Positions 1-64,000 of a stretch of 64,000 nucleotides of DNA are shown in pieces (positions within the stretch are counted from its first letter, which is position 1; each line of letters starts with the position of its first letter). The notes below the pieces were generated by a model. The model worked only from the letters and a program-made list of their open reading frames with translations. It searched no databases and was not told the DNA's origin. Position numbers and translations under genes: made by a program. Where the stretch lies: contig LADW01000001.1 of assembly GCA_000961695.1 (NCBI GenBank), forward strand, positions 1 through 64,000, written 5' to 3'. The DNA comes from Hyphomonadaceae bacterium BRH_c29 (GTDB lineage: Bacteria > Pseudomonadota > Alphaproteobacteria > Caulobacterales > Hyphomonadaceae).

Positions 1-1196
1 AGCCCTCCCAGAACGACCAGCGCACCCAGCGCCAGCACGGCGCCCGGAATGGCATAGGCAGACGAAGCCGTCAGCCGCGCAATGGCAGCGCCCGGCCCGC
101 GTCCGCGTCCGGCCAGCGCGATCACCAAAGCCAACACGAATGCGAAACTGGCGCCCGCGCCTGCCAGGATGAGCGTATTCTTCAGCGCCTCTCCGACCGG
201 GGCGACATATTCGCTGGCCTCCAGCGCCCGCCAGACAAGGCGCGAGACCGGCACGAGAAAGCCGATGGAGAACCCGATCAGGCAGAAGGCGGCTGCGCCC
301 CAACCATAAAGGCCGCCCAGCTTTGTACGCGAAACCATTCGCCACCGGGTCGAGCTTTGCTGGCTGCCTGCCCGTCCCCGGCTCCAGCGCTCTGCCAGCA
401 GCAAGCCAATGACCAGAACCAGAAGGACCACCGCCAGCCGAGCTGCCGCCGCCGGTTCGCCGAAACTCTTCCACGCCCGCACGATGCCGAAAGTCAGCGT
501 CGGCACGCCGAGATATTCCGCCGCGCCATAGTCAGCGGCAACTTCCATCAGCGCCAGCGCGAGGCCTGCGGCAATCGCAGGACGGGCAGACGGCAACACG
601 ACGCTCCAGAAACTGCGCAGCGGCGAAGCACCAAGGCTGCGTGCCGCTTCCAGCGCGCAGATGGATTGCGAGACGAACCCTGCCCGCGCGGTCAGATAGA
701 CATAAGGATAAAGACCGCTCGCCAGGACAAAGGCGAGACCCGGCATTGATCGCATCGAGGGGAACCAATAGTCCCGAGCCGACCAGCCTGTCAGGTCGCG
801 CAAGGCATCCTGGATCGGTCCACCCACGCCCATCAGGTCACCCCAGGCATAAGCCAGGACATAACCCGGCGCGGCCAGCGGCAGGATCAGCAGCCACTCG
901 AACACAGGCCGACCCGGAAAGTCGTGCATCGTCACCAGCCAGGCAGCTGGCACGGCAAAGACCAGCATGAAGAAGGCCGCCAGCGCCAACGTGCCGAGCG
1001 TGCCGCCCAGATAGGGCACCATCAGCGTGTCGCGAATGTGCTGCCAGGCCTCTCCGCCGCCCATGACCAGCGCAGCAAACAGAACCGACACCACGGGCAC
1101 AGCGATGATCGCACCGGCCAGCAAGGCCGGGCCGTCACCGGGCCTCGGCTTCAGCCATGCCGGAATCGCGCGCACAGGAAGGGGAAGATCGGCCAA
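1..1196 (-). CDS. Iron(III) ABC transporter permease, partial (C-terminus beyond left edge)
   Basis: This is an inner-membrane permease of the FbpB/SfuB type that would move ferric iron delivered by the binding protein encoded just upstream. I translated the minus strand directly: the frame is open from about 1196 to the window edge (about 398 codons) and rich in hydrophobic segments. It carries a clear binding-protein-dependent permease EAA loop (EAARSLGASPLRSF, then PSARPAI) about half way along. A second hydrophobic half starts near 310, fitting the fused two-module FbpB layout of 500-plus residues. The start is uncertain: TTG at 1196 has TGAGG about 10 nt upstream, while GTG at 1175 has no clear ribosome site. 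It follows the binding-protein gene by 11 bases, so the two are surely one operon. The ATPase gene should lie off the left edge. Confidence 0.85.
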   Translation of the reverse strand, partial: MADLPLPVRAIPAWLKPRPGDGPALLAGAIIAVPVVSVLFAALVMGGGEAWQHIRDTLMVPYLGGTLGTLALAAFFMLVFAVPAAWLVTMHDFPGRPVFEWLLILPLAAPGYVLAYAWGDLMGVGGPIQDALRDLTGWSARDYWFPSMRSMPGLAFVLASGLYPYVYLTARAGFVSQSICALEAARSLGASPLRSFWSVVLPSARPAIAAGLALALMEVAADYGAAEYLGVPTLTFGIVRAWKSFGEPAAAARLAVVLLVLVIGLLLAERWSRGRAGSQQSSTRWRMVSRTKLGGLYGWGAAAFCLIGFSIGFLVPVSRLVWRALEASEYVAPVGEALKNTLILAGAGASFAFVLALVIALAGRGRGPGAAIARLTASSAYAIPGAVLALGALVVLGG

Positions 1197-1207
1197 ACGC
1201 GCCTGCC

Positions 1208-2281
1208 TCAGTTCCAGCCGGCCGTGTCATAGACCTCCTGCGCCTCGGACTGGTGCGTGCCCAATTCGTCCAGCGGGAAATCGCTCTTCTTGAAGTCCGG
1301 AAGCTTATCCAGACCTTCCGGCAAGGCAACGCCTGCAACCATCGGATATTCCTTGGTCGCGCCGGTCAGCCAAGTCTGGCCGTCTACACTGGCCAGCCAT
1401 TCAATGAACTTCACGGCATTGTCGCGGTGCGGCGCATGGGCAGCAACGCCCGCGCCGGTGACGTTGACGTGCGTGCCGGTCGTGTCCTGCTCGGGGAAGC
1501 TCAGCTTCACCTTGGCTGCCGTCGCCTGCTCGCTGGGCGAACCGGTCGCCAGGCGGACATAATAATAGTGATTGGTCAGCGCGACCGAGCACTCACCCGC
1601 CGCAATCGCTTCGATCTGGGTAATGTCCCCACCCTGCGGCGGACGGGCAAAGTTCGCGACCACGCCATTGGCCCAGGCCTGCGCCGCGTCATGACCCATC
1701 CGGCCAATCAGCTCGCCCATCAGGGACAGGTTGTAGATATTGGTCGAGGACCGCATGCAGACCTCACCCTTGAAGCGCGGACTGGCCAGGTCGCTATAAT
1801 GAGCCACCTCATCCGGCGTGACGCGTTCCGGATCATAAGCGATCACACGCACCCGGCGGGCGAGGCCATACCAGTAACCATCGGCCTGACGGAAGTGCTC
1901 CGGGATCTTCTCATCAAGTGTCGCATCCTGCAGAGGTTGCAACAGTCCGGCTGCCTCGAAACGATACAGCGTGCCAGCATCGGACGAAATCACGACGTCT
2001 GCCGGGCTCGCATCGCCTTCGGCTTTCATGGTTTCGAGAAGCTCCGGCGCGCCCGATTCCCTGAACCGGACCTTGATGCCAGTCTCGGTTTCGAACTGCT
2101 TGTACATCTCCTTGTCGGAATCATAGTGACGGGCGGAGTAAACGTTCAGAACACCCGCGACTTGGGGTTTGTCCCCTGATTCCACTACAGATTTGCTTGA
2201 ATCAGAGGCAGGCGCGCCTGAGTTCCCGCACGAGGCGAGCAGAACGGTTGCGGCAGTGAGCCATAGGCGAATTCTGGTCAT
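1208..2281 (-). CDS. Iron(III) ABC transporter substrate-binding lipoprotein
   Basis: This 357-residue periplasmic binding protein of the FbpA/FutA/IdiA family should capture ferric iron for the adjacent permease. The N-terminus is a lipoprotein signal (hydrophobic stretch ending LLASC, Cys at about residue 18), so the mature protein is probably anchored to the membrane rather than free. The body reads like the family: LNVYSARHYDSD opening, then SDAGTLYRFEAAG, and a late tyrosine pair in LTNHYYYVRLA that matches the metal-ligand tyrosine region of FbpA. The ATG at 2281 gives the signal peptide directly. An 18-bp inverted repeat lies 20 bp upstream of the start, suggesting an operator. Iron is the most likely substrate on family grounds; another metal chelate is possible. 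Confidence 0.88.
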   Translation of the reverse strand: MTRIRLWLTAATVLLASCGNSGAPASDSSKSVVESGDKPQVAGVLNVYSARHYDSDKEMYKQFETETGIKVRFRESGAPELLETMKAEGDASPADVVISSDAGTLYRFEAAGLLQPLQDATLDEKIPEHFRQADGYWYGLARRVRVIAYDPERVTPDEVAHYSDLASPRFKGEVCMRSSTNIYNLSLMGELIGRMGHDAAQAWANGVVANFARPPQGGDITQIEAIAAGECSVALTNHYYYVRLATGSPSEQATAAKVKLSFPEQDTTGTHVNVTGAGVAAHAPHRDNAVKFIEWLASVDGQTWLTGATKEYPMVAGVALPEGLDKLPDFKKSDFPLDELGTHQSEAQEVYDTAGWN

Positions 2282-2300
2282 ATCCGGCCCTGTTTTCTAG

Positions 2301-2318
2301 TGTTTGAGCCATCAAACA
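2301..2318. promoter_or_regulatory. Inverted repeat upstream of the iron-binding protein gene
   Basis: TGTTTGA-gcca-TCAAACA is a perfect 7-bp inverted repeat with a 4-bp spacer, 20 bp before the binding-protein ATG on the minus strand. A GAA-TAA-TTC motif at 2326-2334 follows within 10 bp on the promoter side and resembles the GAANNNTTC core of Irr/iron-control elements. The position suits an operator for an iron-responsive repressor, but the repeat is not a canonical Fur box. Confidence 0.45.
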
Positions 2319-2476
2319 TGGTTGAGAATAATTCGCAACAAGCCAATGTAGCGACCTTTTGCCCATTTTTTGCACCAGCGAAGAAAATCTCTCCCGTTTG
2401 GAGGGAATGGACTTCAAAATCCGGCGGGTTTGGTGTTTACTCATCGTTAACCCGGGGAACATGGGGGTTTAAGACT

Positions 2477-2734
2477 ATGACGACCGATATTGTGGTGGAT
2501 CTCAGCTTGAAGACGGCGGAAGAAGTCGCGCTTCTGGCAACTGTGGCGGACGCATTCGTGCAGCAGTTTCTGTGCCGTAACCGGGCCGGAAAAGACGCAC
2601 CGGACATGATGGTCCGCACGGCGTTTGGTACGGATGGCGAAGTCTCCAAGACCGTCATCTTCCAGGATCGCAAATGGGCGGATGCCTTTGTCGATTTCTG
2701 GGAAAACCAGAAATCGCAGAGCCAGGCTGCCTGA
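2477..2734 (+). CDS. Small hypothetical protein (85 aa)
   Basis: I do not recognise this short acidic protein. The ATG at 2477 is chosen because the sequence from MTTDIVVDLSL onward reads as a compact soluble protein, whereas the upstream in-frame extension (to 2300) runs through the promoter region and is low in protein-like character. It contains one hydrophobic helix-like stretch (EEVALLATVADAFVQQFL) and a basic patch, and ends in WENQKSQSQAA. No signal peptide or membrane segment is seen. It is divergent from the iron transporter operon and 84 bp upstream of thiO on the same strand, so it could share a transcript with thiO. Function unknown. Confidence 0.6.
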   Translation: MTTDIVVDLSLKTAEEVALLATVADAFVQQFLCRNRAGKDAPDMMVRTAFGTDGEVSKTVIFQDRKWADAFVDFWENQKSQSQAA

Positions 2735-2818
2735 AGACGGCGCCCACACTGGGACCATCTGCCGCCGCGTCAAACCGGAGAGTTCACCTCCAGGCTCAAA
2801 CCGACTAAGGGAAGGGCC

Positions 2819-3988
2819 ATGAACCCGCCCCCCCTTGCTCCGCCGCACTCCAGCTTCACCCCGAAAGTCGCCATACTCGGCGCGGGCATTATTGGCCTCG
2901 CGGTGGCGTTCGAGCTGGCCATCAAGCGCGGCGTCCCCGTCACCATCTATGATCCGGCTCCCATGGGGCGCGGCGCAAGCTGGGCCGCTGCAGGCATGCT
3001 GGCCCCTGCTTTCGAGGCCGCTGCCGAAGAAGGCGTGCACCCTCACCTGTTCGATCTCTGCATGGAGGGCGCGGAACTCTGGCCGGACTTCTCCATCGAT
3101 CTTGCTCACGCAGCCGATGCGGAGTCTGGCTATAGTGGCCGGCCTTCTCTGGCGCTGGCCTTCGACATGGCTGAGACCGCCGCAATGCACAAACTGGCCC
3201 GGGCGCTGGACGCGCGCGGCATTGCACATGAAGAACTTCCCCCCGGCACCGCGCACCTGCTGGAGCCATCGCTTGCACCAGACCTGGTCGCCGCGCTTCA
3301 GATGCCGACCGACGGACAAGTCGACAATCGCGCCGTCGTCCGTGCCCTGATCATGGCCCTGCAGCGTAGCCCGCTGGCCACGCTGCGCAGCGAGGCGGCG
3401 CCCCTGCGCAGCGTCGGCGGACGGCTCTCGCTGGAGGGTCACGACCTGATCCTCGCCGCTGCTGGCTGGAGCACAGCCGCCATCAAGGTGGAAGAGAACG
3501 GCGAACGGCTCAGCCTCGTGAACTGGGACCCGGCGCTGGACGAGATCGATTGCTATGGCGGCCAGATGCTATCCGTCGCACATGGTTATGGATCACCGGA
3601 AACCACGCTGCGCTGCGGCACGATCTATATCGCCCCAAAGGCCGACCGCGTGATCATCGGCGCCACGGTTGAGCCCGGCGTCGCCACCGAAGCACCAGAG
3701 CCCGCGGCGATCTCGGCGCTGCTGGCCCGTGCCGCGCGCCTCTGTCCTGTTCTGGCAGACCTGCCGATCATCGAGACCTGGGCCGGCATCCGCCCTGGCA
3801 CGCGGGACCGCGCACCCCTGATCGGAGAGACTGCAGTACCGGGCCTTTATGTTGCCTCCGGCCACTTCCGGAATGGTATCCTGCTCGCCCCGATCACGGC
3901 ACGGATCATTGCTGATATGATGCTGGGCAAGCCGATGAGCGAGCTCCATCAGAGCTTCTCGCCGAGCCGTATCGGCGCAGTCGCATAA
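2819..3988 (+). CDS. thiO: Glycine oxidase-type FAD-dependent oxidoreductase ThiO
   Basis: This 389-residue flavoenzyme of the DAO family oxidises glycine to iminoglycine for the thiazole half of thiamine. The dinucleotide-binding motif GAGIIGLAVAFEL is at about residues 21-33, followed by the ThiO-typical GASWAAAGMLAP segment. The C-terminal GHFRNGILLAPITA at about residues 352-365 is the family signature near the flavin and substrate. The start ATG at 2819 has AAGGGAAGG upstream. The usual partners thiS, thiG and thiE are not next to it, and I see no TPP riboswitch in the short leader, so regulation by thiamine is not evident here. Length is normal for the family; assignment to ThiO rather than another D-amino-acid oxidase rests on the two signature segments. 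Confidence 0.85.
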   Translation: MNPPPLAPPHSSFTPKVAILGAGIIGLAVAFELAIKRGVPVTIYDPAPMGRGASWAAAGMLAPAFEAAAEEGVHPHLFDLCMEGAELWPDFSIDLAHAADAESGYSGRPSLALAFDMAETAAMHKLARALDARGIAHEELPPGTAHLLEPSLAPDLVAALQMPTDGQVDNRAVVRALIMALQRSPLATLRSEAAPLRSVGGRLSLEGHDLILAAAGWSTAAIKVEENGERLSLVNWDPALDEIDCYGGQMLSVAHGYGSPETTLRCGTIYIAPKADRVIIGATVEPGVATEAPEPAAISALLARAARLCPVLADLPIIETWAGIRPGTRDRAPLIGETAVPGLYVASGHFRNGILLAPITARIIADMMLGKPMSELHQSFSPSRIGAVA

Positions 3989-4147
3989 TAAGAACGCTCC
4001 CGAAAATTTTCCCAAACGCTTGCAATGGCGCGTCCGTCCCTCTAAGTCGGCGCCTCGGACGAGCCCCGCCCGAAAGCAAAAGGAAGCCCGAAATGAAGAA
4101 CGCGCCGCACCTCACCCTGCGTCTCCCTCTCATGTCCCGGACCTCCC

Positions 4148-5728
4148 ATGACCAGCTTTCTCACGCTCGATTCCCTATCCCTCTCCACGCCTGACGGCAC
4201 ACCGCTTTTCCGTGGCCTGACGCTCTCGCTCGGCCGCGAGCGGGTCGGCCTTGTCGGCCGCAATGGCTGTGGCAAGTCCACGCTGCTACGCGCCATTGTG
4301 GGCGAAGTGGCCATCACTTCCGGCAGTATCCACCTGCCCGGCCGTGCCGGCATGCTGCAGCAATCGCTGGACGAAACACTGGACCTCGCCGGCGCGCTCG
4401 GCCTGACCGAAGCCCTCGCCTGTCTTGACCGGTTGGAGCGCGGCGAAGGCAGCGTTGAGGATGCCGCTGAGGCAGACTGGACGCTGCCCACCCGTATCGA
4501 ACAGGCCCTCGCGGACACCGGCCTACAGAACGTTCCTCTCAACACAAGCATCGCGCCCCTCAGCGGCGGCGAACGCATGCGCGTCGCCCTCGCCCGCCAG
4601 CTTCTGGATGCGCCGGATCTCCTCCTGCTGGACGAGCCGACCAACAATCTGGATACGGATGGCCGAAAGGCCGTGATGAACCTGATCCGCACCTGGCCGG
4701 GCGGCCTGCTGATCGCCAGCCATGACCGCGACCTGCTGGAACGGGTCGACCGCATCGTCGAACTCTCCCCCATCGACACGGTGATCTTCTCCGGCGGCTG
4801 GAGCGCGTTCGCTGAAGCGCGCGAAGCGGCCCGGGAGGCAGCAGAATCAGATTTCGCCCGCGCCAGCGACGCCCACAAACGCACACGCCAGAATGCCCAG
4901 CTCGCACGGGAGTGCCAGGACAAGCGCGACAAGGCGGGCCGCGTCACACGCGCCAGAAGCGACGCCCCGAAAATGCTGCTCGACAAAAGGCAGGAGCGCG
5001 CCGAAGCCTCTCGCGGCAAGGGCAGCATTCTCGCCGCGCGCCAGCTGTCCGAAGTTCAAGACGGCCTCAATGCCGCCCGCGCGCGCGTCGAAATCCTTAC
5101 GCCGATCACGATGGACCTGCCAAAGTGCGGCCTGCCCTCCGGGCGCCGCCTGATCGATTTCCGGGGCGTGGCGATGGCGTTCGGTGACCGCCGCCTGTTC
5201 GGCCCGCTGGACTTCCAGCTGACAGGGCCGGAACGGGTCGCCGTGGCCGGGCCGAACGGGTCCGGCAAGTCGACCTTCCTGCGCCTCGTTACCGGCGCGC
5301 TCGCCCCGACCGCAGGCACAGCCACACGCCTCATCGAAAACTTCGCCCTGCTCGACCAGCATGTCAGTCTGTTGGGCGCGGGCGAGACCATTCTGGACAA
5401 CATGCACCGGCTGAACCCCGGCCTGTCGGACAATGTGGCCCATGCCGCGCTCGCCCGGTTCGGCTTCCGCAACAGGGATGCCTTGCAGGTTACCGGCACG
5501 CTGAGCGGCGGGGAGCAGCTGCGCGCCGGTCTTGCCTGCGCCTTCGCCCGGCCAGCGCCGCCGGAACTGCTGATCCTGGACGAACCGACCAACCACCTCG
5601 AACTGCGCGCCGTGGAAGCCCTTGAGACCGCCCTCAGCGCCTATGACGGCGCGGTGCTGGTCGTCAGCCACGACACGGCCTTCCTGAAGGCCATTGGCGT
5701 CACGCGCACGCTCGCCCTTCCGGATTGA
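4148..5728 (+). CDS. ABC-F family ATPase
   Basis: This is a soluble 526-residue protein with two ATP-binding cassettes and no membrane segments, the layout of ABC-F translation factors (Uup/YheS/EttA relatives) that act on the ribosome. Walker A motifs are GRNGCGKST (37-45) and GPNGSGKST (about 367-375). Signature motifs are LSGGERMRVALARQ and LSGGEQLRAGLA, and Walker B motifs are LLLLDEPTNNLD and LLILDEPTNHLE. The charged, Arg/Lys/Ala-rich interdomain stretch at about 225-310 corresponds to the P-site tRNA-interaction motif linker. Only a weak ribosome site precedes ATG 4148. The 159 bp between thiO and this gene hold nothing I can name. The subfamily cannot be fixed by eye. Confidence 0.9.
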   Translation: MTSFLTLDSLSLSTPDGTPLFRGLTLSLGRERVGLVGRNGCGKSTLLRAIVGEVAITSGSIHLPGRAGMLQQSLDETLDLAGALGLTEALACLDRLERGEGSVEDAAEADWTLPTRIEQALADTGLQNVPLNTSIAPLSGGERMRVALARQLLDAPDLLLLDEPTNNLDTDGRKAVMNLIRTWPGGLLIASHDRDLLERVDRIVELSPIDTVIFSGGWSAFAEAREAAREAAESDFARASDAHKRTRQNAQLARECQDKRDKAGRVTRARSDAPKMLLDKRQERAEASRGKGSILAARQLSEVQDGLNAARARVEILTPITMDLPKCGLPSGRRLIDFRGVAMAFGDRRLFGPLDFQLTGPERVAVAGPNGSGKSTFLRLVTGALAPTAGTATRLIENFALLDQHVSLLGAGETILDNMHRLNPGLSDNVAHAALARFGFRNRDALQVTGTLSGGEQLRAGLACAFARPAPPELLILDEPTNHLELRAVEALETALSAYDGAVLVVSHDTAFLKAIGVTRTLALPD

Positions 5729-5776
5729 CAGTGTGCACAGGAGCAGGTGCTTGACTCTCCGGTTTTGCAAGTTATC

Positions 5777-5804
5777 TTGTATTGCAAGATTACATGCGAT
5801 ACAA
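5777..5804. promoter_or_regulatory. 28-bp dyad, probable PadR operator
   Basis: TTGTATTGC and GCGATACAA form an inverted repeat matching at 8 of 9 positions, separated by 10 bp. An overlapping ATCTTG-tattg-CAAGAT repeat lies at 5774-5790. The dyad ends two bases before the proposed padR start codon at 5807, so a bound repressor would cover the promoter or initiation region. PadR proteins usually bind TGTAT-type dyads in their own promoter, which fits autoregulation. Confidence 0.6.
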
Positions 5805-5806
5805 AT

Positions 5807-6172
5807 ATGGCAAGAGACGCAAAGCGGACCGGAAACCGGCGCACGCAGATGAACAAGGGTGTGGTGGAGCTTGCCCTCCTCTCCATCCTGCGGGAACGCG
5901 CCCATTACGGGCTCGAAATCCTCGACCGGATGAACGGCGAGGTCGGGCTCGAAGTGGCGGACGGCACGATCTATCCGCTGCTGCACCGTATGGAGACGGG
6001 CGGTTTCATCACCTCGGAATGGGTGATCGAGCCGGACCACGCCCGTCCCCGCAAATATTACGCCCTGACGGTGCAGGGCCGTGCCGAACTCCGGGCCATG
6101 GCCACAGAGTGGCGCGACCTCAGCAAACGGATCAATGCCCTGGTTGGAAAGGCCGGACCGGAAAAGGAATGA
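5807..6172 (+). CDS. PadR family transcriptional regulator
   Basis: This is a small winged-helix repressor of about 121 residues. The N-terminal domain has the PadR pattern ELALLSILRERAHYGLEIL, then DGTIYPLLHRMETGGFI (recognition helix and wing) and PRKYYALTVQGRAEL. The C-terminal helix is short, as in subfamily s1. The start is uncertain: ATG at 5807 lies almost inside the operator dyad and has no Shine-Dalgarno, and the alternative ATG at 5849 (MNKGVVELAL) also lacks one. A longer frame from 5747 would run through the promoter. The next gene begins 4 bp after the stop and encodes a membrane protein with an N-terminal HAAS-like domain, the usual partner of PadR regulators, followed by a CPBP protein. 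Confidence 0.85.
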   Translation: MARDAKRTGNRRTQMNKGVVELALLSILRERAHYGLEILDRMNGEVGLEVADGTIYPLLHRMETGGFITSEWVIEPDHARPRKYYALTVQGRAELRAMATEWRDLSKRINALVGKAGPEKE

Positions 6173-6176
6173 GGCG

Positions 6177-6740
6177 ATGACACAGAAAGAACACCCCCGG
6201 CTCGCGGCCTATGCGCGTGAATTGCGCTGGGCCCTCTCGGCACTGCCGGACGCGGACCGCGACAGCATTGTCGATGAAATGCGCTCCCACGTGCTCGACC
6301 GCGTGGATGCAGGCGCCAGCGTGGAAGATACCCTCGCCGCCCTCGGCCCGGCCGACGATTATGCCAGCGCCTTCCGCGATGCCTATACGGTCGCCACCTC
6401 GCTATCCTCCGGCCGCACGCCGCACCTGCTCGGCGCCCTCATGCGCAATGTGGCAAACAGCGTGTCAGCGGCCGTGGCCGGGATTGTCATCCTGGGTGCC
6501 TGGATGTTCACGCTGATGATCGGCAATGTCGCGCTCCTGAAGATCAGCGATCCCGCGCATGTCGGCCTCTGGAAAAGCGATCATTTCTTTTTCATCGGCA
6601 TCATAGACGATCCGTCCACAGGGCGGGAGCTGCTCGGTCCCTGGCTCCTGCCCATCGCGCTGGCCAGTCTCGTGATCTCGCTCCTCCTCACGCGCTGGCT
6701 TGCAGTCTGGGCCCTCAGGCGGATCGCACCCCGCCGCTAG
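6177..6740 (+). CDS. HAAS/DUF1700-like membrane protein
   Basis: This is a 187-residue integral membrane protein partnered with PadR. The N-terminal 75 residues are a soluble helical domain (LAAYARELRWALSALPDADRDSIVDEMRSHVLDR, then VEDTLAALGPADDYA) that matches the HAAS domain often encoded beside padR. Two or three hydrophobic segments follow at about 90-115 and 150-178, and the protein ends in a basic tail RRIAPRR. ATG 6177 is chosen because TGAGG sits 5-9 bases upstream and overlaps the padR stop region. Known HAAS-containing proteins sense or set envelope stress in PadR circuits; the exact role here is unknown. Confidence 0.7.
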   Translation: MTQKEHPRLAAYARELRWALSALPDADRDSIVDEMRSHVLDRVDAGASVEDTLAALGPADDYASAFRDAYTVATSLSSGRTPHLLGALMRNVANSVSAAVAGIVILGAWMFTLMIGNVALLKISDPAHVGLWKSDHFFFIGIIDDPSTGRELLGPWLLPIALASLVISLLLTRWLAVWALRRIAPRR

Positions 6741-6779
6741 GCCTCCCCTCACCCCCAAAACCCTGAAAGGAACTCGCTC

Positions 6780-7685
6780 ATGCTGATGGGCGCTCGCGCA
6801 CTCTCCGTATTCATCGCCAGCCTCCTGCTGACCACATGGGCGATCCAGTTCGCGGGCCTTGTCTTCGTCGGGGACCCGGACGATCCGGCCATGATCCCCT
6901 ACCTGATCGGCTCCATGTTCATGCCGGCCGTCTGGTCACTGGCCTATCTCCTCGTCTTCAACCGCAAGGCCTGGCGCTTTGTCCGGCTCTGGCCGGGCAA
7001 TCCGCTCTGGCTGGTCCTCGGCGCCCTGCTCCCGGCCATGATCGCCTTTGCCGTCCTCACCATCTGCGAGATCGCTGGCTGGGGCAGCTCTTCCTATTTC
7101 ACCTTCTCCGGCACAGGCGCGGACATCCTGAAGGGACCGTGGACGCTCGGCACCGGCGAGCAGGACTGGGCCCGCTTCGCCCTCAACATGGCGGCCACCG
7201 CCCTCTTCTTCGCCGTCGTAAATTCCACCGTTGCCATCGGCGAGGAATTCGGCTGGCGCGGCCACCTGCAGCATCACATGATCGCCCGCCTCGGCGCGGT
7301 CCGCGGCATTGCCGTGCTCGGCGTCATCTGGGCCATGTGGCACCTGCCGATGAACCTCGCAGGCTACAATTACGGCCAGGCGCCGCTACTCGGTGCGCTG
7401 GTCCTGTTCCCACTCCAGCTTGTCGCCATGTCCTTCATCATGGCCTGGCTCACCCTGCGCGCCCGCAGCTTTTGGCCGGCCGTCCTCCTGCACGGCTCGG
7501 GCAACGGCATCGAGGAAGGGGTCGTTTCCAGCATTGCGGTGCAGGCGGGCGTGGACCCGATGACCGCCAGCTATCTGCAACTGGGCGTGACGATCCTGCT
7601 TGGCCTCGTCTGCCTTGCGGCAATGCTGTCCCAGCGTGACTCTGGACGTGCCGCCCCGGCCGGAATAAGTCTCCCGCCAGACTGA
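6780..7685 (+). CDS. CPBP family intramembrane glutamic endopeptidase
   Basis: This is a 301-residue polytopic membrane protein of the CPBP (Abi/Rce1-like) family. The diagnostic EExxxR motif is GEEFGWRGHL at about residues 155-164, the second motif has the pair of histidines in MWHLPMN at about 188, and the third motif is LLHGSGN near 240. About eight hydrophobic segments are visible. AAAGGA lies 8 bases before ATG 6780. It follows the PadR/HAAS pair by 39 bp, so the three probably form one PadR-controlled operon. Members process prenylated or membrane peptides or are bacteriocin-immunity-like; the substrate cannot be inferred from the sequence. Confidence 0.85.
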   Translation: MLMGARALSVFIASLLLTTWAIQFAGLVFVGDPDDPAMIPYLIGSMFMPAVWSLAYLLVFNRKAWRFVRLWPGNPLWLVLGALLPAMIAFAVLTICEIAGWGSSSYFTFSGTGADILKGPWTLGTGEQDWARFALNMAATALFFAVVNSTVAIGEEFGWRGHLQHHMIARLGAVRGIAVLGVIWAMWHLPMNLAGYNYGQAPLLGALVLFPLQLVAMSFIMAWLTLRARSFWPAVLLHGSGNGIEEGVVSSIAVQAGVDPMTASYLQLGVTILLGLVCLAAMLSQRDSGRAAPAGISLPPD

Positions 7686-7695
7686 GGAGATACCC

Positions 7696-8868
7696 ATGCA
7701 CCAGATCGCCCCGATGAGCGAAGACCAGCAGGCCATCAAGGCCGCCGTCGAGAAAACGCTGGAGCCGTTCAACGACGAGTACTGGGCCAGGACAGACGAG
7801 ACTGGCAACTGGCCGGAAGAGTTCTGCGACGCCATGGCCGCCGGTGGCTGGCTGGGCATCGCCTTCCCTGAGGAATATGGCGGCGCGGGCCTCGGCCTGA
7901 CCGAAGCGGCGCTGATGATGCAGACGGTGACGCGCACCGGCGCAGGCTTTTCCGGCGCCTCGGCGATCCACCTCAACATTTTCGGGCCGAAGCCGCTGGA
8001 GAAATTCGGCAATCCGGACCTGAAGCAGGAATGCCTGCCCAAGATCATCTCCGGCGAAGAGAAGATGTGCTTTGCTGTGACCGAGCCGAATTCCGGCCTC
8101 GACACGTCCAGCCTCGAAACCCGGGCCGAGCGCACCAATAATGGCTATGTCATCAATGGCCGCAAGATCTGGACGACGGGCGCCCAGCGCGCCGACAAGA
8201 TCCTGATCATCGCGCGCACCACGCCGAAGGACCAGTGCGCCAAGCCGCACCTTGGACTCTCCCTCTTCTATACCGATCTCAACCGTGAACGGATCGAGGC
8301 CAACCCGATCCCGAAAATGGGCCGCAAGGCGGTGGAGTGCAACACGCTCTTCATCGACAATCTGGAAGTACCGAAAGAGCACCTGATCGGCGAAGAAGGC
8401 CAGGGCTTCAAATACCTACTGCAGGGCCTGAACCCCGAGCGCGTTCTGTTCGCCGTCGAGTCCATCGGCCTCGGCTTTTCCGCGCTGGAGCGGGCCGCGC
8501 GCTATGCCAATGAACGCGTCGTGTTCGGACGGCCCATCGGCCAGAACCAGGGCATCCAGCATCCGCTGGCAAAGTGCTGGGCCGAACTCTCCGCCGCCGA
8601 ACTGCTCGCCTACAAGGCCGCCGGGCTTTACGACAAGGGCGAGGAGTGCGGCGCTGAAGCGAACGCCTCCAAATACCTCGGCACCGAAGCCGGCTTCACT
8701 GCCTGCGAGACCGCCGTGCTGACCCATGGCGGCATGGGCTATGCCCGCGAATACCATGTCGAGCGCATGATGCGTGAAGCCATGCTCGCCCGCATCGCCC
8801 CCGTCAGCCGCGAAATGATCCTCAACTTCATCGCCGAACGCGTGCTGGGCCTGCCGAAGAGTTACTAG
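7696..8868 (+). CDS. Acyl-CoA dehydrogenase
   Basis: This 390-residue flavoprotein catalyses alpha-beta dehydrogenation of an acyl-CoA. Family features are CFAVTEPNSGLDTSSLETRAER (FAD/substrate loop), GRKIWTTGAQRADKILIIART, an AARYANERVVFGRPIGQNQGIQHPLA segment, and the C-terminal HGGMGYAREYHVERMMREAMLARIAPVSREMI. CTGAGGAG precedes ATG 7696. It lies 10 bp downstream of the CPBP gene on the same strand and converges with the sulfotransferase-like gene at 8880. Chain-length preference is not deducible, and the neighbourhood contains no other beta-oxidation gene. Confidence 0.9.
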   Translation: MHQIAPMSEDQQAIKAAVEKTLEPFNDEYWARTDETGNWPEEFCDAMAAGGWLGIAFPEEYGGAGLGLTEAALMMQTVTRTGAGFSGASAIHLNIFGPKPLEKFGNPDLKQECLPKIISGEEKMCFAVTEPNSGLDTSSLETRAERTNNGYVINGRKIWTTGAQRADKILIIARTTPKDQCAKPHLGLSLFYTDLNRERIEANPIPKMGRKAVECNTLFIDNLEVPKEHLIGEEGQGFKYLLQGLNPERVLFAVESIGLGFSALERAARYANERVVFGRPIGQNQGIQHPLAKCWAELSAAELLAYKAAGLYDKGEECGAEANASKYLGTEAGFTACETAVLTHGGMGYAREYHVERMMREAMLARIAPVSREMILNFIAERVLGLPKSY

Positions 8869-8879
8869 GCAGGCAAAGC

Positions 8880-9506
8880 CTACATCTCGTCCGCGTCCTT
8901 CATGTGCTGGAAGAATTCTTCCTTGCTGTTGGTGCGTGGATAAGGCTCTGCCGGCACGGGTACGCCCAGGAAGGCGCAGAGCGGGTCCCAGCTATCCTTG
9001 GCCGAATGGACCAGAAGGCGCTCCGCAGGAATGGCAGCCTTCACCGCGGCCTCATGCGCGTGGAAGACGGCGATCAGTTCGTCCTTGGTCTTCGCGTCGC
9101 CGAAGCTGCGCTCAAGCACTTTGCTCACCATCCTGAACCAGTCGACGGCCTGCGGCGGCCAGGTCTCCGGCGCCCGGACCGTGGCAAGGATCGTCTCGGA
9201 GATGCTGGCATACCAGCTCTCGGCAGAGCGGGATGACAGGATGATCTTCGCCTCCGGATAGACGTCTGCCAGTTCCTGCCAGAAGGCGGCTGTCGGCCAG
9301 TCCACGGCGGAACTGTAACCGTCATAGATCGCGGCATAGTCCGGCTTGCCCGCAAGCGCATCGTTCCACAGCGGCGTCTGTGCTTCGCCATTATGGATCA
9401 CTTCGATCATATGGTGGCACGGCCCGAAACCAATTTGCTCGAGCGCCAGTTTCAGGGACATCGTCCCTGTCCGGCCAAAGCCTGCGCCGATCACTTCAAG
9501 TGCCAT
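8880..9506 (-). CDS. Sulfotransferase family protein
   Basis: This is a 208-residue soluble protein of the PAPS-type sulfotransferase superfamily. The 5'-phosphosulfate loop is GAGFGRTGTMSLKLAL at about residues 6-21, and the 3'-phosphate-binding region is KIILSSRSAESWYASI at about 113-128 with its conserved Arg/Ser. HHMIEV and the late LLVHSAKDSWDPLCAFLGVPVP match the bacterial and eukaryotic proteins annotated as NAD-dependent-epimerase-like or sulfotransferase family. ATG 9506 is preferred over the GTG at 9521 because GGAGGGG lies immediately before it. Acceptor unknown; it is unrelated in sequence to the longer sulfotransferase-like pair at 52-54 kb. Confidence 0.8.
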   Translation of the reverse strand: MALEVIGAGFGRTGTMSLKLALEQIGFGPCHHMIEVIHNGEAQTPLWNDALAGKPDYAAIYDGYSSAVDWPTAAFWQELADVYPEAKIILSSRSAESWYASISETILATVRAPETWPPQAVDWFRMVSKVLERSFGDAKTKDELIAVFHAHEAAVKAAIPAERLLVHSAKDSWDPLCAFLGVPVPAEPYPRTNSKEEFFQHMKDADEM

Positions 9507-9589
9507 TCCATCCCCCTCCACACTGCCCGGTTCACCCGGGTCTGGAGGACAGGGCTAGCACAATCACCGCAGGCGCGACAGGGCGATCC

Positions 9590-10444
9590 CTAATGGCGTG
9601 GGGTGCGATCGCGAATGCGGTCGAAGCCGGCCTTGATATTCGCGAAGCGCTCCATGATGGCCGGCTCGAACGTGTTGTCGGTGAAGATATAGGGCCAGTC
9701 GCCTTCGATGCCTTCCCGAACCAGTTCGCCGACATAAAGCGGGTCGATCCCGTGTTCGATGGCCTGGCGCGCCATGTCCGCAAATTCGGACTCGCGCGGG
9801 ACAGCTCCCTCTCGGGTCGTGTCGCGCGCGCCGGCGAAGCGCTCTGGCACGTTACGGTTCGACTCCAGAATCCGTGTCCGGATGAAGCCGGGACAGAGGA
9901 CCGATACACCGATCCCGCGCGGGGCCAGCTCTGCGCGCAAACCCTCGCTCAGCGCCACGACACCCGCCTTGGTCACATTGTACGGCGGCTGGGTCACCGG
10001 CAGCAGGCCCGCAATCGACGCGGTCGACACGATCTGCCCACCCTCACCATGCGCTTCCATCAACGGCCCGAAAATCTCGACGCCCCAGACCACGGACATC
10101 AGGTTCACCCCGATGGTCCAGCTCCAGCCCGCATCGGTCCATTCCCCATAACTGCCACCGCCGCCGACACCGGCATTGTTGACCAGAATGTCGACCCGGC
10201 CGAACCGGTCCATCGTCTTGTCAGCGGCCGCCTGCAGCGCCTCTTTCAGGGAAACATCGGCGATCACGCCTTCGACATCGGCATTTGTCTGCTTCAGGTC
10301 CGCCAGCGCCTTGTCCAGCGCGTCCTGTTCGATGTCGCACATCATCACCTTGACGCCGGCCTGCGCCAGCGCGGTCGCGATGCCAAGCCCGATGCCCGAG
10401 GCAGCGCCCGTGACGAAGGCGACCTTGCCTGCCAGATCTTTCAT
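9590..10444 (-). CDS. SDR family NAD(P)-dependent oxidoreductase
   Basis: This is a classical short-chain dehydrogenase of 284 residues. The cofactor motif TGAASGIGLGIA is at about 12-23, with NNAGVGGG near 90, the catalytic Ser in VSTASIAGL near 142, and YNVTK as the YxxxK pair near 155-159. An Asp after the second beta strand (CDIEQDAL) suggests NAD(H). The C-terminal extension after about 245 (DNTFEPAIMERFANIKAGFDRI) resembles SDRs acting on bulky alcohols. It is transcribed away from the sulfotransferase-like gene's start with 83 bp between them. Substrate unknown. Confidence 0.88.
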   Translation of the reverse strand: MKDLAGKVAFVTGAASGIGLGIATALAQAGVKVMMCDIEQDALDKALADLKQTNADVEGVIADVSLKEALQAAADKTMDRFGRVDILVNNAGVGGGGSYGEWTDAGWSWTIGVNLMSVVWGVEIFGPLMEAHGEGGQIVSTASIAGLLPVTQPPYNVTKAGVVALSEGLRAELAPRGIGVSVLCPGFIRTRILESNRNVPERFAGARDTTREGAVPRESEFADMARQAIEHGIDPLYVGELVREGIEGDWPYIFTDNTFEPAIMERFANIKAGFDRIRDRTPRH

Positions 10445-10552
10445 GTAGTCCTCCCGGTGTTGGGCCTCTTTCGGGCCAGGTTGCGGGAAGCATGCGCCGC
10501 GCTCCGTGAGCGGGCAAGTATGGACGCAAGGTAAGCCGTTCAGGCAGCAGCC

Positions 10553-12565
10553 CTAGGCAACATCGCGCTCAGGAAGTTGCTGCAGCATCTCACGATAGGA
10601 CATGAAGCCCTTCTCGCCTGTCAGGTAAGGCGCCAGGTCAGCGGCCTCAATCGGCGGAGAATACAGGAAGCCCTGCACATAGCGGCAACCGGCACTGCGA
10701 GCGATTTCCAGCTGCTGTTGCGTCTCGATGCCTTCGATGATGCACTCGATAGACAGTGACCGGCACAGATGCTGGATTGTCGCGACCAGCCCGAGGCCCC
10801 GCGCCTTGGAATCCAGCGCCGCGCCAAAGCTGCGGTCGATCTTCACAATATCGAATTCCAGTTCCTGCAGGTAACGCAGCGAGGAATAACCCGTACCAAA
10901 ATCATCGATGGCAATCTTCAGGCCGAGGAAGCGGAACTTCATCAGATTGTAGCGCGCCTCTTCCAGATCGGTCAGCAGCGAGGATTCCGTCACTTCCAGC
11001 ACAAGGCGATGGCGCACGGATTCCGGCATTGTCAGGAACATGGCGACCAGCGCATCACTGGTCTCGCGGCAGATGATGTCCTGCGCCGAAAGGTTCACCG
11101 ACATGGATTTCAGGTCCGGCCAGGCGTGCAGCTGTTCCAGCGCCTTGCGCACCACGACCTGGGTCAACTGCTGGGTCATGCCCGCCTTTTCGGCAATCGC
11201 CACGAATTCTATCGGTGACACAGAGCCGAGTTCCGGACTGTCCCAGCGGGCCAGCGCTTCGCAGCGGGTCATTTCGCCATCGGTGGAATTGACGATCGGC
11301 TGGAACACCAGTCGCAGCTCGACATCGAGATCGGCCTTCTTCAGAGCCTGATGCACGACGGCGCCGCGCATTTGCGTCTGCGCATGCGAGGCCGAGAATT
11401 CCATCGCGCGGCCGACCTTCTGCTCCTTGGCCCGGAACAGCGCGAAGTCGGCCTGCTCCAGAAGGTCGCGTGCCGACTGAACCGGAAAGGATCGCGAGGA
11501 ATACCCGATCGAGGCCGAGACGCGGCTGACTTCCTTGCTCGGCAGGCTGAAGGGTTCGTTCATTGCCGAGACGATCTGCTGGCCGATCTCCTCGACCGCT
11601 TCCTGGCTCATCGAAGCCGGAAGGATATAGGCAAACTCGTCACCGCCGAGGCGCGAGACACTGGCACCATCCCCGAGCACCTGCTTAAGGCGGCGCGCCG
11701 TTTCAACCAGAACCGCATCGCCCGCCGTATGGCCGAACACATCATTGATCGGCTTGAAGCCGTCCAGGTCGATCAGGCCGATCACCGGCAGAATTTTGTC
11801 TGCCTTCGGCCCATACGAGGAATCCACGTCCTGAAAGAAACTACGCCGGTTGGGCAGCCCCGTCAGCATGTCCGTCAGGGCCATGGAGCGATTGGTGTCA
11901 GCCAGCTCTGAAGACCGGCGATTCTCAACATCAAGACGGTTCAGAAGCGCAACAGACTGCGCCAGCCGGCTTTTGTAGGAGAGCGAGGCCATGAAAAAGA
12001 CGAAATAGGTGATCCCGATCTGGGCCGTCGCCAGATAGAAGAACCGCTCAGACATGCTGAAGAACAGGAAGCAGAAAACCGCCAGCGTCATCGCAAGGCA
12101 CACGCCCACCAAGCGCGGGCGCGAAATGCCGCAAATGGTCGACGATGCCCCGGTGAACGCTGCGAAGAAGGAGAAGTGCAGACGCTCCTGAGGGTTGGCA
12201 TAAGGCAGCAGGGCCCAGATCCAGAGCGCCATCCCCAGGAACAAGAGCATGGTGCCAAATTCAATCCGCTTAAGCTGGTGGCGCGCCTTGTCCGGATCGA
12301 TCAGGACTTGATGCATCTTTCTCCACGCCAGAAGGCGAATTGTGGCAAATCCGAAGAAGGCCGCAGGAAGCCAGATTGTCAGCCAGTCAGGCGCGCTGCC
12401 CAGAAGGGTCGAGCCGAGCGCGGCAATTGCAACGGTCAACAGGAGGTAGAGTGCCGGAATATTCTGCGAAATGGCCCGCAACTGTTCCATCATCACGGCT
12501 TCGTCCGGCGTACGCGCGTTTTGCAGCATCTTCCGGTACGTTCGAATATCAGTCGTTCTCAGCAT
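10553..12565 (-). CDS. Membrane GGDEF-EAL domain protein (cyclic-di-GMP metabolism)
   Basis: This is a 670-residue bifunctional-looking c-di-GMP enzyme in the inner membrane. The first 200 residues hold five to six hydrophobic segments forming an unnamed sensor region. A GGDEF domain follows (LTDMLTGLPNRRSFF, then intact GGDEF at about 307-311), and then an EAL domain with intact EAL at about 436-438 and DDFGTGYSSL near 560. Both catalytic signatures are intact, so it could make or degrade c-di-GMP, or one domain may be regulatory. I do not see the RxxD inhibitory site directly before GGDEF (ASVSRLGGDEF). An inverted repeat lies 81-100 bp upstream. No neighbours explain its input signal. Confidence 0.92.
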   Translation of the reverse strand: MLRTTDIRTYRKMLQNARTPDEAVMMEQLRAISQNIPALYLLLTVAIAALGSTLLGSAPDWLTIWLPAAFFGFATIRLLAWRKMHQVLIDPDKARHQLKRIEFGTMLLFLGMALWIWALLPYANPQERLHFSFFAAFTGASSTICGISRPRLVGVCLAMTLAVFCFLFFSMSERFFYLATAQIGITYFVFFMASLSYKSRLAQSVALLNRLDVENRRSSELADTNRSMALTDMLTGLPNRRSFFQDVDSSYGPKADKILPVIGLIDLDGFKPINDVFGHTAGDAVLVETARRLKQVLGDGASVSRLGGDEFAYILPASMSQEAVEEIGQQIVSAMNEPFSLPSKEVSRVSASIGYSSRSFPVQSARDLLEQADFALFRAKEQKVGRAMEFSASHAQTQMRGAVVHQALKKADLDVELRLVFQPIVNSTDGEMTRCEALARWDSPELGSVSPIEFVAIAEKAGMTQQLTQVVVRKALEQLHAWPDLKSMSVNLSAQDIICRETSDALVAMFLTMPESVRHRLVLEVTESSLLTDLEEARYNLMKFRFLGLKIAIDDFGTGYSSLRYLQELEFDIVKIDRSFGAALDSKARGLGLVATIQHLCRSLSIECIIEGIETQQQLEIARSAGCRYVQGFLYSPPIEAADLAPYLTGEKGFMSYREMLQQLPERDVA

Positions 12566-12645
12566 GGGGTCCGCCGCTTTGGTCCCCTCTGACTAACCCA
12601 GAATGCCTAATCCCCCGTGGACATGTCCGGTGAATTTGCTGGCGT

Positions 12646-12665
12646 GGTTAAGTATCTGTTTAACC
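12646..12665. promoter_or_regulatory. GGTTAA-N8-TTAACC inverted repeat
   Basis: The perfect 6-bp arms are separated by 8 bp, 81 bp upstream of the GGDEF-EAL start. It resembles the TTAA-N7-TTAA binding site of the alphaproteobacterial regulator CtrA but with one base too many in the spacer, so CtrA binding is only a suggestion. Confidence 0.35.
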
Positions 12666-12778
12666 TGTTGGATCGCCCCAGGTTTGTCCCCCACAGCCGC
12701 CCCGCCATCCTGGCGCAGTCATTGGCCCAGGGAGCAAATCAATCCACCATGGTTTGCGTCCGGTGCATGCTCTCACGC

Positions 12779-13237
12779 ATGTCACTGCGCCACCCCCCTC
12801 CCGGCTTCCCGCTGCACCTGGCCCTCATCTGGCCCCTGATCTGGGTTCAGGTCCTGGTGCTGCGCGCAGCCGTGCGGGCGGCCTATGGCAAGGGCACGCA
12901 ATACCACTGGAGTGTGACCCCGTGCGGGCGCGCGTTCATCACATCGATTGACTGGGTGCCCAGCCAGACCGAAGCGCCTGTCTGGTTGAAACCCGCGGCG
13001 CATTCGAATGTGCGGCTGGCGGCGGCTTTGGATGGCAGTGCTTTTGTGCCGGCTTACGCGCGGCTCAAGCTCCTTCTCCTTTGGGCTTGCGCAGGCAAGC
13101 GAACGCACTGCGTTCGCCTGAGCAAGGGGTTGGGGATGAGGGGCAACGGAGTTTCCGCAAGCTCTGCACGCGCGGATAGGCCGTGGCCCCTCACCCCTAC
13201 CCCTCTCCCAAGGGGTTTACCTCCACCAGAGTCCTGA
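12779..13237 (+). CDS. Hypothetical protein with repeat-derived C-terminus
   Basis: The segment from about 12800 to 13070 reads as real protein: a hydrophobic helix (HLALIWPLIWVQVLVLRAAV), then RAAYGKGTQYHWSVTPCGRAFI and WLKPAAHSNVRLAAALDG. I do not know the family. The start is not secure: ATG 12779 has no ribosome site, and earlier in-frame codons reach back to 12617. The last 50 or so codons run through a palindromic intergenic repeat (13099-13203), so the original C-terminus has probably been replaced by repeat sequence. It sits in an 800-bp space between the GGDEF-EAL gene and the DUF3297 gene, which otherwise shows only the repeat and one possible regulatory dyad. Confidence 0.4.
   Translation: MSLRHPPPGFPLHLALIWPLIWVQVLVLRAAVRAAYGKGTQYHWSVTPCGRAFITSIDWVPSQTEAPVWLKPAAHSNVRLAAALDGSAFVPAYARLKLLLLWACAGKRTHCVRLSKGLGMRGNGVSASSARADRPWPLTPTPLPRGLPPPES
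13099..13203. repeat. Palindromic intergenic repeat (REP/MITE-like)
   Basis: Two nested palindromes lie side by side. GCGAACGCA-c-TGCGTTCGC is at 13099-13117. It is followed by a longer hairpin whose GC-rich arms at 13126-13144 and 13186-13203 pair almost perfectly (left arm ends GATGAGGGGC, right arm begins GCCCCTCACCCC). The loop of about 40 bases is itself partly structured. Sequences of this style are commonly dispersed in proteobacterial intergenic regions. A second copy is not visible in this window. Confidence 0.6.
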
Positions 13238-13362
13238 CCCCCGCATTCAACCCCAAAAAACCCAGCCCCACTCTCAAGCGCCTTTACGGGCGCCGTACGT
13301 GCTGGAAGCCTCCTCTGCCGCTGCCTCTTGCTCCGCCCGCAAGCCGCGTTAAAACCGCCTTC

Positions 13363-13611
13363 ATGACAGATCAGCTTCCCGACCGCCTTTGCGTCGACCC
13401 CGACAGCCCGTTCCACAATGCCGACCTGCTGCAGCAGGAGATCGGCGTGCGCTTCAACGGCGTGGAGAAAACCAATGTCGAGGAGTACTGCATCTCCGAA
13501 GGCTGGATCAAAGTCGCCGCCGGCAAGGCGCTTGATCGCAAGGGCAAACCCCTGACCCTGAAGCTCAAGGGCCAGGTCGAAGCCTGGATCAAAACGCCCG
13601 ACGCAGGTTGA
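13363..13611 (+). CDS. DUF3297 family protein
   Basis: This is an 82-residue small soluble protein. The whole sequence fits the DUF3297 family: DRLCVDPDSPFHNADLLQQEIGVRFNG, then VEEYCISEGWIKVAAGKALDRKGKPL and a final KLKGQVEAW. The ATG at 13363 is taken as the start because the longer frame upstream runs through the intergenic repeat and low-complexity sequence. Its function is unknown. It converges with the lipoprotein gene at 13614, the two stop codons being only 2 bp apart. Confidence 0.8.
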   Translation: MTDQLPDRLCVDPDSPFHNADLLQQEIGVRFNGVEKTNVEEYCISEGWIKVAAGKALDRKGKPLTLKLKGQVEAWIKTPDAG

Positions 13612-13613
13612 TC

Positions 13614-14273
13614 CTACGGCGCGGGCAAGCCGATCTTGCCTTTGATTGCCTGAACCCGCACCGTCACGACCCCTTCATGGGAGAAGGTCCGCGATTGGGC
13701 GCCTTCTTTCCCGGAATAGGTCGTATAGCTGGCAGTACCGCCGTTCGGCAGGCCGACAGTGCCTTGTCTCATCAGAAGCTGGGTTTCAAACCGGGTCTCG
13801 ATTTCGCCAACAAGGGCTGAGTCTGTTTCGACCAAGATGAACCGGTCATCCGCGCCGGGCCGGAACTGCACGGAATAGCTTCCGCCGCGATAGTCGTACT
13901 TATCAGCGGCGAACTCCCGGGTCACCGTCCCTTCCCAGTCCAGAAGCAAGATCTTCGGGGCGAGCGTGCGCCTTGCCTGTTTCTGACCACCGACCGTTAT
14001 GACATGGTTCGGCCCAAAGTCCGGCAGTGCGAAAACGACATAGTTTGCAGCGGCGTCACCCTCGCCCACACAAGGGGTTTCAGGACCCACTTGCGAAAAG
14101 ACATCCTGCCAGGATTTCTGATTCTTCGGCGTCAGCGCGATTGCATCAACCAAGCTGATGTCGGCTTGGCAGGTCTTTCCGGACAGGTCCGTTACGGCCT
14201 CTGGCGGTGGTGGTGGCGTGGACTGGCACGCACCCAGAACCGCCGCCGCACAAAGCATCAAAGGAAACCGCAT
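13614..14273 (-). CDS. Hypothetical lipoprotein (219 aa)
   Basis: The N-terminus MRFPLMLCAAAVLGAC is a lipoprotein signal with its lipobox cysteine at about residue 16, followed by a QSTPPPPPEA linker. The rest appears as beta-rich periplasmic protein (WEGTVTREFAADKYDYRGGSYSVQF, RFETQLLMRQGTVGLPNGG) with a pair of cysteines (KTCQAD and ETPCVG) that could form a disulphide. I do not recognise the family. It starts 2 bp after the stop of the upstream lipoprotein gene, so the two are almost certainly one operon and may form an envelope complex. Confidence 0.65.
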   Translation of the reverse strand: MRFPLMLCAAAVLGACQSTPPPPPEAVTDLSGKTCQADISLVDAIALTPKNQKSWQDVFSQVGPETPCVGEGDAAANYVVFALPDFGPNHVITVGGQKQARRTLAPKILLLDWEGTVTREFAADKYDYRGGSYSVQFRPGADDRFILVETDSALVGEIETRFETQLLMRQGTVGLPNGGTASYTTYSGKEGAQSRTFSHEGVVTVRVQAIKGKIGLPAP

Positions 14274-14275
14274 GA

Positions 14276-15028
14276 CTACTGCGCCAGTTGGGCAATCGCC
14301 CGCGCGGTTTCGACAAGCGCAACCTCAAGCCCCTTGGCCGTGCGCTCCGGATCGCTTTCCATATCTTCGATCTTGGCAAAGCTGTATTCGCCATCCGGCG
14401 CGATATTTACGATCACGTCGGGGGTCGCGACAGGGTTGTAAACGACCTTGTTTTCCAGAAGCACATTGCCCGGATTGACCCGGTCGGTCATCCGAACCGA
14501 GACGGACACAAAAGGGCGCCATTCCGTGTTACCGCCGACCAGTTGGTAGCCATAACCAGCGCCCGCAACATCGAGAAATCCATAACCGGCTTTCGTTTCG
14601 TCGGCGACCGGTGTCTCGATCAGCACCGCTGTGGACTTTCGGTCAAAATGTACGGAGTCGATCTCGTAGCCGCCTTCGGCCAGGGACTCGTTCAGGGCAG
14701 CGTCAAAAATCGCCTGGCCATCGAAGTCCACCGAGTCCAACACCGCCAGCATCCGATCACGTTGTCCTGCCTCAATACCGGCTTCGATTCCGGCCGCCAC
14801 AGCGCCGACCAACACGCCCGCAAGACCTGCAGACGCCGCCATGGCGCTGGCCATGTTTTGCCCATTGGTCGCCAGCTTCTGCGTCGTCGCCTTCTCCGGC
14901 AGCTTACTGTCCATCACGGACACATGATCGAGACCCGCAATTTCCCGGTCATACGGAATGGGCGTGTACGGGGTCGCGCACGCAGCGACACTCACCATGG
15001 CGGCCAGTGCCGCGAAACTCGTTTTCAT
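14276..15028 (-). CDS. Hypothetical lipoprotein (250 aa)
   Basis: This is a predicted lipoprotein: MKTSFAALAAMVSVAAC gives a signal peptide with the cysteine at about residue 17. ATG 15028 is preferred over 15043 because it begins the signal directly. A glycine/alanine-rich hydrophobic stretch at about 75-100 (ASAMAASAGLAGVLVGAVAAGIEAGIEAG) resembles a glycine-zipper membrane element. The remainder contains a mixed alpha/beta domain (VSVRMTDRVNPGNVLLENKVVYN) and ends in a helix with ETARAIAQLAQ. Family unknown. It is the first gene of a two-lipoprotein operon with the gene ending at 13614. Confidence 0.65.
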   Translation of the reverse strand: MKTSFAALAAMVSVAACATPYTPIPYDREIAGLDHVSVMDSKLPEKATTQKLATNGQNMASAMAASAGLAGVLVGAVAAGIEAGIEAGQRDRMLAVLDSVDFDGQAIFDAALNESLAEGGYEIDSVHFDRKSTAVLIETPVADETKAGYGFLDVAGAGYGYQLVGGNTEWRPFVSVSVRMTDRVNPGNVLLENKVVYNPVATPDVIVNIAPDGEYSFAKIEDMESDPERTAKGLEVALVETARAIAQLAQ

Positions 15029-15252
15029 TGTATCAATCCCCAAAAAACCAAACGCATTTACGCTGCACCTTGCTCACGAGGATAGCATCGTCAAGCCCAA
15101 AGGTTGATACCTCAACCTGCAGGTATTGCTACAGCACACCCCCTCACCCAACAGGCGTATTTTTGCCGCATTTCAACCTTCTGGCCACACCCCGAAACGG
15201 CCCTTCCCATTCAGCCCGATGCAGCTTAGCCTTCTACTTGGAGGCCCTCGTC

Positions 15253-15843
15253 ATGACGTTATTCATTCTCGGTCTAGTGATCTTTTTCGGCGCGCACGTG
15301 TTTTCGGCGCTGCGCTCACGCGAGCCGGGCAAGGACCTCAAGAAGAAGATGGGCTACGGCCCGTATATGGCGGCGTACACGTTCGTCTCGATTGTGGGCT
15401 TCTATCTGATCTGCGTCGGGTTCAACGCAACGCGCACGGCGGGCCTCGTTTACCAACCACCCTCCTGGGGCCAGCACCTGAACTTCGCGCTCATGCCGCC
15501 GGCCCTGATCCTGCTCGTAGCATCACAGCTACCGACAGGTCGGATCAAGAAATGGGCAAAGCACCCCATGCTGGTCGCGGTGAAACTCTGGGCACTCGGG
15601 CACCTGTTCGCAAATGGAGAGCTGAACTCGTTCCTCCTGTTCGGCAGCTTCCTGACCTATGCGATTTTCGACCGGATCATGGTCAAGCGCCGCGGCGACA
15701 ATGGCCCCGCGCCGGATACGCCGGTCTCAACGCTGGCCGATGTCGGATCGGTCGTCATCGGCATCGTGCTCTACGTGGCGATTGTCTGGTACCTGCACCC
15801 GATCCTGTTCAGCGCCGGACGTTCGGTCATCCCCCAGCACTAG
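15253..15843 (+). CDS. NnrU family membrane protein
   Basis: This is a 196-residue polytopic inner-membrane protein of the NnrU family, named from denitrifiers but widespread in alphaproteobacteria. The typical start MTLFILGLVIFFGAHVFSALRSREPG is followed by GYGPYMAAYTFVSIVGFYLI, ALMPPALILLVAS and LWALGHLFANGELNSFLLFGSFLTYAIFD, giving about six hydrophobic segments. ATG 15253 is chosen over the much longer open frame because TTGGAGG lies 12 bases upstream and the longer part is antisense to the lipoprotein gene. No nitrite or nitric oxide reductase is nearby, so a role in denitrification is not supported by context. Confidence 0.85.
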   Translation: MTLFILGLVIFFGAHVFSALRSREPGKDLKKKMGYGPYMAAYTFVSIVGFYLICVGFNATRTAGLVYQPPSWGQHLNFALMPPALILLVASQLPTGRIKKWAKHPMLVAVKLWALGHLFANGELNSFLLFGSFLTYAIFDRIMVKRRGDNGPAPDTPVSTLADVGSVVIGIVLYVAIVWYLHPILFSAGRSVIPQH

Positions 15844-15931
15844 TTTGGCCCCAGCGCCAGGCCAGATGACTTCCTTGTAATTCTAACGGAAATTCTTGCC
15901 CGCGCCTGCCGGAGCGGATAAGCCGCACGCC

Positions 15932-16753
15932 ATGTCGAAGCAAACCCAGACCACCCGCAAGACCGTCAAGGACATCGCAAAGGCCAAAGGCGGCACGCCG
16001 CTGGTCATGCTGACAGCCTATGACGCCCCGATGGCTGAAGTCATGGACCCGCACGTGGACATGCTTCTGGTCGGTGACAGCCTGGGCATGGTGGTCCACG
16101 GCCTGCCCTCCACAGTCGGCGTGACGATGGAGATGATGATCCTGCACGGCCAGGCCGTCATGCGCGGATCGAGTCAGGCCTTCGTTGTCGTCGATATGCC
16201 CTTTGGCAGCTACGAGACCAGCGAAGATCAGGCCTTCCTGAACGCCGTTCGGATCATGAAGGAAACGGGCTGTCAGGCCGTGAAGATCGAGAGCGGCGCC
16301 TATGCCGCCAAGCAGATCGCCCACCTGGTCGAGCGTGGCATCCCGGTCATGGGCCACGTTGGTCTGCGCCCGCAGGCAGTCAATGTGGACGGCGGTTTCC
16401 GCGCCAAGGGCCGAACCGAAACCGAGCGCGACACGGTCATCACCGAAGCCCGCGCCGCAGACCGGGCCGGGGCCTTCGCCATCGTGATTGAAGGCGTCGC
16501 GGAAGACCTCGCCGCCGAGATCTCGGCCGAAGTCAGCTGCCCCACAATCGGCATCGGCGCCTCAGGCGCCTGTGACGGGCAGGTTCTGGTGACACAGGAC
16601 ATGCTGGGCCTGTTCGACTGGGCTCCGAAATTCGTACGCCGTTATGCCGACCTTCGAAGCGACATCGAAACCGCCGTAAAGGCCTATGCCGATGACGTCC
16701 GGACCCGCAATTTCCCCGGAAAAGACGAAACTTACAGCCTGCGAAAACCTTGA
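15932..16753 (+). CDS. panB: 3-methyl-2-oxobutanoate hydroxymethyltransferase
   Basis: PanB transfers a hydroxymethyl group from methylenetetrahydrofolate to alpha-ketoisovalerate, the first committed step of pantothenate and CoA synthesis in the cytoplasm. The 273-residue product shows the family hallmarks: MLTAYDAPMAEVMD, LVGDSLGMVVHGLPSTVGVTMEMM (metal-binding Asp region), GHVGLRPQAVN, IVIEGVAEDLA (catalytic Glu) and PTIGIGAS. ATG 15932 has CGGAGCGG upstream; the frame before it adds 12 unlikely residues. panC is not adjacent. Confidence 0.95.
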   Translation: MSKQTQTTRKTVKDIAKAKGGTPLVMLTAYDAPMAEVMDPHVDMLLVGDSLGMVVHGLPSTVGVTMEMMILHGQAVMRGSSQAFVVVDMPFGSYETSEDQAFLNAVRIMKETGCQAVKIESGAYAAKQIAHLVERGIPVMGHVGLRPQAVNVDGGFRAKGRTETERDTVITEARAADRAGAFAIVIEGVAEDLAAEISAEVSCPTIGIGASGACDGQVLVTQDMLGLFDWAPKFVRRYADLRSDIETAVKAYADDVRTRNFPGKDETYSLRKP

Positions 16754-16837
16754 CCCCAACAGCGCTGGCACGTTGCAGCCAGCGGCGGCGACGTCTAGGT
16801 TCCCGCCAGAGTTCAGACTACCGACCGGAGCGGCCCC

Positions 16838-17560
16838 TTGAGCGACATTTTTGAAGAAGTCGACGAAAGCTTTCGCCAGGACAAGATCGAGACCGCCTGG
16901 AAGCGCTATCGTCTGTTTGTCTATGGCGGTGCAGCGCTTCTGATCGGCGCCGTGGCGGCGAACGAGTTCATTATCCATCCACACTTCGCCAAGCTCCGCG
17001 CGGAGCGGGCGCTCGCCTTTGAAACAGCCGCAGCCCAGCTGGCTGAAGGCGATTATGCCGAAGCCCAGTCCGGCTTCAGTGACATTGTGGACGGGGACTC
17101 CAGCCTGTCGCCGCTGGCTGCGAACTATCTGGCGCAGACTTTGTATGAAGGCAGCGGCGATGCCGACGGCGCAATCCGCGTCCTGCAGGCCGCCGGCAAG
17201 GCGGACGGAACGCCCTTTGAGCGCGTCGCCCTGCTGAAGGCCGCCTATGCCAAAGCGGACACCGCTTCGCTGGCCGAACTGGAAACCTCGCTGGACGGCT
17301 TGAAGGACGACCCGTCCGCCCTCGGCGCCCTCGCCCGCGAACTGATCGCCGCGAAAGCCTATGCCGAAGGCGACGCCGCGCGCGCGCGGACAGAGTTCAA
17401 CCGCCTGAAATTTGACGCCGCAGCGCCTCCGGGCCTGGTCCGGCGTGCTGAACTCGCCCTTGCCGCAATCCCGGTTCCGCCTGAAGCGGCCCCAGCCGGG
17501 ACTGCTGAAGAGGCTGCGCCCGCTGAGGCAAACGAAACGACCGAGGAGACCGGCCAATGA
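16838..17560 (+). CDS. YfgM-like tetratricopeptide membrane protein
   Basis: This is a 240-residue protein with a cytoplasmic N-terminus (MSDIFEEVDESFRQDKIETAWKRYR), one transmembrane helix at about 28-45 (LFVYGGAALLIGAVAANEFI) and a periplasmic TPR-like domain (AERALAFETAAAQLAEGDYAEAQSGF and later repeats). It ends in an Ala/Glu/Pro-rich tail. The start is TTG 16838 with GGAG 7-11 bases upstream. Its gene order with bamB and der is the same as yfgM-bamB-der in Escherichia coli, where YfgM is a SecYEG/PpiD partner. The 4-bp overlap with bamB (ATGA) indicates translational coupling. Confidence 0.8.
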   Translation: MSDIFEEVDESFRQDKIETAWKRYRLFVYGGAALLIGAVAANEFIIHPHFAKLRAERALAFETAAAQLAEGDYAEAQSGFSDIVDGDSSLSPLAANYLAQTLYEGSGDADGAIRVLQAAGKADGTPFERVALLKAAYAKADTASLAELETSLDGLKDDPSALGALARELIAAKAYAEGDAARARTEFNRLKFDAAAPPGLVRRAELALAAIPVPPEAAPAGTAEEAAPAEANETTEETGQ

Positions 17561-18906
17561 TCCCTACCCGCAAGTTCCTGCTGGCTGGCGCCGCTCTCTG
17601 CCTGATGGGCGTGACCGCGTGCGCTTACATGCCTGACTTTAGCAACAAGAAGGCGAAGGAACTGGAGGCGGCCGACAAGGCCGGGCGGATCACGATGGTC
17701 CTGTCGGAAGAGGCCGTTGAGGCCAGTCCGGACCTCGCCACCGAAACCATCACCCTGCCAGAAGCCCGGCAGATCAAGTCCTGGTCCCAGGCTGGCGCCA
17801 ATGCCGAGAAAGTCGTCGGCCACGTTGCCGCCGCAGAGACCCTGACCATCGCCTGGCGCACCAATGTCGGAAAGGGCTCCGACAAGAAAGCCGCCATCTC
17901 CGCAGCGCCGGTCTCCAACGAAACCACTGTGTTCACGCTCGACGCCGAACAGCAGATCGTTGCCACGGACCTCGCCAGTGGCCGCACCCTGTGGCGCACG
18001 AAGCTGAAAGGCCTGTCCAAGCGTGACAAGTACAGCCTTGGTGGCGGCCTCGCCGTTGCAGGCGACTCGCTGATCGCCTCCAGTGGCTATGGCTATGTCA
18101 CCGCGCTCGATGCCAGTACCGGCGCGGAGAAGTGGCAGAAAGAGATGAGTTCGCCGATGACCGGCGCGCCGACCATCAAGGAAGGCCGCATCTTCGTCGA
18201 ATCCAACAATAATGAACTCTACGCGCTGAAACTGTCCGACGGCGAAGTCGAATGGTCTGATCAGGCGATCACGGAAACGGCCCGCGTTCTGGGAAGCCCC
18301 AGCCCCGCCGCTGTGGAAGACTTCGTCATCGCGCCGTATTCCTCGGGCGAAGTCATCGCCTATCTGGCGTCCAACGGTCGCCGCCTCTGGACGGATGCCA
18401 TTTCCAGCGCCGGCCGCTTCACACCGATCTCTGAAATCAACGACATTGGCTCGCACCCTGTCCTGGCCGGCGGCATCGTCTACGCTTCCAGCCAGTCCGG
18501 CATCACGATTGCCATTGATGGCCGCAGCGGCCAGCGCATCTGGACCCGCCCCATCGGCTCGACCCAGGCCCCGGCGATTACCGGCCTGCAGATGTTCGTT
18601 ATCGGAACCGACGGCAAGCTTGCCTGCCTCAACTCCAGCACCGGCGAAGCCTATTGGGTGACCCAGCTGAGACAGTTCGAGAAAGAAGAGAAGAAGAAGA
18701 AACGCATCTCCTATTCCGGGCCAATCGTCGCCTCTGGCCGTATCCTCGTCGTTTCCTCGACAGGTGAGATGCTTGCTTTCTCTCCGCAAACCGGCGAACA
18801 GGTCGGCTCGCTGAAACTGGGTGACCGCGTCTACCTCGAACCCATCGCCGTGCAGGACAAGGTCCTCGTACTTACGGACGATGCAAAACTGATCGCAATC
18901 AAGTAG
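17557..18906 (+). CDS. bamB: Outer-membrane assembly lipoprotein BamB (PQQ-like beta-propeller)
   Basis: BamB is the beta-propeller lipoprotein of the BAM complex that inserts outer-membrane proteins. The 449-residue product begins with a lipoprotein signal (GAALCLMGVTACAYM, Cys about 22). It contains repeated propeller blades of the form LDAEQQIVATDLASGRTLWR, LDASTGAEKWQ, LKLSDGEVEWSD, IDGRSGQRIWTR and FSPQTGEQVGSL. A lysine-rich insert (EKEEKKKKR) lies in the sixth blade. It overlaps the YfgM-like gene by 4 bp and lies 48 bp before der, forming a conserved operon. Confidence 0.9.
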   Translation: MIPTRKFLLAGAALCLMGVTACAYMPDFSNKKAKELEAADKAGRITMVLSEEAVEASPDLATETITLPEARQIKSWSQAGANAEKVVGHVAAAETLTIAWRTNVGKGSDKKAAISAAPVSNETTVFTLDAEQQIVATDLASGRTLWRTKLKGLSKRDKYSLGGGLAVAGDSLIASSGYGYVTALDASTGAEKWQKEMSSPMTGAPTIKEGRIFVESNNNELYALKLSDGEVEWSDQAITETARVLGSPSPAAVEDFVIAPYSSGEVIAYLASNGRRLWTDAISSAGRFTPISEINDIGSHPVLAGGIVYASSQSGITIAIDGRSGQRIWTRPIGSTQAPAITGLQMFVIGTDGKLACLNSSTGEAYWVTQLRQFEKEEKKKKRISYSGPIVASGRILVVSSTGEMLAFSPQTGEQVGSLKLGDRVYLEPIAVQDKVLVLTDDAKLIAIK

Positions 18907-18954
18907 GGGGCGGCGCCGGCAGGCGCGGACCTCCGTTTACGCAACGGGCCTGCC

Positions 18955-20505
18955 ATGCCGCTCAAACTCGCAATTGTCGGACGACCGAATGTCGGCAAGT
19001 CCACGCTCTTCAACCGGCTCGCCGGCAAGAAGATCGCGCTCGTCGACGACCAACCCGGCGTCACGCGCGACCGCAAGGAAGCCGAGGGCAACCTCGCCTC
19101 GCTGCCCCTGATCCTGATCGACACGGCAGGCTATGAAAGCGTGCACGATGACAGTCTGGAATCGCGCATGCGCGACCAGACCGAGGCCGCTATCGCCGAA
19201 GCAGAGCTGTGCATCTTTCTGGTCGATGCGCGCACCGGCATCACGCCGGACGACGAGACCTTCGCCATGCTGCTGCGTAAGTCGGGCCTGCCGATTGTGC
19301 TGGCCGCGAACAAGGCCGAGGGCCGTCAGGGCGAAGCGGGCGTCCTCGACGCCTGGTCGCTGGGCTTTGGTGAGCCGATTGGCCTGTCTGCCGAACACGG
19401 CGAAGGCTTTGCCGAACTCTACGAAGCCATCCGCCAGGCACTGGGCGAAGAAGCCTTCGAAAAAGCCCTGGAAGAACCCGAGCAGGACTATGCCCGCTTT
19501 GGCGGTGACGACATCCTCGAAAAGCTCGCCCATATCGACATCGAGGATCAGACCCTCTCCGACGACGATCTCGTCGCCGCGATCGAGGAAGCCGATGTCG
19601 ACGTGGAGCCAGAGCCACCGCGCGAAGACAAGCCGATCAAACTGGCCATTGTCGGTCGTCCGAATGCCGGCAAGTCCACCCTGATCAACCAGCTGCTCCA
19701 GTCGGACCGTCTGCTGACAGGCCCGGAAGCGGGCATCACGCGCGACTCCGTCACGCTGGACTGGGAATGGGAAGGCCGCCGCGTGCGCCTCGTCGACACA
19801 GCGGGCCTGCGCCGCAAGAGCAAGGTGCAGGAACGGCTGGAACGAATGTCCACCGCCGAGACCATCCGCTCTCTGAAATATACCGAGATCGTCGCGCTGG
19901 TGATGGACCCGCACGATGCACTCGAAAAGCAGGACCTGCAGATCGCAGACCTCTGCCTGCGTGAAGGCCGCGGCCTCGTCCTCGTCGTGTCCAAATGGGA
20001 TACGGTGAAGGATCAGGACGGCGCTGCGCGTCACATCCGCGAAATGGCCAACCGCCTGATGCCGAACGCGGGCGGCGCGCCGGTCGTCTACCTGTCCGGC
20101 CTGACCGGCAAACATGTTGACCGCCTGATGCCTGCCGTGGTGCAGGTCCACAAGGACTGGACGGCCCGCGTCAAGACCGGCGACCTGAACCGCTGGCTGC
20201 GCCACACGGTCGAGCGCCACCCGCCGCCAAGCGTGCAGGGCAAGCGGATCAAGCCGCGCTACATGGCCCAGATGAAGTCGCGCCCGCCAACCTTCGTGCT
20301 GATCGCCTCGCGCGGCGACCAGATGCCGGAGACCTACAAGCGCTACCTCATTAATGAGCTGCGCAAGGACTTCGACCTGCACGGCGTGCCGATCCGCCTC
20401 TTCGTGCGTCAGGGCAAGAACCCGTATGCCGAAAAGCCGGGCGGCTTCCGCAAGCCGGACTGGAAGCAGAAAGTGCCGAAGAAGCCGGGCGCCCGCTCCA
20501 CCTGA
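18955..20505 (+). CDS. der: Ribosome biogenesis GTPase Der (EngA)
   Basis: Der is a double-GTPase needed for 50S ribosome assembly. The 516-residue protein has two complete G domains: GRPNVGKST at about 8-16 with DTAGYES and NKAEG, and GRPNAGKST at about 231-239 with DTAGLRRKSKV and SKWDTV. A C-terminal KH-like domain (RYMAQMKSRPPTFVLIASRGDQMPETYKRYLINELRKDF) closes it. The acidic linker at 160-222 is longer than in E. coli. The start ATG 18955 directly precedes the G1 motif. A long antisense open frame over this gene is a composition effect. Confidence 0.95.
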   Translation: MPLKLAIVGRPNVGKSTLFNRLAGKKIALVDDQPGVTRDRKEAEGNLASLPLILIDTAGYESVHDDSLESRMRDQTEAAIAEAELCIFLVDARTGITPDDETFAMLLRKSGLPIVLAANKAEGRQGEAGVLDAWSLGFGEPIGLSAEHGEGFAELYEAIRQALGEEAFEKALEEPEQDYARFGGDDILEKLAHIDIEDQTLSDDDLVAAIEEADVDVEPEPPREDKPIKLAIVGRPNAGKSTLINQLLQSDRLLTGPEAGITRDSVTLDWEWEGRRVRLVDTAGLRRKSKVQERLERMSTAETIRSLKYTEIVALVMDPHDALEKQDLQIADLCLREGRGLVLVVSKWDTVKDQDGAARHIREMANRLMPNAGGAPVVYLSGLTGKHVDRLMPAVVQVHKDWTARVKTGDLNRWLRHTVERHPPPSVQGKRIKPRYMAQMKSRPPTFVLIASRGDQMPETYKRYLINELRKDFDLHGVPIRLFVRQGKNPYAEKPGGFRKPDWKQKVPKKPGARST

Positions 20506-20590
20506 GCCCTGTACACCGGAATGTTATTCGTCTGAGAAACGCTGGCGTCATAACAAGGCGTGAGACAGATCGCGCGTACAGGAGCCCCAC

Positions 20591-21658
20591 ATGAACCAGA
20601 TCCAGGACATCGTGAAAACCTATTACGGGGAGACCCTGTCAGGCACGAGCGATCTGAAGACCGATGCCTGCACCACGACGGACCGTCCGGCCCTGCACGT
20701 CTCCGCCGCGCTCGCCGCTGTGCATGATGAGGTTGCCGGGCGTTATTATGGCTGCGGCCTTGCGATCCCGTCGGTGCTGGAAGGCTTGAAAGTTCTGGAC
20801 CTTGGCTGCGGCGCCGGGCGCGACGTGTTTGCGCTGGCCAAGCTGGTCGGCCCCAATGGCCACGTCACCGGCGTCGACATGACAGATGCCCAGCTGGACG
20901 TCGCACAGGCACACGAGGCCTGGCATGCGGAGCAATTCGGCTACGCCGCGCCGAACACACGCTTCGCCAAAGGCTATCTCGAAACGCTTGGCGAACTGGA
21001 CCTGGAACCAGGATCGTTCGACCTGATCATCTCCAACTGCGTCATCAATCTGTGCACCGACAAGCCGGAAGTCTTCCGTCAGGCCCACAACCTGCTGAAG
21101 CCGGGCGGCGAGCTTTACTTCTCCGACGTCTATGCCGACCGCCGCATCCCGGCAGACCTTGCCGCCGATCCGGTCCTCTACGGCGAATGCCTCTCCGGCG
21201 CGCTTTACTGGGGCGACTTCCTCGCCATTGCCAAACAATCCGGCTTCACCGATCCGCGCACGGTGAACCATCGCCGTCTCGGTATCATCGACCCCGCCCT
21301 GATCCGCAAACTCGGCCCGATCCGCTTTGCCTCGGTCACCGCACGTCTCATCAAGCTGGAAGGCCTTGATCCGGCCTGCGAGGATTACGGGCAGGCGGTG
21401 ATCTACCAAGGCGGCATTGAAGGCATGGAGCAGGTGTTCGAACTCGACACCGAGCACCGGATCGAAGCCGGCCGCGTTTTCCCGGTCTGTGGCAACACGC
21501 TGGCCATGCTGATGGACACGCGCTTCGCACCATACTTCGATGTGGTCGGTGATGGCGCCACCCATTTCGGCACCTTCCCGGGCTGCGCCGCACCGGACGT
21601 TTTCGCCGGCAGCGTGGAAGAGACAACGCCCGCTTCGCCCGGCGGCTGCTGCGGATAG
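20591..21658 (+). CDS. arsM: Arsenite S-adenosylmethionine methyltransferase (ArsM-like)
   Basis: This is a 355-residue cytoplasmic methyltransferase that would convert As(III) to methylated arsenicals. The class I SAM motif is LDLGCGAGRDVFALA at about 69-83. The cysteines expected to bind As(III) are present in the family context: KTDACTTTD (N-terminal), ISNCVINL (about 155) and YGECLSGALYWGDF (about 205). The C-terminus ends GGCCG, extra cysteines that are common in the family. The C-terminal part from about 275 (FELDTEHRIEAGRVFPVCGNTLAML) matches the ArsM tail. No ArsR gene is adjacent, and no clear ArsR site was found in the 85-bp leader. Confidence 0.85.
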   Translation: MNQIQDIVKTYYGETLSGTSDLKTDACTTTDRPALHVSAALAAVHDEVAGRYYGCGLAIPSVLEGLKVLDLGCGAGRDVFALAKLVGPNGHVTGVDMTDAQLDVAQAHEAWHAEQFGYAAPNTRFAKGYLETLGELDLEPGSFDLIISNCVINLCTDKPEVFRQAHNLLKPGGELYFSDVYADRRIPADLAADPVLYGECLSGALYWGDFLAIAKQSGFTDPRTVNHRRLGIIDPALIRKLGPIRFASVTARLIKLEGLDPACEDYGQAVIYQGGIEGMEQVFELDTEHRIEAGRVFPVCGNTLAMLMDTRFAPYFDVVGDGATHFGTFPGCAAPDVFAGSVEETTPASPGGCCG

Positions 21659-21695
21659 GCCCGCACGCTTAGGAATTCTACGGATTGCCGCTCAC

Positions 21696-21731
21696 TCTGG
21701 ATAATATATAGATATCTATACATTATCCAGA
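21696..21731. promoter_or_regulatory. 36-bp near-perfect palindrome (operator)
   Basis: Outer arms TCTGGATAAT / ATTATCCAGA (10 bp, perfect) surround an inner 14-bp perfect palindrome TATAGATATCTATA; only one symmetric pair is mismatched. It ends 13 bp before the nitroreductase ATG at 21745, with AGGAGG between. The local A/T richness against GC-rich flanks, and a MarR gene in the same operon, make it a strong candidate MarR operator overlapping the promoter. Confidence 0.75.
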
Positions 21732-21744
21732 ACAGGAGGCTTCC

Positions 21745-22899
21745 ATGATTTCAAGACGCGCGCTTCTCATCACCGGCGGTGCCAGCGTCCTCGTTCTCGG
21801 GGGTGCCTATGCGGGCCTCTCCGCGATGAGCCGCATCACCCCGGCGCAGGAACCGTGGAAACAGGCGGCGCAAGGCTTTGGCGATGTCCGGCTGAATGCG
21901 GCGGCCTATGCCATCCTGGCGCCCAATCCGCACAATATGCAGCCCTGGCAGATCCGGCTCGAGGGTGAGGACAGCCTCAGCCTGTTCTGCGACCTTGATC
22001 GTCGTCTGCCCGCGACCGACCCGCCGGATCGTCAGATCACCATCGGTCTTGGCGCCTTCCTCGAATTGCTGCGTCAGGCGGCGGCCGAACAGGGTTACCA
22101 CGCCGACATCACGCCGTTCCCGGATGGCGAGCCCGGCGAGCGGCTGGATGATCGCGCCCTCGCACATGTACGCTTTGAGCAAGATGCCACCGTAGAACGA
22201 GACCCGCTGTTCGGCCTGATCCTGCAGCGGCGCACGGCCCGCCTAACATTCGATCCGTCCCGCCCCGTGCCGGACGAAACGCTCGCCCGGATAAAGGCAG
22301 CGACCAGCGCCACACTGGCGCCGGTTGGCAGCGGCGCGGAAAGCGATCCGGAAACCGTCGCGAGGCTGAAAGACATCTGCCATCGCGCCTGGGAGATCGA
22401 GCTGCGCAAGCCCGAGACCTGCCACGAAAGCGCACTTCTGACACGCATAGGCGCCAGACAAATCAACGCCCAACCGGATGGCATCTTCCTGAAGGGCCCG
22501 ATGATGGAAGGTCTCCACATGGCGGGCATCCTGACACAGGAGAAGATGGACGAGGTCGGCTCGATCGCCTGGAACGCCACAAAGGACTTCTATGACGGCC
22601 TGATCGACAGCGCATCGACCTTCGCGCAGATCACCAGCGGCAACTCGCGCACGCAGCAGCTCGCCAGCGGACAGGCATGGGTGCGGATGCAGCTTGCCGC
22701 CGCGCAGGAAGGCGTCGGCTTCCAGCCGCTCTCGCAGGCGCTGGAGGAATATGAAGAAATGGCCGGGCCATTTGCAGAGATTCACACGCTGTTCGGTATC
22801 GCCGCGCCAGACCGCCTCCAGGGCCTCTTCCGTCTCGGTTATGCTGCAGAGGAAGCGCCGTCGCCGCGTTGGCCGCTCGAATCGAGACTGCTCACATGA
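21745..22899 (+). CDS. Acg family FMN-binding nitroreductase-like protein
   Basis: This 384-residue protein matches the Acg family (a double nitroreductase fold that sequesters FMN). It begins with a twin-arginine-like signal, MISRRALLITGGASVLVLGG, suggesting export or membrane attachment. Family segments include YAILAPNPHNMQPWQIRL, LQRRTARLTFDPSRPV and GQAWVRMQLAAAQEGVGFQPLSQALEEY. AGGAGG lies 9 bases before ATG 21745. It overlaps the downstream marR gene by 4 bp (ATGA) and is preceded by a 36-bp palindrome, so expression is probably autoregulated through that MarR protein. Confidence 0.8.
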   Translation: MISRRALLITGGASVLVLGGAYAGLSAMSRITPAQEPWKQAAQGFGDVRLNAAAYAILAPNPHNMQPWQIRLEGEDSLSLFCDLDRRLPATDPPDRQITIGLGAFLELLRQAAAEQGYHADITPFPDGEPGERLDDRALAHVRFEQDATVERDPLFGLILQRRTARLTFDPSRPVPDETLARIKAATSATLAPVGSGAESDPETVARLKDICHRAWEIELRKPETCHESALLTRIGARQINAQPDGIFLKGPMMEGLHMAGILTQEKMDEVGSIAWNATKDFYDGLIDSASTFAQITSGNSRTQQLASGQAWVRMQLAAAQEGVGFQPLSQALEEYEEMAGPFAEIHTLFGIAAPDRLQGLFRLGYAAEEAPSPRWPLESRLLT

Positions 22900-23348
22900 G
22901 CAAGCCTGCCGGCCTCAAGGACGACCCCATTGAGTTCGCCGTTCTGACCGAAATCGACATCATCGCGCATCTGGCCGACACCGCCTTTGCGCGGCGCCTG
23001 CCGGATGGTCTGACCACGGCCCAGTTCGCCGTCCTGAACCACCTGCTCCGCCTCGGCGCGCAACAGACCATTACCGAGCTTGCTAGCGCCCTTCAGGTCT
23101 CCCAGCCAACCATGTCCTCCACCATCCGTAAGCTGGGCGAAAAAGGCCTAGTCACCCTTGAGCCGGACCCGGACGACCGCCGCATCCGCCGCGCCGCCGT
23201 GACGGCAGCCGGAGAAGCGCTTCGCCGGCAATCTGTCCGGGCGCTGGATGAGGCAAAATCGGTCTTCGGCGTTCTCCAGCCTGACGAATGGCAGGCGCTG
23301 CTACCGCTGCTGCACAAATTGCGCGTAGCCCTGGACGCAGCGCGCTGA
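22896..23348 (+). CDS. MarR family transcriptional regulator
   Basis: This is a 150-residue winged-helix dimeric repressor. The core LTTAQFAVLNHLLRLGAQQTITELASALQVSQPTMSSTIRKLGEKGLVTLEPDPDDRRIRRAAVT is the MarR DNA-binding domain with recognition helix and wing (the DDRR wing motif is intact). Flanking helices form the dimer interface. ATG 22896 overlaps the stop of the nitroreductase gene, giving translational coupling. It probably acts on the 36-bp palindrome upstream of the pair; the inducer is unknown. No conserved N-terminal sensing cysteine is present. Confidence 0.88.
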   Translation: MSKPAGLKDDPIEFAVLTEIDIIAHLADTAFARRLPDGLTTAQFAVLNHLLRLGAQQTITELASALQVSQPTMSSTIRKLGEKGLVTLEPDPDDRRIRRAAVTAAGEALRRQSVRALDEAKSVFGVLQPDEWQALLPLLHKLRVALDAAR

Positions 23349-23351
23349 ACC

Positions 23352-23789
23352 CTATTCCTCGCCGCGCTCAACACCGCCGCGCAGGGATTTGATTTCGCCC
23401 CGGTGCTTCTTGGAGGCAATCCGGCGGCGCACGCTGCCCTGGGTCGGTTTGGTCCGGATCCGGCGCTTGGGTTTCACGCTGGCCTTGAGAATCATCTCGG
23501 CAAGGCGTTTGCGGGCCGCTTCACGGTTCATCACCTGACTGCGATGGCTGCTGGCCTCAAGGATCAGGCGCCCGTCATTGGTCATCCGGCTGCCGAACAG
23601 CGTCATGAACCGGGCCTTTACGTCAGCCGGCAGGGACGAGGCCTCGACGTGCCAGGTCAGCTGGACGGCGGTGGAGACTTTATTGACGTGCTGCCCGCCG
23701 GGGCCGGACGCCCTGACAAAGGCCTCCGACAGCTCCCAGGCCGGTACAACAAGGGCTTCCGATACGCGAAGATCGCCAAACTCGGACAT
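23352..23789 (-). CDS. arfB: Alternative ribosome-rescue factor ArfB
   Basis: ArfB (YaeJ/ICT1 type) hydrolyses peptidyl-tRNA on ribosomes stalled without a stop codon. The 145-residue product has the catalytic GGQ loop in ASGPGGQHVNKVSTAVQL at about 28-45. It also has the long basic C-terminal tail (KPKRRIRTKPTQGSVRRRIASKKHRGEIKSLRGG) that enters the mRNA channel. It lacks the anticodon-recognition domain of release factors, as expected. It converges with marR, leaving 3 bp between the stops. Confidence 0.93.
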   Translation of the reverse strand: MSEFGDLRVSEALVVPAWELSEAFVRASGPGGQHVNKVSTAVQLTWHVEASSLPADVKARFMTLFGSRMTNDGRLILEASSHRSQVMNREAARKRLAEMILKASVKPKRRIRTKPTQGSVRRRIASKKHRGEIKSLRGGVERGEE

Positions 23790-23925
23790 GGATATTCCTT
23801 AACTCGCCGTTCAGAGAGCGTTCAGGCCGCAAATCGTAGGTTTGCCCCAATGCGCAATGCGCGACAACCAGACGGCCTGCCAACCAAACGGACGGTCGGC
23901 GACTTCAACGGAGGCTTAGCCTGCC

Positions 23926-24513
23926 ATGAAACTGATGAACACATTCGGAAAAGCCCTGGCGGCCTTCGCCGTTGCTGGCCTGACCATCGCTCCGATTGCA
24001 AGCGCCGATCCTGGCCGTGGAGACCGGGGCGGGGATCGTGGTGGATATGATCGTGGTGACCGTGGGCACGACCGGGGTGACCGTGGGCATGATCGTGGTG
24101 ATCGTGGACACGATCGTGGAGATCGTCGCGATTATCGCGGTGACCGTCATGACTACCGCGGTGACCATAGACGCTATGACCGCCACGACTATCGCCCGCC
24201 GCGCTATGCCTATCGTGCGCCGCCACGTCGTTATTACGCGCCCCCGCCGCGCTATTACGGCGGCTATGCCACCTACGGCTACGCGACCGGCCCTTACTAT
24301 AGCACGGGCTACATCTCGCCTTACCGGGTTGGCGGCTATTACCGTCCGCACCCCCGCACCGTGTATATCCGTGATTACGACCAATACGGCCTGTATGCCC
24401 CGCCGACCGGCTATTACTGGGCACGCGATTATGACCGCGGGGATGCGATCCTCGCCTCGGTCGCGACAGGCGCCATCATTGGCCTCGTCGTAGGTGCCCT
24501 CGCGTACGATTAA
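23926..24513 (+). CDS. RcnB-like secreted Arg/Asp/Gly/Tyr-rich protein
   Basis: This is a 195-residue exported protein. The signal peptide MKLMNTFGKALAAFAVAGLTIAPIASA ends near 27. A highly biased region (about 29-75) follows, made of RGDRGHD-type heptads, then a Tyr/Pro-rich stretch (RYAYRAPPRRYYAPPPRYYGG). The C-terminal YIRDYDQYGLYAPPTGYYWARDYDRGDAILA is the RcnB-family motif (periplasmic nickel/cobalt homeostasis in E. coli). It ends with a hydrophobic glycine-zipper-like GAIIGLVVGAL. The metal role is a family inference; the repeats may bind cations or polyanions. A strong terminator follows at 24543. Confidence 0.75.
   Translation: MKLMNTFGKALAAFAVAGLTIAPIASADPGRGDRGGDRGGYDRGDRGHDRGDRGHDRGDRGHDRGDRRDYRGDRHDYRGDHRRYDRHDYRPPRYAYRAPPRRYYAPPPRYYGGYATYGYATGPYYSTGYISPYRVGGYYRPHPRTVYIRDYDQYGLYAPPTGYYWARDYDRGDAILASVATGAIIGLVVGALAYD
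24026..24150 (+). repeat. Tandem coding repeats in the RcnB-like gene
   Basis: At least three 21-bp units encode RGDRGHD in succession, flanked by degenerate copies (DRGGYDRGD, DRRDYRGDRHDYRGD). Copies differ at third positions, so this is an older expansion rather than a fresh duplication. Confidence 0.7.
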
Positions 24514-24542
24514 GGCCAGTCGGGCGTCCTGCCCGCTTGGTG

Positions 24543-24578
24543 AACGCCCGGATGTCTTCCCGGCATCCGGGCGTTTTT
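24543..24578 (+). terminator. Rho-independent terminator after the RcnB-like gene
   Basis: Perfect 12-bp arms AACGCCCGGATG / CATCCGGGCGTT enclose a 9-base loop, followed by TTTTT. It lies 30 bp after the stop at 24513. Confidence 0.9.
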
Positions 24579-24663
24579 CATTCATCCCCGGAATTTCGGC
24601 CAAAAAGTCACGTTCTTAACTTTTCGCTGGCGCAAATCATGCTTACTTTCTCCCTGTCTGGGG

Positions 24664-24695
24664 TGGTCCCGGACCAAGTACGCGCCTGTAGCGCG
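24664..24695 (+). promoter_or_regulatory. Tandem hairpins in the leader of the 26-codon ORF
   Basis: TGGTC-ccg-GACCA (24664-24676) and CGCGC-ctgta-GCGCG (24681-24695) are adjacent small hairpins directly before the Shine-Dalgarno of the short ORF. TGGTCCC at 24664-24670 is also exactly complementary to GGGACCA at 24825-24831, downstream of the ORF and before the terminator. An alternative long-range pairing, as in an attenuator, is therefore possible. Confidence 0.45.
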
Positions 24696-24713
24696 CCTGA
24701 AAGGAGGTGATCC

Positions 24714-24794
24714 ATGTCGAGTGAGAAACCAGGTGAGGCCAAATGGTCCAATTCCTATGGTGTCTGGCTGGAGCAGCCTCCGGTCAGAGCCTAG
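24714..24794 (+). CDS. 26-codon ORF with a complete anti-SD match (leader peptide or small protein)
   Basis: The ORF begins MSSEKPGEAKW and ends EQPPVRA; it has two Trp, one Tyr and no hydrophobic helix. The 14 bases immediately before ATG (24700-24713, AAAGGAGGTGATCC) are fully complementary to the standard 3' end of bacterial 16S rRNA, the strongest possible Shine-Dalgarno. Stop TAG is at 24792. It is followed by a perfect-arm terminator at 24854-24880, and the whole unit lies between two terminators, 198 bp before kdsA. This arrangement fits either a translated leader that controls kdsA or an independent small-protein gene. I do not recognise the peptide; the two Trp codons alone do not make it a trp leader. 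Confidence 0.55.
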   Translation: MSSEKPGEAKWSNSYGVWLEQPPVRA

Positions 24795-24853
24795 AGAATT
24801 TCACCGGCGCGCTGTAACGCCGCCGGGACCATTGTCCTCAAGGGACTCACGGG

Positions 24854-24880
24854 AGCCGCCCTCATCAGGGCGGCTTCTTT
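24854..24880 (+). terminator. Rho-independent terminator or attenuator upstream of kdsA
   Basis: Arms AGCCGCCCT / AGGGCGGCT (9 bp, perfect) with loop catc are followed by TCTTTGATT. It lies 60 bp after the short ORF and 112 bp before the kdsA start, so it either ends the small transcript or attenuates read-through into kdsA. Confidence 0.75.
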
Positions 24881-24991
24881 GATTCTGAGCCCAGATTCTG
24901 GCCCACAACCCGCCCGCGCTGGCGGAAACGGGTTCGCGCGGCGCCGCAATTCGGCTATCTGGCTGCGAAACGCCAACAGGGAGACCCGCCC

Positions 24992-25840
24992 ATGACCGTC
25001 CTCACACACGCCGCCTCCGGATGGACCATCGGGACGGGCAAGCCGCTCTCCGTCATCGCGGGCCTGAACGTGCTGGAAGATGAGGGCCTCGCCCTCGAAG
25101 TCGGAACCGAGTTGAAGCGGATCTGCGACGCCCTCGGCCTGCCCTATGTCTTCAAGGCGAGCTTCGACAAGGCGAATCGCTCCTCGATCAAGTCCTATCG
25201 CGGCCCGGGTATGGAAGCCGGCCTGAAGACGCTGGCCCGCGTCAAGGCAAAGCTGAACGTGCCGATCTGCGCCGACCTGCATGAGCCCGGTCAGGCCGAG
25301 CCGGTGGCTGAAGTGGTCGACATCGTCCAGATCCCGGCCTTTCTCTGCCGTCAGACCGACCTCGTCGTCGCCACCGCGCGCGCCACAGCCGCCGCTGGCG
25401 GGATCGTTCAGGTCAAGAAGGCCCAGTTCATCGCGCCGTGGGACACCAAGAATATCGTCTCCAAGATCGCGGAAGCCGCAGATGTCGGCGTGATCCTCTG
25501 CGAGCGCGGCTCGAGCTTTGGCTACAACAATCTCGTCGTCGACATGCTGGGCATCCAGGAGATGCAGAAGCTCGGCTGTCCGGTGACCATCGATGCGACC
25601 CACGCGGTCCAGCTGCCGGGCGCCGACCCACGCACCGCAGGCGCCTCGACGGGCGGACGTCGTGACGGCGTCGCGATCATTGCCAAGGCAGCCATTGCGG
25701 CTGGCGCCGATGGCGTGTTCCTCGAATTCCATACCGATCCGGACAAGGCGCTGTGCGACGGACCGAGCTGTCTGCCGCTGTCGGCAGCCAATGATCTGCT
25801 GGCAACGCTGAAGGCGCTGCACGAGGTTGTGGCAGCGTAG
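24992..25840 (+). CDS. kdsA: 3-deoxy-D-manno-octulosonate 8-phosphate synthase
   Basis: KdsA condenses phosphoenolpyruvate with arabinose 5-phosphate to KDO-8-phosphate for the LPS inner core. The 282-residue protein carries AGLNVLEDEGLALE, FKASFDKANRSSIKSYRGPGMEAGL (PEP/A5P site), PICADLHEPGQAEPVAEVVDIVQIPAFLCRQTDL, VKKAQFIAPWDTKNIV and DATHAVQLPG. The start ATG 24992 has CAGGGAGA upstream. The leader contains a short ORF and terminator that might control it. KdsD, the preceding enzyme in the pathway, is encoded 10 kb away at 34955. The next gene starts 6 bp after its stop. Confidence 0.95.
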   Translation: MTVLTHAASGWTIGTGKPLSVIAGLNVLEDEGLALEVGTELKRICDALGLPYVFKASFDKANRSSIKSYRGPGMEAGLKTLARVKAKLNVPICADLHEPGQAEPVAEVVDIVQIPAFLCRQTDLVVATARATAAAGGIVQVKKAQFIAPWDTKNIVSKIAEAADVGVILCERGSSFGYNNLVVDMLGIQEMQKLGCPVTIDATHAVQLPGADPRTAGASTGGRRDGVAIIAKAAIAAGADGVFLEFHTDPDKALCDGPSCLPLSAANDLLATLKALHEVVAA

Positions 25841-25846
25841 GGACCG

Positions 25847-26443
25847 ATGACCCGCGTCATTCTTTTCAACAAACCTTTCAACGTGCTGTCCCAGTTTACC
25901 GACCGGGGCACGGAAGGCTCCACGCGGCGCACTTTGTCTGAGTTCATCGACGTGCCCGGCGTCTATGCTGCGGGACGGCTGGACCGGGACTCCGAGGGGC
26001 TCCTGATTCTGACAGATGACGGTCCGCTGCAGCACCGCATCGCCAACCCCGCGAACAAGATGCCCAAGACCTATTGGGCTCAGGTAGAAGGCATTCCGGA
26101 CGAGACCGCGCTGCAGCGACTGCGCGACGGGGTCAACCTGTCCGATGGCCTGACCGCGCCCGCCAAGGCCCGCGCCCTGCCCGAACCGGACAATCTCTGG
26201 GACCGCGTGCCGCCAATCCGCTTCCGGAAATCCGTGCCGGACAGCTGGATCGAGCTCACCATTACAGAAGGCCGCAACCGGCAGGTTCGCCGCATGACCG
26301 CCGCGATCGGACACCCGACGCTGCGCCTAATTCGGATGCGGATCGGGGCGTGGGAACTCGGCCCGCTGGCGCCCGGAAAATGGCGCGACGGCGAAGTGCC
26401 CCCGCCACCTTCACAGCGTAGCCGGGGCAGGTTACGTCACTAA
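25847..26443 (+). CDS. rluE: Pseudouridine synthase, RluE-type
   Basis: This 198-residue enzyme of the RsuA family isomerises a uridine in rRNA; the compact size without an S4 domain and the opening [16 protein letters not shown] point to RluE (23S U2457). The catalytic aspartate is in [17 protein letters not shown] at about 46-62, and KTYWAQVEG and [23 protein letters not shown] are the other conserved segments. It starts 6 bp after kdsA and is probably cotranscribed. The C-terminus is Arg/Pro-rich. Confidence 0.88.
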
Positions 26444-26478
26444 TTCGGGTGGGGCCTTGTCCATGAGAGGGTGAGTTC

Positions 26479-27738
26479 ATGGAAAATAACATGCAGCTTC
26501 AGCAAGTGGCCGCCTGGTTCGATCAGAACGCGCCGCAATGGGCCCGCGATGCCTGGGCCTATCTCTCTTCGATCTGGTATGAGGGCGCCTATGGCCTGAC
26601 CTATGGCCAGATCATCACGATCGTCGGCATTGTGCTGTTCTCACTTGTGATCCGCGGCCTGTTCGCCCGTACCTTTGTGCGCTGGATCACGCGCCTCGCA
26701 GCCGGCACTAAGACCCAGCTGGACGACGTCCTGGTCAAGGCCATCGCGACGCCGCTGAAAATCGTGCCGGTGATCATTGGCATCTATATCGCGCTGCAGA
26801 TGGTAGACATTGGCGAGAGCGCGGAAGTCTATGCCAACCGGATCATCCAGTCTGTCGTCACGCTAGCCGTATTCTGGACGCTGGCACGCGCCGTCAACGC
26901 GTTCGAATATGTCTTCACCAGCCTGAAGGACACGCTGTCGTCCTCCGTTGTCGACTGGATGGTCAAGGCGCTGCAGATCATTCTGATGATTCTCGGCGTC
27001 GGCGCCGTGGCCGAGCAATGGGGCATTGCCATCGCGCCGCTGATCGCCGGCCTCGGCGTGTTCGGCATCGCGGTCGGCCTTGGTGCGCAGGACCTGTTCA
27101 AGAATCTGATCTCCGGTCTGCTGATCATCTCAGAGAAGCGCTTTGTGCCGGGCGAATGGATCCTTGCCGAGGGCGTGGTCGAGGGCACGGTAGAGAAGAT
27201 CAATTTCCGCTCCACCCTGGTGCGCCGGTTCGACAAGAGCCCGGTCTATGTGCCCAACAGTGCCTTGTCTGACGCTGCCGTGACGAACTTCTCGCGCATG
27301 ACCCATCGGCGCATCAAATGGGTGATAGGCGTGGAATACCGCACCACGGTAGACCAACTGAAATTCATCCGCGACGAGATCGAAGCCTGGCTGTGGAATG
27401 ATGACCGCTTCGCCAAGCCGCCGGAAGCAGCACTGTTTGTGCGGATCGACAATTTCAACGCCAGTTCCATCGACTACCTGATCTACGCCTTCACCCACAC
27501 CAAGGACTGGGGCGAATGGCTGGCGATCAAGGAAGAATTCGCGGTGGCGGTGATGGAGATCATCGAGAAGGCCGGCACCGGCTTCGCCTTCCCGAGCCAG
27601 ACGATCTACCTGCAGGAAACCGACCCGCCCGAGATCATGGCGCCGCCGGCCCGCAGCGAAGGGTTCGAACGCGCGCGCCAGAAGATCGAACACGCCACAC
27701 GGCGCAAGGGCTATGGCGAAGCGGAAGACGACGGCTGA
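26479..27738 (+). CDS. Mechanosensitive ion channel (MscS family)
   Basis: This is a 419-residue inner-membrane channel. Four to five hydrophobic segments occupy about 35-195, with the pore-lining TM3 glycine/alanine pattern in GLGVFGIAVGLGAQDLFKNLISGLLIISE at about 193-221. The cytoplasmic beta domain (PGEWILAEGVVEGTVEKINFRSTLVRRFDKSPVYVPNSAL) and alpha/beta cage follow. It ends with a charged tail (RQKIEHATRRKGYGEAEDDG). It should open on hypo-osmotic stress. It begins 35 bp after rluE with GAGGGTGAG before ATG. Confidence 0.92.
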   Translation: MENNMQLQQVAAWFDQNAPQWARDAWAYLSSIWYEGAYGLTYGQIITIVGIVLFSLVIRGLFARTFVRWITRLAAGTKTQLDDVLVKAIATPLKIVPVIIGIYIALQMVDIGESAEVYANRIIQSVVTLAVFWTLARAVNAFEYVFTSLKDTLSSSVVDWMVKALQIILMILGVGAVAEQWGIAIAPLIAGLGVFGIAVGLGAQDLFKNLISGLLIISEKRFVPGEWILAEGVVEGTVEKINFRSTLVRRFDKSPVYVPNSALSDAAVTNFSRMTHRRIKWVIGVEYRTTVDQLKFIRDEIEAWLWNDDRFAKPPEAALFVRIDNFNASSIDYLIYAFTHTKDWGEWLAIKEEFAVAVMEIIEKAGTGFAFPSQTIYLQETDPPEIMAPPARSEGFERARQKIEHATRRKGYGEAEDDG

Positions 27739-27747
27739 ACGAGCCGC

Positions 27748-28236
27748 CTATTCCGCCTCAGACGGAAATTCAGGCTGGAGAACCGTGCAGGCAAGCGGCA
27801 TGTCCCCTTCGGCCAGCGTGAACGTGGCCGTGTCTTCCAATGTGTTGATCAGAGCCGTGAACGTACCAGCGCGGCATTCCGGACCGACTCGCGTCGGAGA
27901 GCAGTCGACATAAAGCGGGACGTGGGGGCGGTCGGGAATCAACATGGCGGCCAGTTCGCCGGCGCCGTACAGAACGACATGGGCCGTCGTCCCGTCATCC
28001 CCGCACGTATAATCCATCTCCTCCGAGAGGCCGAGTTCGGTAGCGCGCGCCGCCGCATCTGCAACAGATACTTCAGTTTCAGCCTTCAGATCATGTGCGT
28101 CCAGCGTATCATCGGACAGATCTTCTGCCGGTACCATGACCTGCCCGGATGTGCCGCCGGCATAGCCTGCACCGACGGCGTCATCGCAGGCCGCCGGTAT
28201 CAGCAACAATATTGAGCACAAGCCAGCATAGCGCAT
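27748..28236 (-). CDS. Hypothetical lipoprotein (162 aa)
   Basis: This is a predicted lipoprotein: MRYAGLCSILLLIPAAC, Cys about 17. An Asp/Ala-rich segment (VMVPAEDLSDDTLDAHDLKAE) and a C-terminal beta-rich domain with four further cysteines (YTCGDDG, VDCSPT, PECRAG, LACTVL) follow, probably forming two disulphides. ATG 28236 is chosen over the GTG at 28245 since GGAG lies 8 bases before it. The ribosome site is buried in a 10-bp hairpin stem (28239-28270). Family unknown. Confidence 0.65.
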   Translation of the reverse strand: MRYAGLCSILLLIPAACDDAVGAGYAGGTSGQVMVPAEDLSDDTLDAHDLKAETEVSVADAAARATELGLSEEMDYTCGDDGTTAHVVLYGAGELAAMLIPDRPHVPLYVDCSPTRVGPECRAGTFTALINTLEDTATFTLAEGDMPLACTVLQPEFPSEAE

Positions 28237-28238
28237 AC

Positions 28239-28270
28239 CGCTCACTCCTCATCCGCCCTCGGAGTGAGCG
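28239..28270 (-). promoter_or_regulatory. Hairpin occluding the ribosome site of the lipoprotein mRNA
   Basis: On the minus strand CGCTCACTCC and GGAGTGAGCG form a perfect 10-bp stem with a 12-base loop. The 3' arm contains the GGAG Shine-Dalgarno, and the ATG at 28236 begins 2 bases after the stem. This is the geometry of an RNA thermometer or translational operator. Confidence 0.55.
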
Positions 28271-28315
28271 TAACACGTGACAGGCGAATCCGGAAATTAC
28301 GGATAAGGCAGGGAT

Positions 28316-29518
28316 TTACCGGACCCAGGCGCCCGGTGCGTTCGTGCGATACCCGAGCGAGCGGTAGGCCGCGTCGATCAGGCTCTGCCCACGATCATTC
28401 AACAGAATGCCATTGCCCATCTGGTTCATCGTATAGCTGAACGCCATGCCGCACTCCGGATCGGCAAAGCCGATCGACCCGCCTGCGCCGACATGGCCGA
28501 ACGCCCGCTCGCCCATGATTGCGCTGGTTCCAGGACCGAGCCCGCGCCCGCGATTGTCCATCGACTTCATGAAGCCAGAGGCAAACCGGGTCGGGATCAG
28601 CAGCGTCGCATCGCGCTGCGTTGCCGTGGAGACCATGGTCATGTTCATCAGCCGGTCTGACGAGACCAGCGATCCGTCATTTATGGCGAGCGGCGTATAC
28701 ATCGCGACCTGTCCGCGCGCATTCGACAGTCCGCCGCCGCCACCAATCTCTGCCGCCTGCATCTTGCGGTCGTTGAAGTCCCAGCCGCCGGTATTGAGGA
28801 AGCTCTTGTGCTGGATGGAGTCCGGATCGGTCATCAGCTTGATGGCAAACTCCGTGGGCTCATCATCGGGCTTCGGTACATATTGCCGGATCGGTGCGAT
28901 GTGCACGTCTTCCGTTTCCGGAAGGCCCAGCCAGAAGCGCGCGCCCGTCTTTTCCGCCACTTCTTCCCGGAAGAACGTGCCGAGCGACTTGCCGGACACG
29001 CGGCGAACCAGTTCGCCCACGGTCCAGCCGAAATTGATCATGTGATAGCCATTGCGGGTGCCGACCTCCCAGAAGGCTTCCTCGTCCGCCATCCGGCGGA
29101 CCATGTAATCCCAGTCGGCGAAACCGCCGGGTTTCACCGGATCGCGCAGGGTCGGCAGGGCGCTTTCATGGTTCAGCATCATCTGAACCGTGGTCTTCTC
29201 TTTGCCGTTCCTGGCGAACTCCGGCCAGTAGTCTGCCACGAGCGCTTTCGGGTCCAGCTCGCCCCGGTCGATCAGGATGTGCGCGCAGAGCGCGGTGGCC
29301 GCCTTGGAACAGGAGAAGACGATGGAGATCGTGTCTTCCTGCCAGGGATCATTGGTCTCCGGATTGGCCATGCCGCCCCAGATATCCACCAGCGTCTCGC
29401 CGTCCACCGACAAGCAGACCGAGGCGCCGACCTCGCCGCGCTCTGCGAGGTTCTCCTCAAGCGCCTGCCTGACCGCCTCAAACCGCGGATCGCACCGCCC
29501 TTCGACCTTTGATGCCAC
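28316..29518 (-). CDS. Serine hydrolase of the beta-lactamase (class C-like/EstB) family
   Basis: This is a 400-residue soluble serine hydrolase. The SxxK nucleophile motif is SCSKAATAL at about 81-89, the Tyr of the YxN-like motif is in RNGYHMINFGWTVGELVRRVSG near 160, and the C-terminal HVGAGGSIGFADPECGMAFSYTMNQMG replaces the KTG region. There is no signal peptide, which favours an esterase/lactonase (EstB, LACTB-type) over a true beta-lactamase. The start is GTG 29518 with GGGAGG 10 bases upstream; the longer open frame beyond it is antisense-like sequence overlapping clpA. Confidence 0.85.
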   Translation of the reverse strand: MASKVEGRCDPRFEAVRQALEENLAERGEVGASVCLSVDGETLVDIWGGMANPETNDPWQEDTISIVFSCSKAATALCAHILIDRGELDPKALVADYWPEFARNGKEKTTVQMMLNHESALPTLRDPVKPGGFADWDYMVRRMADEEAFWEVGTRNGYHMINFGWTVGELVRRVSGKSLGTFFREEVAEKTGARFWLGLPETEDVHIAPIRQYVPKPDDEPTEFAIKLMTDPDSIQHKSFLNTGGWDFNDRKMQAAEIGGGGGLSNARGQVAMYTPLAINDGSLVSSDRLMNMTMVSTATQRDATLLIPTRFASGFMKSMDNRGRGLGPGTSAIMGERAFGHVGAGGSIGFADPECGMAFSYTMNQMGNGILLNDRGQSLIDAAYRSLGYRTNAPGAWVR

Positions 29519-29580
29519 GTCTTTTCCTCCCGGTTGATTTTCCCGGGAGCATAAGCATCGCAGTTCAGGGAGGCGAGAGC

Positions 29581-29610
29581 GAAAAGGGCCGTCCCCTGCG
29601 GAACGGCCCC
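29581..29610 (-). terminator. Terminator downstream of clpA
   Basis: On the minus strand GGGCCGT and ACGGCCC form a 7-bp stem (plus flanking G-C) followed by TTTTCG. It lies 27 bp after the clpA stop. Confidence 0.75.
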
Positions 29611-29636
29611 ATAACGTCGCGGCAGGCGCGGCCGGT

Positions 29637-31958
29637 CTAGCTGGCGGCTTCCTCGGTCGGGTTCGCCTTGCGCTTCGGTTTCTTCTTCGGCTTTTCAGCC
29701 TCGTATTTGAAGGCAAGCTTGCTGTCATCGTTCTTGTCGATGTCGATATGCACCACGCCGCCCTTTTGAAGCTCACCGAAGAGGAGTTCCTCCGCCATCG
29801 GCTTCTTGACGTGTTCCTGGATCGTCCGGGCCAGTGGCCGGGCGCCCATGTCGGCATCGAAGCCGCGTTTGGCAAGCCAGTTGCGCGCCGCCTTGGAAAT
29901 CTCGATGGAGACGTTGCGGTCTTCCAGCTGGACTTCCAGTTGCAGGATGAACTTCTCCACCACGCGGTCGATGATTTCCGGTGTCAGGCCGCCAAACGTG
30001 ATGATCGCGTCGAGACGGTTGCGGAATTCCGGCGTGAACAGGCGCTTGATCGCCTCGCCCTGCTCGTCTTCCTTCTTGCCGGCGCCGAAGCCGATGGCGT
30101 TCTTGGCTGCATCCGATGCCCCCGCGTTCGTCGTCATGATGACGACCACGTTGCGGAAGTCGACCTTGCGGCCGTTGGCATCGGTCAGCGCGCCATTGTC
30201 CATCACCTGAAGCAGGATGTTGAACAGGTCCGGGTGGGCTTTCTCGATTTCGTCGAGCAGCAGGACGCAATGCGGATGCTGGTCGATTCCATCGGTGAGC
30301 AGGCCACCCTCATCATACCCGACATAGCCCGGAGGCGCGCCAAGAAGACGGGAAACGGTGTGCCGTTCCATGTATTCCGACATGTCGAAGCGCAGCATCT
30401 CGACGCCCATGATGGAGGCGAGCTGCTTGGCCACTTCGGTTTTGCCGACACCGGTCGGACCCGCGAACAGGTAGGAGCCGATCGGCTTGTTCGGTTCGCG
30501 CAGGCCTGCCCGGGCGAGCTTGATCGAGGCCGAAAGCGCCTCGATGGCCTCGTCCTGGCCGTACACAACGCGCTTCAGATCGGTGTCCAGCGACTTCAGC
30601 GCTGCGGCATCGTCGGTCGAGACCTGTTTCGGGGGGATCCGGGCGATCTTGGCCACAACGGCCTCGATGTCCTTCTGTCCGACGGTCTTCTTCCGCTTGC
30701 TTGCCGGGAGCAGCCATTGAGCCGCGCCTGCCTCATCGACCACGTCGATTGCCTTGTCCGGCAATTTGCGGTCGGTGATGTAGCGATCCGACAGCTCCAC
30801 CGCCGACTTGATGGCGTCATTGGTGTAGCGCAGGCCGTGGAAGTCTTCAAAGCGCGACTTCAGGCCCGTCAGGATCTTGATCGTGTCAGCCACGGTCGGC
30901 TCCACAACGTCGATCTTGCGGAAGCGGCGGGACAAAGCCCGGTCCTTCTCGAAGTGCTGCTTGTATTCCTTGAACGTGGTCGAGCCCATGCAGCGCAGGC
31001 CACCATTCTGCAGTGCAGGCTTCAGCAGGTTGGAGGCATCCATTGCCCCGCCCGATGTCGCGCCAGCGCCGATGATCGTGTGGATCTCGTCGATGAACAG
31101 GATGGCTTTTTCCTGCTGCTCGAGTTCCTTCATCACCGATTTCAGGCGTTCCTCGAAGTCACCGCGATAGCGGGTGCCCGCCAGCAGAGCGCCCATGTCG
31201 AGCGACCAGATAATGGCTTCGTCGAGGATTTCGGGTGCATCACCGTCAACAATCTTCTTGGCGAGGCCTTCCGCGATGGCCGTTTTGCCAACGCCGGGGT
31301 CGCCTACCAGGATCGGGTTGTTCTTGTTGCGACGGCACAGCACTTCAATACAGCGGTTCACTTCGGCATCGCGGCCAATCAGGGGATCGATCTTGCCGGC
31401 GCGTGCCTTGGCATTGAGGTTTACGCAATAGGCATCAAGTGCCTCATGGCCCTGCTTGACGGCTTCTTCTTCCGCCGCTTCTGCGCCGCGCGGGTTGGAC
31501 GGGCGCGACATGCCCGGCTGTTTTGCGACGCCGTGCGAGATGAAGTTGACCGCGTCATAGCGGGTCATGTCCTGCTCCTGCAGGAAGTAGGCAGCGTGGC
31601 TTTCGCGCTCGGAGAAGATCGACACCAGCACGTTCGCGCCGGTGACTTCGTCGCGGCCGGAGCTTTCGACGTGGAGAATGGCGCGCTGGACGACGCGCTG
31701 GAAGGCAGCGGTCGGTTGCACCCGGCCTTCGCCGTCATCGACGATCAGGCTGGTCAGTTCTTCATCAATGTAGCGAATAAGCTCTGACGTCAGAAGTTCG
31801 AGATCGACCTTGCAGGCTCCCATCACCTCCTTGGCGTGCTCATCCTCAGTCAGTGCCAGCAGGAGATGCTCGAGTGTGGCGTACTCATGCTCCCGTTCTG
31901 AAGCCAGGGTAAGCGCCTTCTCGAGGGCCGTTTCCAGGGAGGGGGACAAGCGTGGCAA
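29637..31958 (-). CDS. clpA: ATP-dependent Clp protease ATP-binding subunit ClpA
   Basis: This is the 773-residue AAA+ unfoldase that feeds substrates to ClpP. The N-domain (MPRLSPSLETALEKALTLASEREHEYATLEHLLLAL) binds ClpS. The first AAA domain has GDPGVGKT at about 217-224 and the second GPTGVGKT near 495. An IGF-type loop for ClpP docking is seen in KNAIGFGAGKKEDEQG. It lacks the long coiled-coil middle domain of ClpB, which separates it from that family. The start codon is TTG 31958, with GGAAGG upstream. It follows clpS by 26 bp. The lysine-rich tail (EKPKKKPKRKANP) is unusually long. Confidence 0.95.
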   Translation of the reverse strand: MPRLSPSLETALEKALTLASEREHEYATLEHLLLALTEDEHAKEVMGACKVDLELLTSELIRYIDEELTSLIVDDGEGRVQPTAAFQRVVQRAILHVESSGRDEVTGANVLVSIFSERESHAAYFLQEQDMTRYDAVNFISHGVAKQPGMSRPSNPRGAEAAEEEAVKQGHEALDAYCVNLNAKARAGKIDPLIGRDAEVNRCIEVLCRRNKNNPILVGDPGVGKTAIAEGLAKKIVDGDAPEILDEAIIWSLDMGALLAGTRYRGDFEERLKSVMKELEQQEKAILFIDEIHTIIGAGATSGGAMDASNLLKPALQNGGLRCMGSTTFKEYKQHFEKDRALSRRFRKIDVVEPTVADTIKILTGLKSRFEDFHGLRYTNDAIKSAVELSDRYITDRKLPDKAIDVVDEAGAAQWLLPASKRKKTVGQKDIEAVVAKIARIPPKQVSTDDAAALKSLDTDLKRVVYGQDEAIEALSASIKLARAGLREPNKPIGSYLFAGPTGVGKTEVAKQLASIMGVEMLRFDMSEYMERHTVSRLLGAPPGYVGYDEGGLLTDGIDQHPHCVLLLDEIEKAHPDLFNILLQVMDNGALTDANGRKVDFRNVVVIMTTNAGASDAAKNAIGFGAGKKEDEQGEAIKRLFTPEFRNRLDAIITFGGLTPEIIDRVVEKFILQLEVQLEDRNVSIEISKAARNWLAKRGFDADMGARPLARTIQEHVKKPMAEELLFGELQKGGVVHIDIDKNDDSKLAFKYEAEKPKKKPKRKANPTEEAAS

Positions 31959-31984
31959 AATAAGAGCCTTCCGGGGTTAGAGGT

Positions 31985-32365
31985 CTAGTCTTCTTTCTCC
32001 ATGACACATTGGAGAGGGTGTTCGTGCCGCTTCGCAAGGTCAAGCACCTGGGCGACTTTTGTTTCAGCCACCTCATATGTGTAGACCCCGCACAATCCGA
32101 CACCCTTCTGGTGCACGTGAAGCATGATGCGGGTCGCTTGCTCGCGGGAGCGGTTGAAAAACCGCTCGAGAATGAACACGACGAATTCCATCGGCGTGTA
32201 ATCATCATTGAGCAACAGCACGCGATAGAGCGAGGGTTTCTTGGTCCGCACGCGGGTTTGCGTGGACAGGCCGTATTCGATCCCGTCATCACCGGTTCCA
32301 CCATCACCTGGCGGGCCCGGCTGCTCGGGATCGTTCATTCGATAGTGCGGGATGCCCTTGCTCAT
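31985..32365 (-). CDS. clpS: ATP-dependent Clp protease adaptor ClpS
   Basis: ClpS delivers N-end-rule substrates to ClpA. The 126-residue protein has a disordered Gly/Pro/Asp-rich N-terminal extension, then the ClpS core: [24 protein letters not shown] (substrate-pocket [10 protein letters not shown]), [26 protein letters not shown] and a final [11 protein letters not shown]. The gene is immediately upstream of clpA on the same strand, the usual alphaproteobacterial arrangement. Confidence 0.95.
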
Positions 32366-32451
32366 GTCTCTTAAGATATACGGTTCATGACGAGATTGAA
32401 GGTGTCGTAGGCGGCAAAATGATGACCTGCCTGCTTTTAGGGCATCTGAGC

Positions 32452-32862
32452 TCAGCGCGCATCGATCAATCCGAGCAGTTCATTGACCCGTTTTTCGTTT
32501 GTCCCGAGGTCGGAATACCCAATGCGCGACGCCGAATAGATGGCCACGCGTGACCTGCCCGGCTCACCCTCCACCGGTACCGCCTGCACATAAACATCGT
32601 CCTTGAACTTCATCAGCGGCGTCACCGCGATGAAGGAGATCCGCAAAGTGTCCGGGTCTGACGCGCGCAGGCGCCATTCGACCCGTTCCAGCACCAGGTC
32701 CATCACCACGTCGAACACCTGCTTCGGTGTCTTTTCGAACACCGGCACGTCGGCATCGGTTTTGACCAGGCCTGCGAAGCCTTGCGGGGCGACAAGCCAA
32801 TTGTTCGGCCGGTCCGGGCGCTTGAGCGCGGGAAATTCGATGAGATCAGGGGTGCGGGACAT
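32452..32862 (-). CDS. DUF1499 family protein
   Basis: This 136-residue protein fits DUF1499: [62 protein letters not shown], and [24 protein letters not shown] with the conserved SRIGxSDLGxNRxR-like segment. There is no signal peptide, unlike many relatives. Its function is unknown. It lies between the phasin and clpS genes on the same strand, with gaps of 179 and 86 bp. Confidence 0.8.
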
Positions 32863-32956
32863 AACCGCATCTAAGCGCGATCTGGTAAGCGCGCCAATCC
32901 TGTCTTTTTGGGATTTGGGCTGTCTTTTCGGTTTGAACCGAAACGCTTGCCCCAGA

Positions 32957-32985
32957 AAAGAAAGAACCGGACCAAGCAGGTCCGG
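32957..32985 (-). terminator. Terminator downstream of the phasin gene
   Basis: On the minus strand CCGGACC-tgctt-GGTCCGG (7-bp perfect stem) is followed by TTCTTTCTTTTC. It lies 57 bp after the phasin stop. Confidence 0.85.
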
Positions 32986-33041
32986 CGCTTCCTAATCTAC
33001 AGCACTCTACGATCCGGCCCTGAGGCCCGATTTCGAGAACT

Positions 33042-33461
33042 TCATTTCGCGCCGAAAGCCATGAAAGGCTTGGCTGCGCTACGCCATGCAGACATGCAAA
33101 TCTCTGCCTGCGTGTTCATCTCTTTCGTATAGGCCGAAAACATGGATTTGGCAAACCCGGCCTGGATTTCCATCACTTCGCGAACGTCTTTCGCGGACGT
33201 GATCGCCTGGGTTGCTTCAACGCCCTGTTCCAGCGACTTCGTGAAGAAGTCCATGTTACGGCTGCCGATTTCGCGGGCAATCTCGGTGGAAGCGGCGGTC
33301 TGCTCGCCGAATGCTTTCAGGCCGGTTTCAGCGTATTCGCCGAACTTGCCGGCAAAACCCGTGATCTGTTCCATGCCACCGTCGAGCATCTTGGTTGCGG
33401 TGTCCATTTTCGCGCTGGCTTCAGCCTTGGCGCTTTTCGTAGCCGTTTTTGCCTTGGTCAT
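33042..33461 (-). CDS. Phasin family protein
   Basis: This is a 139-residue helical protein of the phasin_2 family, expected to coat polyhydroxyalkanoate granules. A Lys/Ala-rich N-terminus (MTKAKTATKSAKAEASAKMDTATKML) leads into the amphipathic core ITGFAGKFGEYAETGLKAFGEQTAASTEIAREIGSRNMDFFTKSLEQGVEATQAITSAKDVREVMEIQAGFAKSMFSAYTKEM, which is typical of the family. It ends AAKPFMAFGAK. No PHA synthase is nearby. It has its own terminator and a 238-bp promoter region shared with the divergent carboxypeptidase gene. Confidence 0.85.
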   Translation of the reverse strand: MTKAKTATKSAKAEASAKMDTATKMLDGGMEQITGFAGKFGEYAETGLKAFGEQTAASTEIAREIGSRNMDFFTKSLEQGVEATQAITSAKDVREVMEIQAGFAKSMFSAYTKEMNTQAEICMSAWRSAAKPFMAFGAK

Positions 33462-33699
33462 AGATCGTTCCTCTATACTTGCCCTGCGCTTACCTTAGGA
33501 AAACACATTACACCCGCTTCTTCGCGGTCGCAATATTTATTGTGCGCCGCAACATAAGGCAGCCAGCACATATTTTGCATCGTCAGAATTACGATTTTGC
33601 AATCCGTGCCACTTCATGCCGTTAAGGTGTGGTCAAGGGATTTGCGAGATTCTAAGTTAAATCCCGGCGGGTCTGGGTTAACAATTCGGGAGTACACGA

Positions 33700-34896
33700 A
33701 TGCCCCTGCGTGCCTTCGCAGCCTTCACCCGAGCCGTTTGTGCCGCAGCGATCCTTTCGCTGATGGCCTTCGGCGGCGGATCTGCCCTTGCCGAAAAGTA
33801 CGCTGCCATCGTGATCGACGCCGATACGAAGGAAGTGCTGCACGACCGCAATGCGGACGAGCCGCGCTATCCCGCCTCGCTGACCAAGGTCATGACCCTC
33901 TACATGCTGTTCGACGCCATCAAGAGCGGCGAGCTGGGCCTGGACGACCGAATGACCGTCTCGCGCTATGCCGCCAGCCAGGCGCCTTCGAACCTGAAGC
34001 TGAAAACCGGCTCGCGCATCACTGTGCGCGACGCGATCGGCGCACTGATCACCAAGTCTGCCAATGATGTCGCTGTGGTGGTTGCTGAGCGTCTGGGCGG
34101 AACAGAAAGCCGCTTCTGCCAGCTGATGACGGTGAAAGCCAAGACGCTCGGCCTGGAGAACACCCGTTTCGTCAACGCATCCGGCCTACCCGATACGCGC
34201 CAGCTCAGCACGGCGCGCGACATGGCCACGCTGGCCAGCGCGATGCTGACCGACCATGCCGACTATTATGGCTACTTCGCCACGGAACAGTTCCGCTGGG
34301 GTGGCCGGACCTACAAGAACCACAACAATCTTCTGGGCGACGTCCAGGGCGTCGATGGCATCAAGACCGGCTATACCCGCGCATCCGGCTTCAATCTGAT
34401 GGCCTCCGCCAAGCGTGACGGTCACCGTATCATCGCCGTGATGCTGGGCGGCACCACCGCCCGCGCCCGCGACAGCCATGTCGAAGCCCTGCTGGAAGCT
34501 GCATTCAACTCGCTCGCCCTGCCGGCGGACGATCCGCAGCTGCGCTCACGCCTCGCCTTCGCAGCGCTCGAAACACCGCTGAGCCCGGATGCCGCTGCCG
34601 AACCGATGCTGAACGGCAAGCCGCTGTCGATGATCCTCGCCGCCGAAGCGGCAGCTGCAAAGGCCGTTCAGGTGGCCGCAAATGACAATGCCGAACCCGC
34701 TCAGGGCGACGCAGATGAGCCCGCACCGGTGCTCGCCGTCGCCGAAGCGACCGCGCCAGCAGAGCCTGATGAGGACGAAGCCGAGAGCCTGGACCCGACC
34801 GGCACATCCATCGGCCGCTACTATGCTGAGGCCCCGGCCCTCGAAGAGCCAGCCTTCTCGCCGGAAGAGTATCGCCGCCGCCAACTGGCCAAGTAG
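33700..34896 (+). CDS. D-alanyl-D-alanine carboxypeptidase (peptidase S11, low-molecular-mass PBP)
   Basis: This exported enzyme trims the terminal D-Ala from peptidoglycan pentapeptides. The 398-residue product has a signal peptide (cleavage after about SALA, residue 31) and the three penicillin-binding motifs: SLTK at 59-62, SAN at about 120-122 and KTG at about 222-224. The family C-terminal domain is replaced by a long acidic Ala/Pro/Glu-rich tail (from about 290) without an obvious amphipathic anchor, so membrane attachment differs from E. coli DacA. A TTAA-N7-TCAA motif, similar to a CtrA site, lies about 80 bp upstream. Confidence 0.9.
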   Translation: MPLRAFAAFTRAVCAAAILSLMAFGGGSALAEKYAAIVIDADTKEVLHDRNADEPRYPASLTKVMTLYMLFDAIKSGELGLDDRMTVSRYAASQAPSNLKLKTGSRITVRDAIGALITKSANDVAVVVAERLGGTESRFCQLMTVKAKTLGLENTRFVNASGLPDTRQLSTARDMATLASAMLTDHADYYGYFATEQFRWGGRTYKNHNNLLGDVQGVDGIKTGYTRASGFNLMASAKRDGHRIIAVMLGGTTARARDSHVEALLEAAFNSLALPADDPQLRSRLAFAALETPLSPDAAAEPMLNGKPLSMILAAEAAAAKAVQVAANDNAEPAQGDADEPAPVLAVAEATAPAEPDEDEAESLDPTGTSIGRYYAEAPALEEPAFSPEEYRRRQLAK

Positions 34897-34954
34897 GGTT
34901 GTCACCGCGTCCGGCTTGCCGGAAAACGCCACAGATCCTGCAGGAGCAGCGCCC

Positions 34955-35917
34955 GTGGCCAATGAATCCGACATAGAGCTCGCCCGCGACACCATCCGCA
35001 TCGAGCGCGACGCGCTGGAGCAGCTGGAAGCCGGCATCGGTCCGTCCATCGTCAAGGCGGCCGACATCATCATGGCGACAGACCGGCACATCATCATCGC
35101 GGGGGTCGGCAAGTCTGGTCATATCGGCCAGAAGATCGCCGCCAGCCTCGCCTCGACCGGCACGCCGAGCTTCTTCCTGCACCCGACCGAGGCCAGCCAT
35201 GGCGACCTCGGCATGGTCGTGCCAGGCTCGGTCGTGATCGCGATTTCCTATTCCGGGGAAAGCCGGGAACTGGTGGATCTGCTGCGCTACTGCAAGGGTA
35301 ACGGCATCCCGCTGATCGGCATGACGCGGTCGGCTGAGTCGACGCTTGGCCGCTCTTCGGATGTTCTGCTGCAGATGCCGGTGGTTGCTGAAGCCTGCCC
35401 GAACGGCCTTGCGCCGACCTCCTCGACCACAATGGCGCTGGCACTGGGCGATGCGCTGACCATCGTGCTGATGGCCCGGCGGGGCTTCTCACGGGAGGAA
35501 TTCGGCTTCCGTCATCCGGGCGGCAAGCTCGGCAGGTCACTCCAGACGGCGGGCGATTATATCGAGGGCCGGACCGACGAGATGCCCATTATAGGCACCG
35601 ATGCCGGTGTGCAGGACGTGATCCTGGCGGTCTCTGAAGGGCGTAAAGGGTGCGTAGGTGTGATCGACGGTGATCATAGACTGGTCGGCATGGTGACCGA
35701 CGGTGATCTTCGACGCGCCATGCTGGCTGGAAAGCTGACCGGCACCGCCGCCGACATAATGACCGCCAACCCGCGCACGCTGAAGCCCGACGACCGCATG
35801 TCTGCGGTCATCAAGACCTTCACCGAGGGACGGATTTCAAATGCCTTCGTCACAGCGGACGGCAAGCCGGTCGGCATCATTGATATGAAGGACCTGCTTG
35901 CCGAGGGCTATGTCTGA
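34955..35917 (+). CDS. kdsD: Arabinose-5-phosphate isomerase KdsD (KpsF/GutQ family)
   Basis: KdsD interconverts ribulose 5-phosphate and arabinose 5-phosphate, supplying KdsA. The 320-residue protein has an N-terminal SIS domain (IIIAGVGKSGHIGQKIAASLASTGTPSFFLHPTEASHGDLGM, then SYSGESRE and SSTTMALALGDALTI) and two CBS domains (DVILAVSEGRKGCVGVID, and DIMTANPRTLKPDDRMSAVIKTF). The start is GTG 34955 with CAGGAGC upstream; the open frame before it belongs to the tail of the previous gene in another frame. It may be cotranscribed with the carboxypeptidase gene 58 bp upstream. Confidence 0.92.
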   Translation: MANESDIELARDTIRIERDALEQLEAGIGPSIVKAADIIMATDRHIIIAGVGKSGHIGQKIAASLASTGTPSFFLHPTEASHGDLGMVVPGSVVIAISYSGESRELVDLLRYCKGNGIPLIGMTRSAESTLGRSSDVLLQMPVVAEACPNGLAPTSSTTMALALGDALTIVLMARRGFSREEFGFRHPGGKLGRSLQTAGDYIEGRTDEMPIIGTDAGVQDVILAVSEGRKGCVGVIDGDHRLVGMVTDGDLRRAMLAGKLTGTAADIMTANPRTLKPDDRMSAVIKTFTEGRISNAFVTADGKPVGIIDMKDLLAEGYV

Positions 35918-35936
35918 TCCGGCTTGCCCCGGAGGC

Positions 35937-36743
35937 TTACTGGCCGAGTTCGAAGACCACATTGACGCTTGCGCTATAGCCGACTTCACCGCCTGCGACG
36001 GGGGTCGAGTAGCTGTCAGCCATCTTGGCTTCGGCCATCCGGGCCATTGGCATGGGCGAGGGTGAGTAGCCGCCGCTTTCATTGATCGTCACGATCCGCA
36101 TGACGCGCAGACCGGCGGCTTCAGCGTAGAGATCAGCCCGGGCGCGGGCGTCGGTCATCGCCTTGCGGCGCGCTTCATCGCGTACGTCAGCATCTTCATC
36201 GAGGGCGAATTCGAGGCCGTTGAACGTGTTGCCACCGGCTTTCACGAGGCTGTCGAGCGTCTTGCCGAGATTATCGAGATCGCGAACTTTCACGGTCAGC
36301 TGGTTCGACGCGGTGTAGCCGATCAGCTTCTGCTCACCGAGGGTCGTGCCGTCTTTCTGCTTGGTCTCGACATAGGTGTAGCGCGGCCAGAGGGAGAAGT
36401 TGGACGTCTGCATGTCCTTCTTGGCGACGCCGGCTTTCTCAAGCGCGTCGAACACGCCGGTCATGGACTTGGCCTGCGCGGCCATGGCTTCAGAGGCGGT
36501 GGCGGCATCTTCCTGCACGCCGGCATTGATGAAGGCGATATCGGGCTCGCGCTTGACGGTCGCCTCGGCGGAAATCGCCAGCGTCGTTTCCGGCTGGATG
36601 GAATTTGGCGCGCCATAGGCGCCGACCATGGCTGGGGCCGTCTGCTGCGACAGGGCCATGCTCGGCATCTGCGCGCAGGCAACCTGCGGCAGGATCAGAG
36701 CCATGGCGGCGGACGAGGCTAAGAGGGGCAGGATTCGGCGCAT
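35937..36743 (-). CDS. SIMPL (DUF541) domain periplasmic protein
   Basis: This is a 268-residue exported protein. The signal peptide ends near ACAQ (about 24). The SIMPL domain covers about 55-265: ISAEATVKREPDIAFINAGVQEDAATASEAM, WPRYTYVETKQKDG, YTASNQLTVKVRDLDNLGKTLDSLVKAGGNTFNGLEFALDE and ARRKAMTDARARADLYAEAAGL. Relatives (E. coli YggE) lower oxidative stress. A 20-bp inverted repeat lies 26 bp upstream of the start. It converges with kdsD. Confidence 0.85.
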   Translation of the reverse strand: MRRILPLLASSAAMALILPQVACAQMPSMALSQQTAPAMVGAYGAPNSIQPETTLAISAEATVKREPDIAFINAGVQEDAATASEAMAAQAKSMTGVFDALEKAGVAKKDMQTSNFSLWPRYTYVETKQKDGTTLGEQKLIGYTASNQLTVKVRDLDNLGKTLDSLVKAGGNTFNGLEFALDEDADVRDEARRKAMTDARARADLYAEAAGLRVMRIVTINESGGYSPSPMPMARMAEAKMADSYSTPVAGGEVGYSASVNVVFELGQ

Positions 36744-36768
36744 AAGTATCTCCCATTGAGAAATGTAT

Positions 36769-36788
36769 GATTGTTCTGAAGAACAATC
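36769..36788. promoter_or_regulatory. GATTGTTCT-AGAACAATC inverted repeat
   Basis: The perfect 9-bp arms with a 2-bp centre lie 25 bp upstream of the SIMPL gene's ATG on its 5' side. The centre resembles TTCT-N2-AGAA operators. The binding protein is unknown. It could also act as a hairpin in the 5' leader. Confidence 0.45.
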
Positions 36789-36831
36789 TGGGAGGTGATT
36801 TTGTTCCGATTATGTCTCAATCAGGAGAGAG

Positions 36832-37851
36832 TCAGACAGATCCATACCCGTTCGGGTTGCCACTCTGCCAAGCCCACTGATCGCGGCACATATCGTCCAG
36901 CGTGAGCTCGGCTTTCCAGCCGAGCAGCTCCTGCGCAAGGCTCGGATCGGCCCAGAAGGCGGCGATATCGCCTGCCCTGCGCGCCGCGATTTTCATCGGG
37001 ATCGATTTCCCGCAGGCCGCCTCGAAACCGCGCACCACATCCAGCACTGACGATCCGTTGCCGGTGCCGAGATTCACGGTGAACGGTCCGTGCGTGTGTT
37101 TGAACCGGTCGAGCGCCAGAACGTGCGCGCGGGCCAGGTCGACAACATGGAGATAGTCACGCACGCCGGTGCCGTCCGGCGTATCATAGTCATTGCCCCA
37201 GACATTCAGGTGCGGACGACGGCCAACCGCGACCTGGGCCACATAGGGCATCAGGTTATTCGGAATGTCATTCGGGTCTTCCCCGATCATGCCGCTCGGA
37301 TGCGCGCCGATGGGATTGAAATAGCGCAGGATCGCAATATCGGTCACAGCGCCGGAGCCTGCCACATCGTTCAGCAGCATCTCGGCGGCCAGCTTGGTGT
37401 TGCCATAGGGATTGGTCGGGCGCAGGCGGTGGGATTCTGTATAGGGCAGGAATTCCGGCTCGCCATAGACGGTCGCACTGGACGAGAACACGATCTGGCT
37501 GGCACCGGACTGCAGCATCGCCTCAATCAGACTATGCGTGCCCATCACGTTGGCGCTGTAGTATTCAAGCGGCTTCTCGGTCGACTCGCCGACCGCTTTC
37601 AGGCCCGCGAAATGGATCGCCGCTTCGCATTCGTGCTTGGTCAGGATCTCGGCAATGCGGGCCGTATCGCGCACATCGGCCTCATACCAGTCGATCCGCG
37701 AATTGGTCAGCTGACACACCCGGTCGATGGCCGTGGGCGAGGAATTGACGAAATTATCGACAATGACGGGCTCATACCCGCGCGAAACCAGCTCTACGCA
37801 GGTATGCGATCCGATATATCCGGCCCCGCCGGTCACAAGTACGCGTGTCAT
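36832..37851 (-). CDS. galE: UDP-glucose 4-epimerase
   Basis: GalE interconverts UDP-glucose and UDP-galactose for polysaccharide synthesis. The 339-residue extended-SDR protein starts MTRVLVTGGAGYIGSHTCVEL (NAD motif at 7-13) and contains IHFAGLKAVGESTEKPLEYY, FSSSATVYGEP, NPYGNTKLAAE (YxxxK) and the late LGWKAELTLDDMCRDQWAWQ. ATG 37851 is taken as the start; the frame upstream to 37947 adds 32 residues without family similarity. The gene opens the surface-polysaccharide locus. Confidence 0.93.
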   Translation of the reverse strand: MTRVLVTGGAGYIGSHTCVELVSRGYEPVIVDNFVNSSPTAIDRVCQLTNSRIDWYEADVRDTARIAEILTKHECEAAIHFAGLKAVGESTEKPLEYYSANVMGTHSLIEAMLQSGASQIVFSSSATVYGEPEFLPYTESHRLRPTNPYGNTKLAAEMLLNDVAGSGAVTDIAILRYFNPIGAHPSGMIGEDPNDIPNNLMPYVAQVAVGRRPHLNVWGNDYDTPDGTGVRDYLHVVDLARAHVLALDRFKHTHGPFTVNLGTGNGSSVLDVVRGFEAACGKSIPMKIAARRAGDIAAFWADPSLAQELLGWKAELTLDDMCRDQWAWQSGNPNGYGSV

Positions 37852-37986
37852 CTTCCCCGCCATGCAAGAACTGCCCCACCTTCGGACTTTTAACCACAAG
37901 AACGGTAAGACTCCATTACCTGTTTCAACCGGATTCACACGCCCCATTGCAAGCCGGTCGGTGCCCGCTTAAACGGAAACCACGGT

Positions 37987-38063
37987 GGGCCTGTAGCTCA
38001 GTTGGTCAGAGCGGACCGCTCATAACGGTTTGGTCGCAGGTTCAAATCCTGCCGGGCCCACCA
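37987..38063 (+). tRNA. tRNA-Ile2 (anticodon CAU)
   Basis: The 77-base sequence folds as a full cloverleaf with encoded CCA. The acceptor GGGCCTG pairs with CGGGCCC, the D arm is GCTCAGTTGGTCAGAGC, the anticodon arm ACCG-CTCATAA-CGGT has anticodon CAT, and the T arm is GCAGG-TTCAAAT-CCTGC. The CAU anticodon plus the TTGGTCGC variable-loop region resemble E. coli Ile2 (lysidine-modified by TilS to read AUA) rather than initiator or elongator Met. The acceptor end also lacks the initiator mismatch. Confidence 0.88.
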
Positions 38064-38084
38064 TTCATTTCTTGTCCGACCCGG

Positions 38085-38122
38085 TGCACCAAAGGTGCAG
38101 AAATCGATCGAGGGTCGATTTC
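38085..38122 (+). terminator. Two adjacent hairpins after the tRNA gene
   Basis: TGCACC-aaa-GGTGCA (38085-38099) is followed by GAAATCGA-tcgaggg-TCGATTTC (38100-38122). They lie 22 bp after the tRNA 3' end and may terminate its transcript, although the T tract is poor. Confidence 0.4.
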
Positions 38123-38207
38123 AGGAAACAAATGCCCGCCGCGCAAGCAAGGGCAAACCAGCGGATCAAATTTGCGGTTGAATGCGCGAAGCGTAAGCGC
38201 CGCGCCC

Positions 38208-39161
38208 CTAAGCCAGTTCCGCAATCTCGTTCCGGAAATATTCGATCGTCGGACGCAGGCCTTCGGCAAGCGGGATCGTCGGCTCCCAGTCGAGAGTCTC
38301 TTTCGCACGGGTAATATCCGGCTGCCGTTGGCGCGGGTCGTCGGACGGGAGCGGGCGGTTCACAATCCTGGATTTTGACCCCGTCAGTTCCAGCACCGTC
38401 TCAGCGAGCTGGCGCATGGTGAACTCACCCGGATTGCCCAGGTTGATGGGGCCGGTCACCGCATCGTCGGAATTCATCAGGCGGACAAGGCCATCCACAA
38501 GGTCTGACACGAAGCAGAAGCTGCGCGTCTGCTGGCCGTCGCCGTAGAGCGTAATGTCGTCGCCGCGCAGGGCCTGAACAATGAAGTTCGACACGACGCG
38601 CCCATCGTTGGGATGCATGCGCGGACCGTAGGTGTTGAAGATCCGGGCGACCTTGATCTTCACATTGTGCTGGCGGTGATAGTCGAAGAAGAGCGTCTCG
38701 GCGCAGCGTTTGCCCTCGTCATAGCAGGAGCGGATGCCGATCGGGTTCACATTGCCCCAATATTCTTCGCGCTGGGGATGGATTTCCGGATCACCGTACA
38801 CTTCCGAGGTCGAGGCCTGCAGGATCTTCGCCCGCGTGCGCTTGGCCAGGCCCAGCATGTTGATGGCGCCATGAACGCTGGTCTTGGTCGTCTGGACTGG
38901 ATCGAACTGGTAATGGATAGGGCTCGCCGGACAAGCCATGTTATAGATCTGGTCGATCTCGACAAACAGCGGCACGGTCACATCGTGGCGCAGGATCTCG
39001 AAGCGCGGATTGTCCAGCAGGTGGGCCACGTTCGAGCGCCGGCCCGTGAAGAAATTGTCCACGCACAGAACTTCGGCGCCGCTTTCCAGCAGGCGCTCGC
39101 AAAGGAATGAGCCAATAAAGCCGGCACCGCCGGTCACAAGAATACGAGGGGCGTAATGCAT
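38208..39161 (-). CDS. UDP-glucuronate decarboxylase (UDP-xylose synthase)
   Basis: This 317-residue extended SDR converts UDP-glucuronate to UDP-xylose. [23 protein letters not shown] begins the NAD fold, and [63 protein letters not shown] and [14 protein letters not shown] (YxxxK) match the Uxs family very closely. The C-terminal [24 protein letters not shown] is also typical. It implies xylose, or a UDP-4-keto-pentose derivative, in the surface glycan. A UDP-glucose dehydrogenase is not in the window. Confidence 0.92.
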
Positions 39162-39236
39162 CCCTTTTCGATCTTCTGTTTTTTATCAGGGGTCAAGCGA
39201 GGAAGGCACAGGTGCAGGCCAGCCCAGCGCGGGAAT

Positions 39237-40109
39237 TCAGCCCCGCCGGCCACCCTTTTCAAAATAGGCGTGCGTGCCGCGATGGATCACCGTGTCACCG
39301 TCGATGAGTTCGTGCGCTTCGATATTGGGCTCGTCTTTCACCTCGGCATAGACATTGCCGAAATCCTTGTAGCAGGCCTCCAGCAGCGCTTCAAAACTGT
39401 CGATGACAAAATAGGTCTGCTGGAAATCATCGATGATGTATTTCGTCCGCATCAGGCGCGGCAGGTCAAAGGCCACGCGGTTCGGGCTCGGGTCTTCCAG
39501 CGCGAAAACTGTCTCCTGGGGGCTTGAGAGGATGCCGGCGCCGTAGATGCGCAGGCCGTCGTCTTGCCGGATCAGGCCGAACTCCACCGTGTACCAGTAG
39601 AGCCGCGCCAGATTGTGCAGCTGGCCAAGCCGCATCGCGCGTTGTCCGCCTTTGCCGTAGGCTTCCATGAAGTCAGCGAAGACCGGATCTGCCAGCATCG
39701 GCACGTGGCCGAAAATATCGTGGAAGATGTCAGGTTCCTGCAGATAGTCGAACTCTGCTTCCGGGCGGATGAACGCGCCGGCCGGGAACCGGCGGTTCGC
39801 CAGGTGGTCGAAGAAGATCTCGTCGGGCACAAGCTCTGCCACCGGCACGACGCGCCAGCCCGTGATGGCCTCCAGCCGGTCTGACAGGCGCCCCATATCC
39901 GGAATGCCCGACGGGGACAGCTCAAGGTCCGCCATCGCTTTCAGCGCGACAGAACAGGCCCGTCCTTTGGTGACGTCCTTCTGGCGGCGGAACAGCCGGT
40001 CCCACCGGTCATGTTCGGCTGCACTATAGGTGTCCCAGGCCTGATCGATGGTGAAATCGGCAGCGCGCGGGGCATTGTGATAGCGATTCTTGAAAGTCGA
40101 AGTATCCAT
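39237..40109 (-). CDS. phhA: Phenylalanine-4-hydroxylase
   Basis: This is a non-haem iron, pterin-dependent monooxygenase making tyrosine from phenylalanine. The 290-residue protein has the iron-binding histidines in PDIFHDIFGHVPMLADP at about 127-143 and the Glu ligand in YWYTVEFGLI near 174. It also carries the usual bacterial DRWDRLFRRQ and GWRVVPVAELVPDEIFF segments. ATG 40109 is chosen over 40136. It is an outlier in a polysaccharide locus, and its partner phhB is absent. A TGTCA-N6-TGACA dyad lies 65-80 bp upstream. Confidence 0.93.
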   Translation of the reverse strand: MDTSTFKNRYHNAPRAADFTIDQAWDTYSAAEHDRWDRLFRRQKDVTKGRACSVALKAMADLELSPSGIPDMGRLSDRLEAITGWRVVPVAELVPDEIFFDHLANRRFPAGAFIRPEAEFDYLQEPDIFHDIFGHVPMLADPVFADFMEAYGKGGQRAMRLGQLHNLARLYWYTVEFGLIRQDDGLRIYGAGILSSPQETVFALEDPSPNRVAFDLPRLMRTKYIIDDFQQTYFVIDSFEALLEACYKDFGNVYAEVKDEPNIEAHELIDGDTVIHRGTHAYFEKGGRRG

Positions 40110-40174
40110 ATTTGGACCTATACTACGCCGCGGCATTTAGTTCCATATGCAACTATTTTTCTGGCCATCTCGGC

Positions 40175-40190
40175 TGTCACGGGGCTGACA
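40175..40190. promoter_or_regulatory. TGTCA-N6-TGACA dyad upstream of phhA
   Basis: The perfect 5-bp arms with a 6-bp spacer have the same spacing as TyrR/PhhR boxes (TGTAAA-N6-TTTACA) but differ in sequence. It lies in the 212-bp divergent region between phhA and the glycosyltransferase gene; nothing else notable is seen there. Confidence 0.3.
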
Positions 40191-40321
40191 CGAGATTACC
40201 ATAAGGATTTCCGAGCAGTCTGACCTCGACCTCGAGTTGCGCATGCCAGTTAAACGCCGTAAAAAAGCGCCTCGCGACGCTCGCAGGCGTCGGGCCCGGA
40301 AATCACAGAAATTACGACACG

Positions 40322-43303
40322 ATGATGAAATTCGACCTGAGCAAGCCCAAGGTCACGATTGCCATGCCAGTCTACAATGGCGGGCGGTATTTCCCGCTGG
40401 CGGTGGAAAGCGCGCTGGCGCAGAGCTACGACAATATCGAGATCGTCATATGCAATGATGGATCTGATGATGGCGGCTTTACCGACCGCTATTGCCAGCG
40501 CATCACCGCGACCCATCCGGACAAGGTCCGCTATATCAAACAGGAGAACGGCGGCGTTGCGGCCGCGCTCAATACGATCCTGGACAATGCCACGGGTGAT
40601 ATCTTCACCTGGCTCAGCCATGACGACCTTTTCCTGCCGGATAAGATTCGCAAGCAGGTGGAATTCCATGCCCAAATCGGCAATACTGATGCCTCCCTGT
40701 TCAGCAATTACGCTCTGATCAACAGCTCCGGTGTGCCTTACGTCATGCTGCAGTTCACAGCAGATAAACTGATTGACGGTGGCGCGACGAGCCTGCCACG
40801 CGGCATGATCAATGGCTGCACGGTCTATGTACCGATGCATGTGATGCGCGATGTGGGCCATTTTGAAGTGCACCGGCGCAATTCTCAGGACTATGCGTTC
40901 TGGAACGAATTGCTGAAGACCTATGACTTCTACTTCCAGCCCGAATGCTTGGTACTGTACCGCATCCACCCCGGCCAAGGCACTCAAACGGCAGCCGCGA
41001 CGATGGAAGGCGATATTCTGTGGAAGGAAATGATCGATTCGCGCAGCCATATGGCGACAATCCAACCCTGGGGCAGCATGCGCGCCTTCCTACTGGAAAT
41101 ATCCGAATTCCTCGAAAAAACTCCGTATACGAAGGCTGCGCGCTTCGCAAAGGAGAAGCTGGCGGAAAGCCTGACTCAAATGCCGCTAGTCTCGGTCGTT
41201 ATGCCGGTCTTCAATGAACCTAGCACTACAATTCGTTCCGTGCACAGCGTACTGAACCAGACTTACCAGAATTTCGAACTGATCGTCGTGGACGATGGCT
41301 CGACGGCGGACATGTCCACCCTCGTCGCCCTCTGCGCCAGCGACCAGCGCATCCGCTATGTGCGGCAAGACAACACCGGACCAGCCGGCGCCCGCAATCA
41401 CGGGCTCCATCTCACTCGCGGTGACTATATCTGTTTCATCGATGCCGATGACACCTTCCTGCCGGAGAAGATCGAGCGGCAGGTGGCCGCTATGATGCAA
41501 GAAGGCGCAATAGTATCGCACACTTCTTACTACGTGTACTTCCCGGCGGCATCGCAGGCCCGCGGCGTCGTTTCCTCGGGCAGGACAACCGGCAATGTCT
41601 ATCCCGAAATCATCGGCATGTGCCCCGTCGCCACGCCGACTGTCATGCTGAACCGACTGGCAATCGATTCCGGCCACCGTTTCCCGGAAGACCGGCAGCT
41701 GGCCGAAGACATAAACCTTTGGGTGGATCTCGCGCTGGAATATGAATTCCTCGGCATCGATGAATGCCTCAGCGAGATCGAATGGTCTGTCACCTCAGCC
41801 GCGCTCCGTGTGGACAAGGCCGCCCAAGGCCTTCGAACGGCTTACGAATCCTTTCGTAAGCATCCTGTGCATTCTCAGCAAATGGAGGAATTGGAAAAGA
41901 CACTTGGGGAAACCAAGCGCTTGGAGCGCCATGCTGCTGCCATCGCCAATCAGGTAGCCGACCCTGGCCCGATGGAGTACTTCTTGGAGGAAATGGTTAG
42001 GGAAAGCATTTCCGACACAGTGGTCAGGCGGCTGCGTGGAACGCGCGAAAGCTCGCAGGCAACGTTCCGGCAAAGCGATTTCCTGTCCGTCTCCGAGCAC
42101 GACGCCTTCAGCCGAATCAAGGAAGCCTGCGGCGACCGCACCTGCCTATTCATCACAAATCTGGAGGGCGGCGGTGTGGCCCGCCACACGCGCGACCTAG
42201 CCGCTATGCTGCGCAGCGAGGGGATCCAGGTTCTGGCCGCGAAAGTGGACCCGTTCCGCAAGATCCTTTGCTTTGGCTTCCTCGGCGATATAATCGAGGA
42301 TATGTGTCCCGTGGACCTATCCGACGGACCTAGCCTCATGGCGGAAGTGCTGCGCAACCTACGCATCGAATTCGCCCACATACACGGTCTAGTGGGCCTA
42401 ACACTGGAATCGATCGAGTCGCTTTACCTGTCGCTACTGGAAGCGGACGTCCCGTATTACTACACGTGCCATGACTACACGGCGATCTCGCCGCGCCTGC
42501 ACCTTTCCGGACCGGATGGGGAATATGTCGGCAGACTGAGCGATGACGATGAGAACCGCATCATCGCCCGCACGGCCGCCCATTTCGGCCGGCCGGATAT
42601 TCAAAGCTGGCGGCAGCTGTTTTCACGCATCCTGCGCTCCGCAACCAGCGTGATCGCGCCTTCGCATGACGTGATTCAGCGGGTCGGCGAATTCTATCCC
42701 GACGTGGATTTCTGGCTTCGTCCCCACGACATGCTAGACGGCCCGGATTCGAAATCCGGCGCGCTCGACCATCCAATTCGAGTCGGCGTGATTGGCCCCC
42801 TGGGCGCACACAAGGGGTCGAACCGGCTGGTCAAACTAGCTGACTACTGCGCATGCCACGAACCGGACTTCTCATTCTTTGTGTACGGCGTAACCGACCG
42901 GGACAAAGATCTGAAGGAACGAAAAAACGTAACTGTGCTGGGCGAATACTTGGAGAACACGTTCCAGGACATGTTTTTCCGTTTCGGCGCAGACGCATTC
43001 TTCTTCCCCGGTACGATCCCGGAAACTTTTTCCTATCGCCTGTCGGAAGCGCTGGACCAGAAATTGCCCGTCATCGCCTTCGATATCGGCGCAATTGGTG
43101 AACGGCTGCGCGTGTCGAATCTCGGACATCTGCTGCCGATAGAGTCAGCTGACACATATTACCAGATCGCCACGACCATTCGCACCGCCGTGGAGACCAT
43201 GAACGAACGCGGAAGATCCGTCCGGACCAGAAAAAGCTCGTTCAGTTCCTACTACACACCGGTTGAGGGGGCGCTCAAGAAGGGAAGACTTGCCACTCTG
43301 TGA
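40322..43303 (+). CDS. Three-domain glycosyltransferase (GT2-GT2-GT4)
   Basis: This is a 993-residue soluble protein. Domain 1 (about 8-230) is a GT2: VTIAMPVYNGGRYFPLAVESALAQSY, NDGSDD, then LSHDDLFLPDKI as the DxD-like site. Domain 2 (about 287-480) is a second GT2: VSVVMPVFNEPSTTIRSVHSVLNQTYQNFELIVVDDGS and FIDADDTFLPEKI. A helical linker (about 515-580) leads to domain 3 (about 605-980), a GT-B/GT4-like module with TNLEGGGVARHTRDLAAML and, near the end, FFPGTIPETFSYRLSEALDQKLPVIAFDIGAIGERL. It should assemble several linkages of a repeat unit. Its 3' end overlaps the convergent repeat-protein gene by 29 bp. Confidence 0.85.
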   Translation: MMKFDLSKPKVTIAMPVYNGGRYFPLAVESALAQSYDNIEIVICNDGSDDGGFTDRYCQRITATHPDKVRYIKQENGGVAAALNTILDNATGDIFTWLSHDDLFLPDKIRKQVEFHAQIGNTDASLFSNYALINSSGVPYVMLQFTADKLIDGGATSLPRGMINGCTVYVPMHVMRDVGHFEVHRRNSQDYAFWNELLKTYDFYFQPECLVLYRIHPGQGTQTAAATMEGDILWKEMIDSRSHMATIQPWGSMRAFLLEISEFLEKTPYTKAARFAKEKLAESLTQMPLVSVVMPVFNEPSTTIRSVHSVLNQTYQNFELIVVDDGSTADMSTLVALCASDQRIRYVRQDNTGPAGARNHGLHLTRGDYICFIDADDTFLPEKIERQVAAMMQEGAIVSHTSYYVYFPAASQARGVVSSGRTTGNVYPEIIGMCPVATPTVMLNRLAIDSGHRFPEDRQLAEDINLWVDLALEYEFLGIDECLSEIEWSVTSAALRVDKAAQGLRTAYESFRKHPVHSQQMEELEKTLGETKRLERHAAAIANQVADPGPMEYFLEEMVRESISDTVVRRLRGTRESSQATFRQSDFLSVSEHDAFSRIKEACGDRTCLFITNLEGGGVARHTRDLAAMLRSEGIQVLAAKVDPFRKILCFGFLGDIIEDMCPVDLSDGPSLMAEVLRNLRIEFAHIHGLVGLTLESIESLYLSLLEADVPYYYTCHDYTAISPRLHLSGPDGEYVGRLSDDDENRIIARTAAHFGRPDIQSWRQLFSRILRSATSVIAPSHDVIQRVGEFYPDVDFWLRPHDMLDGPDSKSGALDHPIRVGVIGPLGAHKGSNRLVKLADYCACHEPDFSFFVYGVTDRDKDLKERKNVTVLGEYLENTFQDMFFRFGADAFFFPGTIPETFSYRLSEALDQKLPVIAFDIGAIGERLRVSNLGHLLPIESADTYYQIATTIRTAVETMNERGRSVRTRKSSFSSYYTPVEGALKKGRLATL

Positions 43304-45491
43304 GGCTGTTACTGATTTGCTTCTCAACAGCCCGCAGGCCGCATGATTCCAGCAGCTCCACAACCGCTCTTTCCGATTGCTTGTGCTTTGTTGGGGTATC
43401 GCTATGCAGCAATACAAAAGCCCCGCTGCCAAGGTGCGAAATCCACTGGCGCAATGTTTTCTGGTCCCCAAGATTATTTGCATCAAGGCGCAGAAGCGAT
43501 ACCGTCACGTCCAGTTCCCGCTTGGGGGGAGCGTCTACGGTTTCGGATAGTGCCGGCAGGTTCAGGAGTCGCTCGATCTCCTGAATGCCCCATTCACCAG
43601 GGAATTTCACAGTCTGCAGAACATGATTCGTCTTGCCAGACAGGTGCAGCGATATTCGCATCAAGGCCGGCCAGAGAGCCGAGGATCTGTCCAGATTTAC
43701 GAGGTATTGCTGACGGCCGATAGCCGATATTTGTTCCAGCAGGCGAATGATAATGCCGAATTCAAGTTCGGCTTTGACCCGTACGCGCTCTTCCGGCGCA
43801 GGAGCGAGCCAGGCGAGCAGCATGCGTGCCACCATGCGGGAGCAGACATCCTGCAGACCCGGGCTCGAACTTATGCTCTCGGCTTCCGATATACGGCCAT
43901 GCGTGAGCTTGTCCCTTAGCTGTGCCGCAAATGCCGTAGCCCGCTGCCGTGCGGTTCGTTCGATAACAACGGCCAGCTGCAATTCCTTGATCTTTTCGGC
44001 TGCTGAGAAATCTAGTTGCGCTTTCTGGTTCTCCGCCACTGACGGTATCCGGCTCTCCAACCTGCCGTAGCGGATGTAGTGCGCGAACGGGTTGATCGCA
44101 GCGATCCGGACATCCTGATAGTTCGACAGGTACCATTTGGTCGAAAACCAGCCACACGGGTCCAGCCCAGCGATCCAGCCCGCCGTCGCATAGTGGCGCA
44201 GCGCCTGATCCCTGTTCAGCCCAAGTCCAGGATACGACGCGATATAGAAGTCTGGATCGAAGCCATTGCGCTTCATTAGCGCACAATCTTCAGCCAGCAT
44301 TGCGTCTGCGGGATTCGGTTGATGGCCCATGATCTTGCCCAGCGTGAGAAAGTGATAAAAAGGATTCAAACCTGTGGCCGCAACGCCCGGATAGTTACGT
44401 GCATACCATTTAGATTCGAAATACGGCGCGGGGTCCGAAGTCGGATCCGCCCCCTGCGCCATAAAATGCTTCAGCGGGTCTTCCCCGGTGATTTGCACGG
44501 CCGGCGTGTGAGACGTGTAGAAATCCGCATCGAAGCCGCCATCCCGAAGAGTTGCCTCCTGGGCGGTAACAGACGTGTCCACGTCCCGGGGCAGATGGCC
44601 TATTGCCCGGCCGCGACGCAGATAGTCGAGAAAGGCCTCCCCTGCCGAAACCTGCCGGCCCACATAGCGTTGCCGGTACCAGTTTGCATCGAACCAGCCG
44701 AGTGACTTAATTTCCGCGAGGGACTCCAGCTTAGCAAACCGTCCGTAGGGGTGATAAAAGCCAGCATTGCGCGCGCCGAAGGCGCCCGGCCAATCCGCCG
44801 GCGTCACATAGCGCGAATCCTTTAGCAGCTGGTAATCAGGTGCCATCTGCGCCCGCGGCGCATTGCCCAAGTCCCTGCCGATCATGGCGTAATGTACAAA
44901 GGGATTGCGGACCGGAAAATACGGCTCGATGTGTGTATTCAAATAATAGTCAGAATCGAAGTCGGGGTGTGGTACTTTCTCAAAGTGACGCTGACTGAGC
45001 AGCATGTGCTCCACCGGACGCAGCAATGACCCGTTCGCGCCGGGCGTATTAGCCGCATAAAATTCCGGAGAGAAACCACAAAGCATAAGTCGCTCGCGAT
45101 AGGAGCGGTAGTCGGGATACGGCGTCATTCCAACCCAGCGACCCGCGCGCAGGAAATGCACCATCGGGGCAAGCCCGCTGGAATGCGGCACGCCATGGGC
45201 GTTGCAGTACCATTCGTTGTCAAACAGGGTGTCGACTGCGCGCGGCTCCTTGTGGCCATAAAGTGCGTAATGTTCTGCGGCGCGCATTCCAGCCTCGGCG
45301 ACGTCCGGATTGTCCTCCAGGTATCGGTGCTCATCGATCATTGCGCCGACGGTCTCTATTTCGGCCTCGTTCAGTGGATCGCCAAGTGCCGGACGCCCCT
45401 TTGCGCGGCTCAGCACGTGCTGGCCAACCCGCAAGGCCTTTCTGACCGTACGTCTGGGCAAGGATCGCACATCGGCCATGGTGCGGTGCAC
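43275..45491 (-). CDS. Protein of tandem FDxxWY/HYxxxG repeats (738 aa)
   Basis: This is a cytoplasmic-looking protein with about eight tandem units of roughly 45-60 residues, each with an aromatic start (FDSDYYLNTH, FDANWYRQRY, FDADFYTSHT, FESKWYARNY, FDPDFYIASY, FSTKWYLSNY) and an HY/HFxxxG end (HYAMIGRDLGN, HFMAQGADPTS, HFLTLGKIMGH, HYATAGWIAGL, HYIRYGRLES). These repeats are usually found attached to large glycosyltransferases in O-antigen or capsule clusters; here they stand almost alone. A coiled-coil-like segment (about 500-560) and a small alpha/beta domain at the C-terminus (about 665-738, with VLLHSDTPTK) follow. I cannot name the C-terminal domain. The gene overlaps the upstream GT tail-to-tail by 29 bp. 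Confidence 0.7.
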   Translation of the reverse strand: MHRTMADVRSLPRRTVRKALRVGQHVLSRAKGRPALGDPLNEAEIETVGAMIDEHRYLEDNPDVAEAGMRAAEHYALYGHKEPRAVDTLFDNEWYCNAHGVPHSSGLAPMVHFLRAGRWVGMTPYPDYRSYRERLMLCGFSPEFYAANTPGANGSLLRPVEHMLLSQRHFEKVPHPDFDSDYYLNTHIEPYFPVRNPFVHYAMIGRDLGNAPRAQMAPDYQLLKDSRYVTPADWPGAFGARNAGFYHPYGRFAKLESLAEIKSLGWFDANWYRQRYVGRQVSAGEAFLDYLRRGRAIGHLPRDVDTSVTAQEATLRDGGFDADFYTSHTPAVQITGEDPLKHFMAQGADPTSDPAPYFESKWYARNYPGVAATGLNPFYHFLTLGKIMGHQPNPADAMLAEDCALMKRNGFDPDFYIASYPGLGLNRDQALRHYATAGWIAGLDPCGWFSTKWYLSNYQDVRIAAINPFAHYIRYGRLESRIPSVAENQKAQLDFSAAEKIKELQLAVVIERTARQRATAFAAQLRDKLTHGRISEAESISSSPGLQDVCSRMVARMLLAWLAPAPEERVRVKAELEFGIIIRLLEQISAIGRQQYLVNLDRSSALWPALMRISLHLSGKTNHVLQTVKFPGEWGIQEIERLLNLPALSETVDAPPKRELDVTVSLLRLDANNLGDQKTLRQWISHLGSGAFVLLHSDTPTKHKQSERAVVELLESCGLRAVEKQISNSLTEWQVFPS

Positions 45492-45628
45492 TCCATTTCT
45501 TCAGGGGCTTTCGCCTCCGCCCGGAACGCCCCCGTGCCTCCGACCGCAACTTTTGGCCCCCAGCCCTGCAGGAGCCTTCCTGCTGCAGACATGCCAGATT
45601 GGCCTCCTTCAATAACGGGAATTCAGTG

Positions 45629-45687
45629 CAACACAAGGTATATGTGCAACACGAGCTATATGTGCAACACGAGCTATATGTGCAACA
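45629..45687. repeat. 18-bp tandem repeats in a divergent promoter
   Basis: Three full units of CAACACGAGCTATATGTG (the first with two changes, CAACACAAGGTATATGTG) and the first five bases of a fourth run head to tail. They lie between the divergent starts at 45491 and 45752. They are AT-richer than the flanks and could be stacked operator sites or a slippage-prone spacer. Confidence 0.75.
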
Positions 45688-45751
45688 TTGCAATCCCTGC
45701 ACCGATAAGGCTTTTGCGGGGCGGGATCGAAACTGCGGGCACGTTGATGAG

Positions 45752-47056
45752 ATGAGCGACGAATTTCCAAATTCGGTGGATTGGCATGCCCTTTCGATTG
45801 CCACGCTTGAGGCTGGCGACAGCAAGCGAGCGCTGCGATATGCCCGGCGCGCAGTCGAAGAAAACCACTGTTTTGAAACTGTCAATTTTCTCTCCATCTG
45901 CCTCAGTGTTGAAGAGCAAACTCAGGAAGAGCTCAAAACACTTGGCGACGCAATGCAGCTCGCGCCTCCCCACCTGAACATGGTGCATCTATTCTACCGA
46001 ACAGGTGTTGCCCTATCCAAATTGGGGCGCTTGCCGCAGGCCGAAAAATTCCTGCAGGCCGCCAGCGCCTGCCCGGACGCAGAACCGATTGTGTGGTACG
46101 GCTATGCCAGCGTGCTCGCCTGCCTTGGCAACCTGCCCGTGGCGCAGGAAATTTTCGATCGCAACATTCAGGTCCTTTGCGGTGACGGCAAATACACCCA
46201 CACTGGCATCATCCGACTTGTGGAACAGCCGGGATCAGGTCGGCACAACCGGAAATTGCCGTTCTCGCGCAAAGTCATTCGGGGAGGGCGCAGCTGGCCG
46301 CTTTACGAACCGGAAGCCGTCATCTTTGTGGCGGGCGACGATGTATACATCCGCCGGTATCTAGAATCGGTCGCCAGTTCCGTCCAGCATTTCGCAGACA
46401 ACCGTTTTGCCATCCACGCCCACATCGTGAACCCCAGCGCCGAAGCCTTCGGCGCGATGGACCGGATCCGAGAGAACGGCATTGCGCTGACACAATCACA
46501 TGAAACGGTGGACGTGAACGCAATGGCGCTGGATTTCAACCGAGCCTATTATTCACTTTCGCGATTCCTCATGTTGGCAGACGTGCAGAAACTCTACGAC
46601 GTTCCGATCATCATGTCAGACCTGGACCAGGTTCTGAACAAGGACCCGACCCCATTCCTAGAGGCCATGGCCGGGTGCGATACTGGCCTCGTCCGCACGC
46701 CCGAGGCTGCATTCAATCTGATGTCCTATATTTCGGCAACATTGGTCTACGTGGCGCCGACGGAAGGCGGACGCAGCTTTGGCATGCGCCTGCGCCAGCA
46801 CGCCTTCGAACTAATCTCGGAGCCCGAGCGGGTATCCTGGCATGTTGACCAGACCATTCTCGCCGCTCTGTATCTCAATCCGAAGTCCATCACGTTCCGC
46901 GACATTCCGCGCGAAATGATCAGCCTGTCCGCCATTCCTAAGAAGGATACGTCGCCGGCAGAAAACATTTTCCGAACGGAAGTCGCGTCGACTAATTTGG
47001 AGAATACCGGGCTTTCTCAGATCAGCGATCTGATCTCACGCCACCTGATTACTTGA
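45752..47056 (+). CDS. TPR plus GT-A-like protein of the polysaccharide locus
   Basis: This 434-residue protein has TPR-like helices in its first 150 residues (HALSIATLEAGDSKRALRYARRAVEEN, FYRTGVALSKLGRLPQAEKFLQAASACP, YASVLACLGNLPVAQEIFDRNI). A C-terminal domain of about 210 residues resembles nucleotide-sugar transferases of the GT8/GT77 style, with a DxD-like SDLDQVLNKDP near 288 and a conserved SWHVDQTILAALYL. ATG 45752 is preferred; an open frame back to 45599 would translate the 18-bp repeats as VQHELY units. It overlaps the convergent wzt stop by 8 bp. Enzyme activity is an inference. Confidence 0.65.
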   Translation: MSDEFPNSVDWHALSIATLEAGDSKRALRYARRAVEENHCFETVNFLSICLSVEEQTQEELKTLGDAMQLAPPHLNMVHLFYRTGVALSKLGRLPQAEKFLQAASACPDAEPIVWYGYASVLACLGNLPVAQEIFDRNIQVLCGDGKYTHTGIIRLVEQPGSGRHNRKLPFSRKVIRGGRSWPLYEPEAVIFVAGDDVYIRRYLESVASSVQHFADNRFAIHAHIVNPSAEAFGAMDRIRENGIALTQSHETVDVNAMALDFNRAYYSLSRFLMLADVQKLYDVPIIMSDLDQVLNKDPTPFLEAMAGCDTGLVRTPEAAFNLMSYISATLVYVAPTEGGRSFGMRLRQHAFELISEPERVSWHVDQTILAALYLNPKSITFRDIPREMISLSAIPKKDTSPAENIFRTEVASTNLENTGLSQISDLISRHLIT

Positions 47057-47828
47057 TCGCTCCGCTTGGACCGACCGACTTCAAGCGCGACTGGAAGGAT
47101 TGCCAAACCGATTCCGGATCGCCGCGCTCCACGATCTCCCCGCCCTCCAGCCAGACTACTTCCGTACACAGTCTTTTAAGGATCTGGCCAGAATGGGTCG
47201 CCAGCAATAACAGGCTGGCGTCGGCGAACATGCCTTCGGCACGTTTTTGCGCCTTTTCTATGAAATAGGCATCCCCCGCCCCGATCACCTCATCGACGAT
47301 CAGGATCTCACCCGGTTTGTACGTCAGCGCACCGAACATAAGGCGCACCACCATGCCGGCAGAATAGGTACGGACCGGCATGTCGAAGAAAGGGCCGAGT
47401 TCCGTGAAATCTTCGAGGTCTGCCGTCATCGCGTCGATTTCAGAGCGCGGCACGCCGATCAGCCTGGCCAGTGTCGGCACATTGCGGCGGGCAGAGCGAT
47501 CCATTTGGACCCCCGCGCCGAGCTTGAGGATCGCGGTAACCATTCCATCCACTTTCAGGTCGCCCTTGTGGGGCGCCAGCATGCCGGCGGCGGTCTTCAG
47601 CAGGGTAGACTTGCCCGAGCCATTGCGGCCGATGAAGCCGATCCTGTCGCCGGTTTTGAAGTCCAGCGAAATGTCTTTCAGCGCTTCTACATAGGTAAGC
47701 GACTTTACGTCTCCCGCGATACGACCGAAACTGGCCGTTGCGGCGGCGGCCGTCACGATTGACCGCTCCCGTCCGCCGAGGGGGACCGGGTAGCGCACAC
47801 TCACATTCTCAAACGTCAGCTGAGTCAT
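47049..47828 (-). CDS. wzt: Polysaccharide ABC transporter ATP-binding protein (Wzt/KpsT type)
   Basis: This 259-residue ATPase powers export of lipid-linked glycan. Walker A GRNGSGKST is at 67-75, the signature is the YSAGM variant (RTYSAGMVVRLMFGA) typical of KpsT/Wzt, and Walker B is EILIVDEVIGAGD. The H-loop is in LLATHSGQILKRLC. It lacks the C-terminal carbohydrate-binding domain of long Wzt proteins, so it is the short KpsT-like form that does not select a capped chain end. ATG 47828 is 4 bp after the permease stop on the same strand. Confidence 0.92.
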   Translation of the reverse strand: MTQLTFENVSVRYPVPLGGRERSIVTAAAATASFGRIAGDVKSLTYVEALKDISLDFKTGDRIGFIGRNGSGKSTLLKTAAGMLAPHKGDLKVDGMVTAILKLGAGVQMDRSARRNVPTLARLIGVPRSEIDAMTADLEDFTELGPFFDMPVRTYSAGMVVRLMFGALTYKPGEILIVDEVIGAGDAYFIEKAQKRAEGMFADASLLLLATHSGQILKRLCTEVVWLEGGEIVERGDPESVWQSFQSRLKSVGPSGAIK

Positions 47829-47832
47829 TATC

Positions 47833-48630
47833 TTACATCCACAGCAGAAGACGGCGCCGGCCACGGACGAACATTGTGATGCCGACCAGCAGGAAAAACA
47901 CCGCCAGGGCCCCACTTACGATCCAGGACAGCGGTTCCACCGACTTGTTCAGCAGCGGATCCCGCACGATCGATAGCACGTGGAAGAGCGGATTGAACGT
48001 GGTCACTGCCGGGCGCTCTCCGGGTAGGTCTGCAGCGCGCCAGAAGACCGGTGTGAGAAGGAAGAAGAACGGCAGTACGGATTCGATTGCGAATTTCAGA
48101 TCCCGGTACCGGGCGCCCAGCGTCGCCAAGGTCAGCGCAACGCCATAAGCCAGCACGAAGACGATGCCGATCCCGAGGAGAGCGAATGGCGTATGCGTCG
48201 TGAAAGGATGCTTGAAGATTAGCGCGATGATCACCCAGATTGCAAAATGGATCGACATCAAGAAAATCTGCGATAGCAGGTGCCGGATAATCTGCAATGA
48301 CCAGGGCAGCGCGTAAGCCTCCATGATGGCCTGACTCTGCACGAAATAGTTAGGCGAACTGGTCAGCACGCTGGAGACGAAGTTCCATATCATTAGCCCG
48401 GAGGCCAGATAGACGACATAGGTTGCCACGTCGACCTTGAACAAGGTGCCGAAAACAATCGTCAGGCCGGCGATGAACACGATATTGCTAAGCGGCAGCC
48501 AGAGGGGCCCCAGAATTGTCCGCTCGAACCGGATAACCAGGTCATCACGGGCCATGGCGGCGGCAACCGGAAATTTCACAATAGAGCGTTTCAGGTCGTT
48601 GAAGCCGACCAGGATCGATGAACGAGCCAT
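47833..48630 (-). CDS. wzm: Polysaccharide ABC transporter permease (Wzm/KpsM type)
   Basis: This 265-residue ABC-2 permease has six hydrophobic segments and forms the membrane channel with the following ATPase. Family segments are RFERTILGPLWLPLSNIVFIAGLTIVFGTLF, VYLASGLMIWNFVSSVLTSS and RYRDLKFAIESVLPFFFLLTPVFWRA. The ATG at 48630 is chosen because the upstream extension to 48672 lacks family sequence. With Wzt it defines an ABC-dependent pathway, so the glycan is completed in the cytoplasm before export; no Wzx flippase or Wzy polymerase was seen. Confidence 0.92.
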   Translation of the reverse strand: MARSSILVGFNDLKRSIVKFPVAAAMARDDLVIRFERTILGPLWLPLSNIVFIAGLTIVFGTLFKVDVATYVVYLASGLMIWNFVSSVLTSSPNYFVQSQAIMEAYALPWSLQIIRHLLSQIFLMSIHFAIWVIIALIFKHPFTTHTPFALLGIGIVFVLAYGVALTLATLGARYRDLKFAIESVLPFFFLLTPVFWRAADLPGERPAVTTFNPLFHVLSIVRDPLLNKSVEPLSWIVSGALAVFFLLVGITMFVRGRRRLLLWM

Positions 48631-48882
48631 AATTGGTTGGAACTCCGATGCACCCGCTCCTAACGGTCTCATTATGCACGCTCGAAACTCTGGTCAAGGC
48701 AATTAGTGTGCTCCGGAGCGGACACGCTGCCGGCTGTAAATGTCTCAACTTCGCCGCGTTCCTTCAGCTATCCGATTCCTCAGGCTCAGGGTTGCGTTCA
48801 TACGGCGAAGCGGGCAAAGGAGTTTATCTATCGGGTTATGAATGCCCGGCACCGGTTGCGTGCCAAGGGAGTCTGGCAAACC

Positions 48883-49755
48883 ATGCACATCTTGATACTT
48901 GGCGGTGGCGGCATGCTTGGTCACACCATGGTGGATGTGTTGTCCGGGGATGGCTCACATCAGGTGACCGCGACATACCGCTCTATCCCCGAAGCGCTGC
49001 ATGAAAAGAAAAATGTCAAGCAAATTAAAGACGTAGACCTGATGGGGCCCGGCATGCCGGAGCGGATTATCGCGACCACAAAGCCAGACTTTGTGGTCAA
49101 TTGCGTTGGCATAATCAAACAGCTCGACGAAGTCGCGAACGCCCCGCTGACGATTTATATGAATGCTCTCCTTCCCCACCTCCTTTCCCAGGCCTGCGCG
49201 GCACGCGGCGCGCGCCTCCTTCACCTTTCCACGGACTGTGTGTTCGACGGGGTTGATGGGGGTTACACCGAAGACTCCCGCCCCAACGCAACGGACCTCT
49301 ACGGCAAAAGCAAACATCTTGGCGAAGTCACCGGGTCCAGCCATGCGCTCACGCTGCGCACCTCGATCATTGGACATGAAATCGGTCGGGCAGTCTCGCT
49401 GGTGGACTGGTTCCTGTCCCAGTTCGGCAAGGTGCGCGGGTTCCGCAATGCTATTTACACCGGGCTACCCACGGTGGAACTAGCCAATATCGTACGTGAC
49501 ATCGTGATCCCGAATCCAGACCTGTCGGGGCTGTACCAGGTCGCCAGTACGCCAATTAATAAATACGACTTGCTTTGCTTGGTCCGCGAGCGCTACAGGC
49601 ATGAGGTTGAGATCGAGCCTGATTACGATTTCGTGCTTGACCGTTCACTGAACGCTGATGCCTTCAGGGCAGCCACCGGCTACGTCGCGCCAGAGTGGCC
49701 CGAACTGGTTGACCGCATGTACCAGGCTTCGCCCTATTCCCAACACACCCATTGA
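48883..49755 (+). CDS. RmlD-like nucleotide-sugar 4-reductase
   Basis: This is a 290-residue SDR of the dTDP-4-dehydrorhamnose reductase family: HILILGGGGMLGHTMVDVL, NCVGIIKQLDEV, LHLSTDCVFDGVDGGYTEDSRPNATDLYGKSKHLGE (YxxxK) and LRTSIIGHE. It is followed at once by an FnlA/CapE-type dehydratase and a WecB/FnlC-type 2-epimerase. That trio matches WbvB-WbvR-WbvD, which makes UDP-N-acetyl-L-quinovosamine, with this protein as the WbvR-type reductase. It lacks the cupin half of CapF/FnlB. An alternative start lies at 48838 (MNARHRLRAKG). Confidence 0.82.
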   Translation: MHILILGGGGMLGHTMVDVLSGDGSHQVTATYRSIPEALHEKKNVKQIKDVDLMGPGMPERIIATTKPDFVVNCVGIIKQLDEVANAPLTIYMNALLPHLLSQACAARGARLLHLSTDCVFDGVDGGYTEDSRPNATDLYGKSKHLGEVTGSSHALTLRTSIIGHEIGRAVSLVDWFLSQFGKVRGFRNAIYTGLPTVELANIVRDIVIPNPDLSGLYQVASTPINKYDLLCLVRERYRHEVEIEPDYDFVLDRSLNADAFRAATGYVAPEWPELVDRMYQASPYSQHTH

Positions 49756-49773
49756 CGTCCGGAGACATTATTC

Positions 49774-50826
49774 ATGCCCAAAGGCAAAACTGTCCTGATC
49801 AACGGCGGCACAGGGTCCTTCGGTCACACCGTGCTGAACGACCTCCTTCAGCGCGAGCCAAAGCAGATCCGCATCTTCTCACGCGATGAGAAGAAGCAGG
49901 AAGACATGAGAAAGCATTACAATAATCCGCTGATCAAGTTCTATATCGGCGACGTGCGCGACTATTCCAGCGTCGAGGGTGCAGTGCGCGGATCGGACTT
50001 TATCTTCCACGCCGCGGCGCTGAAGCAGGTGCCTTCGTGTGAGTTCTACCCATTGGAAGCCGTGCGGACCAATGTGCTTGGCACGGAGAACGTGCTGGAA
50101 GCGGCGATAAAGAATGATGTTGAACGCGTCGTTGTGCTGAGCACCGACAAGGCCGTCTACCCGATAAATGCTATGGGCATTTCCAAGGCCATGATGGAAA
50201 AGGTCGCTGTCGCGAAGGCGCGCATGATAAGCGAGACCGGCGGCCCGGTGATCGCCGTGACGCGCTATGGCAACGTGATGGCGTCGCGTGGTTCGGTCAT
50301 TCCGCTGTTTGTGCGCCAGATCAAGTCGGGCCGGCCGATCACGGTGACAGACCCGACCATGACGCGCTTCCTGATGTCGCTACCCCAATCAGTCGACCTA
50401 GTGCGCTTTGCTTATGAAAACGCAAACCAGGGCGACACATTCGTGCAGAAGGCGCCAGCTTCCACGATCGAGACGCTCTACAAGGCGCTGATGCAGATTT
50501 TCGATCGAGAAGTTGAAGTCCGCGTCATCGGTACGCGCCATGGCGAGAAGAAGCATGAATCCCTCGTCTCCCGCGAGGAGATGGCCGCCGCCGAAGACAT
50601 GGGCCGCTACTACCGCGTACCCTGCGACGGCCGTGACCTGAACTACGACAAATATGTCGTTTCTGGCGACGAGAGCCGCAGCCTCGTGGACGATTATACA
50701 TCTGAAAACACTGAACGTCTGGATGTTCAGGGCACGGCCGACCTTCTTATGACGCTGGAATACATTCGCAACGAGCTGGCGTCAGACAGCGCCCCCACCA
50801 ATGGCTACGACGCCCTGCAGTCCTGA
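49774..50826 (+). CDS. UDP-GlcNAc 4,6-dehydratase/5-epimerase (FnlA/CapE/WbvB type)
   Basis: This 350-residue SDR converts UDP-GlcNAc to a 4-keto-6-deoxy-L-sugar. It has the INGGTGSFGHTVLND nucleotide fold, IFSRDEKKQEDMR, FHAAALKQVPSCEFYPLEAVRTNVLGTENVLEAA and STDKAVYPINAMGISKAMMEKV, in which the usual catalytic Tyr position is Met as in CapE/FnlA-type enzymes. TRYGNVMASRGSVIPLF and KAPASTIETL complete the family pattern. It starts 18 bp after the RmlD-like gene and ends 3 bp before the 2-epimerase gene, an operon of three. Confidence 0.9.
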   Translation: MPKGKTVLINGGTGSFGHTVLNDLLQREPKQIRIFSRDEKKQEDMRKHYNNPLIKFYIGDVRDYSSVEGAVRGSDFIFHAAALKQVPSCEFYPLEAVRTNVLGTENVLEAAIKNDVERVVVLSTDKAVYPINAMGISKAMMEKVAVAKARMISETGGPVIAVTRYGNVMASRGSVIPLFVRQIKSGRPITVTDPTMTRFLMSLPQSVDLVRFAYENANQGDTFVQKAPASTIETLYKALMQIFDREVEVRVIGTRHGEKKHESLVSREEMAAAEDMGRYYRVPCDGRDLNYDKYVVSGDESRSLVDDYTSENTERLDVQGTADLLMTLEYIRNELASDSAPTNGYDALQS

Positions 50827-50829
50827 TAA

Positions 50830-51951
50830 ATGACCAAGCGCAAAGTCCTCACCATCGTCGGCACGCGGCCGGAAATCATCAAAATGTCGCGCGTCATCTC
50901 CTTGTTCGACCGGGAGACCGAACATGTGCTGGTCCATACCGGCCAGAACTATGATTACGAGCTGAACGAAATATTTTTCGACCAGTTGGAAATCCGCAAG
51001 CCCGATCATTTCTTGGAAGCCGCCGGCGCCAACGCGACCGAGACCGTCGCCCGTGTGATCGAGCGGGCTGACAAGGTGCTGGAAGAGGAAAAGCCCGAAG
51101 CCCTCCTTCTCTATGGCGACACCAATTCGTGCTTGGCCGTCATTGCCGCGAAGCGCCGCAAAATTCCGGTCTTCCATATGGAAGCCGGCAATCGCTGCTT
51201 CGACCAGCGCGTACCGGAAGAGATAAACCGCAAGATCGTCGATCACCTGTCCGACATAAACATGGTACTGACCGAGCAGGCGCGCAATTACCTGCTCAAT
51301 GAAGGCCTGCGGCCCGAGCGAGTGATCAAGACCGGCTCCCACATGCCGGAAGTGTTGGACTACTACAGACCGAAAATCGAGGTGTCGGATATCCTCAGCC
51401 GGCTGAACCTAGAAACGAACAAGTATTTCATCGTGTCCAGCCACCGCGAAGAAAACGTGGATGTCGAAGCCAAGCTGGAACACCTGATCTCGACCCTTGA
51501 ACATCTGCACACGACCTATAACGTGCCGGTGGTAATGTCGACACACCCACGCACGCGCAAGCGTCTCGAAGGCAGCCGCGCCGCCAAGGGCGTCCAGTTC
51601 CTGCCGCCTTTCGGCTTCCCGGATTATGTGAAGCTGCAGCAAAATGCGCTCTGCGTGCTCTCGGACAGCGGCACACTGACGGAAGAATCCGCGTTGCTGG
51701 GCCTGCGCGGCGTCAATATCCGCGATGCGCACGAGCGGCCCGAAGGAATGGACGCTGGCACACTGGTCATGTCTACGCTGGATGCCGACAAGGTGGTCGA
51801 GGCGGTGCGCGCCGTGCTCAGCATGGCCGAACATGGTATCATGGCAAGCCCAATTCCGGACTATGACGGCGGAAATGTCTCCCGAAAGGTGCTGACCACC
51901 GTGCTCAGCTATATCGACTATGTGAACCGGGTGGTCTGGACGAAACCCTGA
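50830..51951 (+). CDS. Non-hydrolysing UDP-N-acetylglucosamine 2-epimerase family protein (WecB/FnlC/WbvD type)
   Basis: This is a 373-residue GT-B-fold epimerase. Family segments are LTIVGTRPEIIKMSRVI, VHTGQNYDYELNEIFFDQLEIRKPDHFL, LLYGDTNSCLAVIAAKRRKIPVFHMEAGNRCFDQRVPEEINRKIVDH, SSHREENVD and LSDSGTLTEESALLGLRGVNIRDAHERPEG. Placement after the dehydratase and reductase suggests 2-epimerisation of UDP-L-RhaNAc to UDP-L-QuiNAc, or of the talose form to L-FucNAc, rather than UDP-ManNAc formation. Confidence 0.88.
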   Translation: MTKRKVLTIVGTRPEIIKMSRVISLFDRETEHVLVHTGQNYDYELNEIFFDQLEIRKPDHFLEAAGANATETVARVIERADKVLEEEKPEALLLYGDTNSCLAVIAAKRRKIPVFHMEAGNRCFDQRVPEEINRKIVDHLSDINMVLTEQARNYLLNEGLRPERVIKTGSHMPEVLDYYRPKIEVSDILSRLNLETNKYFIVSSHREENVDVEAKLEHLISTLEHLHTTYNVPVVMSTHPRTRKRLEGSRAAKGVQFLPPFGFPDYVKLQQNALCVLSDSGTLTEESALLGLRGVNIRDAHERPEGMDAGTLVMSTLDADKVVEAVRAVLSMAEHGIMASPIPDYDGGNVSRKVLTTVLSYIDYVNRVVWTKP

Positions 51952-51965
51952 GCCACGCGGCACGG

Positions 51966-53156
51966 TTATTCCGGAAACTCCTTGTCCAGCGCCCGACGTA
52001 ATTCGGCCAGCCCCTGCTCCAGGCCGTCGCCTTCAGCGTTCCGGATGAATTCGCGCGCCTGTGCAGCGGCCATTGCGGCATCCGTGTGGCGTGCGCGGGC
52101 ACGCGCATGGCGTGCTTGGATTATGGCGGTACGGGCACGCTCAAACCAGACCTGGCGGTTGAACCGCTCCACCAGGAAGGTCAGCCCCTCGGAATACGGC
52201 ATCAGGCCGAACAGCATGTGAAAATTGCCGCTCTCATCGCCCTGCCCGATATCGGCGAAAAGGTCCCCCTCCTCCAATTCGTCCGGGAACATTTTCAGAA
52301 GCTGCCGATTGGAAGTTTCAAACCGGCGATTCAGCTCCGCAGCCATTTCGCTGCCCAAGGCCAGCTTTTCCCGCATTGGAAATCCGGTCATGAAGAACTC
52401 GGTGTTTGGGTTCACGCGTCCTTCGATCAGGCGCGGAGAACGCACAGCATTGCCGATAGCGAGCGTTCGCACATCGACGCTTTCATTCTCAGCGCTTTCC
52501 TCACGCGGGATATCCATGTCCAGGCCCAGAAAGCCATTTAGTGCGTTCAGTACATTCTTACCGGGCACGCGGCTGAACGGGATCACATGTACGTTCTCGG
52601 TACCGACCTCGTTTTGCCATATCGTCAGTAGGGAGACAAAATCATAGTACGGGTTGTTCGGACTGACACCGGAGAGGATCCCTTCCCGAACAGGGGATTT
52701 GAATCGCACAAGCTCGTTGATCGACGATATGAAAAGGTCGGATGGCTTGCGCAGCACGAATAGTGCGGCCACCTCGTCGAACAAGCGCTTGCACAGGCCG
52801 GCGACACGAGCCACATCCGGCGCACGATAGATGCGACTGTGCAGAAATTCGTGTGAGATAAGAAATGTATGGCAGTTGGCCGCCTTGGCCTGCGCCACTT
52901 CCCCGGCGAGGCCATTCTCGACCTCCGCGCAAAATTGGTTGTAGGAGGCTTCGTCCACCACACCTTCCGACGCCAGCTGATCCTGCGCGATGAATTCCCT
53001 GCTGCCATAGATCGGCAGCTTCGGATGGTTCAAATCACCCAGGAAACGGGAATACCACACGCCGCGCGCCATGTGGACGTCGAAGTTTCGCTGCCAATAG
53101 GATTGCGCGGCCGTGCTGCCCGCCTTTTCTGAGCCGAGATGCAGAAATAATTTCAA
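51966..53156 (-). CDS. Sulfotransferase-like protein A of a paralogous pair
   Basis: This is a 396-residue soluble protein. The N-terminal LFLHLGSEKAGSTAAQSYWQRNF is a phosphosulfate-loop-like segment (GSEKAGST). A 3'-phosphate region follows at VAALFVLRKPSDLFISSINELVRFKS (about 130-155, Arg/Ser conserved). VRTLAIGNAVRSPRLIEGRVNPN is shared almost residue for residue with the next gene. The start codon is TTG 53156; no ATG lies nearby and the ribosome site is weak. It converges with the epimerase gene, 14 bp apart. A role in modifying the surface glycan is inferred from position only. Confidence 0.7.
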   Translation of the reverse strand: MKLFLHLGSEKAGSTAAQSYWQRNFDVHMARGVWYSRFLGDLNHPKLPIYGSREFIAQDQLASEGVVDEASYNQFCAEVENGLAGEVAQAKAANCHTFLISHEFLHSRIYRAPDVARVAGLCKRLFDEVAALFVLRKPSDLFISSINELVRFKSPVREGILSGVSPNNPYYDFVSLLTIWQNEVGTENVHVIPFSRVPGKNVLNALNGFLGLDMDIPREESAENESVDVRTLAIGNAVRSPRLIEGRVNPNTEFFMTGFPMREKLALGSEMAAELNRRFETSNRQLLKMFPDELEEGDLFADIGQGDESGNFHMLFGLMPYSEGLTFLVERFNRQVWFERARTAIIQARHARARARHTDAAMAAAQAREFIRNAEGDGLEQGLAELRRALDKEFPE

Positions 53157-53247
53157 GATGGATACTGCACCATTTTAGCCGGTCATTTAGCGGTCGCATA
53201 CCGCCCCGGTTGAGACGTTTGAGAGATCATTATCGCAATTATATTTT

Positions 53248-54432
53248 TCAAGGTGGTAGTTCATACTCGAGCTTCCGGCTCAAATCCATCAATACTTTTT
53301 CCAAGCCGATACCTTGGGCGTTTACGATAAATTCGTGAGTTCGGCTCGCAGCCTCCGCGGCATCTTCCGGTCGGCCTTGCGCTTTTGCAAATTGTACTTC
53401 GAGCAACGCATGACGAGCGCGCTCATACCAGATTTGCCGATTGAATCGTTCAACCATGTAGGTCAACCAAGGAGAATACGATTTCAATTCGAACAATTTT
53501 TCGAAGTTGCCATCGTAATCCGGCACCTCTGCGAGCAAGTCTGTCTCAACGAGACACTCAGGAAATAGCGACAACAATTTCCGATTCGATTCCTCAAACC
53601 GTCGATTCAACTCTTCTGTAAGTTCATTGCCGAGAGACAGCTTTGACTCGAACGGCAACTCGTCCATGAAAAACTCTAAGTTTGGATTCAGTAGATTATC
53701 CACAATCCTGGGAGATCGGACTGCATTCCCTATAGCAAGAGTTCGAATGTCGACTGATTCGTTCCTAACTCCTGCATCTCGTGGAATGTCGGTATCTAGA
53801 CCCAAGTATTCGTTCAAAGCGTTCAATACATTTTGGCCGGGCGCACGATGGAATGAAATGATGTGAACATTATCCGCACCGAGCTGTTCACACCAATTTC
53901 CTAGCAAATCCGCAAAGTCATAGTAGTTGTTTTTAGGATCGACCGTGTTGATAATATCCGGCTCCAAGGGGTACTTTGCTCGCACAAATTCGTTCATCGT
54001 TGAAGCAAATAGATCGGCAGGGCGCCTCAAAACGCACAAGACTTCCACGCTTTCGCCAAGACGCTTCAATAAGTCGGCAACTCGTTCTATGTCCTCAGTA
54101 TTGCGAATTTTACTATGAAAAAATTCGTGGGAAATTAGAAAATGACTGCAGCCAGCTTCCCTAGCCAAGCGCAACTCATTCTCAAGATCAGCTTCGGTTT
54201 TTGTCCTGAATTCCTGATAGCTAGTTTCGTCTGATATGCCATACTGTGTTTCAAGAACCGGGCCCAGAAAATCCCGCGAAGCATATACCACAAGACGAGT
54301 ATGCAACGGCCTTCCGAGAGACTTCGAATACCAGACCCCTCGCTCCTGGTTCCGATCGAAATTTTGTGACCAGTATGCTTGGGCAGCAGTCGTTCCCGTC
54401 TTTTCCAAGCCGATGTGCAAAACTATTCGCAA
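53248..54432 (-). CDS. Sulfotransferase-like protein B of a paralogous pair
   Basis: This is a 394-residue paralogue of the preceding protein, collinear over its whole length: LHIGLEKTGTTAAQAYWSQNF (P-loop), VLCVLRRPADLFASTMNEFVRAKY, HIISFHRAPGQNVLNALNEYLGLDTDIPRD and VDIRTLAIGNAVRSPRIVDNLLNPN. Its DNA is clearly more AT-rich, with many A/T third positions, so the two copies were not made by a recent local duplication. The start is TTG 54432, directly adjacent to the TAA of the upstream fragment, without a Shine-Dalgarno. Acceptor unknown. Confidence 0.7.
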   Translation of the reverse strand: MRIVLHIGLEKTGTTAAQAYWSQNFDRNQERGVWYSKSLGRPLHTRLVVYASRDFLGPVLETQYGISDETSYQEFRTKTEADLENELRLAREAGCSHFLISHEFFHSKIRNTEDIERVADLLKRLGESVEVLCVLRRPADLFASTMNEFVRAKYPLEPDIINTVDPKNNYYDFADLLGNWCEQLGADNVHIISFHRAPGQNVLNALNEYLGLDTDIPRDAGVRNESVDIRTLAIGNAVRSPRIVDNLLNPNLEFFMDELPFESKLSLGNELTEELNRRFEESNRKLLSLFPECLVETDLLAEVPDYDGNFEKLFELKSYSPWLTYMVERFNRQIWYERARHALLEVQFAKAQGRPEDAAEAASRTHEFIVNAQGIGLEKVLMDLSRKLEYELPP

Positions 54433-54816
54433 TTAAAACCCCTTTGCGATCCTGATGTTGCCACGCAGGAATTTGAGTCCAGAGATTCTAATCCAGCTCC
54501 CTCTGCGAACTATGGCGGTCACAATGCTCACATTTGTTTTGCCTTTTGGATTAGCCGAAGGATATAGCGCCGCGACTTCGGCGCCGTTTTCCCGATCTAC
54601 GGTCAACCTGCTGTCCCCGAAAACATGGCAGAATAACGAGGCATTCATGCGCATAAACAACCGGCTGGCGCCGTCAATGATCGCATTTTCTTCCACTCGT
54701 TCAAACTGCCCTAGCGTAAATACTTCGCCCACACACATGCAATCGGGTTGACTGTTGAGAAATCCTTCGAGGTAGCTGGACCCAACACGCCCGCCAAACC
54801 CAATCACATATTCCAT
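54433..54816 (-). pseudogene. Truncated sulfotransferase-like gene fragment
   Basis: The first 30 residues (YVIGFGGRVGSSYLEGFLNSQPDCMCVGEVF) look like the start of a sulfotransferase: P-loop-like GGRVGSSYL, then a Glu after about 15 residues. The rest of the 127-residue frame has no recognisable 3'-phosphate site, and the length is less than half that of the family. It lies between protein B and the decayed DUF2793 gene in an AT-rich stretch, so I read it as a remnant. A genuine short protein cannot be excluded. Confidence 0.45.
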
Positions 54817-55345
54817 TCCGAGTATTCACAATTTTTGGGATCGCTTTTGACGAAATCAATTTTGCGGCAAGGAATGAAGGACAAATCTCTGCTCCGTCAC
54901 AAAGCAGTTCCGGATCAGCTGAATTTTTGAAACTTAACATTGGAATTTGGCCCGCCATAGCTATTATCAGGCGCGATCGAGCTCGCAATTCCAATCGTGT
55001 CGCCGGTCAACATTTCTGCTGCGTAGTTCAGACAATTGTCCTTGTATGCCGCACCGCCGCCGGCCGCATTCTGAAATGAATGATATTTCAGCACTCCGTT
55101 GCGATATAACTTAAAGCAGAGTGTTCCCGCTGTCAGAATGATCACTTGTTGCGTCGTTAACAGATATCGTTCCACAACTGGAGCGATGAAGCTTGGCCCA
55201 TCAGTTGCAAGCATCCCGGGGACAGCTTCCATCTTAGCAATAAAAGTCTGGCGGGCCGGCTCGGCGACAACCGGGCCGAGTGTATGACCTGAGACCCAAA
55301 TGGTCCCGCATTTGAATGGAGAGTCTGTCGCAACGGAGACAGACA

Positions 55346-55609
55346 ATGCGCAAGAGCAAATTTACCGAGGAACAGATCATCGCGATCCTGGCCGAACAGG
55401 AGCGAGGCATGGCCACGTCAGACGTGTGTCGGCGTCACGGGGTCAGCTCGGCTACGTTCTACAAGTGGAAGGCCAAGTATGGCGGGATGGACGTATCGGA
55501 CGCCCGCAAGCTGAAGACGTTGGAGACCGAGAACGCGCGGTTGAAGAAGCTGCTGGCTGACAGCATGCTCGACAACTCGATCCTGAAAGATCTGCTGGGA
55601 AAGAACTGA
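55346..55609 (+). CDS. IS3 transposase OrfA
   Basis: This 87-residue protein has a helix-turn-helix for binding the IS ends ([43 protein letters not shown]) and a leucine-zipper-like C-terminus ([29 protein letters not shown]). ATG 55346 starts the family sequence. The tail GGGAAAGAAC before the stop may be a slippery site for -1 frameshifting into OrfB, whose frame is -1 relative to this one. Confidence 0.92.
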
Positions 55610-55620
55610 CGACGCCCCAG

Positions 55621-56496
55621 TTGAAGCGGGCTGCGGCTCTGAAGGTGATTGATAAATACGATATCTCCCAGCGCCGCGCCTGCCGACTGGTCAGCGTCGA
55701 TCCGAAGACTGTCCGGCGAGAGCCCGAACCAGACAACCCTGAGATCCGCGAACGCATGCGAGAGATCGCAGCGACACGTCGCCGGTTCGGCTATCGCCGG
55801 ATCGAAGTGATGTTGGAACGAGAGGGTATCGTGATGAACCAGAAGAAGCTCAGACGCCTCTACAAGGAGGAAGGGCTGTCGGTAAAACGCAGGCGTGGCC
55901 GCAAGCGCGCGACTGGAACACGCGAACCGATGCCTGTTCCGGACGGTCCGTCGCAGCGCTGGAGCCTCGACTTCGTGTCCGATGTCTTTGGGCCGGCCCG
56001 GCGGTTCCGCATGCTGAACGTGATCGACGATTACACGCGCGAGTGCCTGGCACTGGTGGCGGACACATCGCTGTCAGGCGCCCGCGTGGCCCGTGAACTG
56101 GATCGCTGCATCCGTCTCTATGGCAGGCCCGAAACCATCGTCTCAGACAACGGGACGGAGCTGACCAGTCGCGCCATCCTCGAATGGCAGAACCAAACCG
56201 GCATCGCCTGGCACTATATCGCCCCGGGCAAACCGCAGCAGAACGGCTTCGTCGAAAGCTTCAACGGCAAGCTGCGTGATGAGTGCCTGAACGAAGAAGT
56301 GTTCGACAGCCTCGCTCATGCCCGTAAGATCCTCGGGCGTTGGCGACATGACTATAACCACCACCGGCCTCACTCATCGCTGGGCGGGCTGACGCCCGCA
56401 GCGCGCCGGTCGCTCGTGCATGTTGGGAGCGCCGCTCCCGACGCGCTCGCCACACCTCAAACCATGGACTATGAAAGGGCTAGACTCTCGAAATGA
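55621..56496 (+). CDS. IS3 transposase OrfB (DDE integrase domain)
   Basis: This is a 291-residue catalytic part. An HTH_21-like region ([34 protein letters not shown]) precedes the rve DDE core: [10 protein letters not shown] (D1), [19 protein letters not shown] (D2) and [22 protein letters not shown] (E). All three acidic residues are intact. TTG 55621 is only a notional start; the frame is open back into orfA and the functional protein is probably the OrfAB frameshift fusion. Confidence 0.92.
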
Positions 56497-57360
56497 ATGA
56501 GGGACGCGAGGGTCTCAGGTCATGTACTGGAAACTTGCGGCTTGCAGGGAAATGAAATAGCATCGGTCTCCGCCCGATAGAAATGCCCATCACGAATACC
56601 GTGCCATCATCACTCCCGCGCAGAGCCAACACGTCGCTACCGAAAAGCGCAAACTTCCTGGCTCCTTCGCAATCGGTGGACAAGATCAGCGAGCGACGTC
56701 TTCGACCGTTTCGCGGCTCAAATCCACTATTGGTTACTTCCATCATGGCAGAGCAACGTCGCCGGGGCGCGCACTGCAAGCCGGTTGGTTTCGTCGGCGA
56801 CCGAATTCACACCCACCCGGTCGAACAGCTCGTCCAGCGGCGCCCAGCCCGCCGGACCGAACACCAGCAGGCGTCCCGCTTCCCGAATCAGGGCGCGCCA
56901 CCCAGCCCAGGCGCGATGATTTGCCACGCCCGCCTACAAAGGCGCCGACGTCCCCTTTCGATGCAGATATCCATTCCCCACTTGCTCTGGTCGACACGAG
57001 GTAGACGACCCCGGCACCAGATTCGGCGGGTGGGGAGGTCTCCGACGCTGAAATCACGACCAGCTGCACCAACGGGTCCAGCTGCCGCAAGGCTTCGTAG
57101 TGGGTTACATGCTTCTGCGCCTAGGAGGGTAAAAGATAAGGCAGGGCAAGGCGGTCGGTTGTATCGGTCATGGTGGCTCCTCGGGCTCAGTCTGCGGGTT
57201 CATCCTCCATGCAGCACCGGCCTGCCGGATAGACGTGCCTCGGAATGGCCAAAGCGGCCGGAAACTATTGCAGGGCGCCCGGTAAAAGGGGGTGGGAAAG
57301 GCGCTTGTCTATCCCCGGTGGTGCCCTTATGCCGGACAGGCGAACCTGAAGGAGTAATGC

Positions 57361-60204
57361 GTGGGACCGGAAGCAGACCGCCGCAGGATGGTCATCAGTT
57401 TTCCGGTTACCCCGAGGGACGCTGCTCTGTTCGATGCGCTGCTGGCGGCGCTCGGCGCGGCGCCGGCCACGGGCTACCAGCAGCCGACGCTCACCAGCTG
57501 GCCGACAAGCGATCTGGCCACCTGCCTGCCGGGTGAACGCGCCTACCTGTCCCCGCTCGACGTGCTGGAACCGAGCACTCCGGCAGCGGGACTCGACGAG
57601 GCGTTGTCGGGCGCCTTTCCGGGCGACGACCTGGCGTTGCTGAACGAACCGGGCGCCGACGCGCAGGCGGCGGCTGTCTGCGCGGCGGTAAACCGGCTGG
57701 GCTGGTCCCCGTTTTACCTGCTTCTCACGCCGCGGCCGCAAATGGACACGGCATTCATGGTTGCTCATACCGGTCTCTCCCCGGAACGAATCGGCCTTGC
57801 GCTCGTCTGTCGCTACCTCGCCGCCGAGGCAGCCACGCGCGGGGCGCCCCGGATGTGCCTCAACGTGGACCAGATTCTTGCCCACCCCATCGGTATACTG
57901 ATCGGTGTTGCCCGCCAACTGGGTCTGCCGGAGCCGAGCCGTACCGAGCTGGAAAACTGGCGCGCGCGTTTCATACAGGACTTTGCCGAACGTCACCCCA
58001 CCCGTCCGGCTCGAGATGCGGGCGATGGTTGGCTGGACCGGGTCGCGGCCGCCGCGAGCGAAGACTCCGCCGCCACAATGGACGGGATCCGCGCCGAAAT
58101 CACTGCCAGCGCCTCAGTGATCGGTCAGATTCTTGGACCGGTCGAGGCCTTCAACTATGGCCCCAGCGACCTGCCCGAGCACGTGACCGACAGGAGCACC
58201 GGCGACACGGAGGCCCTTGCGGAGCTTAGCCGCATGGCAATCGAGCTGCGGGCCCTGCAGGCGCGTACGGATGCCAGCGAGAAGGCGTTGGAAGACATGC
58301 GCGCCAGTACTTTCTGGCGCATGACGGCGCCGCTACGCCAGCTGAAGAACTGGGCGGACCGCACTCTCGGCGGCAGCACGTCCGCGTCCGCCGTTCTCGC
58401 AGGTGTCTCGCGCAATGTGGAACCGGCCCTTCACGCTTTGGCTGACCGGCGCCCCGGCACACTGATGTCTGACTGGCATATTGGTCTCTGGAAGGCGGCC
58501 CATGGCGCTGTGCCCAAAGAATGGCCGGGCCTCACCATCAGCATCGTACTCTACAATTCCGAACGCTGGCTCGCTCCGTTCTGCGAACATTTGATGGCCA
58601 GCGAATATCCACTGGACAAGGTTACCCTCATCTTCGTCGACAATGGCTCTACCGATGGCACCTGTGAAGCAGTCGAAGCATTCTTTGCACGGAATGGTGG
58701 TGCTTTCCGCGAAACTCGTCTGGAACGTCGCCCGAACAAGGGCTACGGTGTCGGAAACGATCATGCCATCCGGATGAATACGGACGACCTTGTCCTCATC
58801 ACCAATGTGGACTCCGAGTTTACGCCCACATTGCTGACGCGTCTCGTCTCTGCAGCACTGGCCGACGACCCCTCCGTCGCCTGTTGGGAAGCCCGCCAGG
58901 CCCTGCACGAGCATCCCAAGTATTACGACCCCGTCACGCTCGAGACGAACTGGTCGAGCCATGCCTGTGTCCTGATGCGCCGCGCGGCCTATCTCGATAT
59001 TGGCGGCTACGACCCTGCGATCTTCATGTATGGCGAGGATGTCGAACTATCCTATCGCTACCGCCGCGCGGGCTGGCGGCTGCGGTATGTGCCTTCTGCC
59101 GTGCTGAAACACCATGTGGACCTGCAAGACACGACCGTGCGCCCGCACCAGCTGTCCGGATCATTGGCCGCCAACCTGCTGCTGCGTCAGCGCTATGGCT
59201 CCACACGCGACGTGCTCGGCGGGGAAACACTGTTTGCCCGCGCCCGAAAGGCAGAGACCGCCCCGGTGCGGATCGAAGGCTTCGACCGGGCCGCCCGGCA
59301 GGTGAAGGAACAGAAAGCCCACTTCCGCAACCCAGGCTGTGATACGCGGGATAAGGCCGCTCGCTTCCCATTCAACGAGTTCGACTTCGATCTCGCCCGC
59401 CCAGGAGCGGACACGGCTCACATGCCGCCTGCGCAGGGCGCGCTGCCCAAAGCCTCGATTGTCATCCGCACCCACGGAGACGAACAGGCCTACCTGGAAC
59501 AGGCCCTCGCCAGCGCGCTTAACCAGACTTATACAAACCTCGAAATCGTGGTCGTGGAAGACCGTACACGCAATGCCCGCGAACTGGTCGAGTCCATTGC
59601 CAGCGCCTATGGTGCGGACGTGCGTTACATCGCTTCCGACGGCCCTGGTCGTTCCATTGCAGGGAATGACGGAGTCGCCGCCGCAACAGGGGAACTCGTC
59701 TGTTTCCTGGACAACGACGATTTGCTGTTTGCCGAGCATGTAGAGATCCTGGCATCGCGCCTGATCGATCATCCGGATGCGGAAGCTGCGTATGCCCTCG
59801 CCTGGGAAGTGGTGTCAGATCGTGGCGTACCGATCCGCGAGAGCGGGCACAGTGTTCCATCCACCCATACGGAACCGTTTGATTTCTACCGTCTGGCGCG
59901 GGAGAATATGATTCCGATTCAGTCCATCCTCTTCCGCAAATCCCTGTTCGACACGCGCGGCGGTTTTCATGCCGATCTGGATCGTCTGGAAGATTGGAAC
60001 CTGTGGGTGCGTTATGCGACGGGCAACCGGTTCGAGAAAGTGAACAAGGTCACCTCGCTCTACCGCACCCCGAAAGACCAGGCGATCCGCAGCCGCCGGC
60101 AAGCTGAGCTGAACCGCGCCTACGAACTGGTCTACCGGCGCAATCTGGACGATATGGCCGCCATGGGTGAGACTGGCGCCGCTATTTTGCCCGGCATCGA
60201 CTGA
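57361..60204 (+). CDS. Large glycosyltransferase with novel N-terminal domain (GT2-GT2)
   Basis: This is a 947-residue protein. The N-terminal 250 residues (RMVISFPVTPRDAALFDALL... GLSPERIGLALVCRYLAAEAA... CLNVDQILAHPIGILIGVARQLG) resemble a degenerate sulfotransferase-type fold, and a helical linker ending ASTFWRMTAPLRQL follows, as in many GTs of surface loci. GT2 domain 1 (about 390-640) has VDNGSTDGT, TNVDSEFTPTLL and YGEDVELSYRYRRAGW. GT2 domain 2 (about 700-935) has SIVIRTHGDEQAYLEQALASALNQTYTNLEIVVVED and FLDNDDLLFAEHVEIL. GTG 57361 follows AAGGAG; ATG 57388 is an alternative. It overlaps the convergent GT2 gene by 73 bp. Confidence 0.85.
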   Translation: MGPEADRRRMVISFPVTPRDAALFDALLAALGAAPATGYQQPTLTSWPTSDLATCLPGERAYLSPLDVLEPSTPAAGLDEALSGAFPGDDLALLNEPGADAQAAAVCAAVNRLGWSPFYLLLTPRPQMDTAFMVAHTGLSPERIGLALVCRYLAAEAATRGAPRMCLNVDQILAHPIGILIGVARQLGLPEPSRTELENWRARFIQDFAERHPTRPARDAGDGWLDRVAAAASEDSAATMDGIRAEITASASVIGQILGPVEAFNYGPSDLPEHVTDRSTGDTEALAELSRMAIELRALQARTDASEKALEDMRASTFWRMTAPLRQLKNWADRTLGGSTSASAVLAGVSRNVEPALHALADRRPGTLMSDWHIGLWKAAHGAVPKEWPGLTISIVLYNSERWLAPFCEHLMASEYPLDKVTLIFVDNGSTDGTCEAVEAFFARNGGAFRETRLERRPNKGYGVGNDHAIRMNTDDLVLITNVDSEFTPTLLTRLVSAALADDPSVACWEARQALHEHPKYYDPVTLETNWSSHACVLMRRAAYLDIGGYDPAIFMYGEDVELSYRYRRAGWRLRYVPSAVLKHHVDLQDTTVRPHQLSGSLAANLLLRQRYGSTRDVLGGETLFARARKAETAPVRIEGFDRAARQVKEQKAHFRNPGCDTRDKAARFPFNEFDFDLARPGADTAHMPPAQGALPKASIVIRTHGDEQAYLEQALASALNQTYTNLEIVVVEDRTRNARELVESIASAYGADVRYIASDGPGRSIAGNDGVAAATGELVCFLDNDDLLFAEHVEILASRLIDHPDAEAAYALAWEVVSDRGVPIRESGHSVPSTHTEPFDFYRLARENMIPIQSILFRKSLFDTRGGFHADLDRLEDWNLWVRYATGNRFEKVNKVTSLYRTPKDQAIRSRRQAELNRAYELVYRRNLDDMAAMGETGAAILPGID

Positions 60205-61217
60205 ACGGCTGGTTCGGCCGAGCATACGTTTTTCAGCGGCAACAGATGCACCTTGCGCTGCGACATGGTGAACGGGTTCCAGGCCATCGCCGTGGCAAGT
60301 TCCGCATGAGATGCCGTGGGCCGTACTTCACGCCATGACTGCCCGGACCGGCACCGAAAGCCAAGGCCAAGACCATCGCGCAGGCCTTTCAGCATGCCCG
60401 CCTGCCGCCCGGTCATACAGGCCCGCACGATTAGATACAGCGTCAGCGCCAAATGCACCGGCGCGGTCGCGAGCAGCAACGGGGTCGGCGTATTCTTCAG
60501 GTAAAGCGCCAGACGGTTGCGCGTGCCGTGATAGATGGTGAACTCGCTGGTGCGGCCAGAAACGGCGCTGCCCACATGATGGATGCGCGCATCCGGCAGG
60601 AACACGCAGCACCCTCCCCGCTGCCGCAGGCGATAGCCAAGGTCCACATCCTCACAATAGCAGAAGAAACGTTCGTCAAATCCGCTGACTGCGTCGAACG
60701 AAGCCTTCTTGATCACTGCGCCTGCTCCGCAAGGGCTGAAACACTCCGACGGCGCGAGCGTCTCCGGCACCGGATGACCGAAGCCGCCGCGCCAGGGAAA
60801 TCCGAAGCCAAGGTAGGCGTCACCTGCGCCATCCAGCCGCGAAGGATCGTTCGCGTCTATCTGCAGCGAGGCGAACTGTGCGACATCCGGATAGGTATCG
60901 ATCGCCGCAGCAATGCGGTCCAGCCAATCCGGCTCCGCCCATGCGTCCGGGTTCAGCAGCACCAGCCATTCGCCTGCGGCATGTTCCACAGCCAGATTGT
61001 TTCCGGCGGCAAAACCCAGATTCGCTGTCTGCGGCAGGACCTTGCAGTCCGGCAGGCCGGCCAGGGCCAGCTTATCTAGCGAACCGTCGGAAGACGCATT
61101 GTCGACCAGAATCAGTTCGAAATCGCTTCGCGTCTGCGCCTTTAGGGAATCGATTGCCACCTGCAGCAAAGGGCCGGCATTATAGTTGACGATTATAACT
61201 GAAAACTTTGGCGTCAC
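60132..61217 (-). CDS. GT2 family glycosyltransferase (rhamnosyltransferase-like)
   Basis: This is a 361-residue glycosyltransferase: FSVIIVNYNAGPLLQVAIDSLKAQTRSDFELILVDNASSDGS, LNPDAWAEPDWLDRI (DxD-like), CGAGAVIKKASFDAVSGFDERFFCYCEDVDLGYRLRQRGG. A hydrophobic C-terminal segment (TPLLLATAPVHLALTLYLIV) could attach to the membrane. Relatives end at about MSQRKVHLLPLK; here about 28 further codons run into the opposite gene (73-bp tail-to-tail overlap), suggesting that the original stop was lost. Sugar specificity not deducible. Confidence 0.87.
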   Translation of the reverse strand: MTPKFSVIIVNYNAGPLLQVAIDSLKAQTRSDFELILVDNASSDGSLDKLALAGLPDCKVLPQTANLGFAAGNNLAVEHAAGEWLVLLNPDAWAEPDWLDRIAAAIDTYPDVAQFASLQIDANDPSRLDGAGDAYLGFGFPWRGGFGHPVPETLAPSECFSPCGAGAVIKKASFDAVSGFDERFFCYCEDVDLGYRLRQRGGCCVFLPDARIHHVGSAVSGRTSEFTIYHGTRNRLALYLKNTPTPLLLATAPVHLALTLYLIVRACMTGRQAGMLKGLRDGLGLGFRCRSGQSWREVRPTASHAELATAMAWNPFTMSQRKVHLLPLKNVCSAEPAVQSMPGKIAAPVSPMAAISSRLRR

Positions 61218-61440
61218 AGCGGAATCTCTACCTCGTCGACATCAATGTGACGGCGCAATCTACTCTCGTTCGGGCGAATCTGCCGCTTACACGCGACTTG
61301 CCCGGTTAGCTTTAATCTGTCTTCATAAACCATTGTGCACGTGCGCATGCAACCGCGAGGAAACAGGTTGTAACTAGCCGTGATTTGTTCTTCCGCTGCA
61401 ATCTGCTTCAACGGCGCCATAAAGACCGAGGACCCTTATC

Positions 61441-62601
61441 ATGTCATTGCCTTTCATCGACCTGCAAGCACAGCGCACGCGAATCGAAAACGACGTAAAT
61501 ACTGCCATTCTGGCCGTGGTGCAGAGCGGGCGATATGTGCTGGGCCCGGAAGTGGGCGAGCTTGAGAAACAGCTCGCGGCCTGGTGCGGTGCGAAACACT
61601 CGGTCAGCTGCGCCAATGGCACAGACGCCCTCGCCCTGCCGCTGATGGCCTGGGGCCTGAGGCCCGGCGATGCCGTCTTCTGCCCGAGCTTCACCTTCGT
61701 CGCGACCGCGCAGGTCGTGCCGTGGCTCGGCGCCGCGCCGGTCTTCGTCGACATCCTGCCAGACACCTACAACATGGACCCGGCCAGCCTCGACGCTGCA
61801 ATTGCCCGCGTGAAAGCCGAAGGCAAGCTGAAACCGAAAGCCGTCATTGCCGTAGACCTGTTCGGCCAGCCGGCAGACTATCCTGCCATCAAGGCGATCT
61901 GTGACCGCGAAGGTCTGAAGCTGATCGCCGACACGGCGCAGGGCTACGGCTGCACGCTGAACAGCAAGCACCCGACAGACTGGGCCGACATCGCGACGAC
62001 CAGCTTCTTCCCGGCCAAACCGCTAGGCTGCTATGGCGATGGCGGCGCGATCATCACCAACGACTCGCGTCTCGCTGAGCTGATCGAGTCGCTGCGCGTC
62101 TATGGCAAGGTCACGCCGACCGATGCGGCCGAGCGCAACTTCCATCACGACCCGAAATACCTCTCGCTCCGCGTCGGCATGAACTCCCGCCTCGACACGA
62201 TCCAGGCGGCGGTCCTTCTGGAGAAGCTGAAAATCTTCGCTGACGAAATCCAGCTGCGCCAGAAAGTCGCCGACCGCTATTCTGCGGGCCTGAAGGATCA
62301 TGTCCGCCGCGTTCCGAAAGTGATCGACGGCGGCCAGAGCGTCTGGGCACAATATGTCATCGAGCACGAAAACCGCGACGGCTTGCAGGCCCACCTCTCA
62401 GGTCAGGGCATCCCGTCCATGGTCTACTATCCGGTGCCGATCCACATGCAGGACTTCGCCGCTGGTTGGGCCCCACCCGCCGGCACCCTCCCGGTGACGG
62501 AAGAAGCCAGCCGCTACGTCCTCGCCCTGCCCATGCATCCTTATCTGAGCGAAGCAGACCAAGACCGCGTGATCGAAGCCGTGTGCGCGTTTAACGGCTG
62601 A
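61441..62601 (+). CDS. DegT/DnrJ/EryC1/StrS family nucleotide-sugar aminotransferase
   Basis: This is a 386-residue PLP enzyme: MSLPFIDLQAQRTRIENDVNTAILAVVQSGRYVLGPEVGELEKQLA, CANGTDALALPLMAWGL, PSFTFVATAQVV, ADTAQGYGC and TTSFFPAKPLGCYGDGGAIITND, with the PLP lysine in FFPAK at about 191. This is the WbpE/WlbC-like branch (3-amino sugars of UDP-GlcNAc3NA type) or a 4-amino sugar enzyme. It suggests an aminosugar in the surface glycan. The 223-bp space before it holds no recognisable gene. Confidence 0.9.
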   Translation: MSLPFIDLQAQRTRIENDVNTAILAVVQSGRYVLGPEVGELEKQLAAWCGAKHSVSCANGTDALALPLMAWGLRPGDAVFCPSFTFVATAQVVPWLGAAPVFVDILPDTYNMDPASLDAAIARVKAEGKLKPKAVIAVDLFGQPADYPAIKAICDREGLKLIADTAQGYGCTLNSKHPTDWADIATTSFFPAKPLGCYGDGGAIITNDSRLAELIESLRVYGKVTPTDAAERNFHHDPKYLSLRVGMNSRLDTIQAAVLLEKLKIFADEIQLRQKVADRYSAGLKDHVRRVPKVIDGGQSVWAQYVIEHENRDGLQAHLSGQGIPSMVYYPVPIHMQDFAAGWAPPAGTLPVTEEASRYVLALPMHPYLSEADQDRVIEAVCAFNG

Positions 62602-62613
62602 CCTGAAGGATCA

Positions 62614-63825
62614 TCAGGCGCCCCGTGCCGACAGGCTGCGAAGATTCTGCGCGTCCCTGGGCCGGCTGGCCAGGCGGAGTACGGTAAAGCCGAGCAGGCC
62701 GGAGGCGACAGATCCCATCAGGACGCCCAGCCGCACCTGATCCAGTGCCTCAGCGGTGCTGAACGCGAGGCTGCCGATGAACAGGCTCATCGTGAAGCCC
62801 ACACCCGTGAGACAGGCCACGCCATAGACCTGCAGCCAGCTCACGCCGGAGGGCAGCCGCGCAATCCCCGACTTCACCGCCACATAGGTGAGGCCAAACA
62901 CGCCCAGCTGCTTGCCGAGGAACAGTCCCAGCGCGATCCCGAGCGGTACCGCACCGGTCAGTGCATCGAGGTTCACACCGCGCAGGTCCACACCTGCATT
63001 GGCGAAAGCGAAAACTGGCAGGATCATGTAGGCGACCCAGGGATGAAGCCCATGCTCAAGCTTGTGGAGCGGCGACTGTCCGGTTTCCTTGCGCGCCGCA
63101 ATGGGGATGGCGAGCGCCGTCAGCACGCCGGCCAGGGTTGCATGCACGCCAGATTTCAGAACACAGACCCAGATAAACACGCCAACAAGGATGTAAGGCA
63201 TGATCCGCTTGACCCCCATCCGGTTCATCAGGATCAGGCCAGCGAAGCCAGCGCCTGCCAGGCCAAGCGCCTGAAGCGAAAGTTGCTCCGTATAGAACAG
63301 GGCGATGATGAGGATCGCGCCGAGGTCATCAATAATGGCGATGGCCAGCAGCAGGATCTTGAGCGCGACAGGGGCCCGTGTGCCCAGCAGTGCCAGGATG
63401 CCGAGGGCGAACGCAATGTCCGTGGCAGCCGGAATCGCCCAGCCGCGCAGGGTCTCAGGGGACGACAGGTTCAGCGCCGCATAGATCAGCGCAGGTCCCG
63501 CCATGCCGCCAATGGCGGCCAGGGCGGGCAGCACAGCCTTGTCGAAGGAGGACAATTCACCCTCAAGGATCTCGCGTTTGATCTCCAGACCGACCAGCAG
63601 GAAGAATACCGCCATCAGGCCGTCATTGATCCAGAGCAGCAATGGCTTGGCGATTTCAAGCGCCCCGAGCTGGATGGTCACGGGCGTCGACAGGAAGGCC
63701 CCATACCAATGGCTGGCGATCGTGTTGTTCGCCACGATCGCCAGGGCCGCCGCCAGCATCAGGATCAGGCCGGCAGCGCTTTCAAGTCTGAGGAAATCCT
63801 GGATACGGGCGACAACTTTGGTCAT
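62614..63825 (-). CDS. nhaA: Na+/H+ antiporter NhaA
   Basis: This 403-residue inner-membrane antiporter exports Na+ (or Li+) in exchange for protons. About eleven hydrophobic segments are visible. The catalytic aspartates are present in AATDIAFALGILALLG and AIAIIDDLGAILII (D133, D163, D164 equivalents), and GVGFTMSLFIGSLAF is the conserved C-terminal segment. ATG 63825 (MTKVVARIQDFLRLESAAG) is chosen over TTG 63831; AAAGGA lies upstream. It converges with the aminotransferase gene, 12 bp apart. Confidence 0.95.
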   Translation of the reverse strand: MTKVVARIQDFLRLESAAGLILMLAAALAIVANNTIASHWYGAFLSTPVTIQLGALEIAKPLLLWINDGLMAVFFLLVGLEIKREILEGELSSFDKAVLPALAAIGGMAGPALIYAALNLSSPETLRGWAIPAATDIAFALGILALLGTRAPVALKILLLAIAIIDDLGAILIIALFYTEQLSLQALGLAGAGFAGLILMNRMGVKRIMPYILVGVFIWVCVLKSGVHATLAGVLTALAIPIAARKETGQSPLHKLEHGLHPWVAYMILPVFAFANAGVDLRGVNLDALTGAVPLGIALGLFLGKQLGVFGLTYVAVKSGIARLPSGVSWLQVYGVACLTGVGFTMSLFIGSLAFSTAEALDQVRLGVLMGSVASGLLGFTVLRLASRPRDAQNLRSLSARGA

Positions 63826-63898
63826 GAACAATCATCCTTTTGAGCGTGCTTTTTATGCGTTGAGCGGCTGACAGTTGATCAGCCAGAAATATTACAAT

Positions 63899-63932
63899 CC
63901 CCGCCGACGGCCTTCCCTGCCTGGCGGCGGGG
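63899..63932 (-). terminator. Hairpin between nhaA and the right edge
   Basis: CCCCGCCG and CGGCGGGG are perfect 8-bp arms with an 18-base loop. On the minus strand the stem is followed by ATTGTAATATTT. It would end a minus-strand transcript entering from the right edge, although the T tract is weak. Confidence 0.4.
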
Positions 63933-63958
63933 GTTTGGGGGTCGGAGAGCTGAGCCAG

Positions 63959-64000
63959 TCAGGCCGTGCCTGCCGGGGGGATCGTGTCGGCCGGGAACAA
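63959..64000 (-). CDS. Possible C-terminal end of a minus-strand gene (partial)
   Basis: On the minus strand the last 13 codons (FPADTIPPAGTA, then TGA at 63959-63961) read into the window from the right edge, followed 27 bp later by a hairpin. Too short to identify; it is listed because it would explain the hairpin at 63899. Confidence 0.25.
   Translation of the reverse strand: MFPADTIPPAGTA

Follow-up and report, generated by a model that had tools for sequence, protein, structure and literature searches.

The small RNA (sRNA) CC2171 of Caulobacter was reportedly described by Landt et al. in 2008. Its family, RF01867, is filed by Rfam as an sRNA gene. Spot 42/SpfP is a dual-function sRNA, that is, a small RNA with a short translated open reading frame (ORF). 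Another of this kind is rnTrpL/peTrpL (PMC10117765). A different pairing logic is known from Caulobacter, in which CrfA sponges the SisA-D (alphaR8) sRNAs, a type widespread in the class (PMC12559287) and marked by the loop motif CCUCCUCCC (PMC3927594). At the level of peptides, S. meliloti SEP1 is an acidic product of 23 aa, conserved in Rhizobiaceae, with the top translation efficiency of 54 unannotated sORFs (PMC10117765). RF01867 itself is named in the Rfam 15 paper and in a table of a Mesorhizobium huakuii paper (PMC5596092), whereas the available passages of PMC5988900, PMC11005374 and PMC5082802 hold nothing on this RNA family; those of PMC4117421 state that two previously predicted ncRNAs, left unnamed there, are translated. 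Our literature search, whose reach excluded most subscription papers, returned no account of an ORF or a Shine-Dalgarno (SD) sequence in the CC2171 family.

We analysed a window of 64,000 nucleotides from Hyphomonadaceae bacterium BRH_c29 (contig LADW01000001.1, positions 1 to 64,000), in which the element of the first-pass annotation was confirmed; at 24648-24878 it reads as a stand-alone, mRNA-like small-RNA gene. Its parts are as follows.

24648-24878, plus strand: putative small-RNA gene, mRNA-like and stand-alone; the 5' start is a guess
24648-24697, plus strand: 5' leader extension with two hairpins, from the alignment fold and pair counts in 28 Hyphomonas sequences
24656-24662/24668-24674, plus strand: leader hairpin H1 (GTCTGGG/CCCGGAC)
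24681-24685/24691-24695, plus strand: leader hairpin H2
24699-24714, plus strand: extended SD block GAAAGGAGGTGATCCA, a 16-nt complement of the 16S rRNA 3' tail, within the core that is repeated at insertions in relatives
24714-24794, plus strand: 26-codon ORF MSSEKPGEAKWSNSYGVWLEQPPVRA, its frame kept, its peptide hardly
24721-24725, plus strand: 5' arm GUGAG of a long-range helix, in ORF codons 3-4, from covariation and also found by RNAalifold
24749-24801, plus strand: long hairpin spanning the later half of the ORF with its stop codon, tip GGAG-CAGC-CUCC, with some both-side changes in 28 Hyphomonas sequences
24846-24850, plus strand: 3' arm CUCAC of the long-range helix, directly before the terminator, from covariation
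24851-24878, plus strand: Rho-independent terminator of the small RNA, from a terminator scan and RNAalifold

The element resembles CC2171 in that RF01867 aligns with it end to end (model positions 1-159 on 24691-24876, with many non-standard pairs mid-way), and in the CAACAA..GAAAGGAGGUGAUCC-NUG core, the position of the closing helix and the terminator at the end. It differs in its score, 20.5 bits (E 0.018-0.029) against a gathering cut-off of 75 bits, and in its helix sequence, its ATG in place of GTG, its longer middle part and the leader hairpins of its own genus. What sets it apart from Spot 42/SpfP and rnTrpL/peTrpL is a peptide that drifts within a conserved frame, together with its class-wide spread. 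With CrfA and SisA-D the element shares its nature as an alphaproteobacterial small RNA and a pairing logic of the SD-like/anti-SD type, but in the present element a complement of the 16S tail is joined to a start codon and an ORF.

Distribution of the CC2171-like element

Searches at the Rfam gathering threshold reported one tRNA and no RF01867 in the window, and no match in 11 relatives; under strict filters RF01867 found no match in the window's own genome. The model matched 38 of 190 class genomes, seven of them above the cut-off, and 28 of the 30 RF01867 loci returned carry the core with a short ORF, the exceptions being L196, where the stretch may have missed the core, and L218. Among its matches are loci with a GUGAG-type helix like that of the window (L214, at 46.2 bits, and L220). 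The closing-helix columns are homologous between the types, with CAUUG/CAAUG in loci of the CC2171 type where the window has GUGAG/CUCAC, and R1, a model that we built from 52 sequences with both helix types, detects both. Because of the full-length alignment, the score below the cut-off, the intermediate loci and the R1 matches, we treat the window's element as a distant homologue of CC2171 that lies outside the Rfam-curated family; on these sequence comparisons the homology is well supported.

R1 matched 91 of 385 sampled class genomes. Phylum-wide it matched 58 of 299 genomes, all 58 in Alphaproteobacteria, the share of the 299 from outside the class not being listed; the filters in these searches were strict, and members may have been overlooked. 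Of 299 genomes sampled from the order, 63 contain a strict pattern of the core, against none for the reversed control pattern, and at genus level the element is present in 36 of 37 genus genomes (38 of 61 genomes in all). At least 119 contigs carry the exact SD and start motif, under titles that include Hyphomonas, Henriciella, Rhizobium, Rhodospirillaceae, Rhodobacteraceae and Parvularcula. Five of these contigs are titled outside the class: four (L086, L101, L119 and L155, of Acidobacteria type) look mis-titled, because in them a Hyphomonas-type core is followed by kdsA, and the fifth (L145, a metagenome-assembled genome titled Lysobacterales) combines the exact motif with a 21-aa ORF and with the CTCACGG-terminator end, perhaps through transfer or mis-binning. 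The first-pass annotation had tied its candidate to conservation of the SD and the structure in relatives, and both are present across the class.

The element is usually single-copy: no genome among the 299 of the order has two strict cores (G004, which has two, lies outside that draw), and G077 has the element in two places, each with a core. Two assemblies of the genus have a contig that ends inside the element (G027:C67 and G031:C6), where repeats or insertions may have broken the assembly. A phage origin was considered and rejected, as in the two viral contigs with the motif it opens ORFs 346 and 89 aa long, behind a different upstream sequence. Searches with the DNA of the element against plasmids, and with the peptide by tblastn against phages, gave no match.

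Ribosome site, reading frame and folding

The block GAAAGGAGGTGATCCA is complementary, without mismatch, to 16 nt of the 16S 3' tail taken from three other genomes of the genus; a pattern for the tail found no match in BRH_c29's own assembly. The complementarity proposed in the first-pass annotation thus stands, its length growing from 14 to 16 nt. The 14-mer has one exact copy in the 3.7 Mb assembly, where about 0.03 would be expected by chance, and two further sites lie at one mismatch. The predicted duplex of GAAAGGAGGTGATCCA with the tail has an energy of -30.4 kcal/mol, compared with -19.9 for the strongest and a median of -8.95 among 46 window ORFs (ATG-started, at least 150 aa). By this predicted energy, 24699-24714 is the strongest SD site in its neighbourhood, and with its own terminator the element is as unusual as had been proposed. 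Among loci found by RF01867 alone (29 of the 30, L196 being left out), the match to GAAAGGAGGTGATCC extends over 15 of 15 nt in 21, 14 in six, 13 in one and 9 in one; in the 146 candidate sites SD conservation is partly by construction, because part of them came from exact-pattern searches. In silico, the SD is only slightly more open than the control (0.45 against 0.41 unpaired). A 16-bp SD duplex might slow clearance of the start site, and this would agree more with sequestration than with rapid translation. Many other relatives have UUCAACAAY or a similar sequence 5' of the SD.

A block of this kind could also act as a sponge for sRNAs with anti-SD loops of the alphaR8/SisA type, as CrfA does in Caulobacter. 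Such sRNAs are widespread in the class, but the block tracks the 16S tail over 15-16 nt, beyond what a CCUCCUCCC loop could pair with, and a sponge would have no need of a start codon and an ORF, so we regard it as improbable.

For the reading frame we used 90 non-redundant sites, those of the 146 that passed a similarity cut; the site pattern was NTG[TA][CA], and an open frame was not required. From the conserved start (76 ATG, 13 GTG, one TTG) the frame is open for 18-35 codons in all 90 loci, in agreement with the 26-codon ORF first noted in the window. The other two frames fall within 17-36 codons in 23 and 13 of 88 loci, and shuffled sequence does so in 31%. The peptide behaves differently from the frame. 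Over eight ORF clusters the variable columns number 84, 89 and 86 at codon positions 1, 2 and 3, with no third-position bias, and median dN/dS runs from 0.64 to 1.54, below 1 in six of the eight, RNA structure restricting what either test can reveal. In Hyphomonas, 28 aligned sequences give a peptide of 26 aa without indels, with 10, 15 and 9 variable columns by codon position and a median dN/dS of about 1.1, compared with 0.68 in both shifted frames. These comparisons suggest that the ORF is selected for openness and its amino-acid sequence is under little or no selection, which makes the abundant small protein of the first-pass annotation doubtful even as the conservation of its frame holds.

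A functional microprotein of roughly 18-31 aa, with the strong SD serving high expression, nevertheless has points in its favour. Start, frame and length are conserved, the peptide begins with MS in 89 and MSSE in 61 of the 90 loci, and EQP recurs near the C-terminal end in 34. Some constraint on the peptide is possible because dN/dS lies below 1 in six of eight clusters and EQP recurs, and RNA structure could produce the same signal; MSSE, whose codons overlap the helix arm, need not be conserved at the protein level. A parallel can be drawn between S. meliloti SEP1 (PMC10117765) and the relative in Rhizobium sp. RU20A, whose product has 23 aa and a pI of 4.05, the likeness being one of length and acidity only. 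Against a microprotein stand the lack of third-position bias and dN/dS values near 1 within clusters, and apart from MS, MSSE and EQP the peptides have little in common across the class. We judge this reading quite unlikely for the family. The peptide matched no known protein family in NCBIfam.

In 19 mostly weak-scoring relatives with a core, the ORFs have 14-56 codons, one being cut at a contig end. Three loci (L269, L276 and L277) combine the same leader and SD with an ORF of 55-56 codons and a signal-peptide-like start, and by sequence some lineages, these for example, may make a true small secreted protein.

As to the RNA itself, the stretch 24630-24885 folds with z = -4.29, none of 200 shuffles being equally stable. 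Terminator-like sites lie at 24559-24571 and 24851-24878 (two found against 0.6 expected from shuffles), and a simple sigma-70 scan for a promoter of the small RNA gave no site. Two alignments were used, one of 28 of the 37 gathered Hyphomonas loci and one of 52 chosen sequences. The long-range helix between the start of the ORF and the terminator (alignment columns 42-46/204-208) is paired in 96.5% of cells, compared with at most 47% in slid controls; four of its five pairs show both-side changes, and one occurs as GC, CG and UA. For the structure tested, which like R1 also contained a doubtful 3-bp helix inside the SD, none of 500 shuffles came up to it in percentage paired, in double-changed cells (41 against 9.1) or in covariation score; on two of the five measures of covariation it did not exceed the shuffles. 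By lineage the helix reads GUGAG/CUCAC, GUCAG/CUGAC or CAUUG/CAAUG (CAUUGUC/GACAAUG). In 30 loci without GTGAG the best helix pairing averages 5.88, against 4.61 with re-dealt partners (maximum 5.47); two of the 90 loci gave no terminator and were left out of this comparison. Because the arm sequences change between lineages while the pairing stays, the helix looks like a kept pairing and not a fixed seed.

This bears on a further alternative, a dual-function base-pairing sRNA that regulates in trans through other loops, for example a CCUC loop in the ORF, with the ORF as a stabilising by-product. Such an sRNA would be at home in a stand-alone gene with a terminator, CC2171 is classed as an sRNA, and a GAGCARCCUC hairpin recurs in many relatives. 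Our alignments, however, show no strongly conserved single-stranded stretch besides the ribosome site, the long-range arms vary in sequence between lineages, and an incidental ORF would not remain open over 18-35 codons in every one of the 90 loci. We therefore consider it unlikely, if still worth keeping in view.

On the 28 Hyphomonas sequences RNAalifold recovered the terminator and the long-range helix, as well as two leader hairpins and the long hairpin that covers the later part of the ORF and its stop codon. Of the cells of H1, 94% are paired and 26 are double-changed; for H2 the values are 100% and 6. The two tandem hairpins first proposed therefore exist, the first of them as GTCTGGG/CCCGGAC and not as TGGTCC/GGACCA. 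The first-pass annotation had also suggested that TGGTCCC pairs with GGGACCA to give mutually exclusive structures. The pairing is present and 9 nt long (24664-24672/24823-24831), with 81% of cells paired, 18 double-changed and slid controls at most 62% in the same 28 sequences; one central pair is broken in 12 of the 28 and the next in seven, and the pairing overlaps hairpin H1. A switch at this place thus has only partial, genus-level support from these comparisons and was not adopted, and the class-wide helix at 24721-24725/24846-24850 is distinct from it.

Neighbouring genes and insertions in the core

The gene downstream of the element in the window matches the DAHP synthetase I family, consistent with the kdsA named in the first-pass annotation, which offered a leader of that gene as one candidate reading of the element. 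By tblastn, kdsA follows in 24 of 199 loci and in none of 74 further regions, only at Hyphomonas-type cores, where it lies at +258 to +334. The 199 loci contain duplicates (L240 is the window; L224 and L274 are one place). The 74 remain of 80 regions after six without a core by pattern were dropped; 20 of the 80, with two of the seven arfB matches given below, were already counted among the 199. In the 63 of the 90 non-redundant loci for which context existed, the nearest large ORF downstream shares the strand of the element in 23 and runs opposite to it in 31 (for the upstream side the counts are 30 and 29), and in three Henriciella loci (L132, L148 and L154) a different gene, on the opposite strand, comes next. 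A leader of kdsA is unlikely because kdsA is limited to Hyphomonas-type cores, strands are mixed and the next gene differs in Henriciella; with a terminator also lying between element and gene in the window, we rejected the kdsA leader or attenuator.

The gene arfB, for a ribosome-rescue hydrolase, lies at 23352-23789 on the minus strand of the window (NCBIfam equivalog). Of the 199 loci, duplicates included, 41 have it near the element, as do eight of 89 non-redundant loci and five of 54 newly fetched regions (seven of 74 with those already counted). Its arrangement varies: in Hyphomonas and Henriciella it lies upstream on the other strand, in Pontivivens, Amaricoccus and four of the five new matches of one family (f27) it follows directly in the same direction, and in G092 it is adjacent and divergent. 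Seven loci (L080, L126, L274, L293, L295, L296 and L300) have it downstream on the same strand, at a distance of up to about 300 nt. These seven, together with the kdsA positions in the 24 Hyphomonas-type loci, are what could be said for a cis-acting leader or attenuator of whichever gene follows, kdsA here and arfB in some relatives; given the mixed downstream strands and the Henriciella loci, we hold it to be very improbable. The proximity of arfB in a few families is a weak hint of a link to ribosome rescue or translation stress, and it may be inherited linkage because arfB was not found near other loci. Upstream of the element, 23926-24513 encodes a secreted-looking protein of 195 aa in which GDRGHDRG repeats occur together with a Pfam RcnB domain.

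Inserts interrupt the element in three genomes of the genus; they are listed here in reverse-complement coordinates.

L035 (G004), 2927-4951: insert of 2.0 kb
L036 (G013), 2816-6043: insert of 3.2 kb
L037 (G025), 3108-7260: insert of 4.2 kb

All three lie in the SD/start-codon core and are bounded by near-identical repeats of 25-29 bp around TGAAAGGAGGTGATYCATGTCGAG, their GC content is lower than that of the fetched region, and they have in common a right end of about 170-220 bp. Their cargo differs. The right copy of the core keeps the 26-codon ORF in each. The G025 insert encodes homologues of Drt3a and Drt3b (PADLOC), the DRT3 anti-phage system; of the other insert proteins, one of 432 aa has no Pfam or PADLOC match, and two of 329 and 169 aa have no match above the cut-off. 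No recombinase was found among the five insert ORFs searched (Pfam and PADLOC, the fifth by PADLOC only). The right end occurs in three of 42 genus genomes and was not found in plasmids. In 20 stretches around mostly weak matches there was no second core, one stretch being without any core.

Ribosome engagement as a possible output

What comparison finds kept is the SD block, an ATG or GTG start, an ORF of about 25 codons, the helix from start to terminator, and the terminator. The constant parts are those that ribosomes see (SD, start and frame) while peptide and helix arms drift, and the simplest function would be ribosome engagement. We thus propose, with a probability of about 0.45, that the element is a stand-alone, usually single-copy, mRNA-like sRNA of an old family that includes CC2171, and that, since its frame is kept while its peptide drifts, its selected output would be ribosome engagement and not the peptide.

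The mechanism that we infer from the sequences would run as follows. 30S subunits would bind the small RNA with very high affinity through pairing of the SD with the tail, and initiation would cover the 5' arm of the long-range helix and open it. Ribosome-bound and closed forms would be mutually exclusive, because initiation at the start codon covers that arm. The short ORF would then allow ribosomes to run off and reload, and the output could be the titration or sensing of free 30S subunits or of initiation capacity, or a ribosome-dependent change in the stability or shape of the RNA. More tentatively, we may be dealing with a class-wide RNA that is translated for translation's sake, one that captures 30S subunits, whose closing helix is opened by initiation, that reads out or buffers initiation capacity with a peptide that is irrelevant, and whose core is constant enough for mobile defence cargo, in one case DRT3, to insert there.

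What is listed as an sRNA family of Caulobacter proves to be spread through the class, and it carries the strongest SD site in its neighbourhood and an ORF under selection for openness but hardly for its peptide. The core as an insertion point for defence genes offers a lead for finding mobile defence cassettes. If ribosome engagement is indeed the selected output, the element would represent a new way for cells to sense or buffer free ribosomes.
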